Of a DNA stretch of 64,000 bases, positions 1 through 64,000 are shown piece after piece; the first letter of the stretch is position 1, and every line of letters begins with the position of its first letter. Source of the DNA: Streptomyces griseus (GTDB taxonomy: Bacteria > Actinomycetota > Actinomycetes > Nanopelagicales > Nanopelagicaceae). The stretch is taken from NCBI GenBank assembly GCA_945865365.1, contig CAMBDL010000001.1:1-64000 (forward strand). Direction: 5' to 3'. A program made the translations under genes and the position numbers. The notes below the pieces were generated by a model, which was given only the letters and a program-made list of their open reading frames with translations, was not told the origin of the DNA and did no database searches.

Positions 1-540
1 TTTGTCACCTGGGGAACTAATCCAGGCCAAGGCGCATCGCTGAGTTCGAACGTTCCTAATCCTGCAGATATTCAAGATGAAGAAGCACGCGGAGCTGCCG
101 AGCGCGCCTTGGTGTATATGGGTCTTGAGGCTGGAACTCCGCTTAAAAACATAGCCATTGACACTGTTTTCTTGGGCTCATGCACTAATGGTCGAATCGA
201 AGATCTACGTGCCGCAGCCGATGTTATCAAGGGAAAGAAAATTGCATCAACGCTGCGCATGTTAGTTGTTCCAGGATCTGCCCGAGTGCGCCTTGAAGCC
301 GAGGCTGAAGGTTTAGATAAAGTATTTATCGATGCTGGAGCTGAATGGCGCAACGCCGGCTGCTCCATGTGCCTTGGAATGAATCCCGATCAGTTAGCCG
401 TTGGTGAGCGAGCTGCATCGACATCGAATAGAAACTTTGAAGGTCGCCAAGGCAAAGGTGGACGTACTCACTTAGTCAGTCCACTCGTTGCTGCTGCAAC
501 TGCACTTCGTGGAACTCTTTCATCACCGGCAGATTTGTAA
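1..540 (+). CDS. leuC: 3-isopropylmalate dehydratase large subunit, 3' part
   Basis: Open from the first base, so the start lies upstream of the window; 179 C-terminal codons are visible. LeuC with LeuD isomerises 2-isopropylmalate to 3-isopropylmalate in leucine synthesis, using a [4Fe-4S] cluster. The three cluster cysteines are recognisable: one in the GSCTNG motif (about residue 60 of the visible part) and two in [10 protein letters not shown] (about residues 121-124). The N-terminal visible segment VTWGTNPGQ is also typical of LeuC. leuD starts 18 bp downstream, so the two are co-transcribed. Assignment is firm; only the 5' end is missing. Confidence 0.96.
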
Positions 541-558
541 AGGGGCTGTTAGATAAAA

Positions 559-1158
559 ATGGAAAAATTCATTTCACACACAGGCACTGCAGTTCCACTT
601 CGCCGCAGCAATGTTGATACCGACCAGATAATTCCTGCCGTCTATTTAAAGCGCGTCACGCGTAATGGTTTTGAAGATGGTCTATTTGCAGCATGGCGCA
701 ACGATCCAGAGTTCGTATTGAATCAACCTGCCTACAAAGCTGGCACTGTTCTAGTTGCTGGAGCTGATTTTGGAACTGGATCATCGCGCGAGCATGCAGT
801 ATGGGCGCTGCAAAATTACGGTTTCAAAGCCGTCATATCTAGTCGCTTTGCCGATATCTTCCGTGGCAACTCGCTCAAAGGCGGATTGCTAACTGTGATC
901 TTAAATCAAAGCGATGTTGAAGCCTTATGGATGGCTATCGAGGCCGATTCAACAACCTCTGTGTGCGTCGACCTTGAATCACGTACGGTCAGCTACAACA
1001 ACGTAGTTCTTCCCTTTGACATCGATGATTACACCCGCTGGCGTCTGATGGAGGGTCTGGATGACATTGGCTTGACCGTCAAACACGGTGCTTCGATTAC
1101 CGAGTTTGAACAAACCCGTGCCGCGCATAAGCCTGCAACGCTGCCTATCCGCATCTAA
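559..1158 (+). CDS. leuD: 3-isopropylmalate dehydratase small subunit
   Basis: LeuD is the swivelling small subunit that completes the LeuC active site. The 199-aa length is normal for bacteria. The family signature GTGSSREHA is at residues 72-80 and the [16 protein letters not shown] segment follows at about residues 96-111. It starts with ATG 18 bp after leuC. A weak hairpin follows the stop. No unusual features. Confidence 0.97.
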
Positions 1159-1165
1159 GTAAAAG

Positions 1166-1384
1166 TCAGCGTAAATCACTCGCTTTTCTATTCATTGAAG
1201 GCGGTGATTATCAACTCTCAAGGTGTAATTGAGAGTTTTATCAGCGTAAATCAATGTTTTTTCGTTGAATATGGAAAAAATAAAAATGCGACACGCCTGC
1301 ATTAATAGCCTAAAACCCCTTTAAATACGCGTAAGTTTGTTAACACGTTAAGCAATTGCTTAACATTTACGCGTAATAAGGGGA
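1166..1384 (+). promoter_or_regulatory. hup upstream region with direct repeats and palindromes
   Basis: This is the longest gene-free stretch in the window. A 13-bp direct repeat, TCAGCGTAAATCA, occurs at 1166-1178 and 1241-1253. A perfect 18-bp palindrome, GTTAAGCAATTGCTTAAC, lies at 1347-1364, flanked by the palindromic boxes TACGCGTA (1326-1333) and TTACGCGTAA (1367-1376). A possible promoter is TTGTTA (1337-1342) with TAACAT (1361-1366), which would put the large palindrome in the spacer. A ribosome-binding site, AAGGGGA, is at 1378-1384, 5 nt before the ATG. Repeats are seen directly; promoter and operator roles are inferred. Confidence 0.55.
1213..1241 (+). terminator. Weak hairpin downstream of leuD
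   Basis: A perfect 9-bp inverted repeat (1213-1221 with 1229-1237, 7-nt loop) is followed by a short TTTTA. It lies 55 bp after leuD and is AT-rich, so at best it is a weak intrinsic terminator of leuCD; it could instead be part of the complex hup upstream region. Confidence 0.4.
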
Positions 1385-1389
1385 TTTCA

Positions 1390-1857
1390 ATGAATAAGGC
1401 CCAATTCATTGCGGCGTTGGCACCACACTTCAACGACAGCAAGAAGGAAGCAGCTCACGCTGTAGATATCGTTTTCGACACAATCGTTCGCAGCCTACAT
1501 AAGGGCGAAGATGTCATGATTAACGATTTCGGTAAGTTCAAGAAGGTTGATCGCAAGGCACGCATGGGACGTAACCCATTCACCGGCGAGACAATCAAGA
1601 TTAAGGCTTCAAAGAAGGCACGCTTCCTACCTGCAAAGGGTTTGAAGGATGTCATCTCAGGTGAGCGCAAGCTCGGACCTGCTCCAAAGCCAGAACCAAA
1701 GCCAGTTGTTAAGGCTAAGCCAGTAGCCAAGAAGGCTGCTAAGAAGGCTCCAGCTAAGAAGAAGGTTGCAGCCAAGAAGGCTCCAGCCAAGAAGAAGGTT
1801 GCAGCCAAGAAGGCTCCAGCTAAGAAGAAGGTTGTAAAGAAGGCAAAGAAGAAGTAA
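1390..1857 (+). CDS. hup: HU-type nucleoid protein with lysine/alanine-rich tail
   Basis: Residues 1-90 form a standard HU/IHF domain, including the DNA-binding arm motif around GRNPFTGE (residues 60-67). Residues 95-155 form a low-complexity basic tail with three exact 11-residue repeats AAKKAPAKKKV (116-126, 127-137, 138-148), ending in a lysine run. The 155-aa length against about 90 aa for ordinary HU matches the two-part architecture of mycobacterial HupB and Streptomyces HupS, where the tail binds and compacts DNA. It is a single-gene unit, with a clear ribosome-binding site and a strong terminator just after it. Confidence 0.96.
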   Translation: MNKAQFIAALAPHFNDSKKEAAHAVDIVFDTIVRSLHKGEDVMINDFGKFKKVDRKARMGRNPFTGETIKIKASKKARFLPAKGLKDVISGERKLGPAPKPEPKPVVKAKPVAKKAAKKAPAKKKVAAKKAPAKKKVAAKKAPAKKKVVKKAKKK

Positions 1858-1878
1858 TTCTCTTTAACTTTTTTAAGG

Positions 1879-1906
1879 CGGGGCCAGCTAACGCTGGCCC
1901 CGTTTT
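1879..1906 (+). terminator. Intrinsic terminator of hup
   Basis: A perfect 10-bp GC-rich stem (1879-1888 with 1893-1902), TAAC tetraloop and TTTT tract, 21 bp after the hup stop. This is one of the very few textbook terminators in the window. Confidence 0.92.
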
Positions 1907-1920
1907 CATTTACTTCACAC

Positions 1921-1926
1921 TAACAT
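1921..1926 (+). promoter_or_regulatory. Leaderless-type -10 (TAACAT) of plsC
   Basis: TANNNT hexamer ending 7 nt before the ATG at 1934; no ribosome-binding site. It lies just past the hup terminator, so a new transcript is expected here. Confidence 0.6.
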
Positions 1927-1933
1927 TGAGCCC

Positions 1934-2713
1934 ATGACGGAGTTCAAGGTTTCTTATGCTCCACCTGCCGGAAAGCCACTTGGAACTAACTGGGCTTTTA
2001 AGATTGGTACTACCGTTGTAATTCCCGTCTTGAACTTAGTAGGCAAGAAGCAGTGGCGCGGAGCGCAGAATATTCCCAAGGCAGGCTCAATTATTGTTGC
2101 AAGTAATCACGTCTCCTATCTCGATGTTTTATTCTTGACACACTTTCTATATCGCAGTGGTCGTGCGCCACGATATATCGGTAAAGAGGGCGTTTTTAAA
2201 GTTCCAGTTATAGGAAAGATCGTTCTTGCCGCAGGGCAAATTCCAGTTGTTCGCGAAGGTAAAGATGCAGCAAAAGCCCTTGAACATGCGGTCAAAACTC
2301 TGCAGGCTGGGCACCTTCTTGGTGTGTACCCAGAAGGAACGCTCACGAGAGACCCGCAGGGATGGCCGATGGTTGCAAAGACCGGTCTTGCCCGTCTGGC
2401 AATTACTACAAGGACGCAGGTGGTTCCAATAGCGCAATGGGGTTCACAGATAGTTATGCCAACATATGAAAAAAAGCTTAAGTTATTCCCGCGTACTCCC
2501 ATAAAGATTCTGGCTGGAGCGCCACTTGATTTATCTCATTGGTATGGCAAAGAGAATGATCCATTGGCTTTAATAGAGGCAACAGCATATGTTATGCGCG
2601 CAATTACAGATTTGCTAGAAGAGCTGCGCGGTGAAAAGCGTCCCGTTGAAATCTTCGACCCTCATACATCTACGCTTCCACGCACGGGAAACTTTAAGAA
2701 AAAAAAGCCATGA
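1934..2713 (+). CDS. plsC: 1-acyl-sn-glycerol-3-phosphate acyltransferase family protein
   Basis: A PlsC/LPLAT-family acyltransferase expected to make phosphatidic acid from lysophosphatidate at the membrane. The catalytic NH(x4)D box is NHVSYLD (His59, Asp64) and the substrate-binding YPEGT is at residues 132-136. The 259-aa length is normal. The stop overlaps the gpsA start as ATGA, coupling two steps of glycerophospholipid synthesis. It is distinct from the second PlsC-type protein at 61570-62271; acyl and acceptor preference cannot be read from the sequence. Confidence 0.92.
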   Translation: MTEFKVSYAPPAGKPLGTNWAFKIGTTVVIPVLNLVGKKQWRGAQNIPKAGSIIVASNHVSYLDVLFLTHFLYRSGRAPRYIGKEGVFKVPVIGKIVLAAGQIPVVREGKDAAKALEHAVKTLQAGHLLGVYPEGTLTRDPQGWPMVAKTGLARLAITTRTQVVPIAQWGSQIVMPTYEKKLKLFPRTPIKILAGAPLDLSHWYGKENDPLALIEATAYVMRAITDLLEELRGEKRPVEIFDPHTSTLPRTGNFKKKKP

Positions 2714-3711
2714 GCAAAGTAACGGTTTTTGGGACTGGACAGTGGGGCAGCACAATGGCCCAAGTTTTATCCGATGCAGGTAACCATGTTTTAATGTGGG
2801 GCCGTAATAGTGATGTGGTTGAAGAGATAAGTCTAAGACACACAAATAAGAAATATCTGGGAGAAAATGTATTACCTCAGGCGTTACAGGCTACTAATAG
2901 TCTGGTAGAGGCTTTCGAATATTCATCAATCTATGTACTTGCAGTACCTGCACAAACACTTCGTGAGAACTTGATTGAATGGAAGCCACTAGCAACCTCT
3001 AATGCCCTCTACATCAGTACTTTAAAGGGTATAGAAGTCAGTTCACTATCGCGCATGACGCAGATTATTGAAGAGGTGATGGGAACTAATAATGTAGGAA
3101 TCATCACAGGACCGAATCTTGCAAATGAATTGATTTTGCGCCAACCGGCTGGCGCCGTTGCTGCTGCACATACGACAATCGTGGCCGAAAAAATCCTGAA
3201 GTTATTTTCAACCCCTTACTACCGTGTGTATACATCTACCGATATTTTAGGGTGTGAGTTATCGGGTGCAATAAAATCTGTCATAGCTCTAGCAGTAGGC
3301 ATTTCGGTGGGTATGGGTTTTGGTGAAAATACACAAGCGATGTTGATTACTCGTGGACTCAATGAGGTGGCCCGATTATGTGCAGCCCACGGAGCCGATC
3401 CACTGAGCGCGGCAGGTCTGGCTGGAATGGGTGATTTAGTCGCAAGTTGTGGCTCAGCACTATCTAGAAACCGCACCTTCGGCGAGGTTCTAGGCCGCTC
3501 TGGATCAATGGCCACTGCGCGCGAGCAAGTGGCTAAGACCGTTGAGGGCGTAGCCTCATCTAGTGCAGTTCTTGAAATCGCCCATCGCGTGGGAATCGAG
3601 GTTCCAGTCATTGAAGCCGTTGCCGATGTTGTGGCAGGAGCCATTACTCCCACTCAGGCACTCGACCGCCTGATGGAGATTACAACACGAGCCGAAAACT
3701 TTATTCGATGA
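2710..3711 (+). CDS. gpsA: Glycerol-3-phosphate dehydrogenase [NAD(P)+]
   Basis: Makes sn-glycerol 3-phosphate from dihydroxyacetone phosphate for phospholipid backbones. The N-terminal Rossmann motif is GTGQWGS (residues 8-14). The catalytic lysine lies in the SGAIKSVIALAVG segment, and GLAGMGDLVASC is the usual C-terminal-domain signature. The 333-aa length is normal. It overlaps plsC upstream and ddl downstream by ATGA junctions, so plsC-gpsA-ddl form one translationally coupled operon. Confidence 0.96.
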   Translation: MSKVTVFGTGQWGSTMAQVLSDAGNHVLMWGRNSDVVEEISLRHTNKKYLGENVLPQALQATNSLVEAFEYSSIYVLAVPAQTLRENLIEWKPLATSNALYISTLKGIEVSSLSRMTQIIEEVMGTNNVGIITGPNLANELILRQPAGAVAAAHTTIVAEKILKLFSTPYYRVYTSTDILGCELSGAIKSVIALAVGISVGMGFGENTQAMLITRGLNEVARLCAAHGADPLSAAGLAGMGDLVASCGSALSRNRTFGEVLGRSGSMATAREQVAKTVEGVASSSAVLEIAHRVGIEVPVIEAVADVVAGAITPTQALDRLMEITTRAENFIR

Positions 3712-4775
3712 GTAAAAAAACCGTTGCAGTTATATGTGGAGGTCGCAGCAGCGAGCATGAGATCTCCTGTCTATCAGCTGGGGGAGTATTAGCCGGATTA
3801 GATAAGAATAGATTTGATGTTGTCTTGATCGGAATAACTAAGTCGGGCAACTGGGTTCACCTGCCTCTTGATTATCCACTGACGATTATTGATGGTGTTT
3901 TACCAACCGTTGCTGAAAGCGCCTCTGCGCTAGTTGCCGATGTTCATGGATTTTCAGTCAATGGAAAGCCATTGGCTATCGACGTAGTTTTCCCCGCCCT
4001 GCATGGGCCTTATGGTGAAGATGGAACTATTCAAGGCTTCTTAGAGACCGCCGATATTGCCTACGTTGGCAGTGGAGTCATGGCATCAGGTGCTGCTATG
4101 GATAAAGCCTTTTCTAAGATTGTTTTTGCAGCTGCAGGAATGCGAGTTGCACAGGGAATTGTTGTCACTGAAGATAACTGGGCGGAGCAAGTTACAGAAT
4201 TGGAGTACCCGGTCTTTGTGAAACCTGCTCGTGGGGGATCTAGCCGCGGAACGCATAAGGTTAAAAGCGCCGATGCTTTATCCTCCGCCCTTGCCGATGC
4301 ATTTACATTTGATCGCAAAGTGATGATTGAAAAAGCTGTCGTGGGACGAGAAATAGAGTGCGCAGTATTGGAGCGCAATGGAGTTGTTGAGGCATCGCTC
4401 GTTGGTGAAATCCTTATAGATAGTAAATTTGAATTTTATGATTTTGAAGCTAAGTATTTAGATGATGCGACAACTGTGAATTTACCTGCCAATATTCCAG
4501 TATCTGCCAGTGATGAAATTCGCGCCAAGGCAGCACAGGCATTTAAAGCTCTTGGTTGTAGCGGTTTAGCCCGCGTAGATTTCTTTTATACCGATAAAGG
4601 TGAGGTAGTAATTAACGAAATTAATACCATGCCTGGCTTTACAAGCACATCGATGTACCCCAAGCTCATGGCCACAATCGGAGTCGACTACACAACCTTG
4701 ATTGGTGCACTTATTGATACCGGCCTAAGTCGTACAAATGGAGTCCTTGGCGCACGGAACACTCCACTTAATTAG
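3708..4775 (+). CDS. ddl: D-alanine--D-alanine ligase
   Basis: Cytoplasmic ATP-grasp ligase that makes the D-Ala-D-Ala end of the peptidoglycan stem peptide. The N-terminal motif GGRSSEHEIS (about residues 11-20), the ATP-grasp segment FVKPARGGSS (about 171-180) and the metal and product loop VINEINTMPGFTSTSMYP near residues 303-320 are all present. The 355-aa length is normal. Last gene of the plsC-gpsA-ddl operon. In many actinobacteria a DUF3515 lipoprotein gene follows ddl; here an S8 protease takes that place. Confidence 0.97.
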   Translation: MSKKTVAVICGGRSSEHEISCLSAGGVLAGLDKNRFDVVLIGITKSGNWVHLPLDYPLTIIDGVLPTVAESASALVADVHGFSVNGKPLAIDVVFPALHGPYGEDGTIQGFLETADIAYVGSGVMASGAAMDKAFSKIVFAAAGMRVAQGIVVTEDNWAEQVTELEYPVFVKPARGGSSRGTHKVKSADALSSALADAFTFDRKVMIEKAVVGREIECAVLERNGVVEASLVGEILIDSKFEFYDFEAKYLDDATTVNLPANIPVSASDEIRAKAAQAFKALGCSGLARVDFFYTDKGEVVINEINTMPGFTSTSMYPKLMATIGVDYTTLIGALIDTGLSRTNGVLGARNTPLN

Positions 4776-4914
4776 TCATTACCTTCTGCGGTATAAGATC
4801 TAAAACAATGTGCCAAGTAGAGGTTTGAAGATATTCAATGTCCAAGCCGAATCAGCGCGTGAGGTATCAAAAGTAATAACTAGAAATCATGGCGATTTGC
4901 TATCTTATTCTCTT

Positions 4915-6024
4915 ATGAACCTACGTCGCATTCTCGCCATTACTTCGATTTCCATCTTCGCTGCGGCAGCATTAGTTGCTCCTACCTGGGCAGCCGGTAA
5001 CCCACGTTGCACAGCGGTTGATGGTGAGTACATTGTTACCTTCTCAAAGGGTGCTGTTGTAGCCAATGAAGTAAAGAATATAAATGGCAAGCTAGTGAGC
5101 CCTAGATTTATGTACGACCAAGCGCTCAATGGCTTCGCTGGTTTCCTAACTAGCGATCAGGTGTGTGTGCTTCAAAAGCGTGGAAATGTTTTGAGCGTTG
5201 AAGCAGATCAAGAGGTTTCCATCAATGCAACTCAATCCGGTGCGACGTGGGGCCTAGATCGAATCGATCAAGCATCTCTCCCCTTGGATACTACATACTC
5301 GTACATTTCAGCTGGGGCAGGCGTTGATGCTTATGTTATTGATACTGGAATTTTAGGAACTCACGTACAATTCACTGGGCGTATGAAGAGTGGTTATTCA
5401 GCGATCGGTAAAGCTACAAACACGACAGACTGTAATGGGCACGGAACGCATGTAGCAGGAACAATTGGGGGTACAACATATGGCGTTGCAAAGGCTGTTT
5501 CCTTAATTCCTGTTCGAGTCTTAGATTGCCGTGGATCTGGAACTAACTCTGGAGTGATTGCAGGAGTTAACTGGGCGATTAAGCACCACGCGTCAAACAA
5601 AGCAGTAGCAAATATGAGTTTAGGTGGAGGTGCGTCCTCGGCTCTTGACACAGCAATCAATAATTTGATACTTGACGGAGTAACTGTCGTAGTCGCTGCT
5701 GGAAATAGCGGTGCTAATGCGTGTAATTATTCTCCTGCTCGAGTTCCAAATGCAATTACGGTTGCAGCAAGCACGAGTTCAGATTTAGTTGCTTCATTTA
5801 GCAACACCGGATCTTGCGTAGATATCATTGCGCCAGGTGTGGGTATCACTTCATCATGGATCGGAAATAACACCGCAGTGGCAACTATTTCTGGAACGTC
5901 AATGGCATCGCCACATGTTGCCGGTGCCATGGCACGCTCACTCAGTGCATCCTCACCTATCAATATAAAAAGTACAATCTTAATCTCTGGATACCAGTTG
6001 CTTTACTTAGATCCCACTAAATAA
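4915..6024 (+). CDS. Secreted S8 (subtilisin/proteinase K-like) serine protease
   Basis: A 369-aa exported protease. The start at 4915 was chosen because it gives a clean signal peptide: MNLRR, then a hydrophobic stretch to about residue 22, with probable cleavage after TWA near residue 26. An upstream in-frame ATG at 4810 would bury it. An inhibitor-I9-like propeptide (about 38-100) precedes the catalytic domain. The triad is Asp143 (VIDTG), His176 (GHGTH) and Ser329 (GTSMASPH), with oxyanion Asn264 (AAGNSG). No sortase motif or C-terminal transmembrane segment is visible, so it is probably released. A possible -10, TATCTT, is at 4901-4906. It sits between ddl and the Lrp-type gene, where other actinobacteria usually carry DUF3515. 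Confidence 0.93.
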   Translation: MNLRRILAITSISIFAAAALVAPTWAAGNPRCTAVDGEYIVTFSKGAVVANEVKNINGKLVSPRFMYDQALNGFAGFLTSDQVCVLQKRGNVLSVEADQEVSINATQSGATWGLDRIDQASLPLDTTYSYISAGAGVDAYVIDTGILGTHVQFTGRMKSGYSAIGKATNTTDCNGHGTHVAGTIGGTTYGVAKAVSLIPVRVLDCRGSGTNSGVIAGVNWAIKHHASNKAVANMSLGGGASSALDTAINNLILDGVTVVVAAGNSGANACNYSPARVPNAITVAASTSSDLVASFSNTGSCVDIIAPGVGITSSWIGNNTAVATISGTSMASPHVAGAMARSLSASSPINIKSTILISGYQLLYLDPTK

Positions 6025-6037
6025 AACTCAGCATTTA

Positions 6038-6271
6038 TTAATAAGTAACTGGACAGGTAAGGGTTCGAGTAATTCCCGCTACGGCTTGCACTTTTGATAA
6101 AATAACGCGACCAAACTCTTCCATGCTAGGCGCCTCTGCGCGCATGATGACATCGTAAGGACCTGTAACACCTTCAGCTAAGGAGACTCCTGCAATCGCT
6201 GAAACCGCCTTGGCAACCGAGCTAGCTTTACCGACCTCGGTTTGAATTAAAATATAGGCCTGTACAGACAT
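6038..6271 (-). CDS. Stand-alone Lrp/AsnC effector (RAM) domain protein
   Basis: 77 aa, consisting only of the alpha-beta ligand-binding RAM domain of Lrp/AsnC regulators, with no helix-turn-helix. The segment AEGVTGPYDVIMRAEA is the typical central motif. The ATG at 6271 is chosen over an upstream ATG because an AAGGAGA ribosome-binding site (6277-6283) lies 5 nt before it. Such stand-alone domains form oligomers that bind amino acids and may modulate full-length Lrp proteins, but this one's ligand is unknown. It is convergent with the S8 protease gene (13-bp gap) and divergent from thiL, a position near ddl and thiL that is conserved in actinobacteria. Confidence 0.88.
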   Translation of the reverse strand: MSVQAYILIQTEVGKASSVAKAVSAIAGVSLAEGVTGPYDVIMRAEAPSMEEFGRVILSKVQAVAGITRTLTCPVTY

Positions 6272-6334
6272 CGCTTTCTCCTTATCGTTAGTGGCCACAG
6301 GCTACTTCAGATATGGCGTTACTCGCTAGTGGAT

Positions 6335-6340
6335 TAAGGT
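6335..6340 (+). promoter_or_regulatory. Leaderless-type -10 (TAAGGT) of thiL
   Basis: TANNNT hexamer ending 7 nt before the thiL ATG at 6348. Confidence 0.5.
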
Positions 6341-6347
6341 TGGGGTT

Positions 6348-7268
6348 ATGGAGTTCGATGAAGCTGGAGTAATCAGAGTGTTGGCAGATATCTTTGCCAC
6401 GTCACACTCCAGCGTAATCGTGGGCATAGGCGATGATGGTGCAGTTGTTCACACGAGCAATAGTTCGGTAATCACGACCGATATGGCAGTAGAAGGTACG
6501 CATTTTAATACTGCGTGGTCGGGAGCCTTTGATATCGGGCGAAAGATTACAGCTGCAAATCTAGCTGACATCTATGCGATGGGTGGCACACCTTCCTACT
6601 TGGTAGTAGCAGTGACGTTGATGGGCGATGAGAGCCTGGATTGGATTAGCGATCTTGCCCACGGGATTATGCACGAAGCGAAAAGCTGCGGTGCAATCGT
6701 TGTTGGTGGAGATTTAACACGGGGTCCTATAAAAGTAATTGCAATCACCGCCGTAGGAAAAGTAGAGAAGGCCATCACGCGTTCTGGAGCCAGCGACGGT
6801 GATTCGATCTATCTTTCATCACTTCCAGGTTGGTCGGCTGCGGGCTTGGCCATGATTAATAATGAGAACTGTGACGATTTAGAGGCTTATGCAGTTGAAC
6901 AGTTCTGCGCACCCAGTGTTGATTATTCGATGGCGCAATCAATGGCAATGGCTGGCGCAACATCAATGTGTGATATCAGTGATGCCCTTGTTATCCAAGC
7001 TCATCAAGTTGCACAGGCATCAGGTGTGCACTTAAGTTTTGATCAGCAATCTTTTACAACACATCCAGAGTTTGTTGCACTGAACGAATTAGCTGTTAAA
7101 CATGGTATCGATGTGTGGCAATGGATATTTGCTGGGGGAGAAGACCACGTTTTTCTTGCAACAGGTAAGGACTTACCGGGACTTCATGTAGGCAAAGTTC
7201 TTGCAGGAACTGGTGTAACTGGTTTAGAAATGAAAAAAGCGCCAGGTAGCTGGCGCCATTTCAATTAA
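6348..7268 (+). CDS. thiL: Thiamine-monophosphate kinase
   Basis: ATP-dependent phosphorylation of thiamine monophosphate to the cofactor thiamine diphosphate. PurM/ThiL-fold motifs are visible: GIGDDGAVV (about residues 26-34), TTDMAVEGTHF (about 43-53), VVGGDLTRGP in the middle and CDISDALVIQA near residue 204. The 306-aa length is normal. The last 30 bp carry the hairpin that serves as the terminator of the convergent rpmB gene. No TPP riboswitch-like structure was seen upstream. Confidence 0.95.
   Translation: MEFDEAGVIRVLADIFATSHSSVIVGIGDDGAVVHTSNSSVITTDMAVEGTHFNTAWSGAFDIGRKITAANLADIYAMGGTPSYLVVAVTLMGDESLDWISDLAHGIMHEAKSCGAIVVGGDLTRGPIKVIAITAVGKVEKAITRSGASDGDSIYLSSLPGWSAAGLAMINNENCDDLEAYAVEQFCAPSVDYSMAQSMAMAGATSMCDISDALVIQAHQVAQASGVHLSFDQQSFTTHPEFVALNELAVKHGIDVWQWIFAGGEDHVFLATGKDLPGLHVGKVLAGTGVTGLEMKKAPGSWRHFN
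7233..7256 (-). terminator. Intrinsic terminator of rpmB, inside the thiL 3' end
   Basis: Read on the minus strand: a perfect 7-bp GC-rich stem (7256-7250 with 7245-7239), 4-nt loop and a run of six T (7238-7233), starting 20 bp after the rpmB stop. The whole element is coding sequence of thiL on the other strand. Confidence 0.88.
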
Positions 7269-7276
7269 ATATAAAA

Positions 7277-7462
7277 TTAGCGCGTGACTTTGCCTGCCTT
7301 TAGGCACGAGGTACATACGTTTTGACGCTTTGGAGTTCCACCAATTAGCGTGCGCACGCGCTGGATATTTGGATTCCAACGACGACGTGTCTTGACCTGT
7401 GAGTGTGAAACATTGTTACCAAAGCTTGGGCCTTTGCCACAGATATCGCATGTTGCTGCCAC
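7277..7462 (-). CDS. rpmB: 50S ribosomal protein L28
   Basis: 61 aa, the usual size. The GTG at 7462 is chosen because an AAGGAG ribosome-binding site (7470-7475 on the plus strand) is 7 nt upstream and the product then starts MAATCDICGKGP, as L28 normally does. Two CxxC pairs (CDIC at residues 5-8, CTSC at 50-53) make this the zinc-binding form. It has its own promoter region and terminator and is divergent from recG, a common actinobacterial arrangement. Confidence 0.97.
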   Translation of the reverse strand: MAATCDICGKGPSFGNNVSHSQVKTRRRWNPNIQRVRTLIGGTPKRQNVCTSCLKAGKVTR

Positions 7463-7601
7463 GACGGTACTCCTTTGAGATTTAGGTATGAGTGCTAAGT
7501 CCATAACGGACAAGGCGCAAGGCTATCGCGACTAGCCATGGCTGCGCCAATCCACGCGTGGCATGGGCTCAAGATGGGCCCTAGCGCGAGAGAATCACCA
7601 T
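7463..7601. promoter_or_regulatory. Divergent rpmB/recG intergenic region
   Basis: 139 bp between the two starts. It holds the rpmB ribosome-binding site and an imperfect hairpin at 7514-7548 (outer arms GGCGCA/TGCGCC, inner arms GGCTA/TAGCC). No convincing -35/-10 pair could be picked for either gene, and no ribosome-binding site for recG. Confidence 0.4.
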
Positions 7602-9773
7602 ATGGGTACCCTCGATCGCAGGCTGGTAGATGTGGTTGGCGACCGGACGGCAAAAGTTCTCTACGACTCATTTGCAATCAAGACGGTCGGTGATCTTTTG
7701 CATCACTACCCACGCAGGTACATGGTGCGTGGAGAGCTCTCTGATATTGCCCTACTTCAGGAGGGTGATGAAGTAACGATTCTGGCCGAAGTATGCGCAT
7801 CGTCGACAAGGCAGATTCGCGGACGAAAAGGGAGCATTCTAGAAGTCGTAGTGACCGATGGAAGCGATAAATTGTCACTGACTTTCTTTAACCAAGCCTG
7901 GCGTGAGAAGGAGTTAAAGATCGGTTCGCAGGGATTATTTGCAGGCAAAGTAGGAGTCTTTAATAAGAAGAAGCAGTTAGCCCATCCCGATTACCAGATG
8001 ATCGACGATGGTTCAGATGTAGATAATGCGGTCGATAAGTTTGCCGGAAAGTACTTGCCGATTTACGCAGCAACGTCAAAATTACCATCATGGAAAATTA
8101 CCCAGTGTATGGAGATGGCAATTGCTTCATTGGATGAAGTTAAAGATTATCTCCCCGATGAAGTTCGAGTGGCGCATAATTTTCCAACGCTGCAACAAGC
8201 TCTTGTTCAACTTCATACTCCAGCCGATTTAGATCACGCAGATGCTGCACGCGAACGCCTTACATTTGATGAAGCCTTTCTACTTCAACTGATGTTAGTT
8301 CTTCGGAAGGCACAGTTAAGAAAGTTGGACTCAGTTTCACGCAAGACAAAAAAAGGCGGGATTCTAGAGGCCTTTGATGCCGCCTTACCATTTGAGTTAA
8401 CTGGTGGCCAGCGCAACGTTACTGCTGAGATTGAAAACGATTTGGCACAGTCACATCCTATGCATCGCCTTTTACAAGGAGAAGTAGGTTCTGGAAAAAC
8501 TATTGTGGCCCTACGTGCCATGCTAGCTGTGGTCGATAGTGGTGGCCAAGCTGCATTATTGGCACCCACTGAAGTACTCGCTGCTCAACATCTTCGAACA
8601 TTTGAAAAACTACTCGGTCCGCTAGCTCATGCAGGCATGCTAGGTGCACCTGCAACAGCCACCCAGGTTGCGCTCATAACTGGCTCTCAAAGTGCAGCAG
8701 CACGAAAGAGCGCACTGTCATTAGCAGTCAGTGGTGAAGCTGGAATCATCATCGGCACACATGCATTACTCGGAGAAAAAATCGAGTTTGATGATTTAGG
8801 GTTGATAGTCGTAGATGAGCAACACAGATTTGGCGTGGAGCAACGTGATGCACTCAAAGAGAAGGCGGTCAAACCTCCCCACTTACTTGTCATGACGGCT
8901 ACTCCCATTCCGCGCACAGTTGCAATGACAGTCTTTGGAGACTTAGATGTATCAACGCTGCGAGAACTTCCTTTGGGGCGCTCACCGATTACAACCCACG
9001 TGATTTCTGTCTTAGAAAAGCCCGCCTTCCTGGACCGAGCTTGGGCACGTATTCGCGAAGAAGTAGCCCAAGGACATCAGGCCTATGTAGTTGCTCCGCG
9101 TATTTCAGCATCTGGAGATGACAACTCAGATATAGATTTCCTCTTTGGTCAGGAATCAAAGGACATCTCCTCGGTAGAAGAGTTAGCGCCCCGGCTTGCA
9201 GGAGATGCCTTAGTGGGATTGCGCGTTGCCGATTTACATGGGCGTCAGACTCCTGAAGTTAAAGATGCAACGATGCGCGCCTTTGCCGTTGGGGAGATCG
9301 ATGTATTGGTTTCGACTACCGTAATTGAAGTTGGCGTCGATGTTGCAAATGCCACTGTTATGGTGATTATGGATGCAGATCGTTTTGGAGTTTCACAACT
9401 TCATCAGTTACGAGGCCGTGTTGGTCGAGGAACATCGCCCGGTTTATGTTTATTAGTAACGAATTCACCGCCAGATAGTCCGGCACGCGCTCGATTAGAT
9501 GCAGTTGCTGCGACTCTTGATGGCTTCGAACTCTCGCGCATCGATCTTGAGCAACGGCGCGAAGGAGATGTCTTAGGCGCAAGCCAATCTGGAACTCGCT
9601 CTCACCTTCGCTTGCTGCGGGTTTTGCGAGATGAGGATTTAATTGAGAGTGCACGGGCCGATGCAGAAGGCATAATTAGCGCTTCACCAGATTTATCTGG
9701 TTATCCTGACCTTGCACAAGAGATTGCACAGTTAGCTAAAGATGCATCTACCGACTATTTAGATAAGGGCTAG
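7602..9773 (+). CDS. recG: ATP-dependent DNA helicase RecG
   Basis: 723-aa branch-migrating helicase that remodels stalled forks and Holliday junctions. Order: wedge/OB domain with LLHHYPRRY near residue 37, Walker A GEVGSGKT near residue 295, DEQH box (VVDEQHRFG) near 403, TATPIPRT after it, and the C-terminal helicase motif QLRGRVGRG near 605. The ATG at 7602 is preferred to the one at 7563 because RecG proteins normally begin shortly before the LDRRL segment. rsmD follows after 3 bp. Confidence 0.96.
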   Translation: MGTLDRRLVDVVGDRTAKVLYDSFAIKTVGDLLHHYPRRYMVRGELSDIALLQEGDEVTILAEVCASSTRQIRGRKGSILEVVVTDGSDKLSLTFFNQAWREKELKIGSQGLFAGKVGVFNKKKQLAHPDYQMIDDGSDVDNAVDKFAGKYLPIYAATSKLPSWKITQCMEMAIASLDEVKDYLPDEVRVAHNFPTLQQALVQLHTPADLDHADAARERLTFDEAFLLQLMLVLRKAQLRKLDSVSRKTKKGGILEAFDAALPFELTGGQRNVTAEIENDLAQSHPMHRLLQGEVGSGKTIVALRAMLAVVDSGGQAALLAPTEVLAAQHLRTFEKLLGPLAHAGMLGAPATATQVALITGSQSAAARKSALSLAVSGEAGIIIGTHALLGEKIEFDDLGLIVVDEQHRFGVEQRDALKEKAVKPPHLLVMTATPIPRTVAMTVFGDLDVSTLRELPLGRSPITTHVISVLEKPAFLDRAWARIREEVAQGHQAYVVAPRISASGDDNSDIDFLFGQESKDISSVEELAPRLAGDALVGLRVADLHGRQTPEVKDATMRAFAVGEIDVLVSTTVIEVGVDVANATVMVIMDADRFGVSQLHQLRGRVGRGTSPGLCLLVTNSPPDSPARARLDAVAATLDGFELSRIDLEQRREGDVLGASQSGTRSHLRLLRVLRDEDLIESARADAEGIISASPDLSGYPDLAQEIAQLAKDASTDYLDKG

Positions 9774-9776
9774 AGA

Positions 9777-10355
9777 TTGCGAATCATTGCTGGAGTTGCC
9801 AAGGGTCGAACGTTAGGTTCAGTAGCTGGTGTAACGCGACCGACATCTGATCGAGCTAGAGAAGGATTATTTTCATCCCTCACATCAGAGTTCGGCGATT
9901 TTCTCGGACTGCATGTTTTAGATCTCTTTGGCGGCTCAGGTGCCATTGGATTAGAAGCACTCTCTCGTGGAGCATCGATTGTTCATATAGTTGAAAGAGA
10001 TCCAGATGCGCAGAAAACAATCGAAAATAACTTTGAATTAGTAATGATAAATAAACCAGTTGGAAAGTTTCATTTATATTCGATGTCAGCGCAACGTTTT
10101 GTCAGTGATTCGCCTAAAGAGAAGTACCACTTTATATATATCGACCCTCCCTTTGATTTCACGAATACCGAGCTTGAAGATATTGTGCAGAAACTTCATA
10201 CGGGTGCGTTCTTAAAAGATGATGGCCTCGTTGCCATAGAGCGCACGGCCAAAGGGCCGCAATTTAGCTGGCCTGAAGGTTTTAGCCCAGCACGTGAGAG
10301 AAACTATGGGGCGGCTAGTATTTTTTATGGGAATTACCTGCCAGCGAATGGATAA
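9777..10355 (+). CDS. rsmD: 16S rRNA (guanine966-N2)-methyltransferase
   Basis: 192-aa class I SAM methyltransferase of the RsmD family. Evidence: N-terminal MRIIAGVAKGRTL, the TRPTSDRAREGLFSSL segment, SAM-binding motif LDLFGGSGAIGLEALSRGA (about residues 49-67) and the amino-methyltransferase motif DPPF near residue 124. It starts with TTG 3 bp after the recG stop and has no ribosome-binding site of its own, which suggests coupling to recG translation. Confidence 0.93.
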   Translation: MRIIAGVAKGRTLGSVAGVTRPTSDRAREGLFSSLTSEFGDFLGLHVLDLFGGSGAIGLEALSRGASIVHIVERDPDAQKTIENNFELVMINKPVGKFHLYSMSAQRFVSDSPKEKYHFIYIDPPFDFTNTELEDIVQKLHTGAFLKDDGLVAIERTAKGPQFSWPEGFSPARERNYGAASIFYGNYLPANG

Positions 10356-10371
10356 GTACGCAATCTATTGC

Positions 10372-10377
10372 TAGCGT
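10372..10377 (+). promoter_or_regulatory. Leaderless-type -10 (TAGCGT) of coaD
   Basis: TANNNT hexamer ending 7 nt before the coaD ATG, in the 29-bp gap after rsmD. Confidence 0.55.
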
Positions 10378-10384
10378 TTGAGTC

Positions 10385-10864
10385 ATGAAACGTGCAGTAT
10401 GTCCAGGATCCTTTGATCCAATCACTTTTGGCCATTTGGACATCATCAAACGTACGAGCGCACAGTTTGATCAGGTCGTCGTCGCAGTACTTGAAAATCG
10501 CACTAAATCAAGCCTCTTCACAGTTGCTGAACGAATCGAGATGATTCGCGAAACCACGGCTGACTTGCCAAATGTGAGCGTTGATTCTTGGAGTGGACTC
10601 TTGGCTGAATACTGCAAAACTAACTCCATTACAGCGATAGTCAAAGGTCTTCGCGCTGTGACTGATTTTGATTATGAACTTCAGATGGCTCAGTTAAATT
10701 TACAGGCCTCAGGGGTTGAAACTATGTTGATGGCAACGGCTCCGGCGCACTCCTTTTTATCATCATCGTTAGTAAAAGAGTTAGCGCATTATGGTGGCGA
10801 TGTTTCTACAATGGTGCCACCAATTGTTAATACCGCACTAAAACTTCGAGTAGCAGGGAAGTAG
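10385..10864 (+). CDS. coaD: Phosphopantetheine adenylyltransferase
   Basis: Penultimate step of coenzyme A synthesis: 4'-phosphopantetheine + ATP to dephospho-CoA. The nucleotidyltransferase motif PGSFDPITFGHLDII (residues 7-21) contains the family GxFDPxTxGH; VKGLRAVTDFDYELQMA (about 88-104) and SFLSSSLVKELAHYGGD (about 119-135) are the other signatures. The 159-aa length is normal. The rsmD-coaD order is widely conserved. Confidence 0.97.
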   Translation: MKRAVCPGSFDPITFGHLDIIKRTSAQFDQVVVAVLENRTKSSLFTVAERIEMIRETTADLPNVSVDSWSGLLAEYCKTNSITAIVKGLRAVTDFDYELQMAQLNLQASGVETMLMATAPAHSFLSSSLVKELAHYGGDVSTMVPPIVNTALKLRVAGK

Positions 10865-10867
10865 CCC

Positions 10868-11350
10868 ATGGATTCAGTTGATAAATTAATGGCAGCAATT
10901 ACCATGGTTGAAGAAGCACGAGGTGTTCCACTCTCTGCTAGTTGCGTTGTTCACCGAGGTGAGATGCTTGAACTACTTGATGAAGCAAGAGAGGCGCTTC
11001 CTACCGATTTTGAATCGGCACAAAAAGTAATTACTGCACGTGATGCAATTATCGAAGAGGGCCGAGTGAGTGCAGAAGCCATGATTGCGATGGCACGCGA
11101 AGATGTTGCACGCATGGTTGAGCAGACATCGATTGTAAAAATTGCACGCGATGAGGCTCGTAAGGTTCTAGATGATGCCCGTGGACTTGCAGAGCAAGAA
11201 AAAGTAGAGGTTGAAGAGTACATAGATGGAAGACTTGCAACTCTTGAGGTAATTCTGAACAAGACTCAAGATGCCGTTGCACGTGGGCGCGAGCGCTTAG
11301 CTGGTGCCGGTGATAAGGATGCTCTGGCTCAACTCTCAGATGCGGACTAA
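10868..11350 (+). CDS. sepIVA: SepIVA-like DivIVA-family coiled-coil protein
   Basis: 160 aa, almost entirely alpha-helical, rich in Glu, Ala and Arg with heptad-like spacing between residues 45 and 150; no transmembrane segment. The short N-terminal region followed by a long coiled coil, and the position between coaD and a YceD protein followed by rnc, match mycobacterial SepIVA (Rv2927c), a DivIVA-related protein needed for septation and polar growth. The function is inferred by family and synteny. It starts 3 bp after the coaD stop and is 5 bp before yceD. Confidence 0.78.
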   Translation: MDSVDKLMAAITMVEEARGVPLSASCVVHRGEMLELLDEAREALPTDFESAQKVITARDAIIEEGRVSAEAMIAMAREDVARMVEQTSIVKIARDEARKVLDDARGLAEQEKVEVEEYIDGRLATLEVILNKTQDAVARGRERLAGAGDKDALAQLSDAD

Positions 11351-11355
11351 TACAG

Positions 11356-11931
11356 ATGCCACGTTCATCAGAGGTTTTTAAGCTCAATACATTTGAACTG
11401 CCAAGGCGGGCAGGAGAGATGAAAGAGTACGAACTAGATATTGAAGTGCCAGAAAACGTTGGCGTGCCTTTAATTTTTGTGCCAGCCGGTGATGTTATTG
11501 AAGTCGATGCACGCTTGGAGTCGGTTACTGAAGGAGTACTTTTGAGTGCAAGCATCTTTGCAACGGCAAAAGGGGAGTGCACCCGTTGCCTAGATCCCGT
11601 TGAAGTAGAAATCGAAAAGAAGATACAGGAGCTCTTTAACTACACGGCTAAAATTGGGCGTTCAAAAAAGAGTTCGAGTGAGGACGAGTTAGATCTAGAA
11701 GAAGAGTTCATGATGGATGGCGACATCATGAATCTTGAGACTCCGATTCGCGATGCCATAGTCCTTGGCCTTCCCTTCAACCCGCTGTGCAGCTCTGAAT
11801 GCCTGGGCCTGTGCCCAGAATGTGGTGGCAAGTGGGCCGATCTGCCCTCAGATCACGCTCATGAGAGCGTCGATGCTCGTTGGGCAGCATTGGCTGCGCT
11901 CGATATCGATCTCCCCGATTTCAAGAATTAG
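11356..11931 (+). CDS. yceD: YceD/DUF177 zinc-binding protein
   Basis: 191 aa. Four cysteines are clustered late: CTRC near residue 75-78 and a CSSECLGLCPECGG group around 138-151, the usual DUF177 metal motif. The middle segment is acidic. YceD proteins are almost always encoded just before rpmF, as here, and are linked to rRNA or large-subunit biogenesis; the biochemical role is not settled. Part of the coaD-to-rnc transcription unit. Confidence 0.9.
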   Translation: MPRSSEVFKLNTFELPRRAGEMKEYELDIEVPENVGVPLIFVPAGDVIEVDARLESVTEGVLLSASIFATAKGECTRCLDPVEVEIEKKIQELFNYTAKIGRSKKSSSEDELDLEEEFMMDGDIMNLETPIRDAIVLGLPFNPLCSSECLGLCPECGGKWADLPSDHAHESVDARWAALAALDIDLPDFKN

Positions 11932-11994
11932 GGGTTTTAAGGGATACTTACGCCCTGCAGCCATCGCTGCGCAGCGAAAGAAGAGGTTAGAAAA

Positions 11995-12168
11995 GTGCCA
12001 GTACCAAAGCGGAAAACCTCGCGTTCAAAGACGCGATCACGTCGAAGCCAGTGGAAGACAACTGCGGCCTCTCTTGCAACATGCCCACAGTGCCAGCAAC
12101 CAAAGTTGCAACACACTGCCTGCCCTACCTGCGGTACATATAACCGTCGCCAGGTATTAGAGGTCTGA
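11995..12168 (+). CDS. rpmF: 50S ribosomal protein L32
   Basis: A 57-aa gene starting with GTG, short enough to be easily missed. The product begins MPVPKRKTSRSKTRSRRSQW, the standard basic L32 N-terminus, and carries two CxxC pairs (CPQC at residues 30-33, CPTC at 43-46) of the zinc-binding form, ending NRRQVLEV. It sits in the conserved yceD-rpmF-rnc order, 63 bp after yceD and 10 bp before rnc. An AGAGG at about 11980-11985 may act as the ribosome-binding site. Confidence 0.96.
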   Translation: MPVPKRKTSRSKTRSRRSQWKTTAASLATCPQCQQPKLQHTACPTCGTYNRRQVLEV

Positions 12169-12178
12169 TCTGAGTTCG

Positions 12179-12856
12179 TTGCTCAATGAGAGGCTGGGGG
12201 TTGTTATTGAACCCTCACTTCTTGAGTTGGCTTTTACGCATCGCTCATTTGCATATGAATCTGCGAGCAAAGAAACTAATGAGCGGCTTGAATTTTTAGG
12301 TGACTCTGTTTTAGGTTTGATAGTTACTGAAGAGCTTTACAAGAGATATCCAGATTTTGATGAGAGCCGCTTGTCGCCACTTCGTTCAGGCGTTGTAAAT
12401 ATGCGGGCCTTGGCAGATATCGCACGCGATCTTGATCTTGGAAAACATATTCGTCTTGGTAAAGGCGAGGAAGTAACCGGCGGGCGTGATAAAAACTCAT
12501 TGTTGGCCGATGCATTGGAAGCATTAATTGGTGCTATTTACTTACAGCACGGATTTGCAACGTGCACACAAATCGTTCGTGGATTAATTGCGCCAACTTT
12601 GGACTCAGCTGTTGCTCGTGGAGCTGGCTTAGATGGCAAGACGGCGTTGCAAGAGTTAGTGGCCGCTCTTGGCAAAGGCATACCTGAGTACGTTGTCACA
12701 GAAGACGGCCCAGATCACGATAAGAATTTCATGGCTCACGCGATGGTTGCCGGCATTACCGCTGGTATCGGCACGGGGAAAAGTAAGCGCGAGGCCGAGC
12801 AAGTTGCGGCACGAATTGCCTATGAGGCGTTAAAAATCGAGCTGCCTGAGCAGTAA
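12179..12856 (+). CDS. rnc: Ribonuclease III
   Basis: 225-aa double-strand-specific endoribonuclease that processes rRNA precursors. The catalytic signature NERLEFLGDSVLG is at residues 34-46, the second metal-site helix (LLADALEALIGAIYL) is near residues 108-122, and a C-terminal dsRNA-binding domain covers about 150-222. TTG start. In mycobacteria fpg (mutM) lies between rnc and smc; here smc follows directly. Confidence 0.96.
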   Translation: MLNERLGVVIEPSLLELAFTHRSFAYESASKETNERLEFLGDSVLGLIVTEELYKRYPDFDESRLSPLRSGVVNMRALADIARDLDLGKHIRLGKGEEVTGGRDKNSLLADALEALIGAIYLQHGFATCTQIVRGLIAPTLDSAVARGAGLDGKTALQELVAALGKGIPEYVVTEDGPDHDKNFMAHAMVAGITAGIGTGKSKREAEQVAARIAYEALKIELPEQ

Positions 12857-12884
12857 ATGCGCCTAAAACCCACTCGCGACGCGA

Positions 12885-12890
12885 TAGGTT
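12885..12890 (+). promoter_or_regulatory. Leaderless-type -10 (TAGGTT) of smc
   Basis: TANNNT hexamer ending 6 nt before the GTG start of smc; no ribosome-binding site in the 40-bp gap. Confidence 0.55.
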
Positions 12891-12896
12891 TGCCGC

Positions 12897-15800
12897 GTGT
12901 ATTTGAAGAGCATCACCCTCAAGGGCTTTAAGTCCTTTGCTTCGGCTACCACTTTGCGCCTTGAACCCGGTATCACCTGCGTTGTAGGTCCAAACGGTTC
13001 TGGTAAAAGTAACGTTGTTGACGCGCTGACATGGGTCATGGGTGAGCAAGGGGCAAAATCACTGCGCGGTGGCAAGATGGAAGACGTTATCTTTGCTGGA
13101 ACGAGCGGACGCGCACCTCTGGGTCGTGCTGAGGTCTCACTTACCATTGATAACGCCGACGGTGCACTTCCGATTGAATATAGCGAAGTCACTATCTCAC
13201 GTATTTTATTTAGAAACGGCCAGAGCGAATATCTCATCAATGGTGACGCTTCCCGGTTATTAGATATTCAAGAGCTTCTCAGTGACTCAGGTATCGGTCG
13301 TGAGATGCACGTCATTGTCGGCCAAGGCCAACTCGATGCAATTTTGATGGCGACTCCGGAAGAACGACGTGGATTTATTGAAGAAGCTGCAGGCGTGCTT
13401 AAGCATCGCAAGCGTAAAGAGAAGGCGATTCGTAAATTAGATTCAATGCAAACAAATTTAGCGCGTGTTCAAGATTTAACGCTCGAGCTTCGCAGACAGC
13501 TTCGACCACTTGGCAAACAGGCGGAGGTAGCAAAGAAGGCTGCAACGATTCAAGCAGATCTTCGTGATGCCAAGCTTCGTATTTTAGCTGATGATTTTAT
13601 TTCACTCTCCAAAACTTTAGATGCTGAAGTTGCTGATGAAACAGCCCTTCGAGAAAGACGCGCGCTAGTTGAAGCAGAAGTTGATGCAATACGTTTGCGT
13701 GAAGAAGCTCTCGATGCGCAGAGTGCAGTTGAGGGACCGCAGCTTGTTACTGCCCAAGAGACGTATTACCAACTTAATTCACTACGTGAAAAGTTTCGCG
13801 GAACTCAAAATCTAGCTCAAGAGCGTTCACGTTTCCTCAACGAAGAGGCAGAAGAAGCCAGAAGCTCTGGGCGCGACCCGCAAGCATTAGATGGTGAAGC
13901 ACAACTCTTGCGCGAGGAAGAGGCAAGCCTTCGAAGCAGCGTTTCAACTGCCGAGCAAACTCTTACAAGCTCTACTATCGAACTTGCACGAAGCGAGCAG
14001 GCACTCAAGGTTGATGAGGATAAAATTGCTGCAGCAATGAGGGCAATAGCCGACGCGCGCGAAGGTACTGCGCGCCAAGAGGGCCATATAAAATCACTTC
14101 AGGCACGCTTGGAGGCTATCTCTGAAGAGATTGCCCGTTTAACTCGTGCACGCGATGATGCCCAATCACGTGCAGATGTTGCTGCACGTGAATATGCAAT
14201 GTATGAGCTCGATATTGCAAGTGCTGACTCAGGTGAGGTGAACCTAGATGCAAACTTTGGCGGCGCTAAGACCTCACTGGATGCGGCTAAAGAAAAGTTA
14301 GTACGCCTTATAGATGCTGAACGACTTGCCGATCGCGAACGTAACGCTATTGAAGCAAAGATTGAGGCGATGAAACTTACGTCACAAAACCGCGATGGCG
14401 CATCTGCATTGCTACGCGATTCGCATGGCGTACATATCCTGGGTTCAGTGGCAGCACTGATTCGAATCGACTCTGGCTGGGAGGCAGCAGCTGCGGCAGC
14501 CCTTGGCTCCTTAGCCGATGCCGTTGTGGTTGAAGACTTGTCATCAGCAGTTAGTGCACTTACAACTCTTCGCAGTCAGAACTTAGGCCAAGCTGACGTA
14601 CTTATATTTGATCGCTCTTTAGTTGCGGCAGAATCGATTCCATCGGGCTTAACATCCCTTGCCTCACATGTTAAATCTCATGAAATTGGTGAACTCGTTT
14701 CATCGCTTCTTTCCTCCTTTGTTGTTGCTGATAATGCCCGAGATGCCGAAGCGATTCTGCGTTCACATCCTGGTCTACAAGTAGTTACTCGTGACGGGGA
14801 TTTAGTCTCACGAAATCGCGCACGTGGTGGCTCCAAATCCTCCTCCTCACTTATTGAGATCAACGCGCTCATTGCCGATTTAGAGCTCAAGCTTTCTGCT
14901 ATAACCTCGCGTTGCGATCAACTCAAATTTGAAATCTCATCTGCAAGTAATGATGTCACTATGCGACAAGGTAATTTCGATGTTGCCTTGGGCAAACTTA
15001 ATGAATCAGATGCACGAATCGGTGCTCTAACCGAACAGTTAGCTGTATCTGGTCAGAATATGAAATCTGCTACGGCAGAGGTGGAAAGACTTAACTCCAC
15101 AATCAATGAGGCAGCAACAGCTAAATCACGTGATGAGGGCGAGCTCGTTATTGCGCAAAATCAACTACATCAGCAGGGTGCAGTCACCGAACCTGACCAT
15201 ACATTTACTGAGAAACTTCGCAATGCCGTCTCGGTTGCGCGCACCGCAGAAGTTGAAGCACGACTTGCAGTGCGCACTATTGAAGAGCGTGTCACATCGG
15301 TTGCAGATCGCGCCAAGGCGCTAGAGGCTTCAGCTCATGCAGAGCGTGAAGCCTCAGAGAGAGCGATTCATCGCAGAGGCGCACGTGCCAGAGCATCGGT
15401 TATTTCACAAGCTATCGCCGAAGCTTCCTATGAAGCCTTAATTCATATTGAACGCTCGATTTCTAAGGCGGCGATAGAGCGCGCTCGTTTAGAGGAATCA
15501 CGTGGGGCTCGAGAAGGAGAAACTCTCACGGTGAGAACCCGTGGACGTGAACTTGCTACCGAGCTTGAAGCTCTCACTTCTAGTGTTCACCGCGATGAGA
15601 TCGCACGCGCAGAACAGAGAATGCGTATCGAGTCGCTAGAAAACAAAACTAGCGAAGAGTTCGGAATCGATACTCACACACTAGTCGCTGAATATGGCCC
15701 AGAAAACGATGTTCCAACTTTCTTTGAAAACGAAGTTGGCGAAATTGTGACGACTGAGTTGATTCCTTATCGCCGTGACCAGCAAGAAAAACGATTAGCA

Positions 15801-16433
15801 TCTGCCGAGCGCTCTTTAAACCTATTGGGCAAAATCAATCCGTTAGCTTTGGAAGAGTATTCATCACTTGAAGAGCGCTTGAAGTTCTTAGCTGATCAGT
15901 TAGAGGATTTAAAGAATACAAAGAAAGATTTGCTAGACATTATCAAAGAGGTTGATGACCGAGTTCAGCAGATCTTCATGGAGGCCTTCCTTGAAACTGC
16001 AAAGCACTTTGAAGAGATTTTTGAGCGCTTATTTCCGGGTGGCGATGGTCGCTTGATCTTGGTAGATCCTGATAATCCCTTCACAAGTGGAGTCGATGTT
16101 GAAGCACGTCCACCAGGAAAGCGCATTAAGCGTCTTTCGCTGCTTTCAGGTGGAGAAAAATCATTAACTGCCGTAGCGATGCTGATCGCAATCTTTAAGG
16201 CACGACCTAGCCCGTTCTATGTACTTGATGAAGTTGAGGCGGCCCTAGATGATGTAAACCTTGGCCGTCTATTAGGAGTACTTGAAGAGCTTCGAGCGAG
16301 TTCACAGCTCATCATTATCACTCACCAAAAACGCACAATGGAGATTGCCGATGCACTCTATGGCGTCACAATGCGTGGAGATGGAGTAACTGAAGTTATC
16401 TCTCAGCGTCTGCGTGAATCCGACGCTAGCTAG
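12897..16433 (+). CDS. smc: Chromosome segregation protein SMC
   Basis: 1178-aa condensin ATPase. Walker A GPNGSGKSN is at residues 31-39; long coiled-coil arms flank a hinge around residues 500-640; the C-terminal head has the ABC signature LSGGEKSLTAVAML near residue 1082 and Walker B FYVLDEVEAALDD near 1109. Length is normal for SMC. GTG start. Its ScpA and ScpB partners are not in this window. ftsY follows after 11 bp, as in other actinobacteria. Confidence 0.97.
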   Translation: MYLKSITLKGFKSFASATTLRLEPGITCVVGPNGSGKSNVVDALTWVMGEQGAKSLRGGKMEDVIFAGTSGRAPLGRAEVSLTIDNADGALPIEYSEVTISRILFRNGQSEYLINGDASRLLDIQELLSDSGIGREMHVIVGQGQLDAILMATPEERRGFIEEAAGVLKHRKRKEKAIRKLDSMQTNLARVQDLTLELRRQLRPLGKQAEVAKKAATIQADLRDAKLRILADDFISLSKTLDAEVADETALRERRALVEAEVDAIRLREEALDAQSAVEGPQLVTAQETYYQLNSLREKFRGTQNLAQERSRFLNEEAEEARSSGRDPQALDGEAQLLREEEASLRSSVSTAEQTLTSSTIELARSEQALKVDEDKIAAAMRAIADAREGTARQEGHIKSLQARLEAISEEIARLTRARDDAQSRADVAAREYAMYELDIASADSGEVNLDANFGGAKTSLDAAKEKLVRLIDAERLADRERNAIEAKIEAMKLTSQNRDGASALLRDSHGVHILGSVAALIRIDSGWEAAAAAALGSLADAVVVEDLSSAVSALTTLRSQNLGQADVLIFDRSLVAAESIPSGLTSLASHVKSHEIGELVSSLLSSFVVADNARDAEAILRSHPGLQVVTRDGDLVSRNRARGGSKSSSSLIEINALIADLELKLSAITSRCDQLKFEISSASNDVTMRQGNFDVALGKLNESDARIGALTEQLAVSGQNMKSATAEVERLNSTINEAATAKSRDEGELVIAQNQLHQQGAVTEPDHTFTEKLRNAVSVARTAEVEARLAVRTIEERVTSVADRAKALEASAHAEREASERAIHRRGARARASVISQAIAEASYEALIHIERSISKAAIERARLEESRGAREGETLTVRTRGRELATELEALTSSVHRDEIARAEQRMRIESLENKTSEEFGIDTHTLVAEYGPENDVPTFFENEVGEIVTTELIPYRRDQQEKRLASAERSLNLLGKINPLALEEYSSLEERLKFLADQLEDLKNTKKDLLDIIKEVDDRVQQIFMEAFLETAKHFEEIFERLFPGGDGRLILVDPDNPFTSGVDVEARPPGKRIKRLSLLSGGEKSLTAVAMLIAIFKARPSPFYVLDEVEAALDDVNLGRLLGVLEELRASSQLIIITHQKRTMEIADALYGVTMRGDGVTEVISQRLRESDAS

Positions 16434-16444
16434 CCGGTTATATC

Positions 16445-17284
16445 ATGGGGTTGTTTAGTAAGTTCATCGCAAAAATAAAAGGTACCAACAGTTTTTCACC
16501 AGCTGATTGGCTGGATTTGGAGCAAGAGCTTTTAGCATCAGATCTAGGGCCAACGTTGACTTGTACATTAATAGAGCAAGCTAAGAAAGTTAAAAGCGAA
16601 AATGCCGAATCAGCGCTCACACAGATATTGACCGAGCAACTAAGTACGCGTTCGAGGGATTCACTTGTGAATGCCTCTGGTTTAACCGTTGTCATGGTGG
16701 TGGGCGTCAATGGAACAGGAAAAACTACATCGGTCGCAAAGTTGGCTTCTTCGCTAAAAAGTTCAGGTGCATCAGTCCTTATTGCAGCAGGGGATACCTT
16801 TAGAGCCGCCGCCGTTGATCAACTGCAGACCTGGGGAGATCGTATTGACGTACAAGTGGTCTGCGGTAGCGCCAATAGCGATCCTGCCTCAGTTGCATTT
16901 GACGCCACTCAAGAGGCAACTCGTTTAGAAGTTGATTTTCTACTCATTGATACTGCTGGGCGGTTGCATAATAAGAAAGATCTGATGGCCGAACTAGAAA
17001 AAGTTAAACGTGTTGTCGAAAAAGTATCACCAGTTAATGAAGTGCTCTTAGTGATCGATGCGACGACGGGTCACAATGGTTTATCACAAGCCAAAATATT
17101 TACAGAGAGTGTGCATGTCACCGGAATAATTCTCACTAAATTAGATGGCAGCGCAAAGGGTGGGGTTGCACTGGCCATTGAAAAAGAGCTCAACATCCCA
17201 ATCAAATGGGTTGGTACGGGGGAGTCACACAACGATTTTGCCCGTTTCGAGCCCACGAGTTACATAGCTGGGCTGCTTTCGTAA
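16445..17284 (+). CDS. ftsY: Signal recognition particle receptor FtsY (short form)
   Basis: SRP-receptor GTPase that docks ribosome-nascent-chain complexes to the Sec machinery. NG-domain motifs: G1 GVNGTGKTT (about residues 88-96), DTFRAAAVDQL near 119, DTAGRL near 175, TKLDGSAKGG near 233 and GTGE near 258. At 279 aa it consists of little more than the NG domain. The acidic N-terminal A domain is absent; only about 10 residues (MGLFSKFIAK) precede the N domain. ffh lies about 4 kb downstream. Confidence 0.95.
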   Translation: MGLFSKFIAKIKGTNSFSPADWLDLEQELLASDLGPTLTCTLIEQAKKVKSENAESALTQILTEQLSTRSRDSLVNASGLTVVMVVGVNGTGKTTSVAKLASSLKSSGASVLIAAGDTFRAAAVDQLQTWGDRIDVQVVCGSANSDPASVAFDATQEATRLEVDFLLIDTAGRLHNKKDLMAELEKVKRVVEKVSPVNEVLLVIDATTGHNGLSQAKIFTESVHVTGIILTKLDGSAKGGVALAIEKELNIPIKWVGTGESHNDFARFEPTSYIAGLLS

Positions 17285-17350
17285 CCTAGATGTAACACGC
17301 AGGTGGATTTTGTTATAACTTTGAAACCCTAGTGAACCCTTTTTGTAACC
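17281..17350 (+). promoter_or_regulatory. GlnR-box-like 11-bp-periodic operator array before amt
   Basis: Pentamers at 17281 (GTAAC), 17292 (GTAAC), then 17312 (GTTAT), 17323 (GAAAC), 17334 (GAACC) and 17345 (GTAAC) have start-to-start spacings of exactly 11 bp within each set. The published actinomycete GlnR pattern is gTnAc-n6-GaAAc repeated, and amt-glnB-glnD is the classic GlnR target. The match is good but imperfect (GTTAT and GAACC deviate). The first pentamer overlaps the ftsY stop. Sites are seen; GlnR binding is inferred, and no glnR gene is in the window. Confidence 0.65.
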
Positions 17351-17410
17351 AGTCCACGGCATCTTTGCCCATATCTCAAAGGCGAGATCACTTTGATTTT
17401 TCACTGAAAG

Positions 17411-17416
17411 TAGATT
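17411..17416 (+). promoter_or_regulatory. Possible -10 (TAGATT) of amt
   Basis: TANNNT hexamer ending 5 nt before the ATG at 17422, about 60 bp after the last GlnR-like box. Spacing is slightly short compared with the other leaderless candidates in the window. Confidence 0.4.
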
Positions 17417-17421
17417 CTCTT

Positions 17422-19061
<1,640 letters not shown>

Positions 19062-19071
19062 GATATAGCCC

Positions 19072-21342
19072 ATGGGTATTGAGGAAAGAAGAGCGCGATC
19101 GCAAGAAAGTGATCGCACTCTTCTTTCACTTTTTTCTATGGCAACGTATGAACATTTAGTAGTTGTGGATACCAAAGGTATAGCTGTTGCCGCAGTTGGT
19201 GGATATGGTCGAGGCGAACTTTCACCGGGCTCTGATTTAGATATCGTGATAATTCACCAAGGCCAGTTCTCAGATGAAAAACTCGGTAAGTTCGTCAATG
19301 CTTTGCTCTATCCATTGTGGGATGCGAATAAAGTGGATCATTCAGTCAGAACTCGCGATCAAACTCAAGAAGCCGCACGCGCAGATCTCAAAGTAGCGCT
19401 GGGTCTCTTAGATATTCGCCTCATAGCTGGTGATGAGAATCTAGTTGAAAACGTTGCTCACGATGCACGGCGGGCGTGGCGAGATAAGTCGGGTTCAAGG
19501 TTGCCTGAACTAAAAACCTCTATGGGACAAAGGCACGATCGTGCCGGAGAGCTTGCCTATCTTTTGGAGCCCGATGTAAAAGAGGCACGAGGTGGTTTGC
19601 GTGATATCAATGCACTTCATGCTATTGCAGCATCAGGTGCAGTGCCAGTGCCGCTAGATCGCATTAGTAAAGCTCAGTTAACTCTAGATAATGTGCGTGA
19701 AGCTTTACACATCGTAAGTGGACGAAATAAGGACCGCCTACTTTTCCAAGAGCAGGACAAGGTTGCCGCACTTCTTGACTATAGCGATGCAGATGCAATG
19801 ATGAGTGATGTTGCACAAGCTGCACGCTCGGTAGATTATTTACTTGGATACACGTGGCACTTAATTGATCATAAAGATAGCTCTCGGAGAATTGTGCGTC
19901 GCATAAAAGCGCAATCAGTTGCCCACAATATTAGCGTCATCAACAATGAGATAGTCATTGATGAAGGCACAGACTTACATGCTGATCCAGTTATCTCTAT
20001 GCGCACGGCAGCGACGGCTGCACAACTGGGATTACCGATGTCTTTAGAAACCTGCGCTCTGATTACAGCCTCACTTTCTGCTGGTCAATCCATGCTTCCT
20101 ACTCCATGGCCACGGGAGGCGCGCGAGTTATTAGTCTCTCTCATCGGTGCAGGTGAGTCCATGGTGCCGATTTTTGAAACCTTAGACCAGGAAGAGATTA
20201 TCTTTAGCTGGATACCTGAATGGAGGAGTGTTCGGTCACTTCCACAACGCAATGCACTTCATCGTCATACCGTGGATAGACATATGGTGGAGACGGCAGT
20301 TCATGCGGCAAGCTTGACGCGCAAGGTGCATCGCCCTGATTTACTCTTGATTGCCTCCCTTTTTCACGATATTGGAAAAGGTGTTGCTGAAGATCACTCT
20401 GAGCGGGGAGAGCGATTAATTCTGCCAATTGCACAACGAATCGGCTTTTCCCTAGAAGATATTCAAACTCTCCAAATCCTTGTACGGCATCACTTATTGC
20501 TATCGTCCACGGCAACTCGACGAGATCTAGATGACCCTGCAACTATTTTATCAATTACTTCAGTGATTCCAGATTTGAATACTTTAGAGCTTCTGCATGC
20601 ACTCAGTGTTGCCGATGGCGAAGCTACAGGAAGTGCTGGCTGGAGTGATTGGAAGGCAGCTCTTGTTTCAGATTTGGTATCTCGCGTTCGTAAGGCAATG
20701 TCTGGCTCGCAGATTGCTGCGCAGCCATCGTTGAATCAAGCCCAGTTAGATTTAGCCGCGAGCGCACAGTTAACGATTGAGCTGATTAATCATCCCAGTG
20801 GATACTCAATTGAAATCGTCTCGCCAGACATGCCGGGTTTACTTTCATTAATAGCAGGTGTTATCAATATCTCTAGATTAGATGTTAAATCTGCGAGAAC
20901 TAAAACTCATGGAAAGTCGGCGGTAATGAGTTGGATTGTGAGTCCCCAGCCACACGCACCTACGCCAACTGCAGCAGCGCTTCGTCAAGAGATTGAAAAA
21001 GCATTCCACGATTCGCAAAGTGTAGAAGAGCAGTTATTAGCGCGCGCAAAGATTTATGCCACGATTCCAACGATTCCGGTTCCAGCCCCCGACGTTGTCT
21101 ATTTCAATGATGCAGCAACTGATGCCACAGTTATTGAAGTAAGAAGCCATGATCGACCCGGCTTACTCTTTAGAATCGGCGCTGCTATAACGCAATCAAA
21201 GGTCGATATTCGTTCTGCAATCGTGACAACGTTAGGTGCCGAAGCTATTGATACCTTGTATGTAACGGAAATCTCAGGTGGCCCGCTAACCAATGAAAGA
21301 GCCGACGAAGTCACTTCGCGTCTTCGAGCTGCTCTGGCGTAG
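19072..21342 (+). CDS. glnD: PII uridylyl/adenylyltransferase GlnD
   Basis: 756-aa bifunctional PII-modifying enzyme. Nucleotidyltransferase motif GGYGRGELSPGSDLDIVI is at about residues 43-60. The metal-dependent HD demodifying domain has the LFHDIGKG motif near residue 429. Two C-terminal ACT domains begin near residues 585 and 685 (the second contains HDRPGLLFRIG). The N-terminus is short compared with enterobacterial GlnD (about 890 aa). Completes the amt-glnB-glnD nitrogen module. Confidence 0.95.
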   Translation: MGIEERRARSQESDRTLLSLFSMATYEHLVVVDTKGIAVAAVGGYGRGELSPGSDLDIVIIHQGQFSDEKLGKFVNALLYPLWDANKVDHSVRTRDQTQEAARADLKVALGLLDIRLIAGDENLVENVAHDARRAWRDKSGSRLPELKTSMGQRHDRAGELAYLLEPDVKEARGGLRDINALHAIAASGAVPVPLDRISKAQLTLDNVREALHIVSGRNKDRLLFQEQDKVAALLDYSDADAMMSDVAQAARSVDYLLGYTWHLIDHKDSSRRIVRRIKAQSVAHNISVINNEIVIDEGTDLHADPVISMRTAATAAQLGLPMSLETCALITASLSAGQSMLPTPWPREARELLVSLIGAGESMVPIFETLDQEEIIFSWIPEWRSVRSLPQRNALHRHTVDRHMVETAVHAASLTRKVHRPDLLLIASLFHDIGKGVAEDHSERGERLILPIAQRIGFSLEDIQTLQILVRHHLLLSSTATRRDLDDPATILSITSVIPDLNTLELLHALSVADGEATGSAGWSDWKAALVSDLVSRVRKAMSGSQIAAQPSLNQAQLDLAASAQLTIELINHPSGYSIEIVSPDMPGLLSLIAGVINISRLDVKSARTKTHGKSAVMSWIVSPQPHAPTPTAAALRQEIEKAFHDSQSVEEQLLARAKIYATIPTIPVPAPDVVYFNDAATDATVIEVRSHDRPGLLFRIGAAITQSKVDIRSAIVTTLGAEAIDTLYVTEISGGPLTNERADEVTSRLRAALA

Positions 21343-21354
21343 TCTTAGCCCACT

Positions 21355-22785
21355 ATGTTTGAATCCCTGTCCTCTCGCTTTACATCTGCCTTTGGTGCAT
21401 TGCGCTCTCGTGGACGAGTATCAAACTCCGATATCGAAGCAACATGTGTGCAAATTCGTCAGGCCCTTCTTGAATCTGATGTTGCACTGGCAGTTGTGGA
21501 TGGTTTTGTAGCCAACATCAGTGAAAAATCACTTGCCGCGCTGCCTACATTGCAGTCGGGTACTAATCAAGGCCAAGCGATATTTGAAATCGTTAATACA
21601 GAGCTTATTGAAATCTTAGGTGGCCAAGCGCGCCGTGTTCGTTTTGCTAAGAAAGCACCAACCGTCATCATGCTGGCAGGCTTGCAAGGAGCAGGTAAGA
21701 CAACACTGGCCGGAAAACTAGCCAAGTTTTATGCCGATCAAGGAAATACCCCACTATTGGTTGCATCTGATTTGCAACGTCCCAATGCCGTTACTCAACT
21801 ACAAGTTGTGGGTGACAGTATCGGTGTTCCAGTTTTTGCACCTGAAATTGGAAATGGCGTTGGCGATCCAGTCGTAGTTGCACAAGCTGGTCTCGAGTTC
21901 GCACGCGCTAAGCAGTACAACATGGTCATTGTTGATACTGCAGGTCGACTTGGTGTAGATGAAGAGTTAATGAAACAAGCAATTGCGATTAGAGATGCCG
22001 TGACTCCTGATGAAATTCTCTTTGTTGTAGATGCAATGATGGGTCAAGATGCGGTTCGCACTTCACAAGCCTTCCTCGACGGTGTTGGTTTTGATGGCGT
22101 TGTACTCACTAAGTTAGATGGTGATGCACGAGGCGGAGCAGCGCTTTCAATCGCATCACTTACTAAACGTCCGATTATGTTTGCTTCAACGGGTGAAAAA
22201 TTAAGTGACTTTGATATTTTCTATCCAGAGCGCATGGCGTCACGAATCTTAGGGCTGGGAGATGTTGCAACGTTGGCTGATCAGGCGAAAAAAGCCTTTG
22301 ATAGTGATACGTCGGCAAAGTTAGAGGCAAAGTTTGCAAGCGGTGAGGATTTTACTCTTGAGGATTTCTTAGAGCAGCTGCAGGCGATGTCGAAGATGGG
22401 CTCTATGTCCAAACTCTTATCGATGCTGCCTGGCTCTGGCGCGATGAAGAAAGCGATTGATAACTTTGATGAGGGTGAGATTGTTCGCACCACTGCGATA
22501 GTTCAATCAATGACTCCAACTGAGCGTCGTGATCCAAAAGTTCTCAACGGCTCCAGGCGGGCGAGAATAGCGATGGGCTCTGGACGCGCAGTCTCTGATG
22601 TCAATAATCTCGTCGATCGATTCGCAGCGGCACAGAAGATGATGAAGCAGGTGCGAAATGGGGCAATGCCGGCTGGTATGGCGCCAGGGATGCCTGCGAT
22701 GTCGGCCCCAAAAAAGAGCGTTGTGCAGAAGAAGAAGTCCAAATCAGGCAATCCCGCTAAACGGGCCATTGAAGAGGCCCAGTAG
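21355..22785 (+). CDS. ffh: Signal recognition particle protein Ffh (SRP54)
   Basis: 476-aa SRP GTPase. NG-domain motifs: G1 GLQGAGKTT near residue 108, DLQRPNAVTQLQ near 139, DTAGRLG near 192, TKLDGDARGG near 250. The M domain follows, with MSKMGSMSKLLSMLPGSG near 345 and a methionine-rich, Lys-rich C-terminus. It begins 12 bp after glnD. An SRP RNA gene was not found in the window. Confidence 0.97.
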   Translation: MFESLSSRFTSAFGALRSRGRVSNSDIEATCVQIRQALLESDVALAVVDGFVANISEKSLAALPTLQSGTNQGQAIFEIVNTELIEILGGQARRVRFAKKAPTVIMLAGLQGAGKTTLAGKLAKFYADQGNTPLLVASDLQRPNAVTQLQVVGDSIGVPVFAPEIGNGVGDPVVVAQAGLEFARAKQYNMVIVDTAGRLGVDEELMKQAIAIRDAVTPDEILFVVDAMMGQDAVRTSQAFLDGVGFDGVVLTKLDGDARGGAALSIASLTKRPIMFASTGEKLSDFDIFYPERMASRILGLGDVATLADQAKKAFDSDTSAKLEAKFASGEDFTLEDFLEQLQAMSKMGSMSKLLSMLPGSGAMKKAIDNFDEGEIVRTTAIVQSMTPTERRDPKVLNGSRRARIAMGSGRAVSDVNNLVDRFAAAQKMMKQVRNGAMPAGMAPGMPAMSAPKKSVVQKKKSKSGNPAKRAIEEAQ

Positions 22786-22942
22786 ACGATTTCGCGTAAG
22801 AGCCCTTGGGATGGCAGAATAAGCAACCTGTTGAAGGGGCCCTCTACCCCCAGCGACATCCACAATCGATAGTTGAATCGTATTCACCGCGCACCCCGCT
22901 GCAGTGAGTTGATATGACACACATATACAGGAGACACATTTC

Positions 22943-23575
22943 TTGGCTACAAAAATTCGCTTAATGCGCATGGGCAAAATCCGTACACCTTTTTACCGTG
23001 TAGTTGTAACCGACTCACGTAAGGCACGTAACGGTCTATCAATCGAAGAGATTGGTCGCTATGTTCCAGGACAAGAGCCATCACTTATCGAGATCAACTC
23101 AGAGCGTGCTCTGTACTGGCTCGGCGTTGGTGCTCAAGCATCAGAGGCTGTAGAGGCGCTGTTGAAGATCACTGGAGATTGGCAAAAGCACAAGGGACTT
23201 CCTGGTACTGAAGGAACTCTTCGCGTCGCAACTCCTCGTGTAGGAAAGATTGTTGCTTACGAAGCAGCGGTGAAGCATGCAATGGATGAGCCTAAAGAGG
23301 GTGCAACTACCCTTAAGAAGAAGGCTCAAGATAAGTTAGCTGCAAAGGCTAATCCAGCTGTCTCCGAACCAGAAACAGTTCAAGCTGTGTCCGAGGTGTC
23401 CGAGCCAGCAATAGTCGATGCTGTGTCCGAGGTGTCCGAGCCAGCAATAGTTGATGCTGTGTCCGAGGTGTCCGAGCCAGCAATAGTTGATGCTGTGTCC
23501 GAGGTTCCAGCGCAAGTTGTGACTGACGAAGCAGTGACTGACGAAGCAGTGACTGAAGAAGCGGCGCCCGAATAA
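22943..23575 (+). CDS. rpsP: 30S ribosomal protein S16 with long repetitive C-terminal extension
   Basis: Residues 1-80 are a normal S16 ([20 protein letters not shown], then [16 protein letters not shown]). After about residue 115 comes an acidic, Val/Ser/Glu-rich tail built from 12-residue repeats [12 protein letters not shown] and 5-residue VTDEA repeats, giving 210 aa in all, against 80-90 for ordinary S16 and about 140-160 for many actinobacterial S16. TTG start with an AGGAGA ribosome-binding site at about 22930-22935. The tail is probably disordered; its role is unknown. Confidence 0.95.
23384..23563 (+). repeat. In-frame tandem repeats in the rpsP 3' end
   Basis: Three near-identical 36-bp units (23384-23419, 23420-23455, 23456-23491, differing at one base) plus a partial fourth (23492-23505). 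Then three 15-bp units (23519-23533, 23534-23548, 23549-23563). Unit lengths are multiples of three, so copy-number changes keep the reading frame. Confidence 0.95.
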
Positions 23576-23577
23576 TT

Positions 23578-23817
23578 ATGATGGATGAAGCGCTCGAACA
23601 TTTAGTAAAGGGAATCGTCGATAATCCCGATGATGTTGTGGTGAGCGAGAAAACGCATCGCCGCGGCACAACTCTTGAGGTCCGAGTTAATCCAGAAGAT
23701 ATTGGCAAAGTAATCGGTCGTAATGGCCGTACTGCTAAAGCCCTGCGCACTGTTGTTAGCGCGCTCGCAGGTCGCACAGTTCGTGTCGATCTTGTTGAGA
23801 CCGACGAACCTAACTAA
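23578..23817 (+). CDS. khpA: KH-domain RNA-binding protein KhpA
   Basis: 79 aa, a single KH domain with the nucleic-acid-binding loop in GKVIGRNGRTAKALRTVV (about residues 43-60). It sits between rpsP and rimM in the conserved rpsP-khpA-rimM-trmD order. KhpA with KhpB binds RNA and affects cell division and ribosome assembly in other Gram-positives. It starts 2 bp after the rpsP stop. Confidence 0.94.
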   Translation: MMDEALEHLVKGIVDNPDDVVVSEKTHRRGTTLEVRVNPEDIGKVIGRNGRTAKALRTVVSALAGRTVRVDLVETDEPN

Positions 23818-23835
23818 GTTAGAGATCATGTAGCC

Positions 23836-24336
23836 ATGCGTTTACTCGTAGGGCGAATTGGTCGCGCTCATGGCATCTTAGGTGAGGCCACGATTGAAGT
23901 GCGTAGCGATGAACCAGATCGCCGCTTTGGTATCGGCGCAAAGCTGCAGAGTGATGAACATGGTGAACTCACTATTACATCGGGGCGAGTTCATAATGGG
24001 ATTTTGCTACTCGGCTTTGCCGGATTCACGGATCGAAATCAGATTGAAAAGCTACGCAACGTTCTTCTCTATGCCGAAGTAGACATTAATGAAGAGCGTG
24101 AAGATGACAATAATTTTCACGTCTTAGCGTTGATTGGCTGCACAGCGGTTCTTCAGAGCGGTGAGGTTTTTGGTGAAGTAGGTGATGTCATCAATCTTCC
24201 AGGCCAGGATTTGTTAGCTATTAAGACATCTACTGGCGAGACGCTCATTCCATTTGTGCGCCAACTTGTGCCGGTCGTAGATATAGCGGGGCGACGTGTT
24301 GTTGTTATTCCCCCGGATATGAGCGGGGTGCTTTAA
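23836..24336 (+). CDS. rimM: Ribosome maturation factor RimM
   Basis: 166 aa with the N-terminal RimM beta-barrel (LLVGRIGRAHGILGEATIEVRSD) and a C-terminal PRC-barrel (LIPFVRQLVPVVDIAGRRVVV, then IPPDM). Assists 16S head-domain maturation together with S19. Its stop overlaps the trmD ATG by one base (TAATG), so the two are translationally coupled. Confidence 0.95.
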   Translation: MRLLVGRIGRAHGILGEATIEVRSDEPDRRFGIGAKLQSDEHGELTITSGRVHNGILLLGFAGFTDRNQIEKLRNVLLYAEVDINEEREDDNNFHVLALIGCTAVLQSGEVFGEVGDVINLPGQDLLAIKTSTGETLIPFVRQLVPVVDIAGRRVVVIPPDMSGVL

Positions 24337-25019
24337 TGAAGATAGAGACGGTCACAATATTTCCAGATTACTTTGCACCTTTAACGCTCTCTCTTCTGGG
24401 AAAGGCGCAGGAGTCAGGGATTGTGAATTTCGTCATTCATGATCTGAGAGGTTTTTCTACCAATAATCATCATGCTGTAGATGACACACCGTATGGTGGA
24501 GGAGCTGGCATGGTGATGTTGCCAGAAGTATGGGGGCGCGCGCTAGACCCAATTATGATTAATGACACAGATTTAATAATTTTGACACCTGCAGGAAAGC
24601 GCTTTGATCAAAGCATGGCTGAGAAATTCTCTGCATCGCAACACATAGTTTTTGCATGCGGACGTTATGAAGGTATCGATGATCGTGTACGAGAGCACTA
24701 CAGTGGTGATCAGTATGCAGTGCGAGATATTAGAGTCCATGAAGTATCGATCGGCGATTACGTCTTAGGCGGGGGAGAAGTAGCTGCCCTTGTCATGATT
24801 GAGGCAATTACACGCTTGCTTCCAGGTGTTTTAGGTAATCCAGAATCACTTGCCGAAGAGTCGCACAATGAGGATGGTTATGTGGAGTATCCAAACTTTA
24901 CTAAACCTGCAACGTGGCGAGATATTGCAGTGCCTGAGATTTTATTAAGTGGAAATCATGGTGAAATCGCTAAATGGCGGGCGGCCGCTGCTAAAGAACG
25001 CGCCGAAAAGAATATCTAA
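24336..25019 (+). CDS. trmD: tRNA (guanine37-N1)-methyltransferase
   Basis: 227-aa SPOUT methyltransferase that prevents +1 frameshifting by making m1G37. The trefoil-knot SAM site is in DYVLGGGEVAALVMIEAI (about residues 142-159), with GGGAGMVM near 56-63 and FACGRYEGIDDRV near 107-119. Normal size. In many bacteria rplS follows trmD; here the conserved series ends and accessory metabolism begins. Confidence 0.97.
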   Translation: MKIETVTIFPDYFAPLTLSLLGKAQESGIVNFVIHDLRGFSTNNHHAVDDTPYGGGAGMVMLPEVWGRALDPIMINDTDLIILTPAGKRFDQSMAEKFSASQHIVFACGRYEGIDDRVREHYSGDQYAVRDIRVHEVSIGDYVLGGGEVAALVMIEAITRLLPGVLGNPESLAEESHNEDGYVEYPNFTKPATWRDIAVPEILLSGNHGEIAKWRAAAAKERAEKNI

Positions 25020-25044
25020 CTCGCGAGTAAGGCGCTGTTTACCG

Positions 25045-25050
25045 TAGCGT
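25045..25050 (+). promoter_or_regulatory. Leaderless-type -10 (TAGCGT) of the desaturase gene
   Basis: TANNNT hexamer ending 7 nt before the ATG at 25058; it lies inside a short inverted repeat (CCGTA/TACGG). Confidence 0.6.
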
Positions 25051-25057
25051 ACGGCCT

Positions 25058-26026
25058 ATGACAAGTGATGCTGCATCCATTCAAGCTCATTTAATCCGCG
25101 ATCTTGAACCCGTTGTCGCCGTTGAACTTGAGCGCCATCTAGGTGTGCAGAAGAACTGGTATCCGCACGAGTATGTGCCATGGTCTGAAGGTCGTAACTT
25201 TGCCGGCCCGCTCAATGGTGATGCCTGGGAGGCAAAGGATTCGCGTCTTACACCCGTAGCTCAAGATTCCTTAGTTCTCAACCTCTTAACTGAAGATAAC
25301 TTACCGAGCTATCACACTGAAATTGCAATCTCCATGGGCCGAGATGGGGCATGGGGAAATTGGATTGAACGCTGGACCGCCGAAGAGGCGCGACATGGTA
25401 TCGCTATCCGCGATTATTTAATGGCTACCCGTGGTGTTGATCCATATGAACTTGAAGATCTGCGCATGGCACATATGTCACTGGGGTATCAGACTCCATA
25501 TGAAAACGATATGTTGCACACAATTGCATACGTTTCTTTTCAAGAGTTAGCAACACGTATTTCACACCGCAATACTGGCAAGATTTCAGATGATCCCATC
25601 GCCGAAAATATGATGCAGCGTATTGCACTAGATGAAAATCTCCACATGCTTTTCTACCGCAATACTCTGGGTGCAGCACTTGACATGGAACCAAATGCAA
25701 CGATGCGAGCGATTACCGATGTTGTCACAAACTTTGATATGCCTGGAGCAAACATGCCAGGTTTTAGTCGCAAGGCCGTACAGATTGCTCTGGCTGGCAT
25801 ATATGACATGCAGCTGCACTTGGATGAGGTCATTGCACCTATCTTGCGAGCATGGAAAGTATTTGAGCGAAGCGACTTATCGGGCGATGGTCTTAAAGCT
25901 CGCGATGAGCTATCTGCCTTCCTAAGAAAGACTGGCGAAGAGGCATCACGATTTAATGAAAAGCGCGAAGTGTATTTTGAGCGTCTTGTCGCGCGCGGAC
26001 AAGAGCCATTGCGCATTATCAAGTAG
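25058..26026 (+). CDS. Acyl-[ACP] desaturase-like ferritin-fold diiron protein
   Basis: 322-aa member of the soluble fatty-acid desaturase (FA_desaturase_2, DesA1/DesA2-like) family. The diiron ligands are in place: Glu79, Glu110 and His113 (EEARH, where EENRH is usual), Glu163, and Glu193 with His196 (DENLH). No transmembrane segment. Expected to insert a double bond into an acyl-ACP using O2. It is followed after 10 bp by a class I amidotransferase and neighbours a gamma-glutamylation cluster, so another oxidative role is conceivable but unsupported. Confidence 0.85.
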   Translation: MTSDAASIQAHLIRDLEPVVAVELERHLGVQKNWYPHEYVPWSEGRNFAGPLNGDAWEAKDSRLTPVAQDSLVLNLLTEDNLPSYHTEIAISMGRDGAWGNWIERWTAEEARHGIAIRDYLMATRGVDPYELEDLRMAHMSLGYQTPYENDMLHTIAYVSFQELATRISHRNTGKISDDPIAENMMQRIALDENLHMLFYRNTLGAALDMEPNATMRAITDVVTNFDMPGANMPGFSRKAVQIALAGIYDMQLHLDEVIAPILRAWKVFERSDLSGDGLKARDELSAFLRKTGEEASRFNEKREVYFERLVARGQEPLRIIK

Positions 26027-26029
26027 GGT
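26024..26029 (+). promoter_or_regulatory. Leaderless-type -10 (TAGGGT) overlapping the desaturase stop
   Basis: The TAG stop codon of the upstream gene forms the first half of the hexamer, which ends 7 nt before the ATG at 26037. Confidence 0.5.
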
Positions 26030-26036
26030 ACGGGTC

Positions 26037-26765
26037 ATGAGTAAGCGCGTTATCTTTATCGAGCACGACCATGCCAGTCCAGGTGGACCTATCTGGGTGC
26101 AGTTTGAGCGACGCGGCTATGAAATCACGAGATTTATTATCGTTGATAAAGACAATATCGATACACCCAATGTGACACCCATCTGGCCAGATTTATTGAG
26201 CTTCGATGTTGTAGTTGTGATGGGCGCACAGTATGCCGTCTATGACGAAGAGCGCATAGGCAACTGGTTATTGCCACAGTTAGAGAAGATGCGCGAAGTA
26301 CATAACGCTGGTATTCCAGTAATGGGAATCTGCTTTGGTGGCCAACTCATGTCTAGAGTTTTAGGTGGAAGTGTCTCTCGGTCTCCACGTGCAGAGCTAG
26401 GGTGGTTTGAAATCGAATCTGTCGATGAGTCTCTTATTCCGAGGGGACCATGGTTTCAATACCACTGGGATCGTTTCACTGTTCCGCCGGGTGCGACACC
26501 AATTGCTAGCAATGATCTATGTCCGCAAGCCTTTGTCTACGGACGCACGTTAGGAACGCAGTTTCATCCTGAAGTCGATGCCGAAGTATTGGATATGTGG
26601 TTAGCAATGGAGGGCGGTTGCGCAGAGGTCGAATCTGAGGGAGTTGTGGTTGAAGAGTTACGTGCCCAGACTAAGAGGATTGAGAAGGAGAGTAATCAAC
26701 GCGGCTACGACTTAGTCGATCAATTTCTAGACCGAATCGCAACCGCGCCGATTATAAAAATTTAG
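26037..26765 (+). CDS. Class I glutamine amidotransferase-like hydrolase
   Basis: 242-aa stand-alone GATase-1 domain of the GuaA-like group, with the catalytic triad Cys99 (MGICFGGQ), His177 and Glu179 (GTQFHPEVD). The ATG at 26037 is chosen over an in-frame start at 25956 that lies inside the preceding gene. Given the adjacent aldehyde dehydrogenase and glutamine-synthetase-like ligase, it may hydrolyse a gamma-glutamyl amide (the PuuD role); that is inference. It shares a 4-bp stop-codon overlap with the convergent aldehyde dehydrogenase gene. Confidence 0.85.
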   Translation: MSKRVIFIEHDHASPGGPIWVQFERRGYEITRFIIVDKDNIDTPNVTPIWPDLLSFDVVVVMGAQYAVYDEERIGNWLLPQLEKMREVHNAGIPVMGICFGGQLMSRVLGGSVSRSPRAELGWFEIESVDESLIPRGPWFQYHWDRFTVPPGATPIASNDLCPQAFVYGRTLGTQFHPEVDAEVLDMWLAMEGGCAEVESEGVVVEELRAQTKRIEKESNQRGYDLVDQFLDRIATAPIIKI

Positions 26766-28120
26766 TCGTTAGAGATAAATACGTTTTTCACTTCAGTAAA
26801 TGAATCCAAAGCATCTGGTCCTAGCTCGCGACCAAGACCTGATTGCTTAAAACCACCAAAGGGGGTCCAGAAGCGCACCGATGAATTTGAGTTCACTGAT
26901 AGCGCACCAGTGTCAACTCCACGAGAAACTCGCAGCGCACGGCCAATATCACGCGTCCAAATCGATCCCGACAAGCCATACTCGCTGTCATTAGCCATCA
27001 AAATCGCATCTGCTTCATCGTCAAAGGTCATCACAGATACAACTGGTCCAAAAATCTCTTCACGCCATGAGCGAGCAGAAGTATTTTTTGGTAGCAACAC
27101 AGTTGGCGCCATCCAATAGCCAGGACCGGTTGGTGCGCTTCCCTTAAATGCAATCGGTTCATCCAAGAAAGATTCAACTGCATCAAACTGTTTCTTAGAA
27201 ATCAGTGGCCCCATATCGGCGGTTGCAAGATTAGGATCTTCACAACGAAACTTCTTGACCGCAACTTCAAAGTGCTCCATGAAAGTGTCGAAGGCCGATT
27301 TCTGTACCAAAATACGTGAACGTGCACAGCAATCCTGACCAGCGTTATCAAAGACTGCACCAGGTGCAGCAGCTGCAGCTTTAGCGATATCTGCATCGGC
27401 AAAGATGATGTTAGAGCTCTTGCCACCAAGTTCAAGGGTTAAACGCTTCACTTGATCGGCGCAGCCGACCATAATCTGCTTACCGACTGCAGTTGAACCA
27501 GTAAAAACAACTTTGCGGACTAGGGGATGAGTGACAAATCGATTTCCAACGACGCTTCCCTTACCAGGCAATACATTGAAAACACCTTCTGGGATTCCAG
27601 CAAGTAAGGCCAACTCACCCAAACGAATCGCAGTCAAAGGTGTGTATTCAGCGGGCTTTAATACAACGGTATTTCCTGCAGCTAAGGCTGGCGCAAAACC
27701 CCAGGCTGCAATTGGCATGGGAAAGTTCCAGGGAACGATAATTCCAATCACACCTAGCGGTTCTTTGAAAGTTATATCAACGCCACCCGGAACTGGAATT
27801 TGGCGACCAAATAGGCGTTCAGGAGCGGCTGCGTAGTACATCAACGTATTAGCTACGTTATCGGCCTCCCATAGGGCATTGCCCCGTGTATGACCAGAGT
27901 TAGTTATTTCAAGTTGTGCAAGCTCTTCACGGTGTTCAGTAACAATGTGTGAAAAACTGCGCAATAGCCGTGCACGCTCACCAGGTGCAATCGTACGCCA
28001 GGTGTGAAAAGCCTTATCTGCGCGTGCAATCGCATCATCTGTAGCGGCAAGATCTAAATGCGCAACATTTTTGACGATCTCTTCGGTGGCAGGGTTGATG
28101 ACATCATATGAAGTTGGCAC
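26762..28120 (-). CDS. NAD(P)-dependent aldehyde dehydrogenase
   Basis: 452-aa ALDH-superfamily enzyme. Catalytic Cys264 (GQDCC) lies 34 residues after the general base Glu230 (LELGGK), the canonical spacing; PWNFP (130-134), the Rossmann FTGSTAVGK (207-214) and EIFGPVVSV are also present. GTG start, 6 bp after the stop of the glutamine-synthetase-like gene, so the two are co-transcribed. In the Puu pathway the corresponding enzyme (PuuC) oxidises gamma-glutamyl-aminobutyraldehyde; the substrate here is inferred from context. Confidence 0.92.
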   Translation of the reverse strand: MPTSYDVINPATEEIVKNVAHLDLAATDDAIARADKAFHTWRTIAPGERARLLRSFSHIVTEHREELAQLEITNSGHTRGNALWEADNVANTLMYYAAAPERLFGRQIPVPGGVDITFKEPLGVIGIIVPWNFPMPIAAWGFAPALAAGNTVVLKPAEYTPLTAIRLGELALLAGIPEGVFNVLPGKGSVVGNRFVTHPLVRKVVFTGSTAVGKQIMVGCADQVKRLTLELGGKSSNIIFADADIAKAAAAAPGAVFDNAGQDCCARSRILVQKSAFDTFMEHFEVAVKKFRCEDPNLATADMGPLISKKQFDAVESFLDEPIAFKGSAPTGPGYWMAPTVLLPKNTSARSWREEIFGPVVSVMTFDDEADAILMANDSEYGLSGSIWTRDIGRALRVSRGVDTGALSVNSNSSVRFWTPFGGFKQSGLGRELGPDALDSFTEVKNVFISND

Positions 28121-28126
28121 GTTGAA

Positions 28127-29485
28127 TTAAAACCTCTCGAAGTTTCTAAATAGTTCCCAGTCGGTGACAGCTTTGCCGAATGCGGCGATTTCTATTTTTG
28201 CCATATTTGCATAATGTGCTTGTACTTCTGCACCAAAAACATCCTTCACCCACGCACTGTTTTCCCATAGCTCTAACGCCTCTGGCATCGATGATGGAAT
28301 ACGTGCAGAGTCTGAAGCGTATGCATTGCCTTCAAAAGCTGGCTCCAATACCATTTTATTTTTAATTCCATCGAGGCCTGCTGCAATAATTCCAGATACT
28401 GCAAGGTATGGATTGACGTCGCCGCCTGCCACACGGTTTTCGAGTCGCAGTGATGGACCATGTCCAACAAGGCGCAAAGCGCATGTGCGATTATCGCGGC
28501 CCCAACGAATAGCGGTAGGTGCAAATGAACCAGGTACATAGCGCTTATACGAGTTGATATTTGGAGCAAAGAGAAGTGCAAGCTCGTGCAAGTGCGCAAT
28601 CTGCCCAGCTATAAATTGGCGACCTAGGTCGCTCATTCCATGCTCTTTATCTTTCTCATCGGTCATGACCATGGAGCCATCTAGGCCACGGAAAGATAAG
28701 TGAATGTGAGATGAGTTTCCCTCTTTTTCATTTGGCTTAGCCATAAAGGTCAACGCATAGCCATCTTGCGATGCGATCTCTTTGGCACCATTTTTATAAA
28801 TAACGTGATTATCACAGTTTGAGAGCGCATCGGAGTATTTAAAGGCAATCTCATGTTGACCAAAGTTACATTCACCTTTAACCGATTCAACGGTCATGCC
28901 AGCCTTTGCCATCGATAAGCGAATACGTCGCAGAAGTGGCTCGATCCGTGAACCTCCCATAATTGAATAATCCACGTTGTATTGATTGACCGGGATTAAA
29001 TTCTTGTAGCCCTTATCCCACGCCTCTTCATATGTATCTTTATAGACGACGAACTCAAGTTCGGTTCCGCACATCGCCTCCATGCCGGCATCATTGAGGG
29101 CTTTAACCTGTTTTCTCAGAATTTGACGGGGAGAGGCAACGACATCGGTGTGATCTAGCCACTGGACGTCGGCTAGAACTAAGACAGCCCCTGGCTGCCA
29201 ATCGATTAAGCGCAACGTGCTCATATCTGGCACCAAGGCAAAGTCGCTATAACCACGCTCCCACGATGACATCTCATATCCATCAACTGTGTTCATATCA
29301 ACATCGACAGCTAGTAGATAGTTGCAGCCCTCAGTGCCGTGCTTGAGCACCTCATCTATAAAGAACTGACCGTGAATACGTTTACCAGTGAGTCGACCCT
29401 GCATATCGGTCATTGCAACGACAACGGTGTCTATTGAACCGTCTGCCACACCCACTTTTAACGCTTCAATCGACATTGATTTCAT
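28127..29485 (-). CDS. Glutamine-synthetase-like gamma-glutamylamine ligase (PuuA/GlnA3/GlnA4-like)
   Basis: 452-aa GS-fold ligase. Active-site segments: ELEFVVY (first metal glutamate, about residue 142), GECNFGQHEI, HIHLSF, and the arginine-rich APTAIRWGRDNRTCALRLVG near 328-347. Sequence flavour and neighbours (permease, aldehyde dehydrogenase, amidotransferase) favour gamma-glutamylation of a polyamine or other amine over ordinary glutamine synthesis. The NLYDLP adenylylation motif of GSI-beta is absent. A TACCAT -10 lies 6 nt upstream of the ATG. It could still have some glutamine synthetase activity. Confidence 0.82.
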   Translation of the reverse strand: MKSMSIEALKVGVADGSIDTVVVAMTDMQGRLTGKRIHGQFFIDEVLKHGTEGCNYLLAVDVDMNTVDGYEMSSWERGYSDFALVPDMSTLRLIDWQPGAVLVLADVQWLDHTDVVASPRQILRKQVKALNDAGMEAMCGTELEFVVYKDTYEEAWDKGYKNLIPVNQYNVDYSIMGGSRIEPLLRRIRLSMAKAGMTVESVKGECNFGQHEIAFKYSDALSNCDNHVIYKNGAKEIASQDGYALTFMAKPNEKEGNSSHIHLSFRGLDGSMVMTDEKDKEHGMSDLGRQFIAGQIAHLHELALLFAPNINSYKRYVPGSFAPTAIRWGRDNRTCALRLVGHGPSLRLENRVAGGDVNPYLAVSGIIAAGLDGIKNKMVLEPAFEGNAYASDSARIPSSMPEALELWENSAWVKDVFGAEVQAHYANMAKIEIAAFGKAVTDWELFRNFERF

Positions 29486-29491
29486 AAGGCG

Positions 29492-29497
29492 ATGGTA
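29492..29497 (-). promoter_or_regulatory. Leaderless-type -10 (TACCAT) of the GS-like gene
   Basis: Minus-strand TANNNT hexamer, 6 nt before the ATG at 29485. Confidence 0.55.
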
Positions 29498-29526
29498 TCG
29501 AGTTGGGCTTAGAAAATCTACAAAGA

Positions 29527-29558
29527 GTAACCCCCGCCACTTACATGACGGGGGTTAC
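29527..29558 (-). terminator. GC-rich hairpin between permease and GS-like gene
   Basis: Perfect 10-bp arms (29527-29536 and 29549-29558) around a 12-nt loop. It lies 16 bp after the permease stop and 42-73 bp upstream of the GS-like gene start. On the minus strand only a weak T-rich stretch (TCTTTG) follows. A terminator or processing hairpin for the permease transcript is most likely; an operator for the downstream gene is the alternative. Confidence 0.6.
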
Positions 29559-29574
29559 GAGTGTTACTTCTCTT

Positions 29575-31122
29575 TTATGAGTTTATGTTGCTTCGTGGTC
29601 CTGTAAACCACTTCTTTGCTGACATTTGCCACCAGACCCAAAGAATAACTAATGCACCACCAGTGATGATCGGTGCGTAGTTAACTGCAGTCCAGGTAAA
29701 GCCTTCATTACCTGGTGTTCCAGCTGGTGAGAATGGCAAGATAAAGTAGATAGAGATGACTGCAATCTCAGCAACTGCTACTCGACACATCCACTTATAA
29801 CGTGCACCAAGTGTCCACGCTCCAGCCTTAAATGAATCTCCAGCCTTCAGACGTAGATAAATTGGAATCAAGAATGCGAGATACAAAGAAATTACACAGA
29901 CCGATACAACTGCATAGAAGGCAGTAGGTGCACCTGTTGGACTCTTCCATAAAGCTGGCAGAGTGAGCACGATTCCAGCTAATGATGAGGCTAGAACTGC
30001 GTTCAGTGGAACCTGGTGCTTATTAACTTTCTTCCAAAGTTTTCCTCCGGGAACAGCGCCGTCGCGTGAGAATGCATACATCATGCGAGAACATGATGTT
30101 AAGCAGGCAGTCACACAGAAGATCTGACCTGCAGTTGTAATAATCATCACAACTTTAAATGCAACTCCTCCGCCAAGTGCGCTGTAGAGAACAGCAATAA
30201 CAGATCCTCCACCAAATGGATTCACGGCGGGGTCAAATGAGCTAATCATGTCTACCTTTGTTGCCGCAAAGAGGAATGCCATCAAGAGGATGTATCCACC
30301 GATTGCTGAGTAGAAAATCGACTTCCAGATTCCCTTTGCTGCGTTGATATGAGCATTGTGAGTTTCTTCTGACAAGTGAGCAGATGCATCAAAGCCAGTA
30401 ATTGTGTACTGCGTTAGCAAGAAACCTAGAGGCAGAACATATAGCCAGTATGAGTTATCGCTAAAGCCAGAGCTATTGATCTTAGTTGTAAACATCCAAG
30501 AAAGACTCTGATGCTCTGAAGGTACAAATAGAAGGATTCCGATAACAATAAGTGCACCAAATACATGCCACCACACAGAGATATTGTTAAACAGGGACAG
30601 TAATTGTCCGCTGTAGATATTTATGAGTGTCACGAAGGCAATAATCATTAGGAACAGGACGAACTGTTGCTTAATGTAATCTCCACCCATGAAGCTAGTG
30701 GCATAACTTGGCCACTGAGCGCCAAGAATTACATTCAGGAAGCTTGCTGCGCCATAACCAACCGAGGCCGTTACTGATACAAGGCCAATTAAATTAAGCC
30801 AACCAGTAAAGAAACCGGCTTTTGGCCCACCTAACTTTGCAGCCCACCAATAAATTCCACCTGATGTGGGATAGGCAGATGCCAGCTCTGACATACAAAA
30901 ACCGATAATAAGGATAAATAACGAGATGACCGGCCAGCCGATCGAGATGGCTACAGGGCCACCGTTGTTCCATGCCTGGGCGAAGGTAGTGAAACAGCCC
31001 GCCAGAATTGAGATGATTGAAAATGAGATTGCGAAGTTTGAGAAACCAGACCAACTGCGGTTTAGCTCTTGTTTATAGCCAAGCTCTGCTAAACGTTTTT
31101 CGTCGTCATTTGTGATTGCCAA
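29575..31122 (-). CDS. APC-superfamily amino acid/amine permease
   Basis: 515-aa transporter with about 12 hydrophobic segments. N-terminal RLAELGYKQEL precedes the first helix, and the loop motif GFDASAHLSEET (about residues 205-217) is typical of the ACT/GABA-choline permease branch. The TTG at 31122 is chosen because a perfect AAGGAGG ribosome-binding site (31131-31137) lies 8 nt upstream; a GTG at 31164 has no such support. Probable importer of the amine or amino acid processed by the downstream GS-like ligase and aldehyde dehydrogenase; substrate unknown. Confidence 0.9.
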   Translation of the reverse strand: MAITNDDEKRLAELGYKQELNRSWSGFSNFAISFSIISILAGCFTTFAQAWNNGGPVAISIGWPVISLFILIIGFCMSELASAYPTSGGIYWWAAKLGGPKAGFFTGWLNLIGLVSVTASVGYGAASFLNVILGAQWPSYATSFMGGDYIKQQFVLFLMIIAFVTLINIYSGQLLSLFNNISVWWHVFGALIVIGILLFVPSEHQSLSWMFTTKINSSGFSDNSYWLYVLPLGFLLTQYTITGFDASAHLSEETHNAHINAAKGIWKSIFYSAIGGYILLMAFLFAATKVDMISSFDPAVNPFGGGSVIAVLYSALGGGVAFKVVMIITTAGQIFCVTACLTSCSRMMYAFSRDGAVPGGKLWKKVNKHQVPLNAVLASSLAGIVLTLPALWKSPTGAPTAFYAVVSVCVISLYLAFLIPIYLRLKAGDSFKAGAWTLGARYKWMCRVAVAEIAVISIYFILPFSPAGTPGNEGFTWTAVNYAPIITGGALVILWVWWQMSAKKWFTGPRSNINS

Positions 31123-31199
31123 GATGTACTCCTCCTTGAGACTCTGGGGTAACCTTTCTACCACATAGTGTGACTTAAGCGACAGGGGTTTGACTCAGA

Positions 31200-31940
31200 A
31201 TGTGCCGATTAATGGGCTACGTGTCGCCGTCTAAAACCTCATTTCCAGCGCTCGTGGGGGATGAATTTTCTGAATTTGTCGCTTTATCCTCGGTGCATTG
31301 CGACGGCTGGGGCTTATCGACAATCGATAAATCAGGGGCACATACAGTTCTTGAGCGAAAAGTTGAGGCAGCGGCAAGTAGTGCCAGCTTTGATTCAACA
31401 GTGGCTAGCAATACAGCTGATGGAGCGCTTCTGCACTTACGGTGGGCAACTAAAGGTTTATCAATTAATGAGAACAACACGCACCCATTTATGTGTGGGG
31501 ATTATTCATTTATTCATAATGGGTCGATTTTTCCGCCCGATGCAATTGCTCCCTATATAGATCCAAAGTTTTCCAAACTCATCGTGGGTGACGGTGATAG
31601 CGAACAATATTTCTATTTAGTATTAACAGAGATTGAAAAGCATGGATTGATACCTGGAATTAAGTCAGCGCTGTCTATCATTAAAACTCATGGGGAGACG
31701 ACAAGTCTTAACTGTATGATTATGAACCGTGAATTTTTCGTAACCGTCAGCGAGCACAACACACTAAGAAAGCCAGACTGGGCACCCGATGATTACTATG
31801 AGATTAAATACTTACCTACTCCTGAAGGCGTCCTGTTCGCCTCAAGTGGCTGGAATCAACCTGGTTGGTCGACGTTGGATAATCACCACGCCGCCATTGT
31901 GAACCGTTCAACCTTTGAGATAGAAGTTATTGCTCTCTAA
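31200..31940 (+). CDS. Class II glutamine amidotransferase (EgtC/YafJ-like)
   Basis: 246-aa Ntn hydrolase. The product begins MCRLMGY, so Cys2 becomes the N-terminal nucleophile after Met removal. Conserved HLRWAT, NTHPF and HNGS segments (about residues 81-107) and DSEQYFY form the glutaminase-like pocket. Stand-alone proteins of this family hydrolyse gamma-glutamyl bonds; EgtC does so in ergothioneine synthesis. No other ergothioneine genes are nearby. Divergent from the permease with a 77-bp intergenic region, so it may belong to the gamma-glutamyl cluster. Confidence 0.87.
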   Translation: MCRLMGYVSPSKTSFPALVGDEFSEFVALSSVHCDGWGLSTIDKSGAHTVLERKVEAAASSASFDSTVASNTADGALLHLRWATKGLSINENNTHPFMCGDYSFIHNGSIFPPDAIAPYIDPKFSKLIVGDGDSEQYFYLVLTEIEKHGLIPGIKSALSIIKTHGETTSLNCMIMNREFFVTVSEHNTLRKPDWAPDDYYEIKYLPTPEGVLFASSGWNQPGWSTLDNHHAAIVNRSTFEIEVIAL

Positions 31941-31949
31941 ATAAGGCCC

Positions 31950-31955
31950 TACGAT
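31950..31955 (+). promoter_or_regulatory. Leaderless-type -10 (TACGAT) of miaB
   Basis: TANNNT hexamer ending 6 nt before the miaB ATG at 31962, in a 21-bp gap. Confidence 0.6.
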
Positions 31956-31961
31956 TAGCCC

Positions 31962-33383
31962 ATGACGCGCACTTACACAGTCCAGACCTATGGCTGTCAG
32001 ATGAATGTGCACGACTCTGAACGAATCGCAGGCTTGTTAGATGAAGCTGGTTACATTCCAGCACCTGAAGGCGTTCAAGCCGATATTGTCGTTTTTAATA
32101 CGTGTGCGGTGCGAGAAAATGCCGATAACAAGCTGTATGGAAATTTGAGTTTCCTAGCACCGATCAAGAAGGCAAATCCACTCATGCAAATTGCCGTTGG
32201 CGGATGCCTAGCCCAAAAAGATCAGGCCATAATTCTGAAAAAAGCTCCATACGTCGATGTTGTCTTTGGAACTCACAATGTTGGTTCACTTCCAGTTTTA
32301 TTAGAACGGGCACGAATAGAGGAAGAGTCACAGATCGAAATTCTCGAATCTCTCGAACATTTTCCATCGACTTTGCCAGCACGTCGACTATCAGCCTTTT
32401 CTTCCTGGGTTTCAGTTTCAGTTGGATGTAATAACACCTGCACATTTTGCATCGTGCCAACGCTTCGGGGAATTGAAAAGGATCGACCAGCTGCAGACAT
32501 CCTTGCAGAAGTGCGGGCCCTTGTAGATCAAGGTGTTATCGAAATTACTCTCCTTGGCCAGAACGTTAACGCCTATGGTGTTGACTTCAATGATCGAAGC
32601 GCATTTGCTAATTTGCTGCGCGAATGTGGAAAAGTAGATGGATTAGAGCGTGTTCGCTTTATGTCGCCTCACCCGCGTGATTTCACGGACGACGTTATTG
32701 ATGCAATGGCGCAAACTCCAAATGTTATGCCGCATTTACATATGCCATTGCAGTCGGGCTCAAACGCCATTTTGCAAACCATGCGCCGTTCATATAGAAC
32801 AGATAGATACTTAGGAATTCTTGATCGCGTTCGAAAAGCTATGCCACATGCATCTATAACCACCGACATCATCGTGGGTTTTCCGGGTGAGACTGAGGCG
32901 GATTTTCAAGCGACGTTAGATCTGTGTTCGCAAGCCCGTTTTGCTGCGGCATACACCTACCAGTACTCGATTCGCCCAGGTACCCCTGCTGCAACAATGC
33001 CTAATCAAGTACCTGCAGAGATCGTGGGGGAGCGTTATACCCGCCTGCACAATCACCAACAGGAGATCTCATTATCAGTTAATAAAGAAGCTATTGGTAA
33101 GCAATTTAAAGTGCTGGTGGGCGACTATGAAGGCCGTCGCGATGAAGCGCAAGCAAGACTTACTGGACGCAGCGAAGATTTTCGTCTTGTGCACTTTGAC
33201 AATGCCGCATTGGCTCGCCCAGGTGATGAGGTAGAGGTAACTATCACCGATGCATCAGCACATTATTTAATCGGTACGCCGGGCACCGTTCGGGCAACGC
33301 GCGGAGGAGACTCACATGAGGCGCGAACTAAAGAGTCTGAGGCTAAGTTAACAATGCTTGGAATCCCGACAGTTAAGCGATGA
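31962..33383 (+). CDS. miaB: tRNA-2-methylthio-N6-dimethylallyladenosine synthase
   Basis: 473-aa radical-SAM methylthiotransferase acting on A37 of tRNAs. It has the N-terminal UPF0004 domain with its cluster cysteines (first in YGCQMN near residue 11, second in NTCAVRENA near 47), the radical-SAM motif CNNTCTFC near residue 158 and a C-terminal TRAM domain (about 375-445). The stop overlaps the miaA start by ATGA, so the two enzymes of ms2i6A synthesis are coupled. Confidence 0.97.
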
Positions 33384-34285
33384 GCATTTTAGTTATATGT
33401 GGAGCTACAGCTACCGGTAAGAGTGATTTAGCAATATCACTTGCCCAGCACTTTGATGGAGAGATTATTAATGCCGACTCAATGCAGATCTATCGTGGAA
33501 TGGATATTGGTACAGCCAAATTAACTGTGGAAGAGCGCCAAGGAGTTCGGCATCATTTGTTAGATGTTTTAGATGTTACTCAAGACTCAACCGTGGCTTG
33601 GTACCAAGAAAGTGCTCGCCAAGTGATCGATGAGATTGAATCTCGTGGAAAACGCCCAATAATTGTCGGTGGTACTGGACTCTATATTAAATCGATTCTT
33701 GACGAACTCAACTTCCCAGATACTGATCCTCATACCCGCAAATCGCTAGAGCTAGAATTAGAAAAAATTGGCCTTGATGCCATGTATGAACGACTACAAA
33801 AATTAGATCCGGCTGCCGGAATAGCTATTGATAGAGCTAATGCTCGCCGAGTTATTCGCGCCCTTGAGGTAATTGCAATAACTGGTAAACCATTCACCGC
33901 AAATTTACCGCGCGAAGAAAGCACCCGGTATCCCGATGCCCGCCAATTTGGATTAGTGATGGACCGGGAGAGTTTAGATATGCGTATAAGTGCACGGGTT
34001 GATCTGATGTGGGAACAAGGCTTTGTTTCTGAAGTTCAGTCGCTATTAAACGCTGGAATCACAGAGGCTCGAACGGCGCAATTAGCGTTGGGTTACTCAC
34101 AGATTATTGCTTTTCTTGATGGACGCATGACGCAAGATGAGGCACGCGAAGACACTAAGCGCGCAACAGGGCAGTATGCGCGCCGACAAGAGACGTGGTT
34201 CTCACGTGATGCGCGCATCACATGGATTTCTCCGGTACAACCTCGATTTGAGACGGTACTAAAACATCTAGAGAAGATAAACTGA
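33380..34285 (+). CDS. miaA: tRNA dimethylallyltransferase
   Basis: 301 aa. P-loop [11 protein letters not shown] (about residues 8-18), catalytic region [19 protein letters not shown] (about 34-52) and [11 protein letters not shown] near 97. Adds the isopentenyl group to A37, giving the substrate for MiaB. dapF follows after 5 bp, and a TAAACT hexamer that overlaps the miaA stop could drive it separately. Confidence 0.97.
34278..34283 (+). promoter_or_regulatory. Leaderless-type -10 (TAAACT) of dapF
   Basis: TANNNT hexamer inside the last codons of miaA, ending 7 nt before the dapF ATG at 34291. Confidence 0.45.
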
Positions 34286-34290
34286 AGACA

Positions 34291-35088
34291 ATGATTGCAA
34301 CGTATGGACACGGCACTGAAAATGACTTCGTGCTTGTCTTTGACCCAGAGGATATGCACTCGATTACTACTGCCCAGACTGCGGCTATTTGCGATCGAGC
34401 TAAGGGTGTCGGCGCCGATGGCTTGATTCGAATAGTAAAACGCGATGGTAAATGGTTTATGGATTATCGCAATGCCGATGGTTCTCTCGCCGAAATGTGC
34501 GGTAATGGAATCCGCGTTATGGCACGCTACTTAGTAGAGCGTGGGCATCAACCTGAAGGTATTTTTGCGATAAATACGCGAGATGGTATGAAGCATCTGC
34601 GTGTGCCCATGTCTGGAGATATCTCAGTAAACATGGGACAAGTCAGCGATGAGGGCGAAGCAATCACTGCTGCAACAAATGGACATATTTGGAATGGCTA
34701 TAACATCAGTGTTGGAAATCCTCATGCCGTTGTTTTTGTCGATGACATGAGTGAAGTCGGCCCCATGAATGAACCACCCGTCGTTCGTCCTCGCGATTTA
34801 TATCCTGAAGGCGTCAATGTTGAGTTTGCACAAGTAACTGGCGATCGCGAGATATCAATGCGGGTTTATGAGCGCGGCAGTGGCGAAACGCGCTCGTGCG
34901 GAACCGGCACCTGCGCTGTAGCACTCGCTGCAGTTTTACATTTCAAAGAACGCCTACCTTCAACATGGATTATCAATCCACCAGGCGGACGACTTGAAGT
35001 ATCAATCGATGGGCATTCAAATGCAACGCTTATCGGTCCTGCCGTTCTTATCAAAGATGTAGATATCACGGAGTTTTTAGTTGCCTAA
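34291..35088 (+). CDS. dapF: Diaminopimelate epimerase
   Basis: Converts LL- to meso-diaminopimelate for peptidoglycan and lysine. The two catalytic cysteines are in MCGNGIRV (about residues 69-76) and SCGTGTCA (about 203-210). The 265-aa length is normal. It overlaps hflX by 8 bp. The miaA-dapF-hflX order is common in actinobacteria. A meso-DAP cell wall follows from the enzyme. Confidence 0.96.
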   Translation: MIATYGHGTENDFVLVFDPEDMHSITTAQTAAICDRAKGVGADGLIRIVKRDGKWFMDYRNADGSLAEMCGNGIRVMARYLVERGHQPEGIFAINTRDGMKHLRVPMSGDISVNMGQVSDEGEAITAATNGHIWNGYNISVGNPHAVVFVDDMSEVGPMNEPPVVRPRDLYPEGVNVEFAQVTGDREISMRVYERGSGETRSCGTGTCAVALAAVLHFKERLPSTWIINPPGGRLEVSIDGHSNATLIGPAVLIKDVDITEFLVA

Positions 35089-36547
35089 CAATTTACCGGG
35101 AGATGAATTCGAAGCTTTAATGCGCGAGAGCGCACGGGTGGCTGCTGAATATGATTCGGGCGAGATTGATGAGTTAGTTGATCCAACACTGGAGTTATCA
35201 GAGCGCCATGCACTGCGCCGTGTTAGAGGATTTTCTACCGAACTTCAAGATATCTCAGAGGCTGAGTATCGACAGTTACAACTCGAGCGCGTGGTGTTAG
35301 TTGGCGTGTGGACTGAAGGAACATCGTTGATGGCTGAAAACTCTTTAGCTGAACTTAAAGCCTTGGCAGAGACTGCAGGGTCGGAAGTCTTAGAGGGGTT
35401 AATTCAGCGACGCGATAAACCAGATCCAGCTACCTATATTGGCTCTGGAAAAGTTGCAGAGCTTCGACAAGTAGTTATTGCAACTGGCGCCGATACTGTT
35501 ATTTGCGATGGTGAACTTTCACCTTCGCAACTTCGCCAGTTAGAAGAAAAAGTAAAAGTAAAGGTTGTAGATAGAACTGCTTTGATTCTCGACATATTTG
35601 CGCAGCATGCCAAGAGTAAAGAGGGCAAGGCTCAAGTTGAGTTAGCGCAAATTGCATATCTACTCCCACGTTTGCGCGGTTGGGGTGATTCCTTATCTCG
35701 TCAGGTCGGAGGACGAGCTGCAGGTGGCGCTGGTATTGGTGGTCGTGGTCCGGGTGAAACTAAGATTGAAACCGATAGGCGCCGTATTCGCGACAAGATG
35801 GCAAAACTACGTCGTGAAATCGCTGAGATGAAAGTGTCGCGAGATACTAAACGCCAAGAGCGCAAACGATTTAATATTCCATCAGTTGCAATCGCGGGGT
35901 ATACCAATGCGGGCAAGTCATCACTTCTTAATCGCCTGACAGATGCCGGAGTTTTAGTTGAAAACGCACTCTTTGCAACACTCGATCCAACGGTTCGCAA
36001 ATCATCAACAAGTGATGGACGTGTGTACACGCTCACTGACACCGTTGGATTTGTTCGCCACTTACCGCATCAATTAATCGACGCCTTTAAATCAACCTTG
36101 GAGGAAGTAGCTGGCGCAGATGTCATAGTCCACGTCGTCGATGGATCACACTCAGATCCCTTTGAACAAATTCGTGCAGTACGCGAAGTCATCACTGACA
36201 TTGGTGGTGGAGACATCCCTGAAATAATCGCCATTAATAAGGTTGATATTGCCGATCCCCAGACGGTGATGGAGATATTGCGTAGAGAGCCCAATAGCTT
36301 TGCCTTTTCAGTGCGCACAGGCTTTGGAGTAGCAGCCCTTGTTCAGGCAATTGAAAGTTCGCTGCCACGTCCCAGCGTTGAAATTAAAACCATCATCGCC
36401 TACAACCGTGGAGATCTAGTTCACGCTATCCATGAGCATGGTGAGATCTTCTCAGAGGAGTATGTGGCAGAGGGCACAGCGATACATGCCCGAGTTGACG
36501 GGGCGTTAGCTCAAGCGATAGAAATCGCCCAGGTGAGGGGGGAATAA
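35081..36547 (+). CDS. hflX: GTPase HflX
   Basis: 488-aa ribosome-associated GTPase involved in rescue of stalled ribosomes. N-terminal HflX domain (QVELAQIAYLLPRLRGWG near residues 187-204, GGRGPGETKIETDRRRI near 219-235) and G domain: G1 GYTNAGKSS near 275, DTVGF near 326, NKVD near 387. TTG start inside the dapF 3' end. About 35 N-terminal residues precede the conserved part. Confidence 0.95.
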   Translation: MPNNLPGDEFEALMRESARVAAEYDSGEIDELVDPTLELSERHALRRVRGFSTELQDISEAEYRQLQLERVVLVGVWTEGTSLMAENSLAELKALAETAGSEVLEGLIQRRDKPDPATYIGSGKVAELRQVVIATGADTVICDGELSPSQLRQLEEKVKVKVVDRTALILDIFAQHAKSKEGKAQVELAQIAYLLPRLRGWGDSLSRQVGGRAAGGAGIGGRGPGETKIETDRRRIRDKMAKLRREIAEMKVSRDTKRQERKRFNIPSVAIAGYTNAGKSSLLNRLTDAGVLVENALFATLDPTVRKSSTSDGRVYTLTDTVGFVRHLPHQLIDAFKSTLEEVAGADVIVHVVDGSHSDPFEQIRAVREVITDIGGGDIPEIIAINKVDIADPQTVMEILRREPNSFAFSVRTGFGVAALVQAIESSLPRPSVEIKTIIAYNRGDLVHAIHEHGEIFSEEYVAEGTAIHARVDGALAQAIEIAQVRGE

Positions 36548-36670
36548 CCCCGACACGCCGCAGGTTATAACACCTAGTGCGCCTGCAATAGGCCATGATG
36601 CGCCCGCAGGGCAAGAAATAGCTCGGCACATAGATATAAGAGACTAGTTAAAAGAGAAGAGGTGAGAGCA
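36548..36670 (+). promoter_or_regulatory. hflX-DUF4193 intergenic region
   Basis: 122 bp with no hairpin terminator. Contains two imperfect copies of TGCGCCTGCA about 20 bp apart, and a TATAAG at about 36636-36641 that could be the -10 of the DUF4193 gene. A purine-rich GAGGTGAG stretch before the GTG at 36671 is a likely ribosome-binding site. Confidence 0.35.
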
Positions 36671-36967
36671 GTGGCAACAGATTACGACACCCCCAGAAAA
36701 ACTGATGAAGAACTCCACGAAGAGTCGCTAGAAGAGTTAAAGGCCAAACGTGTCGATGCTCAATCCGGTCAGATAGATGTTGACGAAGCAGAGGCAGCGG
36801 AAACTTTAGAGCTACCGGGCGCCGATTTATCTGGTGAAGAGCTTGCGGTTCGTGTTGTTCCAAAACAAGTTGATGAGTTCACATGCTCGCGCTGTTTCTT
36901 GGTTCATCACATCACTCAACTTGCAAAAGGTGAAGGCGCTAAAGCTGTTTGTAAAGAGTGCAACTAA
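36671..36967 (+). CDS. DUF4193 zinc-ribbon-like protein
   Basis: 98 aa. The GTG at 36671 gives the typical family start MATDYDTPRKTDEEL. The middle is acidic and the C-terminus has CSRC and CKEC pairs around FLVHH, a likely metal site. This family is essentially restricted to actinobacteria, and its function is unknown. Its stop overlaps that of the convergent DUF3093 gene by 4 bp. Neighbours (DUF3093, dut, DUF3159, TrkA) match the order in Streptomyces. Confidence 0.88.
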   Translation: MATDYDTPRKTDEELHEESLEELKAKRVDAQSGQIDVDEAEAAETLELPGADLSGEELAVRVVPKQVDEFTCSRCFLVHHITQLAKGEGAKAVCKECN

Positions 36968-37404
36968 ACTTTCAAAGAGTTTAAGAGCTTTGATAACTCT
37001 TGGCTTTTCTTAGTTGTAATCAGCCAGTAAGGTGTTGAATCTCGATGGTCATTGAGTTCAAGCTTAACGCCATGAGCATTCCAAAAGCGTATCGCTAGAT
37101 ACGCTGCCGGATCAGCATCGCGCGTGCGAATAGTTTTCATCTCTTGTGGAGTTAGTACATGAGTCGAATCGATGTACTGAAGTTCAATATGTGCACTACC
37201 AACACGTACCTCTAGTTCATCGACTTCTATTACTAGTGCTGTTTTCACTCTCAGAAGAATCATGAGGGCCGTGACTATAACCAAAGCCACAAGTGCGGCG
37301 TTATTTCCAAGGGAAACCCATAGCGAAAGAACTACGGATAGTAAGAAGAAATAGATCAAGGCCATCAGCCACAGTGGCATTCGGATTACTTCTCGGTATC
37401 GCAT
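36964..37404 (-). CDS. DUF3093 membrane protein
   Basis: 146 aa with two adjacent N-terminal transmembrane segments (about residues 9-30 and 34-49), followed by a soluble region with YWLITTKKSQEL near the C-terminus. Actinobacterial family of unknown function, commonly beside DUF4193 and dut. A TACCGT hexamer (37412-37417) lies 7 nt upstream of the ATG. Confidence 0.82.
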   Translation of the reverse strand: MRYREVIRMPLWLMALIYFFLLSVVLSLWVSLGNNAALVALVIVTALMILLRVKTALVIEVDELEVRVGSAHIELQYIDSTHVLTPQEMKTIRTRDADPAAYLAIRFWNAHGVKLELNDHRDSTPYWLITTKKSQELSKLLNSLKV

Positions 37405-37411
37405 AGGCGTT

Positions 37412-37428
37412 ACGGTATCGGATAGGCT
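37412..37428. promoter_or_regulatory. Back-to-back leaderless -10 elements (DUF3093 / PaaI)
   Basis: Within 30 bp between divergent starts: minus-strand TACCGT (37412-37417), 7 nt before the DUF3093 ATG, and plus-strand TAGGCT (37423-37428), 6 nt before the PaaI-like ATG. The two promoters would be almost superimposed. Confidence 0.6.
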
Positions 37429-37434
37429 TCATGC

Positions 37435-38019
37435 ATGAGTCGCATTGCAAGTACAACGCCACCCCCTGGTGCGCTGATTCCCCAACGTCACCCACAAGCA
37501 CCTGCCGTAGGAACAAAGATTCCATCACACTTTGGACATTGCTTTGGATGCGGCGAGCTTCACCCCACGGGTCTGCATTTAGTGGCCTACGTTCAAGACG
37601 GTCTCACAATTAGCGCTCAATTCACTGTCACAGAAGATCATCAAGGAGCTCCGGGATTAGCTCACGGCGGTTTACTCTCGCTGGCTTTTGATGAAGCGTT
37701 AGGCAAATTGATGTGGTTACTTCGTGCTCCAGCGGTGACTGCACGACTAGAGACTGATTTTCTAAAGCCAGTGCCTCTTGGTTCGACTCTGTATATAACT
37801 GCAAAGATTACTGGTCAAGTAGATCGAAAAGTTTATGGAAGCGCAGAGGGGCGTTTGAATGCACCTGATGGCCAGCTAGCTCTGAGAGCTGCTGCACTCT
37901 ATGTGATCGTGCCTATGGAACACTTTTTAAATAATGCTCCTAAAGAATATTTAGAGCATATTGCGAAAACTCCAGAAATTCTCGCCTTCGTCGATCCAGA
38001 TTTTGAGATTAACCCTTAA
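37435..38019 (+). CDS. PaaI-type hotdog thioesterase
   Basis: 194 aa. Contains HFGHCFGCG (about residues 33-41) and the hotdog segment GAPGLAHGGLLSLAFDEALG (about 72-91), followed by ARLETDFLKPVPLG, typical of PaaI/4-hydroxybenzoyl-CoA-type thioesterases. Substrate unknown. It is 2 bp upstream of dut; the PaaI-dut neighbourhood is conserved in actinobacteria, though the functional link is unclear. Confidence 0.86.
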   Translation: MSRIASTTPPPGALIPQRHPQAPAVGTKIPSHFGHCFGCGELHPTGLHLVAYVQDGLTISAQFTVTEDHQGAPGLAHGGLLSLAFDEALGKLMWLLRAPAVTARLETDFLKPVPLGSTLYITAKITGQVDRKVYGSAEGRLNAPDGQLALRAAALYVIVPMEHFLNNAPKEYLEHIAKTPEILAFVDPDFEINP

Positions 38020-38021
38020 CC

Positions 38022-38465
38022 ATGAAGCCACTACAAGTGCTAATTACACGCAATGATCCAACGACTCCTTTACCGCATTATGCAAAGCCCGGAGATGCTG
38101 GCGCCGATCTAACTACCACTATTGATTTTACTTTAGAGCCTGGGGAGCGAATGTTAGTTCCAACAGGAATCAGCATCGCTTTACCTGTTGGATACGTTGC
38201 ACTTGTTCATCCACGTTCAGGTCTTGCAATTAAGCATGGAGTGAGCCTGCTCAACTCTCCTGGAACAATTGATGCCGGATACAGGGGAGAGATTTCTTGT
38301 ATTTTAATAAATACTGATCGCACACAAGCGATCTCCTTTAAGAAAGGCGATCGCATCGCTCAGCTACTTATCCAGAGTGTTGAGAAGGTTGAATTCTTAG
38401 AGGTCTCATCCCTTCCCGGATCAAGCCGTGCAGAGGGTGGATTTGGATCGACGGGGAGCTCATGA
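38022..38465 (+). CDS. dut: dUTP diphosphatase
   Basis: 147-aa trimeric dUTPase. All five motifs are present: GDAGADL, PRSGLAIKHGV, GTIDAGYRGEI, RIAQLLIQ and the C-terminal RAEGGFGSTG arm. Removes dUTP and supplies dUMP for thymidylate synthesis. Overlaps the DUF3159 start by ATGA. Confidence 0.97.
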   Translation: MKPLQVLITRNDPTTPLPHYAKPGDAGADLTTTIDFTLEPGERMLVPTGISIALPVGYVALVHPRSGLAIKHGVSLLNSPGTIDAGYRGEISCILINTDRTQAISFKKGDRIAQLLIQSVEKVEFLEVSSLPGSSRAEGGFGSTGSS

Positions 38466-39082
38466 GCGAACACAATCAAGATCGTGACAAGGTGATGAAC
38501 GCTTTAGGTGGCAAGAAAGGTCTCATCGACTCAGGCCTTCCAGCAGTAGTTTTTCTCATAGCATTTAATCTCAAAGATGATCTCAAGAACGCTTTGGCCT
38601 ATGCCGTGATTCTTTCAGCGCTTTTAGCATTTATTCGGCTTGTTCGTAGAGACACTATTCAGCATGCGGTTTCAGGTTTGTTAGGAGTCTTACTGTGCGC
38701 TTATTTTGCTAATAAGAGCGGTAATGCATCTGATTTTTATATTCCAAAACTGCTGACAAACCTTGCATACGGCAGCGTATATTTGATCGGCAACCTTGTT
38801 GGCTGGCCACTGCTGGGAGTTGTATTAGGGCCACTGTTGGGTGAAAACTTTTTATGGCGACATGATCCTGCGCGTAAAGCTGTCTACATAAAAGCTAGTT
38901 GGATTTGGGTTGCAATGTTCTTTGCTCGAATAGCTGTTCAATATCCAATTTACAGAAGTGGAAATGTGAACTTATTAGGAAGCGTCAATTTGGCCATGGG
39001 TTATCCATTATTTTTTGCCGCGGCCTACTTATCATGGCTTGTAATAAAGACGGCGCCGCCAGTTCATAAATCTGAGGATTAA
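38462..39082 (+). CDS. DUF3159 membrane protein
   Basis: 206 aa with about five to six hydrophobic segments (roughly residues 23-60, 70-82, 95-120, 137-155 and 170-195). Actinobacterial family of unknown function, typically in this dut-TrkA neighbourhood. Its stop overlaps that of the convergent TrkA gene by 4 bp. The DUF3710 and OB-fold genes usually found between dut and DUF3159 in Streptomyces are missing. Confidence 0.82.
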   Translation: MSEHNQDRDKVMNALGGKKGLIDSGLPAVVFLIAFNLKDDLKNALAYAVILSALLAFIRLVRRDTIQHAVSGLLGVLLCAYFANKSGNASDFYIPKLLTNLAYGSVYLIGNLVGWPLLGVVLGPLLGENFLWRHDPARKAVYIKASWIWVAMFFARIAVQYPIYRSGNVNLLGSVNLAMGYPLFFAAAYLSWLVIKTAPPVHKSED

Positions 39083-39735
39083 GCGATAAAGCAGGCTTTG
39101 ATCTGAACTTCGGCAGCTGAAGATGCAATGAAGAGAAGTTCATCGCCTGCAGCAAAAACGTCATGAGCCTTGGTGGTAATTACTCGACCGTCACGGACGA
39201 TAGCTGCTAGGGCTGCATCCTCTGGCAAGGCAATCTCTTCTACGGTTTTACCAATGCAGGCAGAACCATCTGGCAGAGTGAGTTCAACAAGGTTGGCTTG
39301 CCCCTTTTTAAAAGAAAATAGTCGTACTACATCTCCAACACTGACTGCCTCCTCAACAAGTGCCGAGATGATTCGTGGAGTCGATACTGCAACATCTACA
39401 CCCCATGACGAGTCAAAGAGCCACTCATTCTTAGGGTGATTAATGCGAGCGACAACACGAGGAACCCCATACTCAGTCTTGCCCAATAGAGATGTCACTA
39501 AATTAGCTTTGTCATCACCAGTTGCCGCCACAAGTACCTGACAGTTATTTAAGTGAGCGTTATCTAGTGATGTAATTTCACATGCATCGGCCATCAGCCA
39601 CTCTGCATCGGGCACGCTCTCTAACTTGAGGGCTTTTGGATCTTTATCAATAAGTAAAACCTGATGACCATTATCAAGAAGTTCACGCGCGATGGCACGC
39701 CCTACGTTTCCAGCTCCTGCAATGGCTATTCTCAT
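39079..39735 (-). CDS. TrkA-type potassium-channel regulatory protein (second)
   Basis: 218 aa: Rossmann RCK/TrkA-N domain with GAGNVGRAIAREL (residues 7-19) and the acidic NAD-binding end LIDKD, then a TrkA-C domain. Regulates K+ uptake by binding nucleotides. Starts inside the end of the preceding TrkA gene (ATGA). No TrkH/TrkG membrane subunit is in the window; in Streptomyces an APC-type permease gene sits next to this pair. Confidence 0.9.
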   Translation of the reverse strand: MRIAIAGAGNVGRAIARELLDNGHQVLLIDKDPKALKLESVPDAEWLMADACEITSLDNAHLNNCQVLVAATGDDKANLVTSLLGKTEYGVPRVVARINHPKNEWLFDSSWGVDVAVSTPRIISALVEEAVSVGDVVRLFSFKKGQANLVELTLPDGSACIGKTVEEIALPEDAALAAIVRDGRVITTKAHDVFAAGDELLFIASSAAEVQIKACFIA

Positions 39736-40400
39736 GGACGATCGCCTTCCGGTGATGCTGCAAGAATGGACTCGACACGTGAAAGATCATCATCGGCGAC
39801 CATGACATGAATCAGATCTCCTTCTTGCAAAACCGTATGCTCGTCGGGAATCATTCCGACGCCAAGGCGTGTAACAAATGCAACTCGTGCAGAAGTTAAT
39901 AGATCTATCAAAAGAATTGACCGACCATACCAATCATTATGAGGATGTATCTCGCAGAGTTGAATTGTTCCACTGGCATCACGCCACTCAGAGCGCGAGC
40001 CCTCGGGTAAAAGTCTGCGAAGAATTTGATCGGTAGCCCACAACACTGTTGCTACGGTCGGAATTCCAAGACGCTGGTAAATCTCAGCACGACCTGGATC
40101 GTAAATTCGTGCAACAACATTGTGTACCCCGTAAGTTTCGCGAGCTACGCGGGCAGCCAAAATATTGGAGTTATCGCCATTACTTACTGCGGCAAAGGCG
40201 TCGGCATCTTGAATTCCCGCCTCAAGTAGAGTGTCGCGATCAAAGCCAACTCCAGTAACTGTACGGCCCTTAAAATCTGGCCCAAGACGCCTAAAGGCTT
40301 CACGCGCTTGATCGATTACTGAAACGGTATGACCAGCGGCCTCAAGTTCGGTAGCTAAAGAAGACCCGACTCGACCGCAACCCATGATGACTACGTGCAC
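39732..40400 (-). CDS. TrkA-type potassium-channel regulatory protein (first)
   Basis: 222 aa, paralogous to the next gene: GCGRVGSSLATEL (residues 7-19), SVIDQA nucleotide-binding end and a C-terminal TrkA-C domain. GTG start preceded by a TAAGTT hexamer (40408-40413) at 7 nt and no ribosome-binding site. The pair corresponds to the CeoB/CeoC genes of mycobacteria and Streptomyces. Confidence 0.9.
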   Translation of the reverse strand: MHVVIMGCGRVGSSLATELEAAGHTVSVIDQAREAFRRLGPDFKGRTVTGVGFDRDTLLEAGIQDADAFAAVSNGDNSNILAARVARETYGVHNVVARIYDPGRAEIYQRLGIPTVATVLWATDQILRRLLPEGSRSEWRDASGTIQLCEIHPHNDWYGRSILLIDLLTSARVAFVTRLGVGMIPDEHTVLQEGDLIHVMVADDDLSRVESILAASPEGDRP

Positions 40401-40407
40401 AGGAGAG

Positions 40408-40425
40408 AACTTACACCCATAGGCT
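40408..40425. promoter_or_regulatory. Back-to-back leaderless -10 elements (TrkA / RNA methyltransferase)
   Basis: Minus-strand TAAGTT (40408-40413), 7 nt before the TrkA GTG, and plus-strand TAGGCT (40420-40425), 7 nt before the methyltransferase ATG, in a 32-bp divergent gap. Confidence 0.6.
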
Positions 40426-40432
40426 TACTTCC

Positions 40433-41647
40433 ATGACATCATCTAAGAAAACACGCGTGGTAGTAGGGGATGTCTTAGAAGTTGAGATTGAAAAGATTGC
40501 CCATGGGGGCCACTGTATTGCGCGCCATGATGGAGCGGTTATTTTTATTCGCCACGCAATTCCGGGCGAAAGATGTCGAATTGAGATTACCTCTGTCGGA
40601 CGTTCGTTTAATCGAGCAGAAGTGTTAGAAGTTCTCGAGAATTCGCCAGATCGAACCGTACCGCCATGTTCCTTTTCTCACCGCTCAGGCTGTGGAGGGT
40701 GCGATTTTCAACATATCTCCATAGCGCGGCAGCGTCAATTGAAGGCAGAAGTCATTACCGAGCAGTTCGCACGTATTGCCACAATGGAGGTCATCGTAGA
40801 AGTAGAAGAGATTGACCAGCCATTACGTTGGCGCACAAGAGCTATTGCGACAACTGATCATAATGGAAAACTAGGTTTTTACGGCTCGCGAAGTCATAGT
40901 GTTATTCCTATCTCGGATTGCTTAACTATCGTTGAGGAAATGGGGCTAAAAGAGTTAACGACAAAAACATGGAAGAGTGATGTTCGTGTAGAGATCGCCA
41001 TATCTAACACAGGCGAACGCAATATTTCTCTTGCGCCTACTCGCGGAGCTGAGAAGGCCCGCTTAACTGAAGGCCCACAAATTTTGCATCAGGTAGTGGG
41101 TGAGAGAACTCTTGAGGTTAGCAACGAATCTTTTTGGCAAAGTCACAAACGTGCGCCAGAGGTGCTTACTCGTGTGGTTCTAGATTTTGCCGAGGTTAAA
41201 GAAGGTGATCATGTCTTAGATCTCTATGGTGGGGTTGGCTTATTCACTTTAGCTTTAATTCCACATGTTGGCCCAAGTGGATCAATTGAACTCTTTGAGG
41301 GATCAAAAAGTGCAACAAGAGATGCTATTCGTAACTTCTCTGAAGATATTAATGTGAAAGTCATCACTGGTGACGTTGCACAATTACTCCCACGAGTAAG
41401 AACTGCAGATGTTATTGTTTTAGATCCACCACGAGATGGTGCAGGAAAAAATGTCTTAATAGAAATTGCACGCATTAAACCTCGCGCAGTTGTTTATGTG
41501 GCCTGCGACCCAGCCGCTCTGGCACGTGATTCTGCTTACTTTTTAGAACTTGGCTATTCGTTAGTTAAAATAAGGGCTTTTGATCTCTTTCCGATGACAC
41601 ATCACATCGAGTGTGTTGCGTTGTACCTACCGGCTAAGGTATCTTGA
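40433..41647 (+). CDS. TRAM-domain class I RNA methyltransferase (TrmA/RlmCD family)
   Basis: 404 aa. N-terminal TRAM domain (to about residue 65), an Fe-S-type cysteine group CSFSHRSGCGGCDFQH (about 81-96), then a SAM domain with LDLYGGVGLFTLAL and the catalytic motif VLDPPRDGAG near 334, with the nucleophile region VACDPAALARD. Acts as a 5-methyluridine methyltransferase on 23S rRNA or tRNA; the exact target cannot be told from the sequence. Confidence 0.9.
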   Translation: MTSSKKTRVVVGDVLEVEIEKIAHGGHCIARHDGAVIFIRHAIPGERCRIEITSVGRSFNRAEVLEVLENSPDRTVPPCSFSHRSGCGGCDFQHISIARQRQLKAEVITEQFARIATMEVIVEVEEIDQPLRWRTRAIATTDHNGKLGFYGSRSHSVIPISDCLTIVEEMGLKELTTKTWKSDVRVEIAISNTGERNISLAPTRGAEKARLTEGPQILHQVVGERTLEVSNESFWQSHKRAPEVLTRVVLDFAEVKEGDHVLDLYGGVGLFTLALIPHVGPSGSIELFEGSKSATRDAIRNFSEDINVKVITGDVAQLLPRVRTADVIVLDPPRDGAGKNVLIEIARIKPRAVVYVACDPAALARDSAYFLELGYSLVKIRAFDLFPMTHHIECVALYLPAKVS

Positions 41648-41677
41648 CACTTAAATCCTTATCTCGGAAGGTGCATA

Positions 41678-44323
41678 ATGAGTAAAAACTCTTTTAACGC
41701 AAAAAAGAATCTAGAGGTTGCGGGTAAGAGTTATGAGATTTTCGATATCTCTGCCATTGAAGGAGCATCAACTCTTCCATTTTCATTAAAGGTTTTATTA
41801 GAGAATCTGCTTCGCACTGAAGATGGCGCCAATATAACTTCTGAGCACATTAAAGCGCTGGCTAACTGGGATCCAACCATTGAGCCGGATACTGAGATCC
41901 AATTTACGCCGGCCCGTGTTCTCATGCAGGATTTCACTGGGGTTCCATGTGTTGTTGATCTGGCCACTATGCGTGAGGCGATAGTTGAACTTGGTGGGGA
42001 TCCTTCCAAAGTTAATCCACTTGCACCCGCAGAACTGGTCATTGATCACTCAGTAATTGCAGATTCTTTCGGCACAAAGGATTCTTTTGAGAAGAACACT
42101 GATATCGAATATGAGAGAAATCAAGAGCGCTATCGTTTTTTACGCTGGGGACAAAGCGCCTTTGATGAGTTTAAAGTTGTTCCACCTGGAACCGGAATCG
42201 TTCATCAAGTTAATATTGAGTATTTAGCTCGCGTTGTTATGACACGTGAGGTATCTGGTGTTCTGCGTGCCTATCCAGATACAGTCGTAGGAACAGATTC
42301 CCACACAACTATGGTCAATGGTTTAGCGGTTTTAGGCTGGGGAGTTGGCGGAATAGAGGCCGAGGCTGCACTTCTTGGTCAGCCAGTTTCCATGTTGATC
42401 CCTCGCGTTGTTGGATTCAAATTAACTGGTCAACTTCCACTTGGTACTACAGCTACTGATATGGCGCTGACCATCACAGAGATTCTGCGAAAAGTTGGAG
42501 TTGTTGGAAAGTTTGTGGAGTTCTTTGGTCCAGGCGTTGTCTCAGTTCCTATGGCTAATCGAACAACTATTGGAAATATGAGCCCTGAATACGGCTCTAC
42601 CTGCGCTATTTTCCCCATTGATGATGAGACGTTACGTTACTTACGCTTAACTGGTCGCAATGAAGATCAGGTTGCGCTGGTCGAAAAATATGCGAAGTCA
42701 CAGGGCTTGTGGCATGACCCATCAAATGCGCCTCGCTTCTCTCAAATAGTTGAGTTAGATCTCTCCACGGTCGTTCCTTCTATCTCTGGACCTAAGCGCC
42801 CGCAAGATCGCATCTCACTCAGTGACTCTAAAGAGGCCTTTGCAAAAATTCTTCCAACCTATTTTTCTGATAAGACTGCAAAGGGTGAAGTAGCAGCGGG
42901 TGCTACCCGTGTGAAAAATGGTGATGTTGTGATTGCTTCAATCACCTCATGTACCAATACATCTAATCCTTCAGTGATGATTGGCGCGGCCCTACTTGCC
43001 AAGAAAGCGGTAGAAAAAGGTCTGACATCTAAGCCATGGGTAAAAACGACCCTAGCCCCAGGATCAAAAGTTGTTACCGACTACTACGACCGAGCTGATT
43101 TAACTCAATATATGCAAGCGCTCGGCTTTCACTTAGTTGGGTATGGATGTGTGACGTGCATCGGTAACTCAGGACCTTTGCCAATTGATATTGGCAAGGC
43201 GATCCATGAAAGTGATTTAGCTGTGACTGCAGTGCTTTCGGGTAACCGTAACTTTGAAGGTCGTATTAGTCCAGATGTAAAGATGAACTATTTAGCATCG
43301 CCTCCCTTGGTTGTTGCATATGCACTTGCAGGAACAATGGATCACGACTTTGAAAAAGACTCATTCGGCAATGACCACGATGGAAACCCTGTGTACCTAA
43401 AAGACATCTGGCCATCACCGCAAGAGATTCAAAGGGTTATCGATGCTTCAATCTCATCAGAGATGTTCACCAAGGATTATGCATCTGTATTTGAGGGCGA
43501 TCACCGTTGGAAGGCGCTTGCAACACCTACGGGCAAAACCTTTGAATGGGACGCTCAATCAACATATGTGCGAAAGCCACCTTATTTTGACAACATGCCA
43601 AAAACTCCAGCGCCCGTAAGAGATATTTCGGGTGCGCGCGTCTTGGCAGTTCTTGGAGATTCAGTAACGACGGACCACATTTCTCCTGCTGGAAATATTA
43701 AAGCCGATTCACCTGCAGGTAAGTATCTAGCTGAGCATGGCATCGATCGTAAAGATTTCAACTCCTACGGTTCACGTCGTGGAAATCACGAAGTTATGAT
43801 TCGCGGAACTTTTGCAAATATTCGACTTAAGAATATGTTGCTCGATGGCATCGAAGGTGGCTTCACTCGTAACTTCCTCAACAATGGCGAGCAGGCAACG
43901 ATTTATGATGCATCAGCTGCATATCAAGAGAGCGGTATTCCATTAGTAATTATTGCCGGTAAAGAGTATGGCTCTGGCTCTTCTCGTGACTGGGCCGCTA
44001 AGGGCACTGCCCTTCTTGGTGTACGTGCTGTACTTGCTGAAAGTTTTGAACGTATTCATCGTTCAAATTTGATCGGTATGGGAGTGTTGCCACTTCAATT
44101 TAAAGATGGAGATAGTGCTGCAAGCTTGGGCCTAGATGGCACTGAGGTTTTTGCAATCGCTGGAATTACTGCGCTCAATACTGGGGGAGTCCCCAAGGAG
44201 TTAGTAGTGAGCGCTGGCGATAAGAAGTTCAGTGCGAGAGTGCGCATAGATACGCCCGGTGAGGCTGATTATTATCGCCACGGTGGCATCATGCAGTACG
44301 TTTTGCGTTCGCTCTTAGGATAG
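41678..44323 (+). CDS. acnA: Aconitate hydratase
   Basis: 881-aa TCA-cycle aconitase. Cluster cysteines are in SCTNTSNP and [10 protein letters not shown]; the N-terminal swivel and C-terminal domain ([12 protein letters not shown] near residue 766) are complete. A clear GGAAGGTG ribosome-binding site precedes the ATG at a short spacing, in contrast to many leaderless-looking neighbours. Homologous in fold to LeuC/LeuD at the window start. Confidence 0.97.
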
Positions 44324-44331
44324 TTCTCCCA

Positions 44332-44337
44332 TAAACT
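44332..44337 (+). promoter_or_regulatory. Leaderless-type -10 (TAAACT) of dxs
   Basis: TANNNT hexamer in the 21-bp acnA-dxs gap, 7 nt before the ATG at 44345. Confidence 0.55.
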
Positions 44338-44344
44338 TCAGGCT

Positions 44345-46264
44345 ATGTTAAGCCAGATTAAGTCGCCGAGAGATTTGGCCAGCCTTTCCCTTGCTCAACT
44401 CAACGACTTAAGCCATGAGATTCGTACATTCCTCATTGAGAAAGTCTCTAAAACTGGTGGCCATCTGGGTCCAAACCTAGGTGTCGTCGAGCTCACAATT
44501 GCAATACACCGAGTATTTGATTCACCTAAAGATGTTGTGCTCTTTGATACAGGTCACCAATCTTACGTTCATAAGATTCTTACTGGACGTGCCGATAGTT
44601 TTGATCAACTGCGTCAGCGCGGTGGAATCTCTGGTTATCCTAACCGACGTGAAAGCGCCGATGATGTTATTGAAAACTCCCACGCATCAACCGCGCTTTC
44701 TTGGGGAGATGGAATATCGCGTGGTTTCCAACTTCAAGGCCACATTGATCGCTCTGTAGTAGTTGTTGTCGGAGACGGAGCCTTAACTGGTGGAATGTCA
44801 TGGGAGGCACTCAATAACATTGCACCGGCTGAGAAGCGAAATTTAATTATTGTCGTTAATGATAATGAGCGTTCGTATTCGCCAACTATTGGCGGAGTTG
44901 CAACCTATCTTTCAACGCTACGTGTGACGAGTGGATATGAAAAGTTCCTCGACTGGGGGAAGGAAGTGCTTCACAAGACTCCAGTTGTGGGCGGTCCAAT
45001 TTTTGACACGCTGCATGGAATGAAAAAAGGAATTAAGGACATAGTTGCACCACAAGGAATGTTTGAAGATCTTGGACTTAAATATATGGGCCCAATTGAT
45101 GGACATGACATAGCTGCCATGGAGCGCGCGCTTGCACAAGCTAAAGCCTATGGAGCACCCATTTTGGTCCATGCGATTACTGAGAAAGGTCGCGGACACA
45201 AACCCGCAGTTGCCGATGAGGCAGAGAAGTTTCATGCAGTAGGAGTTGTTGATCCAGAAACTGGTGAGCCACTATCTAAGAGTGCAACAACGTGGACCAA
45301 GGTCTTTTCCGCAGCGTTAGTTGAGGTTGGTGCTCAACGCACAGATGTAGTTGCAATTACGGCAGCGATGCTTGGTCCTACTGGATTAGATGAGTTTCAG
45401 AAGCGCTTTCCAGAACGAACTATTGATGTTGGTATTGCCGAGCAACATGCTGTGACAAGTGCTGCTGGAATGGCTTTCACTGGCCTGCATCCAGTGGTCG
45501 CTGTGTATTCAACATTTTTGAATAGAGCATTTGATCAAATGCTCCTAGATGTTGCTCTACATAAGGCGGGAGTTACTTTTGTTCTCGATCGTTCAGGTAT
45601 CACTGGTGATGATGGGCCTTCTCACCATGGAATTTGGGATTTAGCGTTGACTGGAATTGTTCCGACCATGCATGTGGCTGCACCCCGAGATGGCGCGCGG
45701 CTACGAGAACTTCTTAATGAAGCTATTGAGATTAGTGATGCACCCTCGATGATTCGTTTTCCAAAAGGGGCAGTGACAAGTGATATTCCAGCATTTGAAC
45801 GTCGTGATGGCATAGATGTTCTCTATCGAGGCGAGAGCGCTGATGTCTTAATGATTAGCGTTGGAGCAATGGCATCGGTGGCAGTAGAAGCGGCATCGCA
45901 GGCATATCGCGAGGGTGTTGGAGTGACGGTTATAGATTTACGGTGGGTTAAACCCTTACCGCAATCTCTATTGACCATGGTCTCGCGCTATTCAACTCTC
46001 GTTGTCGTTGAAGATGGAATTCGACATGCAGGTATTGGCAGTTCAATCTCTGAGATGCTACGAGATGCTGGCATAGAAATTCCGCTGCACTCAATTGGAG
46101 TACCACTTGAGTTTATTGAACACTCTAAGCGCAGTGAGATATTGAGCGATTTAGGAATTACTGCTCAAAATATTGCCCGAAGTGTTGTTGAGTGGAGCAG
46201 TACCTTTAAAGAAGAGATGCAACCCCAGCAGGATGAAAACGCTTCCCGCAAACAGAGTCGCTAA
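44345..46264 (+). CDS. dxs: 1-deoxy-D-xylulose-5-phosphate synthase
   Basis: 639-aa thiamine-diphosphate enzyme, first step of the MEP isoprenoid pathway. Thiamine-binding motif GDGALTGGMSWEALNNI is near residues 145-161 (GDG...N type); the transketolase Pyr domain has DVGIAEQHAVT near 361, followed by the GDDGPSHHGIWD loop near 421-432. It uses the cofactor that ThiL completes. The last 59 bp overlap the 3' end of the convergent fadB gene, so the final 19 residues are shared coding DNA. Confidence 0.97.
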   Translation: MLSQIKSPRDLASLSLAQLNDLSHEIRTFLIEKVSKTGGHLGPNLGVVELTIAIHRVFDSPKDVVLFDTGHQSYVHKILTGRADSFDQLRQRGGISGYPNRRESADDVIENSHASTALSWGDGISRGFQLQGHIDRSVVVVVGDGALTGGMSWEALNNIAPAEKRNLIIVVNDNERSYSPTIGGVATYLSTLRVTSGYEKFLDWGKEVLHKTPVVGGPIFDTLHGMKKGIKDIVAPQGMFEDLGLKYMGPIDGHDIAAMERALAQAKAYGAPILVHAITEKGRGHKPAVADEAEKFHAVGVVDPETGEPLSKSATTWTKVFSAALVEVGAQRTDVVAITAAMLGPTGLDEFQKRFPERTIDVGIAEQHAVTSAAGMAFTGLHPVVAVYSTFLNRAFDQMLLDVALHKAGVTFVLDRSGITGDDGPSHHGIWDLALTGIVPTMHVAAPRDGARLRELLNEAIEISDAPSMIRFPKGAVTSDIPAFERRDGIDVLYRGESADVLMISVGAMASVAVEAASQAYREGVGVTVIDLRWVKPLPQSLLTMVSRYSTLVVVEDGIRHAGIGSSISEMLRDAGIEIPLHSIGVPLEFIEHSKRSEILSDLGITAQNIARSVVEWSSTFKEEMQPQQDENASRKQSR

Positions 46265-48314
46265 TTCCTTCTCGATCTAGATACGGCAAAATTCCACCCA
46301 GATGCATGGGCCAACCAGCGCCCATTAACATGCAGAGATCAATCTCAGCTGGCGAGCTGACAACGCCTTCATCAAGCATCATCCGAGCCTCAACTGCAAG
46401 TGCAGTCAGTGCTCGCATACGAACCTGCTCAGGGGTTGATGGTGCATCGGCTTGAGAAATTAACTCCAGCGCAGCGGGATTTACCGACACTGAACCATCG
46501 GCGGCTTTTACGTAAAAAGTGCGAACACCTTTGTCGACCATGGCTTGCATCGTTGGTGAAATCCGATAGCGATCGCCTAAGTTGGCGTGCAATGTTTTAG
46601 AGACATGAAGACCAACTCCTGGACCAACTAAGTCAAGAAGCTCGAAGGGCGACATTGGAAAACCAATCGAACTCATGGCGCTATCTGCGACTGCGTAAGG
46701 AGTACCTTCATCTACCGCATCGGTGATCTCACCCATGAAGCGAGTGAGTAGGCGGTTGACCACAAAGCCAGGGGCATCTTTACAGATAATCATGGTCTTC
46801 TTGAGCTCTTTACCAACGGCAATTGCTGTCGCTGTTGTTGCATCATCGGTAGAGCTTGTACGAGCTACTTCAAGAAGCGGCATCACGGCAACTGGGTTGA
46901 AGAAGTGAAAACCTACAACGCGCTCTGGGTTTTTCAATCCTTCGCTCATTTTCTCAACCGACAAGGAGGAAGTATTTGTCGCTAAAACACATTCAGGAGA
47001 GATAATTGTCTCCAATTTCTTGAAAAGCTCTTGCTTAAGACTGAGCTCTTCAAAAATCGCTTCAATAATAAAGTCACAACCCGCAAAAACACTCTGGTCG
47101 GCTGAGCCTGAGATTAGCAACGATAGTCGGGCAGCAGCCTCAGGATTCATTCGCTTCTTTTCAACGGCCTTTGCAAGTTCATTCTTAACCCATGCAACGC
47201 CTTTATCGGCGCGCTCCTGGTCAATATCGGTCATGACAACAGGGCACTTCAGATTACGAAGGAGTAAAAGCGCTAACTGGGATGCCATTAAACCAGCACC
47301 CACAACTCCAACCTTGCTTACTTTGCGCGCTAAGGCAGGCTTAGGTGCACCTTCGACCTTCTTGCGCTTCTTTTGAATCAAATTGAAAGCATACAAAGAG
47401 GCGCGCAAGGAATCGTTCATAGTCAGATCAGCTAGTGCTTGATCCTCAGCGTCAAAGCCAGCTCCGCGAGTGTTGGTTTGTGCCGCAGCAATAAGCTCTA
47501 GAGCTTTCATAGGTGATGTCATTACCGCACCACCATATTTTTTTAGAGCTGCAGCTTTTCCTGTAGCTAAAGCGCTTTCCCAGGCCGGATCTCTGCTGTA
47601 GTCCTTACGCTCAATCGAATGTGAACCATTAAGAACGCTGACTGCAAATCCTATAGAACGTTCGATGAAATCAGCTGGATCAAAAACCGCATCGACAACG
47701 CCAAGATTGAGCGCATCCTTAGCCTTCATCATCGTATTATTATTTAAAGCATTGAGCATAATTACTTGAACTGCACGCTCTGGCCCGATCAACTTCGGCA
47801 AAATAGTAGCCCCACCCCAACCTGGAACTAAACCTAGAAATACTTCTGGCTGGGCGGTAAAAGCCGTGCTTGCCAATGTGCGGTAATTACAGTGGAGACC
47901 AACTTCTAATCCACCACCGAGGGCTAGGCCATTAATGAATGCAAAAGTTGGAATACCGCATTCATCTAAGCGGCGAAAAACGTCGTGGCCGAGTTTACCG
48001 ATAGCTACAGATTGATCGCGATTTTCAATAAATGAAAGCGCTGAGAGGTCCGCACCAGCTGCAAAAATAAATGGCTTTCCAGTGACTGCGATTGCAGTGG
48101 GGTTGCGAGAAATTGCATCTGTAATTGAATCATTGAGTGCGGCAAGTGATGATGGCCCAAATGTATTTGGACGATTATGGTCAAGACCATTATCTAGAGT
48201 TATAAGAGCAAGGCTGCCAGTGCCGCCAAATGCGACAAGATCTATCTCACGAACAAAGGCTTGAGTAATAACTTCTTCAGGAGCGCCTTCAGGTAATGTA
48301 ATCTCAGTCATCAT
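46206..48314 (-). CDS. fadB: Fatty oxidation multifunctional protein (enoyl-CoA hydratase / 3-hydroxyacyl-CoA dehydrogenase)
   Basis: 702 aa. An N-terminal crotonase domain (VTGKPFIFAAGADLSAL, FINGLALGGGLEVGLHCNYR) is followed by an NAD-binding 3-hydroxyacyl-CoA dehydrogenase domain (GVVGAGLMASQLALLL near residue 337, VGFHFFNPVAVMPLLEV). It carries out steps two and three of beta-oxidation. The ATG overlaps the upstream thiolase stop (ATGA); a second ATG is the next codon. Its 3' end overlaps dxs by 59 bp. Confidence 0.94.
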   Translation of the reverse strand: MMTEITLPEGAPEEVITQAFVREIDLVAFGGTGSLALITLDNGLDHNRPNTFGPSSLAALNDSITDAISRNPTAIAVTGKPFIFAAGADLSALSFIENRDQSVAIGKLGHDVFRRLDECGIPTFAFINGLALGGGLEVGLHCNYRTLASTAFTAQPEVFLGLVPGWGGATILPKLIGPERAVQVIMLNALNNNTMMKAKDALNLGVVDAVFDPADFIERSIGFAVSVLNGSHSIERKDYSRDPAWESALATGKAAALKKYGGAVMTSPMKALELIAAAQTNTRGAGFDAEDQALADLTMNDSLRASLYAFNLIQKKRKKVEGAPKPALARKVSKVGVVGAGLMASQLALLLLRNLKCPVVMTDIDQERADKGVAWVKNELAKAVEKKRMNPEAAARLSLLISGSADQSVFAGCDFIIEAIFEELSLKQELFKKLETIISPECVLATNTSSLSVEKMSEGLKNPERVVGFHFFNPVAVMPLLEVARTSSTDDATTATAIAVGKELKKTMIICKDAPGFVVNRLLTRFMGEITDAVDEGTPYAVADSAMSSIGFPMSPFELLDLVGPGVGLHVSKTLHANLGDRYRISPTMQAMVDKGVRTFYVKAADGSVSVNPAALELISQADAPSTPEQVRMRALTALAVEARMMLDEGVVSSPAEIDLCMLMGAGWPMHLGGILPYLDREGISDSVCGKRFHPAGVASLL

Positions 48315-49501
48315 TTACTTGCTCCTTTAAAGTATGGGTTTTCCCAAATGACGGTTCCACCCATTCCAAGTCCTATACACATAGTTGTTAAGCCATAACG
48401 CACCTCTGGGTGAGTCTTAAAACTTGTCGCTAAATTTAGAATGAGCCGAACGCCAGAAGAGGCGAGTGGATGCCCAACAGCTATTGCACCCCCAAATGGA
48501 TTGACGCGCGAGTCATCGTCTGCGATTCCAAAATGTTCTAAGAAGGCTAAAACTTGAACCGCAAATGCCTCATTAATTTCAAAGAGACCTATGTCATCGA
48601 TAGTTAAACCAGCTTGCTTGAGTGCTTTGATTGTTGCAGGCACTGGTCCGTAACCCATGATTTCAGGTGCTACTCCGGCAAATGCATAAGTTACCAGGCG
48701 CGCCTTAATTGATAGACCAAGCTCTAAAGCCTTATCTTCGCTAGCAAGAAGCGCAGCGGTGGCACCGTCATTTAATCCCGATGAGTTTCCAGCGCTCACG
48801 CGACCAGCGGGGCGAAATGGAGTTTTCAACGTTGCGAGTCCCTCTAAAGTTGTCGCCGGCCGGGGAGGCTCATCAACTGTTGCAACCGTCCAGCCAAGTT
48901 GCGCGCTACGTGCAGCTGTTGGAATTAAATCGGCTTGAATAATTCCGCTTGCATATGCAGCGGCTGTTTTTATCTGCGAGTTATAGGCATAGGTATCGGC
49001 ACGTAACTTTGTGATAGTTGGGAATCGATCATGTAAACGTTCGGCAGTTGCACCCATTGCAAGTGCATCTTGCTCGACAATTCTTTCAGCAAGAAAACGT
49101 GGATTAGGATCTAAACCTTCACCAATGGGATGATTTCCCATATGTTCAACGCCGCCAGCGATTGCAATCTCATTAGTTCCCATTGCAATCGCCCCGGAAA
49201 TAGTTGTTACGGCCGTTAGCGCACCTGCACACCAACGATCAATGGAGTAGCCCGGTACGGTGCTTGGTAAACCGGCCAAAAGCGCTGCGCTTCGACCAAT
49301 ATTCATTCCTTGATCACCGGTCTGTGTTGCAGCAGCAATTGCTACATCCTCGATACTCGCAAGATCTACTAATGGATTTCTTTCGAGTAATCCTCGAATC
49401 GCACGGACCATCAAATCATCAGCACGTGTTGAGGCGTACATGCCGCCTGCTTTCCCAAATGGTGTGCGAACTGCATCGACTAAGACAACTCTGCGCGACA
49501 T
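48311..49501 (-). CDS. fadA: Acetyl-CoA C-acyltransferase (thiolase)
   Basis: About 396 aa, last step of beta-oxidation. Active-site residues: nucleophilic Cys in DRWCAGALTA near residue 89, His in NPFGGAIAVGHPL and Cys in MCIGLGMGG near the C-terminus. The ATG at 49501 (MSRRVVLVDAVRTPFGK) is preferred to the ATG at 49510 because AAAGGA lies 8 nt upstream of it. Coupled to fadB. The dxs-fadB-fadA-RNase D-DUF3000 neighbourhood is conserved in actinobacteria. Confidence 0.95.
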   Translation of the reverse strand: MSRRVVLVDAVRTPFGKAGGMYASTRADDLMVRAIRGLLERNPLVDLASIEDVAIAAATQTGDQGMNIGRSAALLAGLPSTVPGYSIDRWCAGALTAVTTISGAIAMGTNEIAIAGGVEHMGNHPIGEGLDPNPRFLAERIVEQDALAMGATAERLHDRFPTITKLRADTYAYNSQIKTAAAYASGIIQADLIPTAARSAQLGWTVATVDEPPRPATTLEGLATLKTPFRPAGRVSAGNSSGLNDGATAALLASEDKALELGLSIKARLVTYAFAGVAPEIMGYGPVPATIKALKQAGLTIDDIGLFEINEAFAVQVLAFLEHFGIADDDSRVNPFGGAIAVGHPLASSGVRLILNLATSFKTHPEVRYGLTTMCIGLGMGGTVIWENPYFKGASK

Positions 49502-49573
49502 AGAAAACATCCTTTACTTCACGGTGTAGGCATTATGTTACTCGCCAGTAAAGGTTTGCGACACCACTAAAAG

Positions 49574-50392
49574 TTAGGCGTGTGCTGGTGCCTTAGTCGA
49601 GGCCTTGACCAGATAGAGCCTTAAGACAGTGACTATGTAGAGCGCATAAACGCCCAGCTGCAGCCATGACGTACTGGCGTCAAAGCCAACCGTTCCAGCC
49701 AGAATAGCTCCTATAAGTGTCTCTTTGCCTAGTAAAGCGCTCACATCAAATACGTAGGACTCACCACCTGGCAGATATCCGAGCTCTTGGAACTCATGTA
49801 CTCCATATGCCAGAACTCCGGCGGCAACGACGATCAAAGCAATACCTGTGTAGGTGAAGAATGTGGAGAGGTCAATTCTTATCGCCGCTTTGAAAATCAA
49901 ATAACCGACGGCTATGGCAGTTGCAAAGCCAATGACTAATCCAATTGCTGAAGCTAGCGGATCTGCAACACTCATAAAATTAGAGTAGACGAAGAGTGAG
50001 GTTTCAAGGCCTTCGCGAATAACGGCTAAAAATGCAACTCCAGCAAGGGCTAGAGGCCCAGCAAGAAATGCATCTTCAACTTTACTGTTTAACTCTCTGC
50101 GTAAATGTCGTGCTGTCCGCTTCATCCAAAAAACCATATAGGTAACTAGAACCACGGCCAGGAGAGAAGTAACTCCAGCAAAAAGCTCTGTATCCCTATC
50201 TGAAAGTGTGCGAGAGGTGAGGTTGAGCATCGCCCCTAGTCCAATGCTGATGGCCACAGCCGCGGCCACACCTAGCCAGACATAGGCCGTAAGGGATTGG
50301 CGCTTACTTTTTTGAACATAGGCGATAACGATGCCGACTATGAGCGCGGCTTCTAGGCCTTCTCGCAGAGCGATGATGAATGAACTGAGCAT
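49574..50392 (-). CDS. FTR1-family high-affinity iron permease (EfeU-like)
   Basis: 272 aa with about seven transmembrane segments and the two iron-coordinating REGLE motifs (residues 10-14 and about 125-129). FTR1/EfeU imports ferric iron and usually works with EfeO and EfeB, or with a multicopper oxidase; none is adjacent. It is inserted between the RNase D gene and fadA. A TACATT -10 at 7 nt upstream and a striking 32-bp inverted repeat just before it suggest separate, regulated transcription. Confidence 0.92.
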   Translation of the reverse strand: MLSSFIIALREGLEAALIVGIVIAYVQKSKRQSLTAYVWLGVAAAVAISIGLGAMLNLTSRTLSDRDTELFAGVTSLLAVVLVTYMVFWMKRTARHLRRELNSKVEDAFLAGPLALAGVAFLAVIREGLETSLFVYSNFMSVADPLASAIGLVIGFATAIAVGYLIFKAAIRIDLSTFFTYTGIALIVVAAGVLAYGVHEFQELGYLPGGESYVFDVSALLGKETLIGAILAGTVGFDASTSWLQLGVYALYIVTVLRLYLVKASTKAPAHA

Positions 50393-50399
50393 GGCTCAT

Positions 50400-50405
50400 A
50401 ATGTA
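50400..50405 (-). promoter_or_regulatory. Leaderless-type -10 (TACATT) of the FTR1 gene
   Basis: Minus-strand hexamer 7 nt before the ATG at 50392. Confidence 0.6.
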
Positions 50406-50416
50406 GAGGGTGTGGC

Positions 50417-50448
50417 TGAATTACGCAACTCTTCCGTTGCGTAATTCA
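50417..50448. repeat. Perfect inverted repeat upstream of the FTR1 gene
   Basis: Two exact 13-bp arms (50417-50429 and 50436-50448, TGAATTACGCAAC type) around a 6-nt TCTTCC loop. It begins directly after the RNase D stop codon and covers about -25 to -56 relative to the FTR1 start codon. No T-tract follows on the minus strand, so a factor-independent terminator is unlikely; an operator or an RNA hairpin is more likely. Confidence 0.7.
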
Positions 50449-51735
50449 TTACTCCTGAACCGGCGATTCGACCTCTGGCTCTTCGATGACCAATGGCTCA
50501 CGTTCAAGTAAGGCATGGGCCACGGTGGGTGCAACTAATTCGATCTGCCAGGGACGTGCTCCCAAGGCCGCCATAGCAGCTCTAACAGAGGCCTCGTCGT
50601 ATTCCTGGGTTGAAGCAGCTGGGGGCTGCCAGCACACGCGACGGATGATTTCAGGGGAGATGAGATTTTCAACGGGAATCTGATGCGCGGTCGCGATGAT
50701 GTCGATGCCCGCTCTAGCGTGAGAGAGCGGCGCAAATTTCTCTGGGAAGCGATCGCGCCAGAGTTTTATTGGCGGCAAGGTATCGGCGTTAGTACGAAGT
50801 GGTGGCCATTCACTTTCAGGCAGTGCAACTGCCAGGGCAATGGCATCTAACCATGTTGCAAGATTTTCTAACCACCGTGCGCGCAAACCCAGTGGTCGCA
50901 GTGCTTTTTCAAACTCTTTTTTCGATGCTGGAGCGGCAAGTGCGAGCTCAACAATTGCAGAGTCATTGAGGAGTTTGCCGCCGGCGATATCGTGCGCTGA
51001 TGCAATTTTATCTCGTGCAAGCCACAGGTTGCGAATGATCGCTAAGTGATCTCTGCGCTTTATCTTATGCATTCCAGATGTACGTCGCCAAGGATCAACA
51101 CGCGGTGGCGGAGGAGGAGCTTTGAGAATCGCTGCGAACTCTTGTTCTGCCCATTCCAATTTTCCCGCTGTTGAAAGTATTGCATGCATGGCTGCACGAA
51201 GCTCAACGAGTAACTCAACATCAAGTGCTGCATACGTCAACCATTCGTGAGGTAGAGGGCGAGTCGACCAATCGGCGGCGCTGTGTTCTTTAGCAAGTGA
51301 GACTCCCATAAGGGATTCCAACAATGGACCGAGTCCCACACGTGGTAAACCAGCTATACGGCCAGCTAATTCAGTATCAAAGAGTCGCTCTGGATTAATT
51401 CCTATTTCGCGCAAACACGGCAAATCTTGAGTGCTCGCATGCAAAATAACTTCATCGGTATTCAGTAACTCATTGAGTGAAGCAATGAGTGGATGAGCCA
51501 GGCCAAATGGAATCGGATCAATTAAATGCAGCCCACCACCATTGCGCTTAATCTGTATCAAATATGCTCGCGCGCTGTAACGAAAGCCAGATGCGCGTTC
51601 AGCGTCAACTGCAAATGGGCCGTTACCTTTGCGCAGTTCAGTGATTGCATCGATAAGTGCAGCATCAGTGGCTATAACTTCTGGGGTTCCTGCAGCAGGA
51701 GAAAGTAGAGGCAGAGCTTGAAAAACTTCTTCCAT
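50449..51735 (-). CDS. Ribonuclease D-like 3'-5' exonuclease with HRDC domain
   Basis: 428 aa. DEDD exonuclease motifs: FAVDAERASGF (DxE, about residues 39-49), LHASTQDLPCL (about 98-108) and YAALDVELLVEL (about 168-179), followed by a proline-rich linker APPPPPRVDPWRR and an HRDC domain (about 225-300). RNase D trims tRNA and other RNA 3' ends. 8 bp downstream of the DUF3000 gene, and so co-transcribed with it. Confidence 0.88.
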   Translation of the reverse strand: MEEVFQALPLLSPAAGTPEVIATDAALIDAITELRKGNGPFAVDAERASGFRYSARAYLIQIKRNGGGLHLIDPIPFGLAHPLIASLNELLNTDEVILHASTQDLPCLREIGINPERLFDTELAGRIAGLPRVGLGPLLESLMGVSLAKEHSAADWSTRPLPHEWLTYAALDVELLVELRAAMHAILSTAGKLEWAEQEFAAILKAPPPPPRVDPWRRTSGMHKIKRRDHLAIIRNLWLARDKIASAHDIAGGKLLNDSAIVELALAAPASKKEFEKALRPLGLRARWLENLATWLDAIALAVALPESEWPPLRTNADTLPPIKLWRDRFPEKFAPLSHARAGIDIIATAHQIPVENLISPEIIRRVCWQPPAASTQEYDEASVRAAMAALGARPWQIELVAPTVAHALLEREPLVIEEPEVESPVQE

Positions 51736-51743
51736 GTAAATTC

Positions 51744-52322
51744 CTAACGGCGTCTTTGAGCATTAAGCGCAGATACACCAAGTGGTACTGGTTGCAGACC
51801 GGCGACTTCAGAGATCAAAGTGCACCACCCCGATATATGTTTGATGAGCTCTTCTGGATCCGTAACAAGCGGGGTCCAGGATGCACGAATTTCAATCTCA
51901 GATTCATCATGACGGGGTGATAATTTTCCAAATGAGGCACTAGAGACTCGAGTGACAGTTCCGCTAGGAGCTGCAATGTCGCATTCGTTATCGGCCAGTG
52001 ACTGCAAAAACCAACTCCAACCAACCTCTGCCAGTAAAGGGTCTGCTTGCATAACAACATCGACATCTGCACGCACAAAGGTCACGCAACGAAATTCGCC
52101 CTCCCATGTCTCTTGACCGCCGGGTTCATGCAATAAAACAAAGCGTCCAGAGGCGATTTCATCTTCATCATCGCCTACACCGCCGTTGCTCACATCTGCT
52201 GAAAAAGCGAAGGCATATGTTGCTAGTTTTTGAGGTGCAGGAACCTCTTCAAGAATTACCTCTGTTCTGGGGGTGAACTCTCGCAGCTGATCGGTTAATC
52301 TTTCGAAAGCGGCCACGTCCAT
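51744..52322 (-). CDS. DUF3000 family protein
   Basis: 192-aa soluble protein of a family found in actinobacteria, characteristically encoded just before RNase D. No catalytic motif recognised; the C-terminal part has WCTLISEVAGLQPVPLGV. Function unknown; by context possibly linked to RNA metabolism. A TACTCT hexamer lies 6 nt before the ATG. Confidence 0.82.
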   Translation of the reverse strand: MDVAAFERLTDQLREFTPRTEVILEEVPAPQKLATYAFAFSADVSNGGVGDDEDEIASGRFVLLHEPGGQETWEGEFRCVTFVRADVDVVMQADPLLAEVGWSWFLQSLADNECDIAAPSGTVTRVSSASFGKLSPRHDESEIEIRASWTPLVTDPEELIKHISGWCTLISEVAGLQPVPLGVSALNAQRRR

Positions 52323-52328
52323 CTTCTA

Positions 52329-52334
52329 AGAGTA
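52329..52334 (-). promoter_or_regulatory. Leaderless-type -10 (TACTCT) of the DUF3000-RNase D operon
   Basis: Minus-strand hexamer 6 nt before the ATG at 52322. Confidence 0.55.
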
Positions 52335-52370
52335 AAGAATTAGAAAGGGATATTCAGGGAGGCAGGGCTG

Positions 52371-52376
52371 TAACCT
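52371..52376 (+). promoter_or_regulatory. Leaderless-type -10 (TAACCT) of the DMT transporter gene
   Basis: Plus-strand hexamer 7 nt before the ATG at 52384. Confidence 0.55.
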
Positions 52377-52383
52377 TGTATGC

Positions 52384-53223
52384 ATGGCATCACTTTTAGC
52401 GCTCATATCCAGCGTTTTATGGGGAAGCGCCGATTTCGAAGGTGGGCGCCTGAGTAAAAAGCATGCACCACTTGCAGTTTTGGGGGTCTCGCAAGTTTTA
52501 GGTTTAGCTTTTGGTCTTGTAGTTGTTGTCATTTCATATAGTTCTAACCCAACTATTTTTTCAGATCTAAGTTTTATTCTTCCTGGAATATGCGCTGGCT
52601 TTCTTGGCTACTGTGGCTTGGCCTGTTTATATGCTGGCTTAGCAACTGGGAGCATGGGCGTTGTTTCACCTATAAGTGCACTCAGTGCAGTTATTCCTTT
52701 GACGTATGCCGTAATGCATGGAGAAAAACTCTCACTTCTGACCTCCATCGGAATTATCTTTGCATTGGCAGGTGCGTTTTGTGCTAGCGGTCCAGAGTTA
52801 AGCGCAGGTCTGCCAATACGTCCACTTCTATTAGCTGTTGGTGCAGCGTGTGGTTTTGGTACGGCTTTAACTTTCATTGCGATTGGCTCACAAACAAGTG
52901 CGTTAATGACAATGGTGACTATGCGTCTTGCAACATTTATTGTCACTATTGGGTTAGCGATCAAGTTTAAAACTCTTGGCGGCTTTGCGGCAGCTGAGTT
53001 TCCAGGTCTTATCTTTATGGGGATAGCCGATTTTCTTGCTAACTTGTTATTGGGAGTTGCGTGCAATAATGGCTCAGTCTCAGTTGCGATGGTACTTGGA
53101 TCCTTTTATCCGATTGCTACAGCTCTACTTGCTTTCCGTTTTCTTAAAGAGCGCCTACATGTCATTCAATATATTGGAGTAGTTTTAGCAGTGACTGGTG
53201 TGGCTTTAATTTCCGCTTTCTAA
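52384..53223 (+). CDS. EamA/DMT-superfamily transporter
   Basis: 279 aa, ten hydrophobic segments in two EamA halves (about residues 1-140 and 145-279). Helix starts such as LISSVLWGSADFEGG and the second-half FYPIATALLAFRFLKERL are typical of drug/metabolite exporters. Substrate unknown. Its 3' end overlaps the convergent RibD-like gene by 18 bp. Confidence 0.88.
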   Translation: MASLLALISSVLWGSADFEGGRLSKKHAPLAVLGVSQVLGLAFGLVVVVISYSSNPTIFSDLSFILPGICAGFLGYCGLACLYAGLATGSMGVVSPISALSAVIPLTYAVMHGEKLSLLTSIGIIFALAGAFCASGPELSAGLPIRPLLLAVGAACGFGTALTFIAIGSQTSALMTMVTMRLATFIVTIGLAIKFKTLGGFAAAEFPGLIFMGIADFLANLLLGVACNNGSVSVAMVLGSFYPIATALLAFRFLKERLHVIQYIGVVLAVTGVALISAF

Positions 53224-53724
53224 CTTACTAGCGTGGTAGAACTTAGTTCCATCGATCTCACGCATGGCGCAGAATTCAAAACCCTCTAGGGCAGATTTCC
53301 AGTCAAAGATATTTGAACCACCAACTGCAGGTGTCATTGTGAGATAAAAATCATCGATGGCATTGGTACTCAGCAACTCATTGAGAATTGATACGCCAGC
53401 CTCAATGTGAATCGACTCGCCAAAGCCTTTCCTGGCAGCTGTTATGGCATCTGTAATCGATAGATTCCATAGATGTGCATGTGGATTCTCTGGAACGGGG
53501 TGAGAACTCTGACGCGAAATAATCACGAGCGGAACCGGCGTCTTTGAGTATGGCTCAGAGCGAGCGGTAGTGCCGCCGATAATGATGCAGTCAAAGCCTT
53601 GTCGCCTTGCCAAGAAATCGGCGCGGTCATGAGCGCTGCTCACTCCAGCCGAGCCTTTGGCATGGGTCGTAGAGCCGTCTGCGCCCACAACGAGTGAGGC
53701 TGAGATACCCATAAGGCCCATCAT
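53206..53724 (-). CDS. RibD C-terminal (pyrimidine reductase/DHFR-like) domain protein
   Basis: 172 aa. The FDCIIIGGTTARSEPY segment (about residues 44-59) and C-terminal SIHIEAGVSILNELLS (about 104-119) fit the RibD_C reductase fold with an NADPH site. There is no deaminase domain, so it is a stand-alone reductase of unknown substrate. The N-terminus is short and slightly unusual (two ATG codons at 53724 and 53721; an in-frame stop not far upstream). Confidence 0.78.
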   Translation of the reverse strand: MMGLMGISASLVVGADGSTTHAKGSAGVSSAHDRADFLARRQGFDCIIIGGTTARSEPYSKTPVPLVIISRQSSHPVPENPHAHLWNLSITDAITAARKGFGESIHIEAGVSILNELLSTNAIDDFYLTMTPAVGGSNIFDWKSALEGFEFCAMREIDGTKFYHASKLESGN

Positions 53725-53791
53725 TGCATTTTCGCCCCCATCTTCTGCGGATTAAAGCCCCCAAGAAGTTGAGCCCAGGGTTATAGGTAGT

Positions 53792-53797
53792 TAGCCT
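53792..53797 (+). promoter_or_regulatory. Leaderless-type -10 (TAGCCT) of the NlpC/P60 gene
   Basis: Hexamer 7 nt before the ATG at 53805. Confidence 0.55.
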
Positions 53798-53804
53798 GTG
53801 AGGT

Positions 53805-54818
53805 ATGTCAGCCCTCCCTAGAAGCGCACTCATTGCTTTACTGGGCGCAACTCTCATGCTGGGTCTAACCACACCCATGGCGCAGGCGGCTCAGAGCTTG
53901 GCCGAGGTTCAAGCCAAAGTTCAACGATTAGAAGAAGATGCAACGAGTGCAGCAGAGGGTGCACAGGAGGCAAAAGTTAGATTAGGCGAGTTAACAAAGA
54001 CTTTGAATGGGATTAAGGCCAAAGCAGCTGCTCAAGGCCAGACGCTGAACACACTTGCACAATCTCTTGGATCTATCGCCATTGAGCAGTACAAGGCAGG
54101 AGGGTTGAGTTCGAGTTTAGAACTTCTCTTCTCCTCTGATCCAACACTCTATCTTTCATCGGCTGGCTCTCTAGATGCAATCACACGTAGAAAATCGGCG
54201 GAGCTAAGAAAATATGAAGCGGCCCAACAACGCTTGAATGCTACAACCCTTACCGTTAATGACAAATTAGCGTTAGTAACTGCAGCGCAAAGGAAGTTTA
54301 AAGCCCAATCAGCCCTTGCTCTCTCAAAGTTACAAGAGGCCGAAGCTCTTTTATCGAAGCTGAAGAAGGCTGATCGAGAACGCTTAGCAAAGTTGGCTGC
54401 AGCGCAAGAGGATGCAGATCAAGCCTCTTCCACAATAGCGGCACGATCGGCCAGTGGTGTTTCAGGTCGAGCAGGAACTGCTTTGAAATATGCTTTGAAA
54501 CAAATTGGAGATCGCTATGTTTTTGGTGCAGCAGGATTAGTTACCTGGGATTGTTCGGGTCTGACTATGCGCGCATACCAAGCAGCAGGTGTGTCACTTC
54601 CGCACTCGTCGGCAGCGCAGTCTCGAATAGGCAAGAAAGTCTCACTCAAAGCGCTCAAGCCCGGTGATCTATTGTTCTACGGCCGACCAGTCTCACACGT
54701 TGGAATGTATTTAGGTGGCGGCACCATGGTGCATGCACCTCGTTCTGGCTCTCGAGTAAAGGTTACGACAAGCGGGTCATTAGGACGCAAGCCACTGGTG
54801 GGAGCGCGTCGTTATTAA
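53805..54818 (+). CDS. Secreted NlpC/P60 peptidoglycan endopeptidase (RipA-like)
   Basis: 337 aa. Signal peptide (residues 1 to about 28, cleavage near AQA), then a long coiled coil (about 30-210) and a C-terminal NlpC/P60 domain with Cys250 (WDCSG), His298 (SHVGMYLGGG) and His310. Expected to cleave stem peptides during cell separation; the coiled coil probably controls access to the active site, as in mycobacterial and corynebacterial relatives (compare Rv2190c). Directly followed by a PimB-like gene, as in mycobacteria. Confidence 0.93.
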   Translation: MSALPRSALIALLGATLMLGLTTPMAQAAQSLAEVQAKVQRLEEDATSAAEGAQEAKVRLGELTKTLNGIKAKAAAQGQTLNTLAQSLGSIAIEQYKAGGLSSSLELLFSSDPTLYLSSAGSLDAITRRKSAELRKYEAAQQRLNATTLTVNDKLALVTAAQRKFKAQSALALSKLQEAEALLSKLKKADRERLAKLAAAQEDADQASSTIAARSASGVSGRAGTALKYALKQIGDRYVFGAAGLVTWDCSGLTMRAYQAAGVSLPHSSAAQSRIGKKVSLKALKPGDLLFYGRPVSHVGMYLGGGTMVHAPRSGSRVKVTTSGSLGRKPLVGARRY

Positions 54819-55950
54819 GTCAATCATTTTTGTGACTAATGATTTTGGTCCACGAGCCGGAGGCATAGAGAGCTTCATTATTGGATTAATTGAGCGTCTG
54901 CCCTTTGGTTCGGTTACCGTTTTCACGTCTAATCAAGGCGATACTCGTGACTACGACAGTGAATGGCATCAGAAATTTGGCGTAAAAGTTCTTCGAGATA
55001 GAGCAAAGATTCTGCTCCCTACGCCCCGAGTGACTAGAAAAGTCGCACAGATAATTAAAGGCGATCAGATCCAGATCGTGGCATTCGGTGCAGCTGCACC
55101 TTTAGCTTTAATGGCTTCTTCGCTACGTCGTGCAGGGGCTTTGCGAATAGTTTCACTTACCCACGGCCATGAAGTGTGGTGGTCAAAGCTTTTCCCATTT
55201 AATCTAGCGATGAGACGCATTGGCAACACAACCGATGCTTTAACATATTTAGGAGAATTCACTAGGAGAGCAATTGCCAGCTCGCTGAGTGCACGAGCTG
55301 CCAGTACCATGGTAAAGATTGCACCTGGAATAGATATCGATCACTTCAAACCAGTAGATGCACATGATCTTAAAGTCGAGTTAGGTCTTGAAAAAAAGAA
55401 AATTCTAATCTCTGTTGGACGGCTGGTGCATCGAAAGGGCCAAGATAAATTAATCGAAGCCATGCCGGCCATCATCGCCCAGATCCCGCAAGCCCATCTT
55501 GTTTTAATAGGTGAGGGTCCCTACAGAAAGCATCTTTCTCAACTGGTGAGCTCTCTGAATGTGAGTTCACACGTAAGTTTTATTGGGCGAATTCAATATG
55601 CACAACTACCGCGATATATATGTATTGGCGATGTCTTTGCGATGCCTTCTCGCTCGCGATTCTTTGGCCTTGAAGTGGAGGGTTTAGGAATTGTTTACTT
55701 AGAGGCAAGTGCGTGTGGCCTTCCCGTTATTGCTGGCGCATCTGGTGGCGCACCGGATGCAGTGCTTGAGGGTGTAACTGGGGAGATAGTAAATGGTTTA
55801 GATCCTGCTGCTATTGCTCAGTGTGCAATTAATCTTCTGCGCGATGAAGATGCAAGCAAGCGCATGGGAGCTGCAGGACGTCATTGGATTGAAAGTACAT
55901 GGAGCTGGCAGATATGGGCGAAAGAGTTCTCGGATCTTCTACACAACTAA
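54814..55950 (+). CDS. pimB: PimB-like GT4 mannosyltransferase
   Basis: Glycosyltransferase family 4. Segments VTNDFGPRAGGIESF near the N-terminus, SVGRLVHRKGQDKLIEA (nucleotide-sugar domain) and EVEGLGIVYLEASACGLPVIAG are close to the PimB' alpha-mannosyltransferase of phosphatidylinositol mannoside synthesis. The first possible conventional start is GTG 54832, but it would cut off the first beta-strand (KSIIFV). An ATT at 54814, overlapping the preceding stop and with GGGAG 9 nt upstream, restores it and is used here (378 aa). The acceptor lipid is inferred from synteny with Rv2188c. Confidence 0.83.
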   Translation: MKSIIFVTNDFGPRAGGIESFIIGLIERLPFGSVTVFTSNQGDTRDYDSEWHQKFGVKVLRDRAKILLPTPRVTRKVAQIIKGDQIQIVAFGAAAPLALMASSLRRAGALRIVSLTHGHEVWWSKLFPFNLAMRRIGNTTDALTYLGEFTRRAIASSLSARAASTMVKIAPGIDIDHFKPVDAHDLKVELGLEKKKILISVGRLVHRKGQDKLIEAMPAIIAQIPQAHLVLIGEGPYRKHLSQLVSSLNVSSHVSFIGRIQYAQLPRYICIGDVFAMPSRSRFFGLEVEGLGIVYLEASACGLPVIAGASGGAPDAVLEGVTGEIVNGLDPAAIAQCAINLLRDEDASKRMGAAGRHWIESTWSWQIWAKEFSDLLHN

Positions 55951-56550
55951 TTTGTGAATTCTGGCTTTATGCACGGCAGCTGTTCGATTCGTTACTTCTA
56001 ATTTTCTAAAAATCGATGCTAAATGAGTTTTAATCGTCGATTGGCTTACAAACAAGGTGTGAGCGATCATCGCAGTGGTATTGCCAGTCGGTAGTAAGGC
56101 TAAGACATCAAACTCCCTGGCCGTTAAGTGAAAGCTGTCCTTACCGTTCATGATTGCTCGAGTCAGATTCTTGGCCGAAAAACTTAAGGGAGACTTTGTT
56201 GAAAACTCTATCGCAGACAAGAGTTCAACCATAGGCGCACTTTTACCAACAAATGCACTTGCTCCGGCGGTCATCGCGGCAATAATGTGGGCATCATCCT
56301 GACTGAGTGTTAAAACCACGATGCCGATAGTTTTTGAGAGTTTTCTGGCCCATGAAATAATATCGAAGCCACTTCCGTCGGGAAGATTGAGATCGACAAT
56401 TAGTACATCTGGATTGGCATGTGCAATGACTGCGCGAGCTTGGGCTAAAGATGCTGCCTCGGATGCAATGTCGTAGCCTGCGCCAATCAGCGCTCGTTTT
56501 AGCCCCTCACGGACAATCGTGTGATCATCGATAATGACTACGCGGATCAT
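55939..56550 (-). CDS. NarL/LuxR-type response regulator
   Basis: 203 aa. Receiver domain with phospho-acceptor Asp53 (IVDLNLPDGSG) and acidic pocket IDD near residue 8, and a C-terminal LuxR helix-turn-helix (LTAREFDVLALLP, then SQSTIKTHLASIFRKL). The ATG at 56550 overlaps the kinase stop (ATGA), which is why the upstream ATG at 56562 is not used. Convergent with the PimB-like gene (12-bp overlap). Cognate partner of the adjoining kinase; target genes unknown. Confidence 0.92.
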   Translation of the reverse strand: MIRVVIIDDHTIVREGLKRALIGAGYDIASEAASLAQARAVIAHANPDVLIVDLNLPDGSGFDIISWARKLSKTIGIVVLTLSQDDAHIIAAMTAGASAFVGKSAPMVELLSAIEFSTKSPLSFSAKNLTRAIMNGKDSFHLTAREFDVLALLPTGNTTAMIAHTLFVSQSTIKTHLASIFRKLEVTNRTAAVHKARIHKLVV

Positions 56551-57029
56551 GAGTGAGCCCAAGGAACTGTGATCATAATTCGTGTACCAGTCTGGGTGGA
56601 GTCAATGGAGAGTTTTCCGCCTAGCCCACGTATGCGTTCATTAGCGCCTTGGATTCCATTGCGCCCATCTTTGCTCTGTGCGCCACCGATACCATCATCT
56701 GAAATAGTTACCGTAACTGTATCGGCCTGTGCATGTTCTTCGATATTTCGAATCAACTCATTGAAAACACGAGATAGTTCATATTTCTTATCGTTACTAT
56801 GCAAGAAATCCTCACTCAGTTGTCCTGATCGTAGTTCGAAAATCTCATGGCGAACACGTTCTATGACAGCGGTTACGGAAAACCTCAGAGAGCGAAGCTC
56901 TGCGCGGAGCTCATGAGGCGTGTTCTCTTTTGCCACTAATGAATCGATGAAATAACTCAACCCCACGAGATCTTGGGCTATGCCATCGTGTAACTCTTGT
57001 GCGAGTCTTACCCGCGCTGTTGTGCTCAC
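56547..57029 (-). CDS. Minimal sensorless histidine kinase (HisKA_3)
   Basis: Only 160 aa. Begins almost directly with the H-box (QELHDGIAQDL, His14), then a dimerisation helix and a shortened HATPase domain: N-box NELIRNIEEHAQAD, D-box ISDDGIGG, and GIQGANERIRGLGG. There is no transmembrane or sensor region. The usual residues between N-box and D-box are reduced by about a dozen. GTG start 9 bp after the fadD stop, so probably one transcript with fadD. It may sense a soluble partner or be partly degenerate. Confidence 0.85.
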   Translation of the reverse strand: MSTTARVRLAQELHDGIAQDLVGLSYFIDSLVAKENTPHELRAELRSLRFSVTAVIERVRHEIFELRSGQLSEDFLHSNDKKYELSRVFNELIRNIEEHAQADTVTVTISDDGIGGAQSKDGRNGIQGANERIRGLGGKLSIDSTQTGTRIMITVPWAHS

Positions 57030-57038
57030 ATATGTTGT

Positions 57039-58832
57039 TTAGCTTTTAGTAAAGAGTTGTTCAATCTCCTTGGCGAACTCCTTAGCAACTACATGTCGCT
57101 TAAGAGAGAGCTTGGCAGTCAAATGGCCACCAGCGATCGTGAAGTCAGTTGGCAAGATGACAAACTTTCGAATTGACTCAGCTTTGCTGACCGCCTTATT
57201 TGCATCATCTACTGCAGTTTGAACAACTGAAATCAGATCAGGATCACGTGCCAAATCCTGCATAGAGGCGCCGTCTTTCTTATTGTTGGTAACCCAACTC
57301 TTCAAAGCATCTTGGTCAATTGTTACAAGTGCAGCAATGAATGGCTGGTTATCGCCAACCACCATGCACTGGCTAACAAGAGGGTGCGCACGTAAGCGAT
57401 CTTCAAGTACAGCTGGTGCTACGTTCTTTCCTCCAGCGGTAACAATTAACTCCTTCTTTCTTCCAACTATATAGAGGAAGCCTTCATCATCGAGTTTTCC
57501 AAGATCTCCAGATTGAAACCAATGATCGCTGTTAAAGACTTCACTATCGGCGGCTGCGTTATTCCAGTAGCCACGCATGACAATGGGACCACGAATTAAT
57601 ACTTCACCGTCGTCTGCAATTTTTATAGAGGTGCTAGGCAGAGGGCGTCCAACTGATCCAACGCGATGAGCTGATGTTAAATTAAGTGTTGCTCCAGCAG
57701 TCGTTTCAGTTAGGCCATAGCCTTCTAAGATAGTAACTCCAGCTCCACGGTAAAAGTGACCAAGGCGCACGCCAAGAGGCGCGCCACCTGAAATAGCCGC
57801 CTCTACACGCCCGCCCATACCTGCACGTATCTTTGAGTAGACCAGCTTGTCAAAGAGCTTGTGCTGAAGTGAGAGCAGTGGAGAGATAGATTTTTTATCC
57901 ATCTTTTCTGAGTATGCAATCGCAACGGCGGCAGCCTTGGCAAAGATTTTCCCCTTTCCAGCGGCAACTGCGCGAGATTCTGCACCGTTGTATATCTTTT
58001 CAAAAATTCGGGGAACCGCTAAAACAAATGTTGGTTTAAATGAGGCTAGATCCATTGGCAATCGGCCAACTGGATCACTGCAATGGGCTAAATGTAATCC
58101 TGATGCGATTGCACCGACCTCAACCATTCGACCAAATACGTGGGCAATTGGCAAAAAGAGAAGTGTTGAGCCATTTGGTTTGAGGAACAAGTCTGATGCT
58201 CCTTGAACTACATTGCCGCACTCGGATAAGAAATTACTATGTGTGAGTACTACACCCTTGGGTTTTCCAGTTGTTCCGGAGGTATAGATAAGAGTGGCAA
58301 TTGTGTCAGGCATGAGCGCATTTCGACGTCGATCTATTTCATCATCACCAATATGCGCACCGGTGGTTTTCAATATTGATAGGACATCTTCTGTAATGGT
58401 CCATACGTGCTTGGTATGAGACGGCAAAACCGTTGAAACTAATTCGCGCAGGGCAGGGGTTTCCACGATGATTCCAACAGAGCCCGAGTCGTTGAGGATC
58501 CAGTCAATCTGTTCAGCTGAAGATGTGTCATAGACCGGAACAACAATTCCTCCAGCAAACCAAATAGCAAAATCTAAAATCGTCCATTCATAGCGTGTGC
58601 GAGACATGATGGCTACGCGATCACCAATTTGAACTCCCGCTGCTATTAAACCTTTAGCAGTAGCTCGAATCTCCTGCTCGACCTCGCGAGCGCTCATGCT
58701 CTGCCAAGCATCTCCTAGCGGACGAGACATAATGATGCGCTCTGGTTCAAACCATGCGCGTTCAGCGATCAGATTAGTCAGATTGCCGGCGGTTGCTGTT
58801 GGGACAAGGGCTGGGATAGTGATTTCATTCAT
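57039..58832 (-). CDS. fadD: Long-chain acyl-CoA synthetase (FadD15-like)
   Basis: 597 aa, adenylate-forming family. ATP-binding P-loop YTSGTTGKPKG and the motif YGLTETTAG, DGEVLIRG and GRKKELIVTAGGKNVAP, in order. The ATG at 58832 (MNEITIPAL) is preferred to one at 59009, which would run through the divergent SRPBCC gene; it also has a TAGCGT -10 exactly 7 nt upstream. Activates fatty acids for lipid synthesis or for FadB/FadA. Synteny with PimB and SRPBCC genes matches Rv2187. Confidence 0.94.
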   Translation of the reverse strand: MNEITIPALVPTATAGNLTNLIAERAWFEPERIIMSRPLGDAWQSMSAREVEQEIRATAKGLIAAGVQIGDRVAIMSRTRYEWTILDFAIWFAGGIVVPVYDTSSAEQIDWILNDSGSVGIIVETPALRELVSTVLPSHTKHVWTITEDVLSILKTTGAHIGDDEIDRRRNALMPDTIATLIYTSGTTGKPKGVVLTHSNFLSECGNVVQGASDLFLKPNGSTLLFLPIAHVFGRMVEVGAIASGLHLAHCSDPVGRLPMDLASFKPTFVLAVPRIFEKIYNGAESRAVAAGKGKIFAKAAAVAIAYSEKMDKKSISPLLSLQHKLFDKLVYSKIRAGMGGRVEAAISGGAPLGVRLGHFYRGAGVTILEGYGLTETTAGATLNLTSAHRVGSVGRPLPSTSIKIADDGEVLIRGPIVMRGYWNNAAADSEVFNSDHWFQSGDLGKLDDEGFLYIVGRKKELIVTAGGKNVAPAVLEDRLRAHPLVSQCMVVGDNQPFIAALVTIDQDALKSWVTNNKKDGASMQDLARDPDLISVVQTAVDDANKAVSKAESIRKFVILPTDFTIAGGHLTAKLSLKRHVVAKEFAKEIEQLFTKS

Positions 58833-58839
58833 AGGCCTA

Positions 58840-58845
58840 ACGCTA
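58840..58845 (-). promoter_or_regulatory. Leaderless-type -10 (TAGCGT) of fadD
   Basis: Minus-strand hexamer 7 nt before the ATG at 58832, within a CGCTAGCG palindrome. Confidence 0.6.
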
Positions 58846-58875
58846 GCGTGAGCTTTGATAAATTGGGAAGAGGGG

Positions 58876-58881
58876 TAACCT
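58876..58881 (+). promoter_or_regulatory. Leaderless-type -10 (TAACCT) of the SRPBCC gene
   Basis: Hexamer 6 nt before the ATG at 58888. Confidence 0.6.
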
Positions 58882-58887
58882 TGCGCC

Positions 58888-59325
58888 ATGAGCAATTTAA
58901 GTACAGCAACCATCTCTATTGACGCCCCACTTGCCGCCGTTTCAGAGCTGCTTTTTGCGCTGGATAAGTACCCAGAATGGTCCAGCTCCATTAAGACCGT
59001 TGATGTCATCGGCCGCGATGATCAGGGTCGCATCACGAAGGCGAAAATGACAATCGATGCCGGCATGATGAAGGATCGAGTGATCTTGGATTATGACTGG
59101 AGTGGGGCACCAGCGGTTTTAAGTTTTTCTCTCGATGATGCTGATCTGCTCACCGCCATGGATGGCTCTTATGAAATAAAGAGCATCGATGCCGATACTA
59201 CGAGTGTTACTTATTCACTCACTGTAGATTTATCGATGCCGATTCCAGCGATGATGCGCCAGAAAGCTGAGAAAACCACTATTGATCAAGCCCTTGCACA
59301 GCTCAAGAGTGCACTCGAGGCTTAA
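58888..59325 (+). CDS. SRPBCC-family lipid/polyketide-cyclase-like protein
   Basis: 145 aa. The helix-grip fold is suggested by ISIDAPLAAVSELLFALDKYPEWSSSIKTVDV at the start and a long C-terminal helix (KTTIDQALAQLKSALEA). Expected to bind a hydrophobic ligand in its cavity. It occupies the same place beside fadD as the SRPBCC genes Rv2184c/Rv2185c in mycobacteria. Ligand unknown. The ROK kinase gene follows after 6 bp. Confidence 0.87.
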   Translation: MSNLSTATISIDAPLAAVSELLFALDKYPEWSSSIKTVDVIGRDDQGRITKAKMTIDAGMMKDRVILDYDWSGAPAVLSFSLDDADLLTAMDGSYEIKSIDADTTSVTYSLTVDLSMPIPAMMRQKAEKTTIDQALAQLKSALEA

Positions 59326-59331
59326 GCTCTT

Positions 59332-60276
59332 ATGGTTTATTCGATTGGTATTGATGTCGGCGGCACCAAAGTATTAGGTGGTGTTGTTGATGACCATGGA
59401 AAAGTTGTTGCAACTGCAAGAAAAGATACTCCACGACAAGGTGGCAATTCCTTAACTATCGCGATAGCAGATATTGCTAAAGAGCTCTTAGATCAATTCA
59501 GTGTGGAAACGGTTGGAGTTTCTGCCGCTGGATTTGTTTCATCTGATCGAAAGACGATGCTTGCTACTCCTAATATTGCCGATTGGAATGGCGTTAACTT
59601 AGATGCCGAACTCTCTGAATTAATCGGCCTTCGAGTTGTCATTGAAAATGATGCTAACGCCGCGGCCTGGGGTGAAGCAAAGTTTGGTGCTGGAAGAAAT
59701 CAAGATCACATGATGATGTTGACAGTTGGTACAGGAATTGGTGGCGGAATCGTTGTTAATGGTTCACTCTACCGAGGTGCATTTGGAATCGCTGCAGAGT
59801 TTGGTCACCTTCGCGTTGTGCCAGAAGGACATTTGTGTGGGTGCGGTGCACGCGGCTGTTTTGAACAGTATGCATCAGGCAACGCACTTTTACGTCATGC
59901 CCGTGAAGCGATCAATGCAAGCCCAGAAATTGCAAGAAACCTTTTATCCAGGGGAGATGGAACCGTTGCCGGACTTACCGGTCAAGCGATTACGGAGGCT
60001 GCCCGTGCAGGGGATCCAGTTGCCCTTGCCGCCTTCAATACAACAGGTCAATGGTTAGGCGCAGGCATTGCTTCACTGTCGGTTCTACTCGATCCATCAT
60101 GCGTAGTGATTGGCGGCGGCGTTATCGATGCTGGCGACATACTGCTGGCGCCAACGCGTGAATCACTTCAACGAAATATGCCATTTGCTGGCAAACATCC
60201 TTATCCGCAGATTATTGCCGCTGAGTTAGGTAACGAAGCCGGGCTCGTTGGCGTGGCAGATTTAGCGCGCCTTTAA
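59332..60276 (+). CDS. glkA: ROK-family glucokinase
   Basis: 314 aa. ATP-binding motif GIDVGGTKVLGGVV (residues 6-19), phosphate 2 motif TVGTGIGGGIVVNG near 131-144 and the ROK zinc signature CGCGARGCFEQYASGNAL near 167-184 with EFGHLRVV before it. The fold and motifs fit bacterial glucokinase (GlkA); other hexoses are possible. Shares a 4-bp stop overlap with the convergent oxidoreductase. Confidence 0.9.
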   Translation: MVYSIGIDVGGTKVLGGVVDDHGKVVATARKDTPRQGGNSLTIAIADIAKELLDQFSVETVGVSAAGFVSSDRKTMLATPNIADWNGVNLDAELSELIGLRVVIENDANAAAWGEAKFGAGRNQDHMMMLTVGTGIGGGIVVNGSLYRGAFGIAAEFGHLRVVPEGHLCGCGARGCFEQYASGNALLRHAREAINASPEIARNLLSRGDGTVAGLTGQAITEAARAGDPVALAAFNTTGQWLGAGIASLSVLLDPSCVVIGGGVIDAGDILLAPTRESLQRNMPFAGKHPYPQIIAAELGNEAGLVGVADLARL

Positions 60277-61256
60277 TTTTCAGATGGATATGTAAGACCT
60301 ATCTGCCTGCGTATCTCATCCAATGATTGCATGACGGCCAGGGTCTCACTCCATGGCATTAATGGCGATTCAACTGCACCTGAGCGTACAACTCGCGCCA
60401 TTTCAATTGCTTGTTCACGCAGTCCATGGCCTTGATACGTGTGTGGGTACTGAGTAATGGTGCCATCGATGAGAATTACGCGCATCGATGTCGGAGCATA
60501 GAAAACGCTATCGATTTCTAATCGACCTAATAAACCAGAGACAACTGCACGACATGGCGTTTGCGCAATCATATTTGTCGAGATGACTGCTTGGGCGCCA
60601 TCTGCATAATCAAAAATTGCACTGGTTTGTGCATCCACGCCGCGCTCAGTCATTACACCTGTTGATGTGATTCGATTAGGGGTACCTAAAACTAAATGCG
60701 CAAATGAAATTGGATAAATACCTAAATCAAGTAGAGCTCCACCTGCTAGATCAGGTTCAACTAAACGTGGAATATTTCTATCCGCCAAGCGTTGTCCATG
60801 ATCTGCCTGAACGTTATAGATTTTTCCAAGAACTCCGCTTGCAATAATCCCGCGTAGTTGTGCGATATGTGGCAGATAACGTGTCCACATCGCTTCAAGC
60901 AAGGCGACATTATTTGCAACTGCAGCATCAATCATCTCTTGGGTTTCTCTTACAGATAATGCAAAGGGTTTTTCACATAAAACTGGTTTAAGGGCATTAA
61001 GAGCAAGGATCGTGTGTTCTTTATGAAACGGGTGAGGTGTTGCAACGTAAATTGCATCTACATTTGTATCGCGAACTAATTCTTCATAACTTCCATAGGC
61101 GATTGCCCCAGGAATTGTGCTTGCTAACTCTTGCGCCCTGACTAAAGTTCTGGATCCAACTGCAACCACTGATTGATTCTCTGCCATGGCTAAATCTCTT
61201 ATAAATGCACGTGCTATTCCGCCCGTACCTAAAACTCCCCAACGGAAATTGCTCAT
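60273..61256 (-). CDS. Gfo/Idh/MocA-family NAD(P)-dependent oxidoreductase
   Basis: 327 aa. Rossmann motif GTGGIARAF (residues 10-18), YVATPHPFH near 71, catalytic-loop CEKPFALSV near 94-102 and a C-terminal substrate domain (GGALLDLGIYPISFAHLVLG). Substrate probably a sugar or polyol derivative. The start overlaps the stop of the small acidic gene upstream (ATGA). Confidence 0.88.
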   Translation of the reverse strand: MSNFRWGVLGTGGIARAFIRDLAMAENQSVVAVGSRTLVRAQELASTIPGAIAYGSYEELVRDTNVDAIYVATPHPFHKEHTILALNALKPVLCEKPFALSVRETQEMIDAAVANNVALLEAMWTRYLPHIAQLRGIIASGVLGKIYNVQADHGQRLADRNIPRLVEPDLAGGALLDLGIYPISFAHLVLGTPNRITSTGVMTERGVDAQTSAIFDYADGAQAVISTNMIAQTPCRAVVSGLLGRLEIDSVFYAPTSMRVILIDGTITQYPHTYQGHGLREQAIEMARVVRSGAVESPLMPWSETLAVMQSLDEIRRQIGLTYPSEN

Positions 61257-61525
61257 ATGTGCGCTCCATCATCATCGTGATCGCCGCGATTAAACCATCG
61301 CGTGATTGCATTCTTGGCAGAAAAAAATGTTGAGCGCAGATTTTGTCGTGGCAGCATTGGTGCAATAAAACCTTCAGCATCATCGCTGCGCTCTAGATCC
61401 TCTAGAAAAGTTGATGGGGAGGACTCATCCAGAGAAAGCCCCTCCACAATTGAAGCAAATTCGCTGCGCATCAGCTCAACTTCATCGGAGGCGTCATCCT
61501 CAGGGTTTTGTGGGGTTTTACTCAC
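61253..61525 (-). CDS. Small acidic hypothetical protein
   Basis: 90 aa, GTG start. First half strongly acidic (PEDDASDEVELMRSEF, SLDESSPSTFLEDLE), second half with NLRSTFFSAKNAITRWFNRGDHDDDG. No domain recognised and no signal peptide. Coupled by a 4-bp overlap to the downstream oxidoreductase gene and divergent from the acyltransferase gene, which supports its being real. Function unknown. Confidence 0.7.
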   Translation of the reverse strand: MSKTPQNPEDDASDEVELMRSEFASIVEGLSLDESSPSTFLEDLERSDDAEGFIAPMLPRQNLRSTFFSAKNAITRWFNRGDHDDDGAHI

Positions 61526-61557
61526 CCCCAGATAGTGTCATACCGAGCAATAGCGGC

Positions 61558-61563
61558 TAAATT
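61558..61563 (+). promoter_or_regulatory. Leaderless-type -10 (TAAATT) of the second plsC
   Basis: Hexamer 6 nt before the GTG at 61570. Confidence 0.5.
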
Positions 61564-61569
61564 AGGCAC

Positions 61570-62271
61570 GTGTTCAACAACCTGCCGTATGGAATCCTGC
61601 GCGCATTTTTGACCCCATTCCTTATGAGCGCCTTTCGCCCTAAGGTCAAAGGCTTACGAAACGTCCCGGCAAAGGGGCCCGTAATTATCGCTTCCAATCA
61701 TCTATCTTTTAGCGACTCGATATTTATGCCCTTGGTTGTGCCGCGCAAGGTCACTTTTCTGGCTAAGAGCGAGTACTTCACATCTCCAGGGCCAAAGGGC
61801 TTGCTCAAGAAAGTTACCTTCATAGCCTTGGGCCAAGTGCCAGTCGATCGCTCCGGCGGTCGTCGTTCTGAAGCTGCCTTGATTACTGGACTTCAAGTTT
61901 TGGCAGAAGGCAAGTGTTTAGGAATCTATCCTGAAGGAACACGATCTCCTGATGGTCGACTCTATAAAGGTCGAACTGGAATTGCCCGCCTTGCCATTGA
62001 GTCAGGAGCTCCGGTAATTCCTGTAGCAATGTCTAATACCGACAAGATTCAACCAACTGGAAAAGTGATTCCCAATCTTCACCGAGTAGGAATGGTCTTC
62101 GGAGAGCCCATGTACTTTGATGGCGACTCCACCGATCTTCAGTACCTGCGCACGGTAACTGATCAGATTGTTGCAAAGATTGCCGAGATGTCAGGTCAAG
62201 AGTATGTAGATATTTATGCGCCGAAGAAAAGTAAGCCCGATGACATCAACGTTGCAGGCGAGGAAGATTAG
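61570..62271 (+). CDS. 1-acyl-sn-glycerol-3-phosphate acyltransferase family protein (second)
   Basis: 233 aa, GTG start. NHLSFSD (His-x4-Asp box near residue 43-49), PVDRSGGRRSEAA after it and YPEGTRSPDGRLYKGRTG near 120-137 define a PlsC-type lysophospholipid acyltransferase. Comparable to Rv2182c by position relative to the fadD/PimB/SRPBCC genes, so it may act in envelope-lipid rather than bulk phospholipid synthesis. Differs clearly from the plsC at 1934-2713. A 4-bp stop overlap joins it to the convergent nuclease gene. Confidence 0.92.
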   Translation: MFNNLPYGILRAFLTPFLMSAFRPKVKGLRNVPAKGPVIIASNHLSFSDSIFMPLVVPRKVTFLAKSEYFTSPGPKGLLKKVTFIALGQVPVDRSGGRRSEAALITGLQVLAEGKCLGIYPEGTRSPDGRLYKGRTGIARLAIESGAPVIPVAMSNTDKIQPTGKVIPNLHRVGMVFGEPMYFDGDSTDLQYLRTVTDQIVAKIAEMSGQEYVDIYAPKKSKPDDINVAGEED

Positions 62272-62948
62272 AGCTCTAAAGCGCTTCTGGAAACTAGATA
62301 CGTACAGGTGGGGCATTCCACACCTGGATCTGGGATCTCACCTTCAAGTACGTTAATGAAGCCATCGATAGTGGCTAAGAAGTTAGGAACATCTCGCTCG
62401 ACCGCTAAGTATTTTTGTGTTACTGAAAATCCATACGAGTGCTTATCCTCACCGATGGCAGAGACTGGATTCCAGACAAGCAGACCTATCGATGCAACAC
62501 TGGCTGGCTTTCCAGCAGCTGGGTTCTCAAGTGCATATGCGTAGGCCTCAAGTTGCGGTGAATAAAAAGCACCGTTATCGCGTGCGCTATCAGAGACTTT
62601 GCAATCGATAAGACCGATAGTTCCATCGACATTTGTAGAGACAAGATCATATTTTCCTAATATGCGCCAGCGGGTATCGGCGCCATTGATCTGCAGTGGC
62701 TTACTCTTTACCCACTCGCCCCACTTTGTGATTGTGCCGGGACGCAGAGATGAATCGATAGTGGGCATATCGGCGCGATGGAAATGCTCCTCTTGCATAC
62801 TGGCAAAGGTGCCCACCAATGGAAACTGGCCAGGCATAATCACTTTATACCAGTATTTAATCCACAAGCAGCGCTTACATGTAGATAGGCCGAAAGTTAA
62901 ATCGGAAGGGGAGATGTTTTCGCGCGCTGGCTTACTCGGTTTTTTCAT
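62268..62948 (-). CDS. PD-(D/E)XK nuclease, RecB/Cas4-like with four cysteines
   Basis: 226 aa. The nuclease core is recognisable as LIDCKV (the D-x-K part of the motif, near residue 115) followed by the QLEAYAYAL helix (QxxxY) near 132. Two N-terminal cysteines (STCKRCLW near residue 18-26) and two C-terminal ones (ECPTC near 214-218) could hold an Fe-S cluster as in Cas4/AddB-type nucleases. There are no cas genes or arrays nearby; a role in DNA processing or repair is inferred. Confidence 0.8.
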   Translation of the reverse strand: MKKPSKPARENISPSDLTFGLSTCKRCLWIKYWYKVIMPGQFPLVGTFASMQEEHFHRADMPTIDSSLRPGTITKWGEWVKSKPLQINGADTRWRILGKYDLVSTNVDGTIGLIDCKVSDSARDNGAFYSPQLEAYAYALENPAAGKPASVASIGLLVWNPVSAIGEDKHSYGFSVTQKYLAVERDVPNFLATIDGFINVLEGEIPDPGVECPTCTYLVSRSALEL

Positions 62949-62963
62949 ATGCTTATTCTGCCC

Positions 62964-63608
62964 TTAGCCACTGACAATTGCTGAGATCAATACCGCAACT
63001 CCTAGAATTATCATGATGGTTCCACCAGTAGCGCGCAGTTTTTCAAGCCGCTGCGGATCAGTTGCTAACCACTGACGTGCGGTGCCCGCCAATAAACCCC
63101 ATGAACCATCGGATACAAATGCCAGTATTGAAAAGATCGCCCCTAGGAGAATTAACTGTGCAGTAACGCTGCCGCGCTCACGATCGATGAACTGGGGTAA
63201 AACTGCAGCATAGAAAACTATCGCCTTTGGATTCAAGGCACCGACCCAAAAGCCATCGCGAATAGATCGAGTAACACGTGGAGCGACATCGCCTTGATTG
63301 GTCATGTCAGCGGCATGTACGCGCCGATGCCTAATCGCATCGATACCTAAATACATCAAGTAGAGTCCGCCACCCCATTGCACTGCACTGTAGGCAAGAT
63401 CTGAACGTTGCAGAATTGGGCCAAGACCAAGGGCTACGAAGACTGAGAGAACAAATGAGCCGGTTACATTTCCTGCAACTGTGAATACGGCCGTCTTGCG
63501 CCCCCATGCAATAGCACGTGCGATCACAAATAAGACGCTGGGGCCTGGAGCGATAATGATTACCATCGCGGCCGCGATGTATTCAGCAAGCCGCGATGGA
63601 ATCACCAT
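62964..63608 (-). CDS. LysE/RhtB-family amino acid exporter
   Basis: 214 aa, about six transmembrane segments. The N-terminal APGPSVLFVIARAIAWGRKTA (around residues 20-40) with the PGP motif, and GFWVGALNPKAIVFYAAVLPQF near the middle, are typical of LysE/RhtB translocators. Amino acid specificity unknown. Its -10 candidate TAATCT contains the stop codon of the upstream permease gene. Confidence 0.9.
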   Translation of the reverse strand: MVIPSRLAEYIAAAMVIIIAPGPSVLFVIARAIAWGRKTAVFTVAGNVTGSFVLSVFVALGLGPILQRSDLAYSAVQWGGGLYLMYLGIDAIRHRRVHAADMTNQGDVAPRVTRSIRDGFWVGALNPKAIVFYAAVLPQFIDRERGSVTAQLILLGAIFSILAFVSDGSWGLLAGTARQWLATDPQRLEKLRATGGTIMIILGVAVLISAIVSG

Positions 63609-63614
63609 ATATCT

Positions 63615-63620
63615 AGATTA
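63615..63620 (-). promoter_or_regulatory. Leaderless-type -10 (TAATCT) of the LysE gene, overlapping the permease stop
   Basis: Minus-strand hexamer 6 nt before the ATG at 63608; its TAA is the stop codon of the NCS2 permease gene. Confidence 0.55.
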
Positions 63621-64000
63621 GTTGTTACCTCGAGATGTTGCAATTGAGTGAAGCACTCTGTAGCCAACAATGGCAACTAATGTTGCATTGATGATTCCGC
63701 TGAATGTGTAATCTCCACGAGTCCATGACATATCTGAAATACCGATAATTAACGCTGAAGCTGCAATTATCAAGTTAGTTGAGTTAGCAAAATCAACTTT
63801 GCCCTCAATCCAGATACGTGCACCAAGCACGCCGATCATTCCAAAGAGTGCTACGCCAACGCCACCAAGGGCGCCAACTGGAGTAGAACTAAGGACTGCA
63901 CCAAACTTTGGAGACAGTGATAAACCAATCGCTCCAACGCCAGCGATCCAATATGCAGCAGTGGAGTACACGCGAGTCGCAGCCATAACGCCGATATTCT
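63618..64000 (-). CDS. NCS2 uracil/xanthine permease, 3' part
   Basis: Visible C-terminal ~127 residues of a membrane protein that runs off the right edge: the frame stays open past the ATG at 63986, reading NIGVMAATRVYST, which is the conserved NCS2 (UraA-like) segment. The downstream LGGVGVALFGMIGVLGARIW and VDFANSTNLIIAASALIIGI helices and TFSGIINATLVAIVGYRVL also match. So 63986 is not the true start. Nucleobase import is expected; uracil is the most likely substrate but is not proven. Confidence 0.88.
   Translation of the reverse strand, partial: NIGVMAATRVYSTAAYWIAGVGAIGLSLSPKFGAVLSSTPVGALGGVGVALFGMIGVLGARIWIEGKVDFANSTNLIIAASALIIGISDMSWTRGDYTFSGIINATLVAIVGYRVLHSIATSRGNN

Follow-up and report, generated by a model that had tools for sequence, protein, structure and literature searches.

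A perfect inverted repeat before an FTR1 iron permease gene is a candidate SufR operator in freshwater Actinobacteria

DtxR/IdeR, whose box stands at actinobacterial iron-uptake promoters, senses Fe(II) directly. In the Rhizobiales, a direct iron sensor, Fur, has been replaced as the repressor of iron uptake by RirA, an Fe-S-cluster protein of the Rrf2 family that is unrelated to SufR and has a different operator and lineage. SufR is an iron-sulfur-cluster-sensing repressor of suf operons and, in the available excerpts of three papers, characterised SufR proteins are described as repressing (PMC8593673, PMC11995493, PMC13421787). The same excerpts give CAAC-N6-GTTG as the operator bound by the SufR of cyanobacteria and of Streptomyces avermitilis (PMC8593673, PMC11995493, PMC13421787), name shortage of iron and stress of the oxidative or nitrosative kind as the triggers of its release (PMC8593673, PMC13421787), and present SufR as so far dedicated to suf operons (PMC8593673). 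In these systems the palindrome lies over the promoter, the regulator heads the suf operon and carries cysteines as Fe-S ligands; the suf operator of Corynebacterium glutamicum is a near-match to the same motif. We found no earlier report of SufR control of iron import in the open-licence literature, where SufR was not found together with 'Nanopelagic' or 'efeU'.

The window, that is, the whole stretch of 64,000 nucleotides that was analysed, contains such a palindrome in front of an iron permease gene. The palindrome, its parts and its neighbours are as follows:

50417..50448, no strand assigned: perfect inverted repeat with 13-nt arms and a 6-nt centre (repeat search)
50421..50444, no strand assigned: 24-bp core of the candidate operator, TTACGCAAC-N6-GTTGCGTAA, kept before FTR1 in 109/109 family genomes
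50426..50439, no strand assigned: CAAC-N6-GTTG, the published SufR recognition motif (available excerpts of PMC8593673, PMC11995493, PMC13421787)
50423..50428, minus strand: TTGCGT, putative -35-like hexamer in the right arm, with a 17-nt spacer to TACATT
50400..50405, minus strand: TACATT, putative FTR1 -10, 7 nt 5' of the ATG (50392)
49574..50392, minus strand: FTR1/EfeU iron permease, the proposed controlled gene (PF03239, E 1.5e-55; NF041756, 313.9 bits, cut-off 255)
50449..51735, minus strand: RNase D-type exonuclease, upstream neighbour, outside the proposed switch (PF01612 and HRDC)

The arms (50417-50429 and 50436-50448) are 100% complementary over their 13 nt and, on the (-) strand that carries the genes, the repeat reads TGAATTACGCAAC-GGAAGA-GTTGCGTAATTCA. 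Its first base lies directly 3' of the RNase D TAA (50449-50451) and its other end 11 nt from TACATT. An earlier note on this DNA had described an exact repeat filling almost the whole spacer between the RNase D stop and the FTR1 -10, and both this description and the naming of the two neighbours, now backed by the protein family matches given above, were borne out. Within the window, no other perfect repeat has arms of at least 13 nt and a loop of 3-10 nt, and none appeared in 10 Markov resamples. These resamples, together with the family conservation and the shuffle control presented below, rule out a random repeat. A dispersed family of 13-bp-arm repeats is ruled out too: single arms with up to two mismatches are no more frequent than chance in the window and in the genome (at two mismatches, 15 per strand against 24 in the control), so that the genome search for further arm copies proposed in the earlier note brought up nothing beyond chance. 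When the window's genome was scanned at up to three mismatches for further regulon members, the whole core was found once only, at this site.

The repeat had been said not to look like a DtxR/IdeR box. Indeed, the FTR1 promoter of the window has no match to that box at up to six mismatches, and this identity was rejected. We propose instead that the inverted repeat is very probably a SufR operator, through which SufR would repress iron import by FTR1 in replacement of DtxR/IdeR. The suggestion in the earlier note of an operator for an uncharacterised metal regulator is thus kept in its first half, while its uncharacterised regulator gives way to SufR as a specific candidate. Compared with the operators of suf operons, the target here is an iron importer (FTR1, an Fbp-type ABC transporter or Nramp) and not suf, the arms are extended to TTACGCAAC, and the -35 is overlapped rather than the -10. 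With the DtxR/IdeR box, the site shares a position class in the promoter and, in relatives, the target FTR1/EfeU, but it differs in sequence and regulator, and that box was not found at the FTR1 promoters of the family outside one genus. An operator of a kind already known thus appears to serve a new purpose here, as an Fe-S sensor's site placed on iron importers in a family that has mostly lost DtxR.

The family, made up of streamlined, Nanopelagicaceae-like freshwater Actinobacteria, was represented by 151 genomes, 110 of which have an FTR1 match; the upstream DNA was examined in 109 of these, G135 being left out because its contig holds only a C-terminal FTR1 fragment. Comparison with relatives, as the earlier note had advised, revealed that the core is conserved together with FTR1: TTACGCAAC-N6-GTTGCGTAA is present upstream of the gene in 109/109 genomes, at 0 mismatches in 78, at 1 in 27 and at 2 in 4. 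Twenty shuffles of each upstream stretch (2180 in total, including 15 minus-strand stretches in the wrong orientation, while the 109-genome counts use the right one) gave no site at three mismatches or fewer, the minimum being 4. CAAC-N6-GTTG is exact in all but one of the 109 family promoters (108/109); the GCAAC and TTG positions are invariant or nearly so and the centre is mostly variable. Seventeen of 17 additional FTR1 loci of the same genus carry the site at 0-1 mismatch, and the same site precedes FTR1 in Candidatus Planktophila and related MAGs. An order-level search added no new family.

A transcription-factor operator appears to be the best explanation for a repeat conserved in this way. 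The earlier note had also considered that the repeat might act as RNA, and a hairpin serving as a 3' stabiliser, a processing site or an attenuator of the RNase D transcript would suit the stable fold of the repeat stretch (-27.5 kcal/mol, z -4.28, a stability common to any perfect repeat) and the position of the site close behind the RNase D stop in many relatives. However, not a single compensatory pair change was found among 63 distinct site sequences, in which pair-breaking changes do occur, and this absence argues that the site is conserved as a DNA sequence, not as an RNA structure. There is no T-tract, as had been seen at once, and the terminator scan detected no intrinsic-terminator-like site at the repeat, which moreover lies upstream of the putative FTR1 transcription start. 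In two loci of named relatives without FTR1 (L065 and L079), a thiolase gene comes directly after RNase D and the site is missing, and in four others (L162, L163, L420 and L421) the site precedes an Fbp-type transporter and is preceded by a gene other than RNase D. The site tracks iron importers, not RNase D. On this covariation, terminator and locus evidence, a role of the repeat as a hairpin or terminator of the RNase D transcript was rejected, and we regard any such function as extremely improbable.

The position of the conserved site with respect to the gene is also nearly fixed. In 104 of the 109 family genomes, it ends 27-29 nt before the FTR1 start codon, and a TANNNT sequence stands 6-7 nt 5' of the start, at 17 or 18 nt from the TTGCGT of the right arm. 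This geometry suggests that the palindrome covers the -35 and that the start codon itself, or a base adjoining it, is where transcription begins; in the window, the short distance between the -10 and the ATG would yield a leaderless, or nearly leaderless, FTR1 mRNA. In the model that we propose, the SufR of this organism is an Fe-S-cluster-binding winged-helix repressor. By analogy with the described systems, the cluster-bound form should repress and the loss of the cluster should release. When both iron and Fe-S clusters are ample, cluster-loaded SufR dimers would occupy the palindrome and cover the FTR1 -35, so that little iron is imported. Under iron shortage or cluster damage, SufR devoid of its cluster would leave the DNA and free the -35; the leaderless FTR1 mRNA would then be made and import would be switched on. 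SufR would in this way hold, within the family, the place that DtxR/IdeR has at the FTR1 promoters of other members of the class.

The main mechanistic rival is activation from about -40, with SufR, in its apo or holo form, acting near this position in the manner of a class II activator. The centre of the palindrome does lie, by derivation, about 40 nt upstream of the FTR1 start codon in most relatives, and the -35 hexamer TTGCGT matches TTGACA poorly. Nevertheless, characterised SufR proteins repress, as far as the excerpts cited above go, and the same site overlaps the -10 and the start at sufR, an arrangement compatible with occlusion only; activation is accordingly an unlikely alternative to repression. 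What the sequences themselves contain is the palindrome with its motif, the conservation of both, their place on the promoter, the association with several kinds of iron importer, the site shared with sufR in further genera and families, and the anti-correlation with DtxR; from these features we infer the binding of SufR at FTR1, repression rather than activation, and a response to iron.

The window's genome has a sufR gene of its own (G000:C9:23837-24511), at the head of a suf operon in which it is followed by SufB (TIGR01980, 728.7 bits) and further suf-like ORFs. On the cyanobacterial equivalog model TIGR02702, the protein scores 72 bits, below the cut-off of 178.8, this being its sole NCBIfam match at that threshold; hence it is called here a SufR homologue, outside the cyanobacterial equivalog. 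A PDB search found no sequence relative of it. The protein carries the pattern C-X3-C-X12-C-X27-C, which is present in 50 of 54 SufR loci (L190, L382 and L389 have no match, and the match in L187 is spurious). Rv1460 of M. tuberculosis, according to published work, requires C203, C216 and C244, which have the same X12/X27 spacing.

If SufR reads the palindrome before FTR1, a similar sequence might be expected at sufR itself. In 10/10 loci outside the genus of the window, all of them selected by that very pattern, the start codon of sufR coincides with a site whose right half is GTTGTGAAA; in these loci sufR heads sufR-sufB-sufD and is divergent from ctaA. In other genera, AACAAT occupies the -10 place of the sufR site, whose last G is the likely start. 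The excerpt available for the S. avermitilis suf promoter describes the same overlap with a -10 AACAAT and likewise places the start on the last G (PMC11995493). Among 14 genomes outside the family, CAAC-N6-GTTG is exact at the sufR start in 7 and has 1 mismatch in 1 more, and one further genome of the 14 has kept the right half alone. In the genus of the window, the sufR copy is degenerate: in all 25 loci inspected out of 30, GTTGTGAAA is retained and CAAC is replaced by ACAC or a similar sequence (for example L197:2171-2184), and the promoter copy of the window's genome, GGACACAATAGTGTTGTGAAA, has likewise kept its right half and a degenerate left half. Autoregulation, and the motif that SufR reads in this genome, are made less certain by this degeneracy. 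In our reading, control of suf by its own regulator has weakened and the site at FTR1 has remained perfect; possibly, it is the sequence preference of SufR that changed instead.

The divergent ctaA gene, which encodes heme A synthase, begins about 40-110 nt away from the sufR operator in L152-L159, L164 and L165. Since the operator is common to both genes, the synthesis of heme A may be a further process under SufR control.

The degenerate sufR site of the window's genome would also fit an operator read by another palindrome-binding regulator, of the Fur family or unrelated, that recognizes a CAAC-N6-GTTG-like sequence. FUR-family proteins were detected in 137/151 family genomes, so that another metal regulator does exist. 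Yet one Fur-family gene of the window's genome lies beside a putative ZIP-like transporter gene, which suggests zinc over iron. The published SufR motif is embedded in the repeat, and other genera and families have the same palindrome where sufR starts. We consider another regulator quite improbable, and SufR remains the preferred reader of the site.

The family differs from its relatives in the near absence of DtxR. A DtxR protein scores over the cut-off in only 4/151 family genomes, all of genus g6, whereas the gene is over the cut-off in 50/54 FTR1-bearing genomes outside the family, these being the best-scoring 54 of 96 and thus not an even sample. FTR1 promoters were scanned for a TTAGGTTAGGCTAACCTAA-like 19-mer, the DtxR/IdeR-box consensus, and boxes with up to five mismatches were called DtxR-like. 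Such a box is found in 35/54 of the outside promoters, against 3 of 1080 shuffles, and a SufR-type site in 1/54. In the family, 3/109 promoters have a DtxR-like box; all three are from g6 and the same three keep the SufR site, which has 2 mismatches and stands 58-71 nt from the start, with the DtxR-like box in between. The fourth DtxR-bearing g6 genome, G044, has neither FTR1 nor the site. In a tree of FTR1 proteins, the one sequence from g6 is placed between the rows of the class and the other rows of the family (support 94/78), a placement made unsure by its long branch.

In g6, the sole genus of the family with DtxR, the loci whose FTR1 promoters combine a SufR-type site with a DtxR-like box are L170, L267, L268 and L271. 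Boxes without a DtxR over the cut-off were also seen: G233 and G298 have DtxR-like boxes at FTR1 and no DtxR match, and G250 has a box and only a weak match, owing perhaps to an incomplete assembly or to another reader of the box. The correlation between DtxR and its box is, as these three genomes indicate, strong but not perfect. In a small genome of another family, G346 (97% complete), no DtxR match was found, and a SufR-type site with 1 mismatch lies at FTR1 (L365); CAAC-N6-GTTG is also present at its sufR. This may be a case of parallel rewiring.

The site is not restricted to FTR1. Forty-one family genomes have no FTR1 match, and 32 of them contain the site at one mismatch or none. In 30/32, it precedes a gene for the FbpA-like protein of an Fbp-type ferric ABC transporter. 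The closest solved relatives of this protein are ferric-binding proteins (E 3.7e-70), and its closest NCBIfam models are phosphonate transporters, all below the cut-off. Of the two other sites, one (L417:1501-1524, in G011, 1 mismatch) precedes an Nramp gene and one is at a contig end (L151). Across this major group of freshwater bacteria, the site thus marks three unrelated types of iron importer, and it does so in parallel with the loss of DtxR. From the distribution of sites and genes, SufR most likely took over the control of iron import upon this loss. The fuller scheme, in which the Nanopelagicaceae lost DtxR/IdeR and came to use SufR as the main switch for whichever iron importer they have, through an intermediate of the g6 type and with a possible repeat in G346, is in our view probable. 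If true, it would be an actinobacterial counterpart of the exchange in which an Fe-S sensor takes over from a direct iron sensor, the intermediate being still visible, and these bacteria would gauge iron through the supply of Fe-S clusters, which would couple iron import to oxidative damage.

A possible further target was noticed in G074, where a second site with 1 mismatch (L166:2999-3022) lies 112 nt before a gene for a family-5 solute-binding protein.
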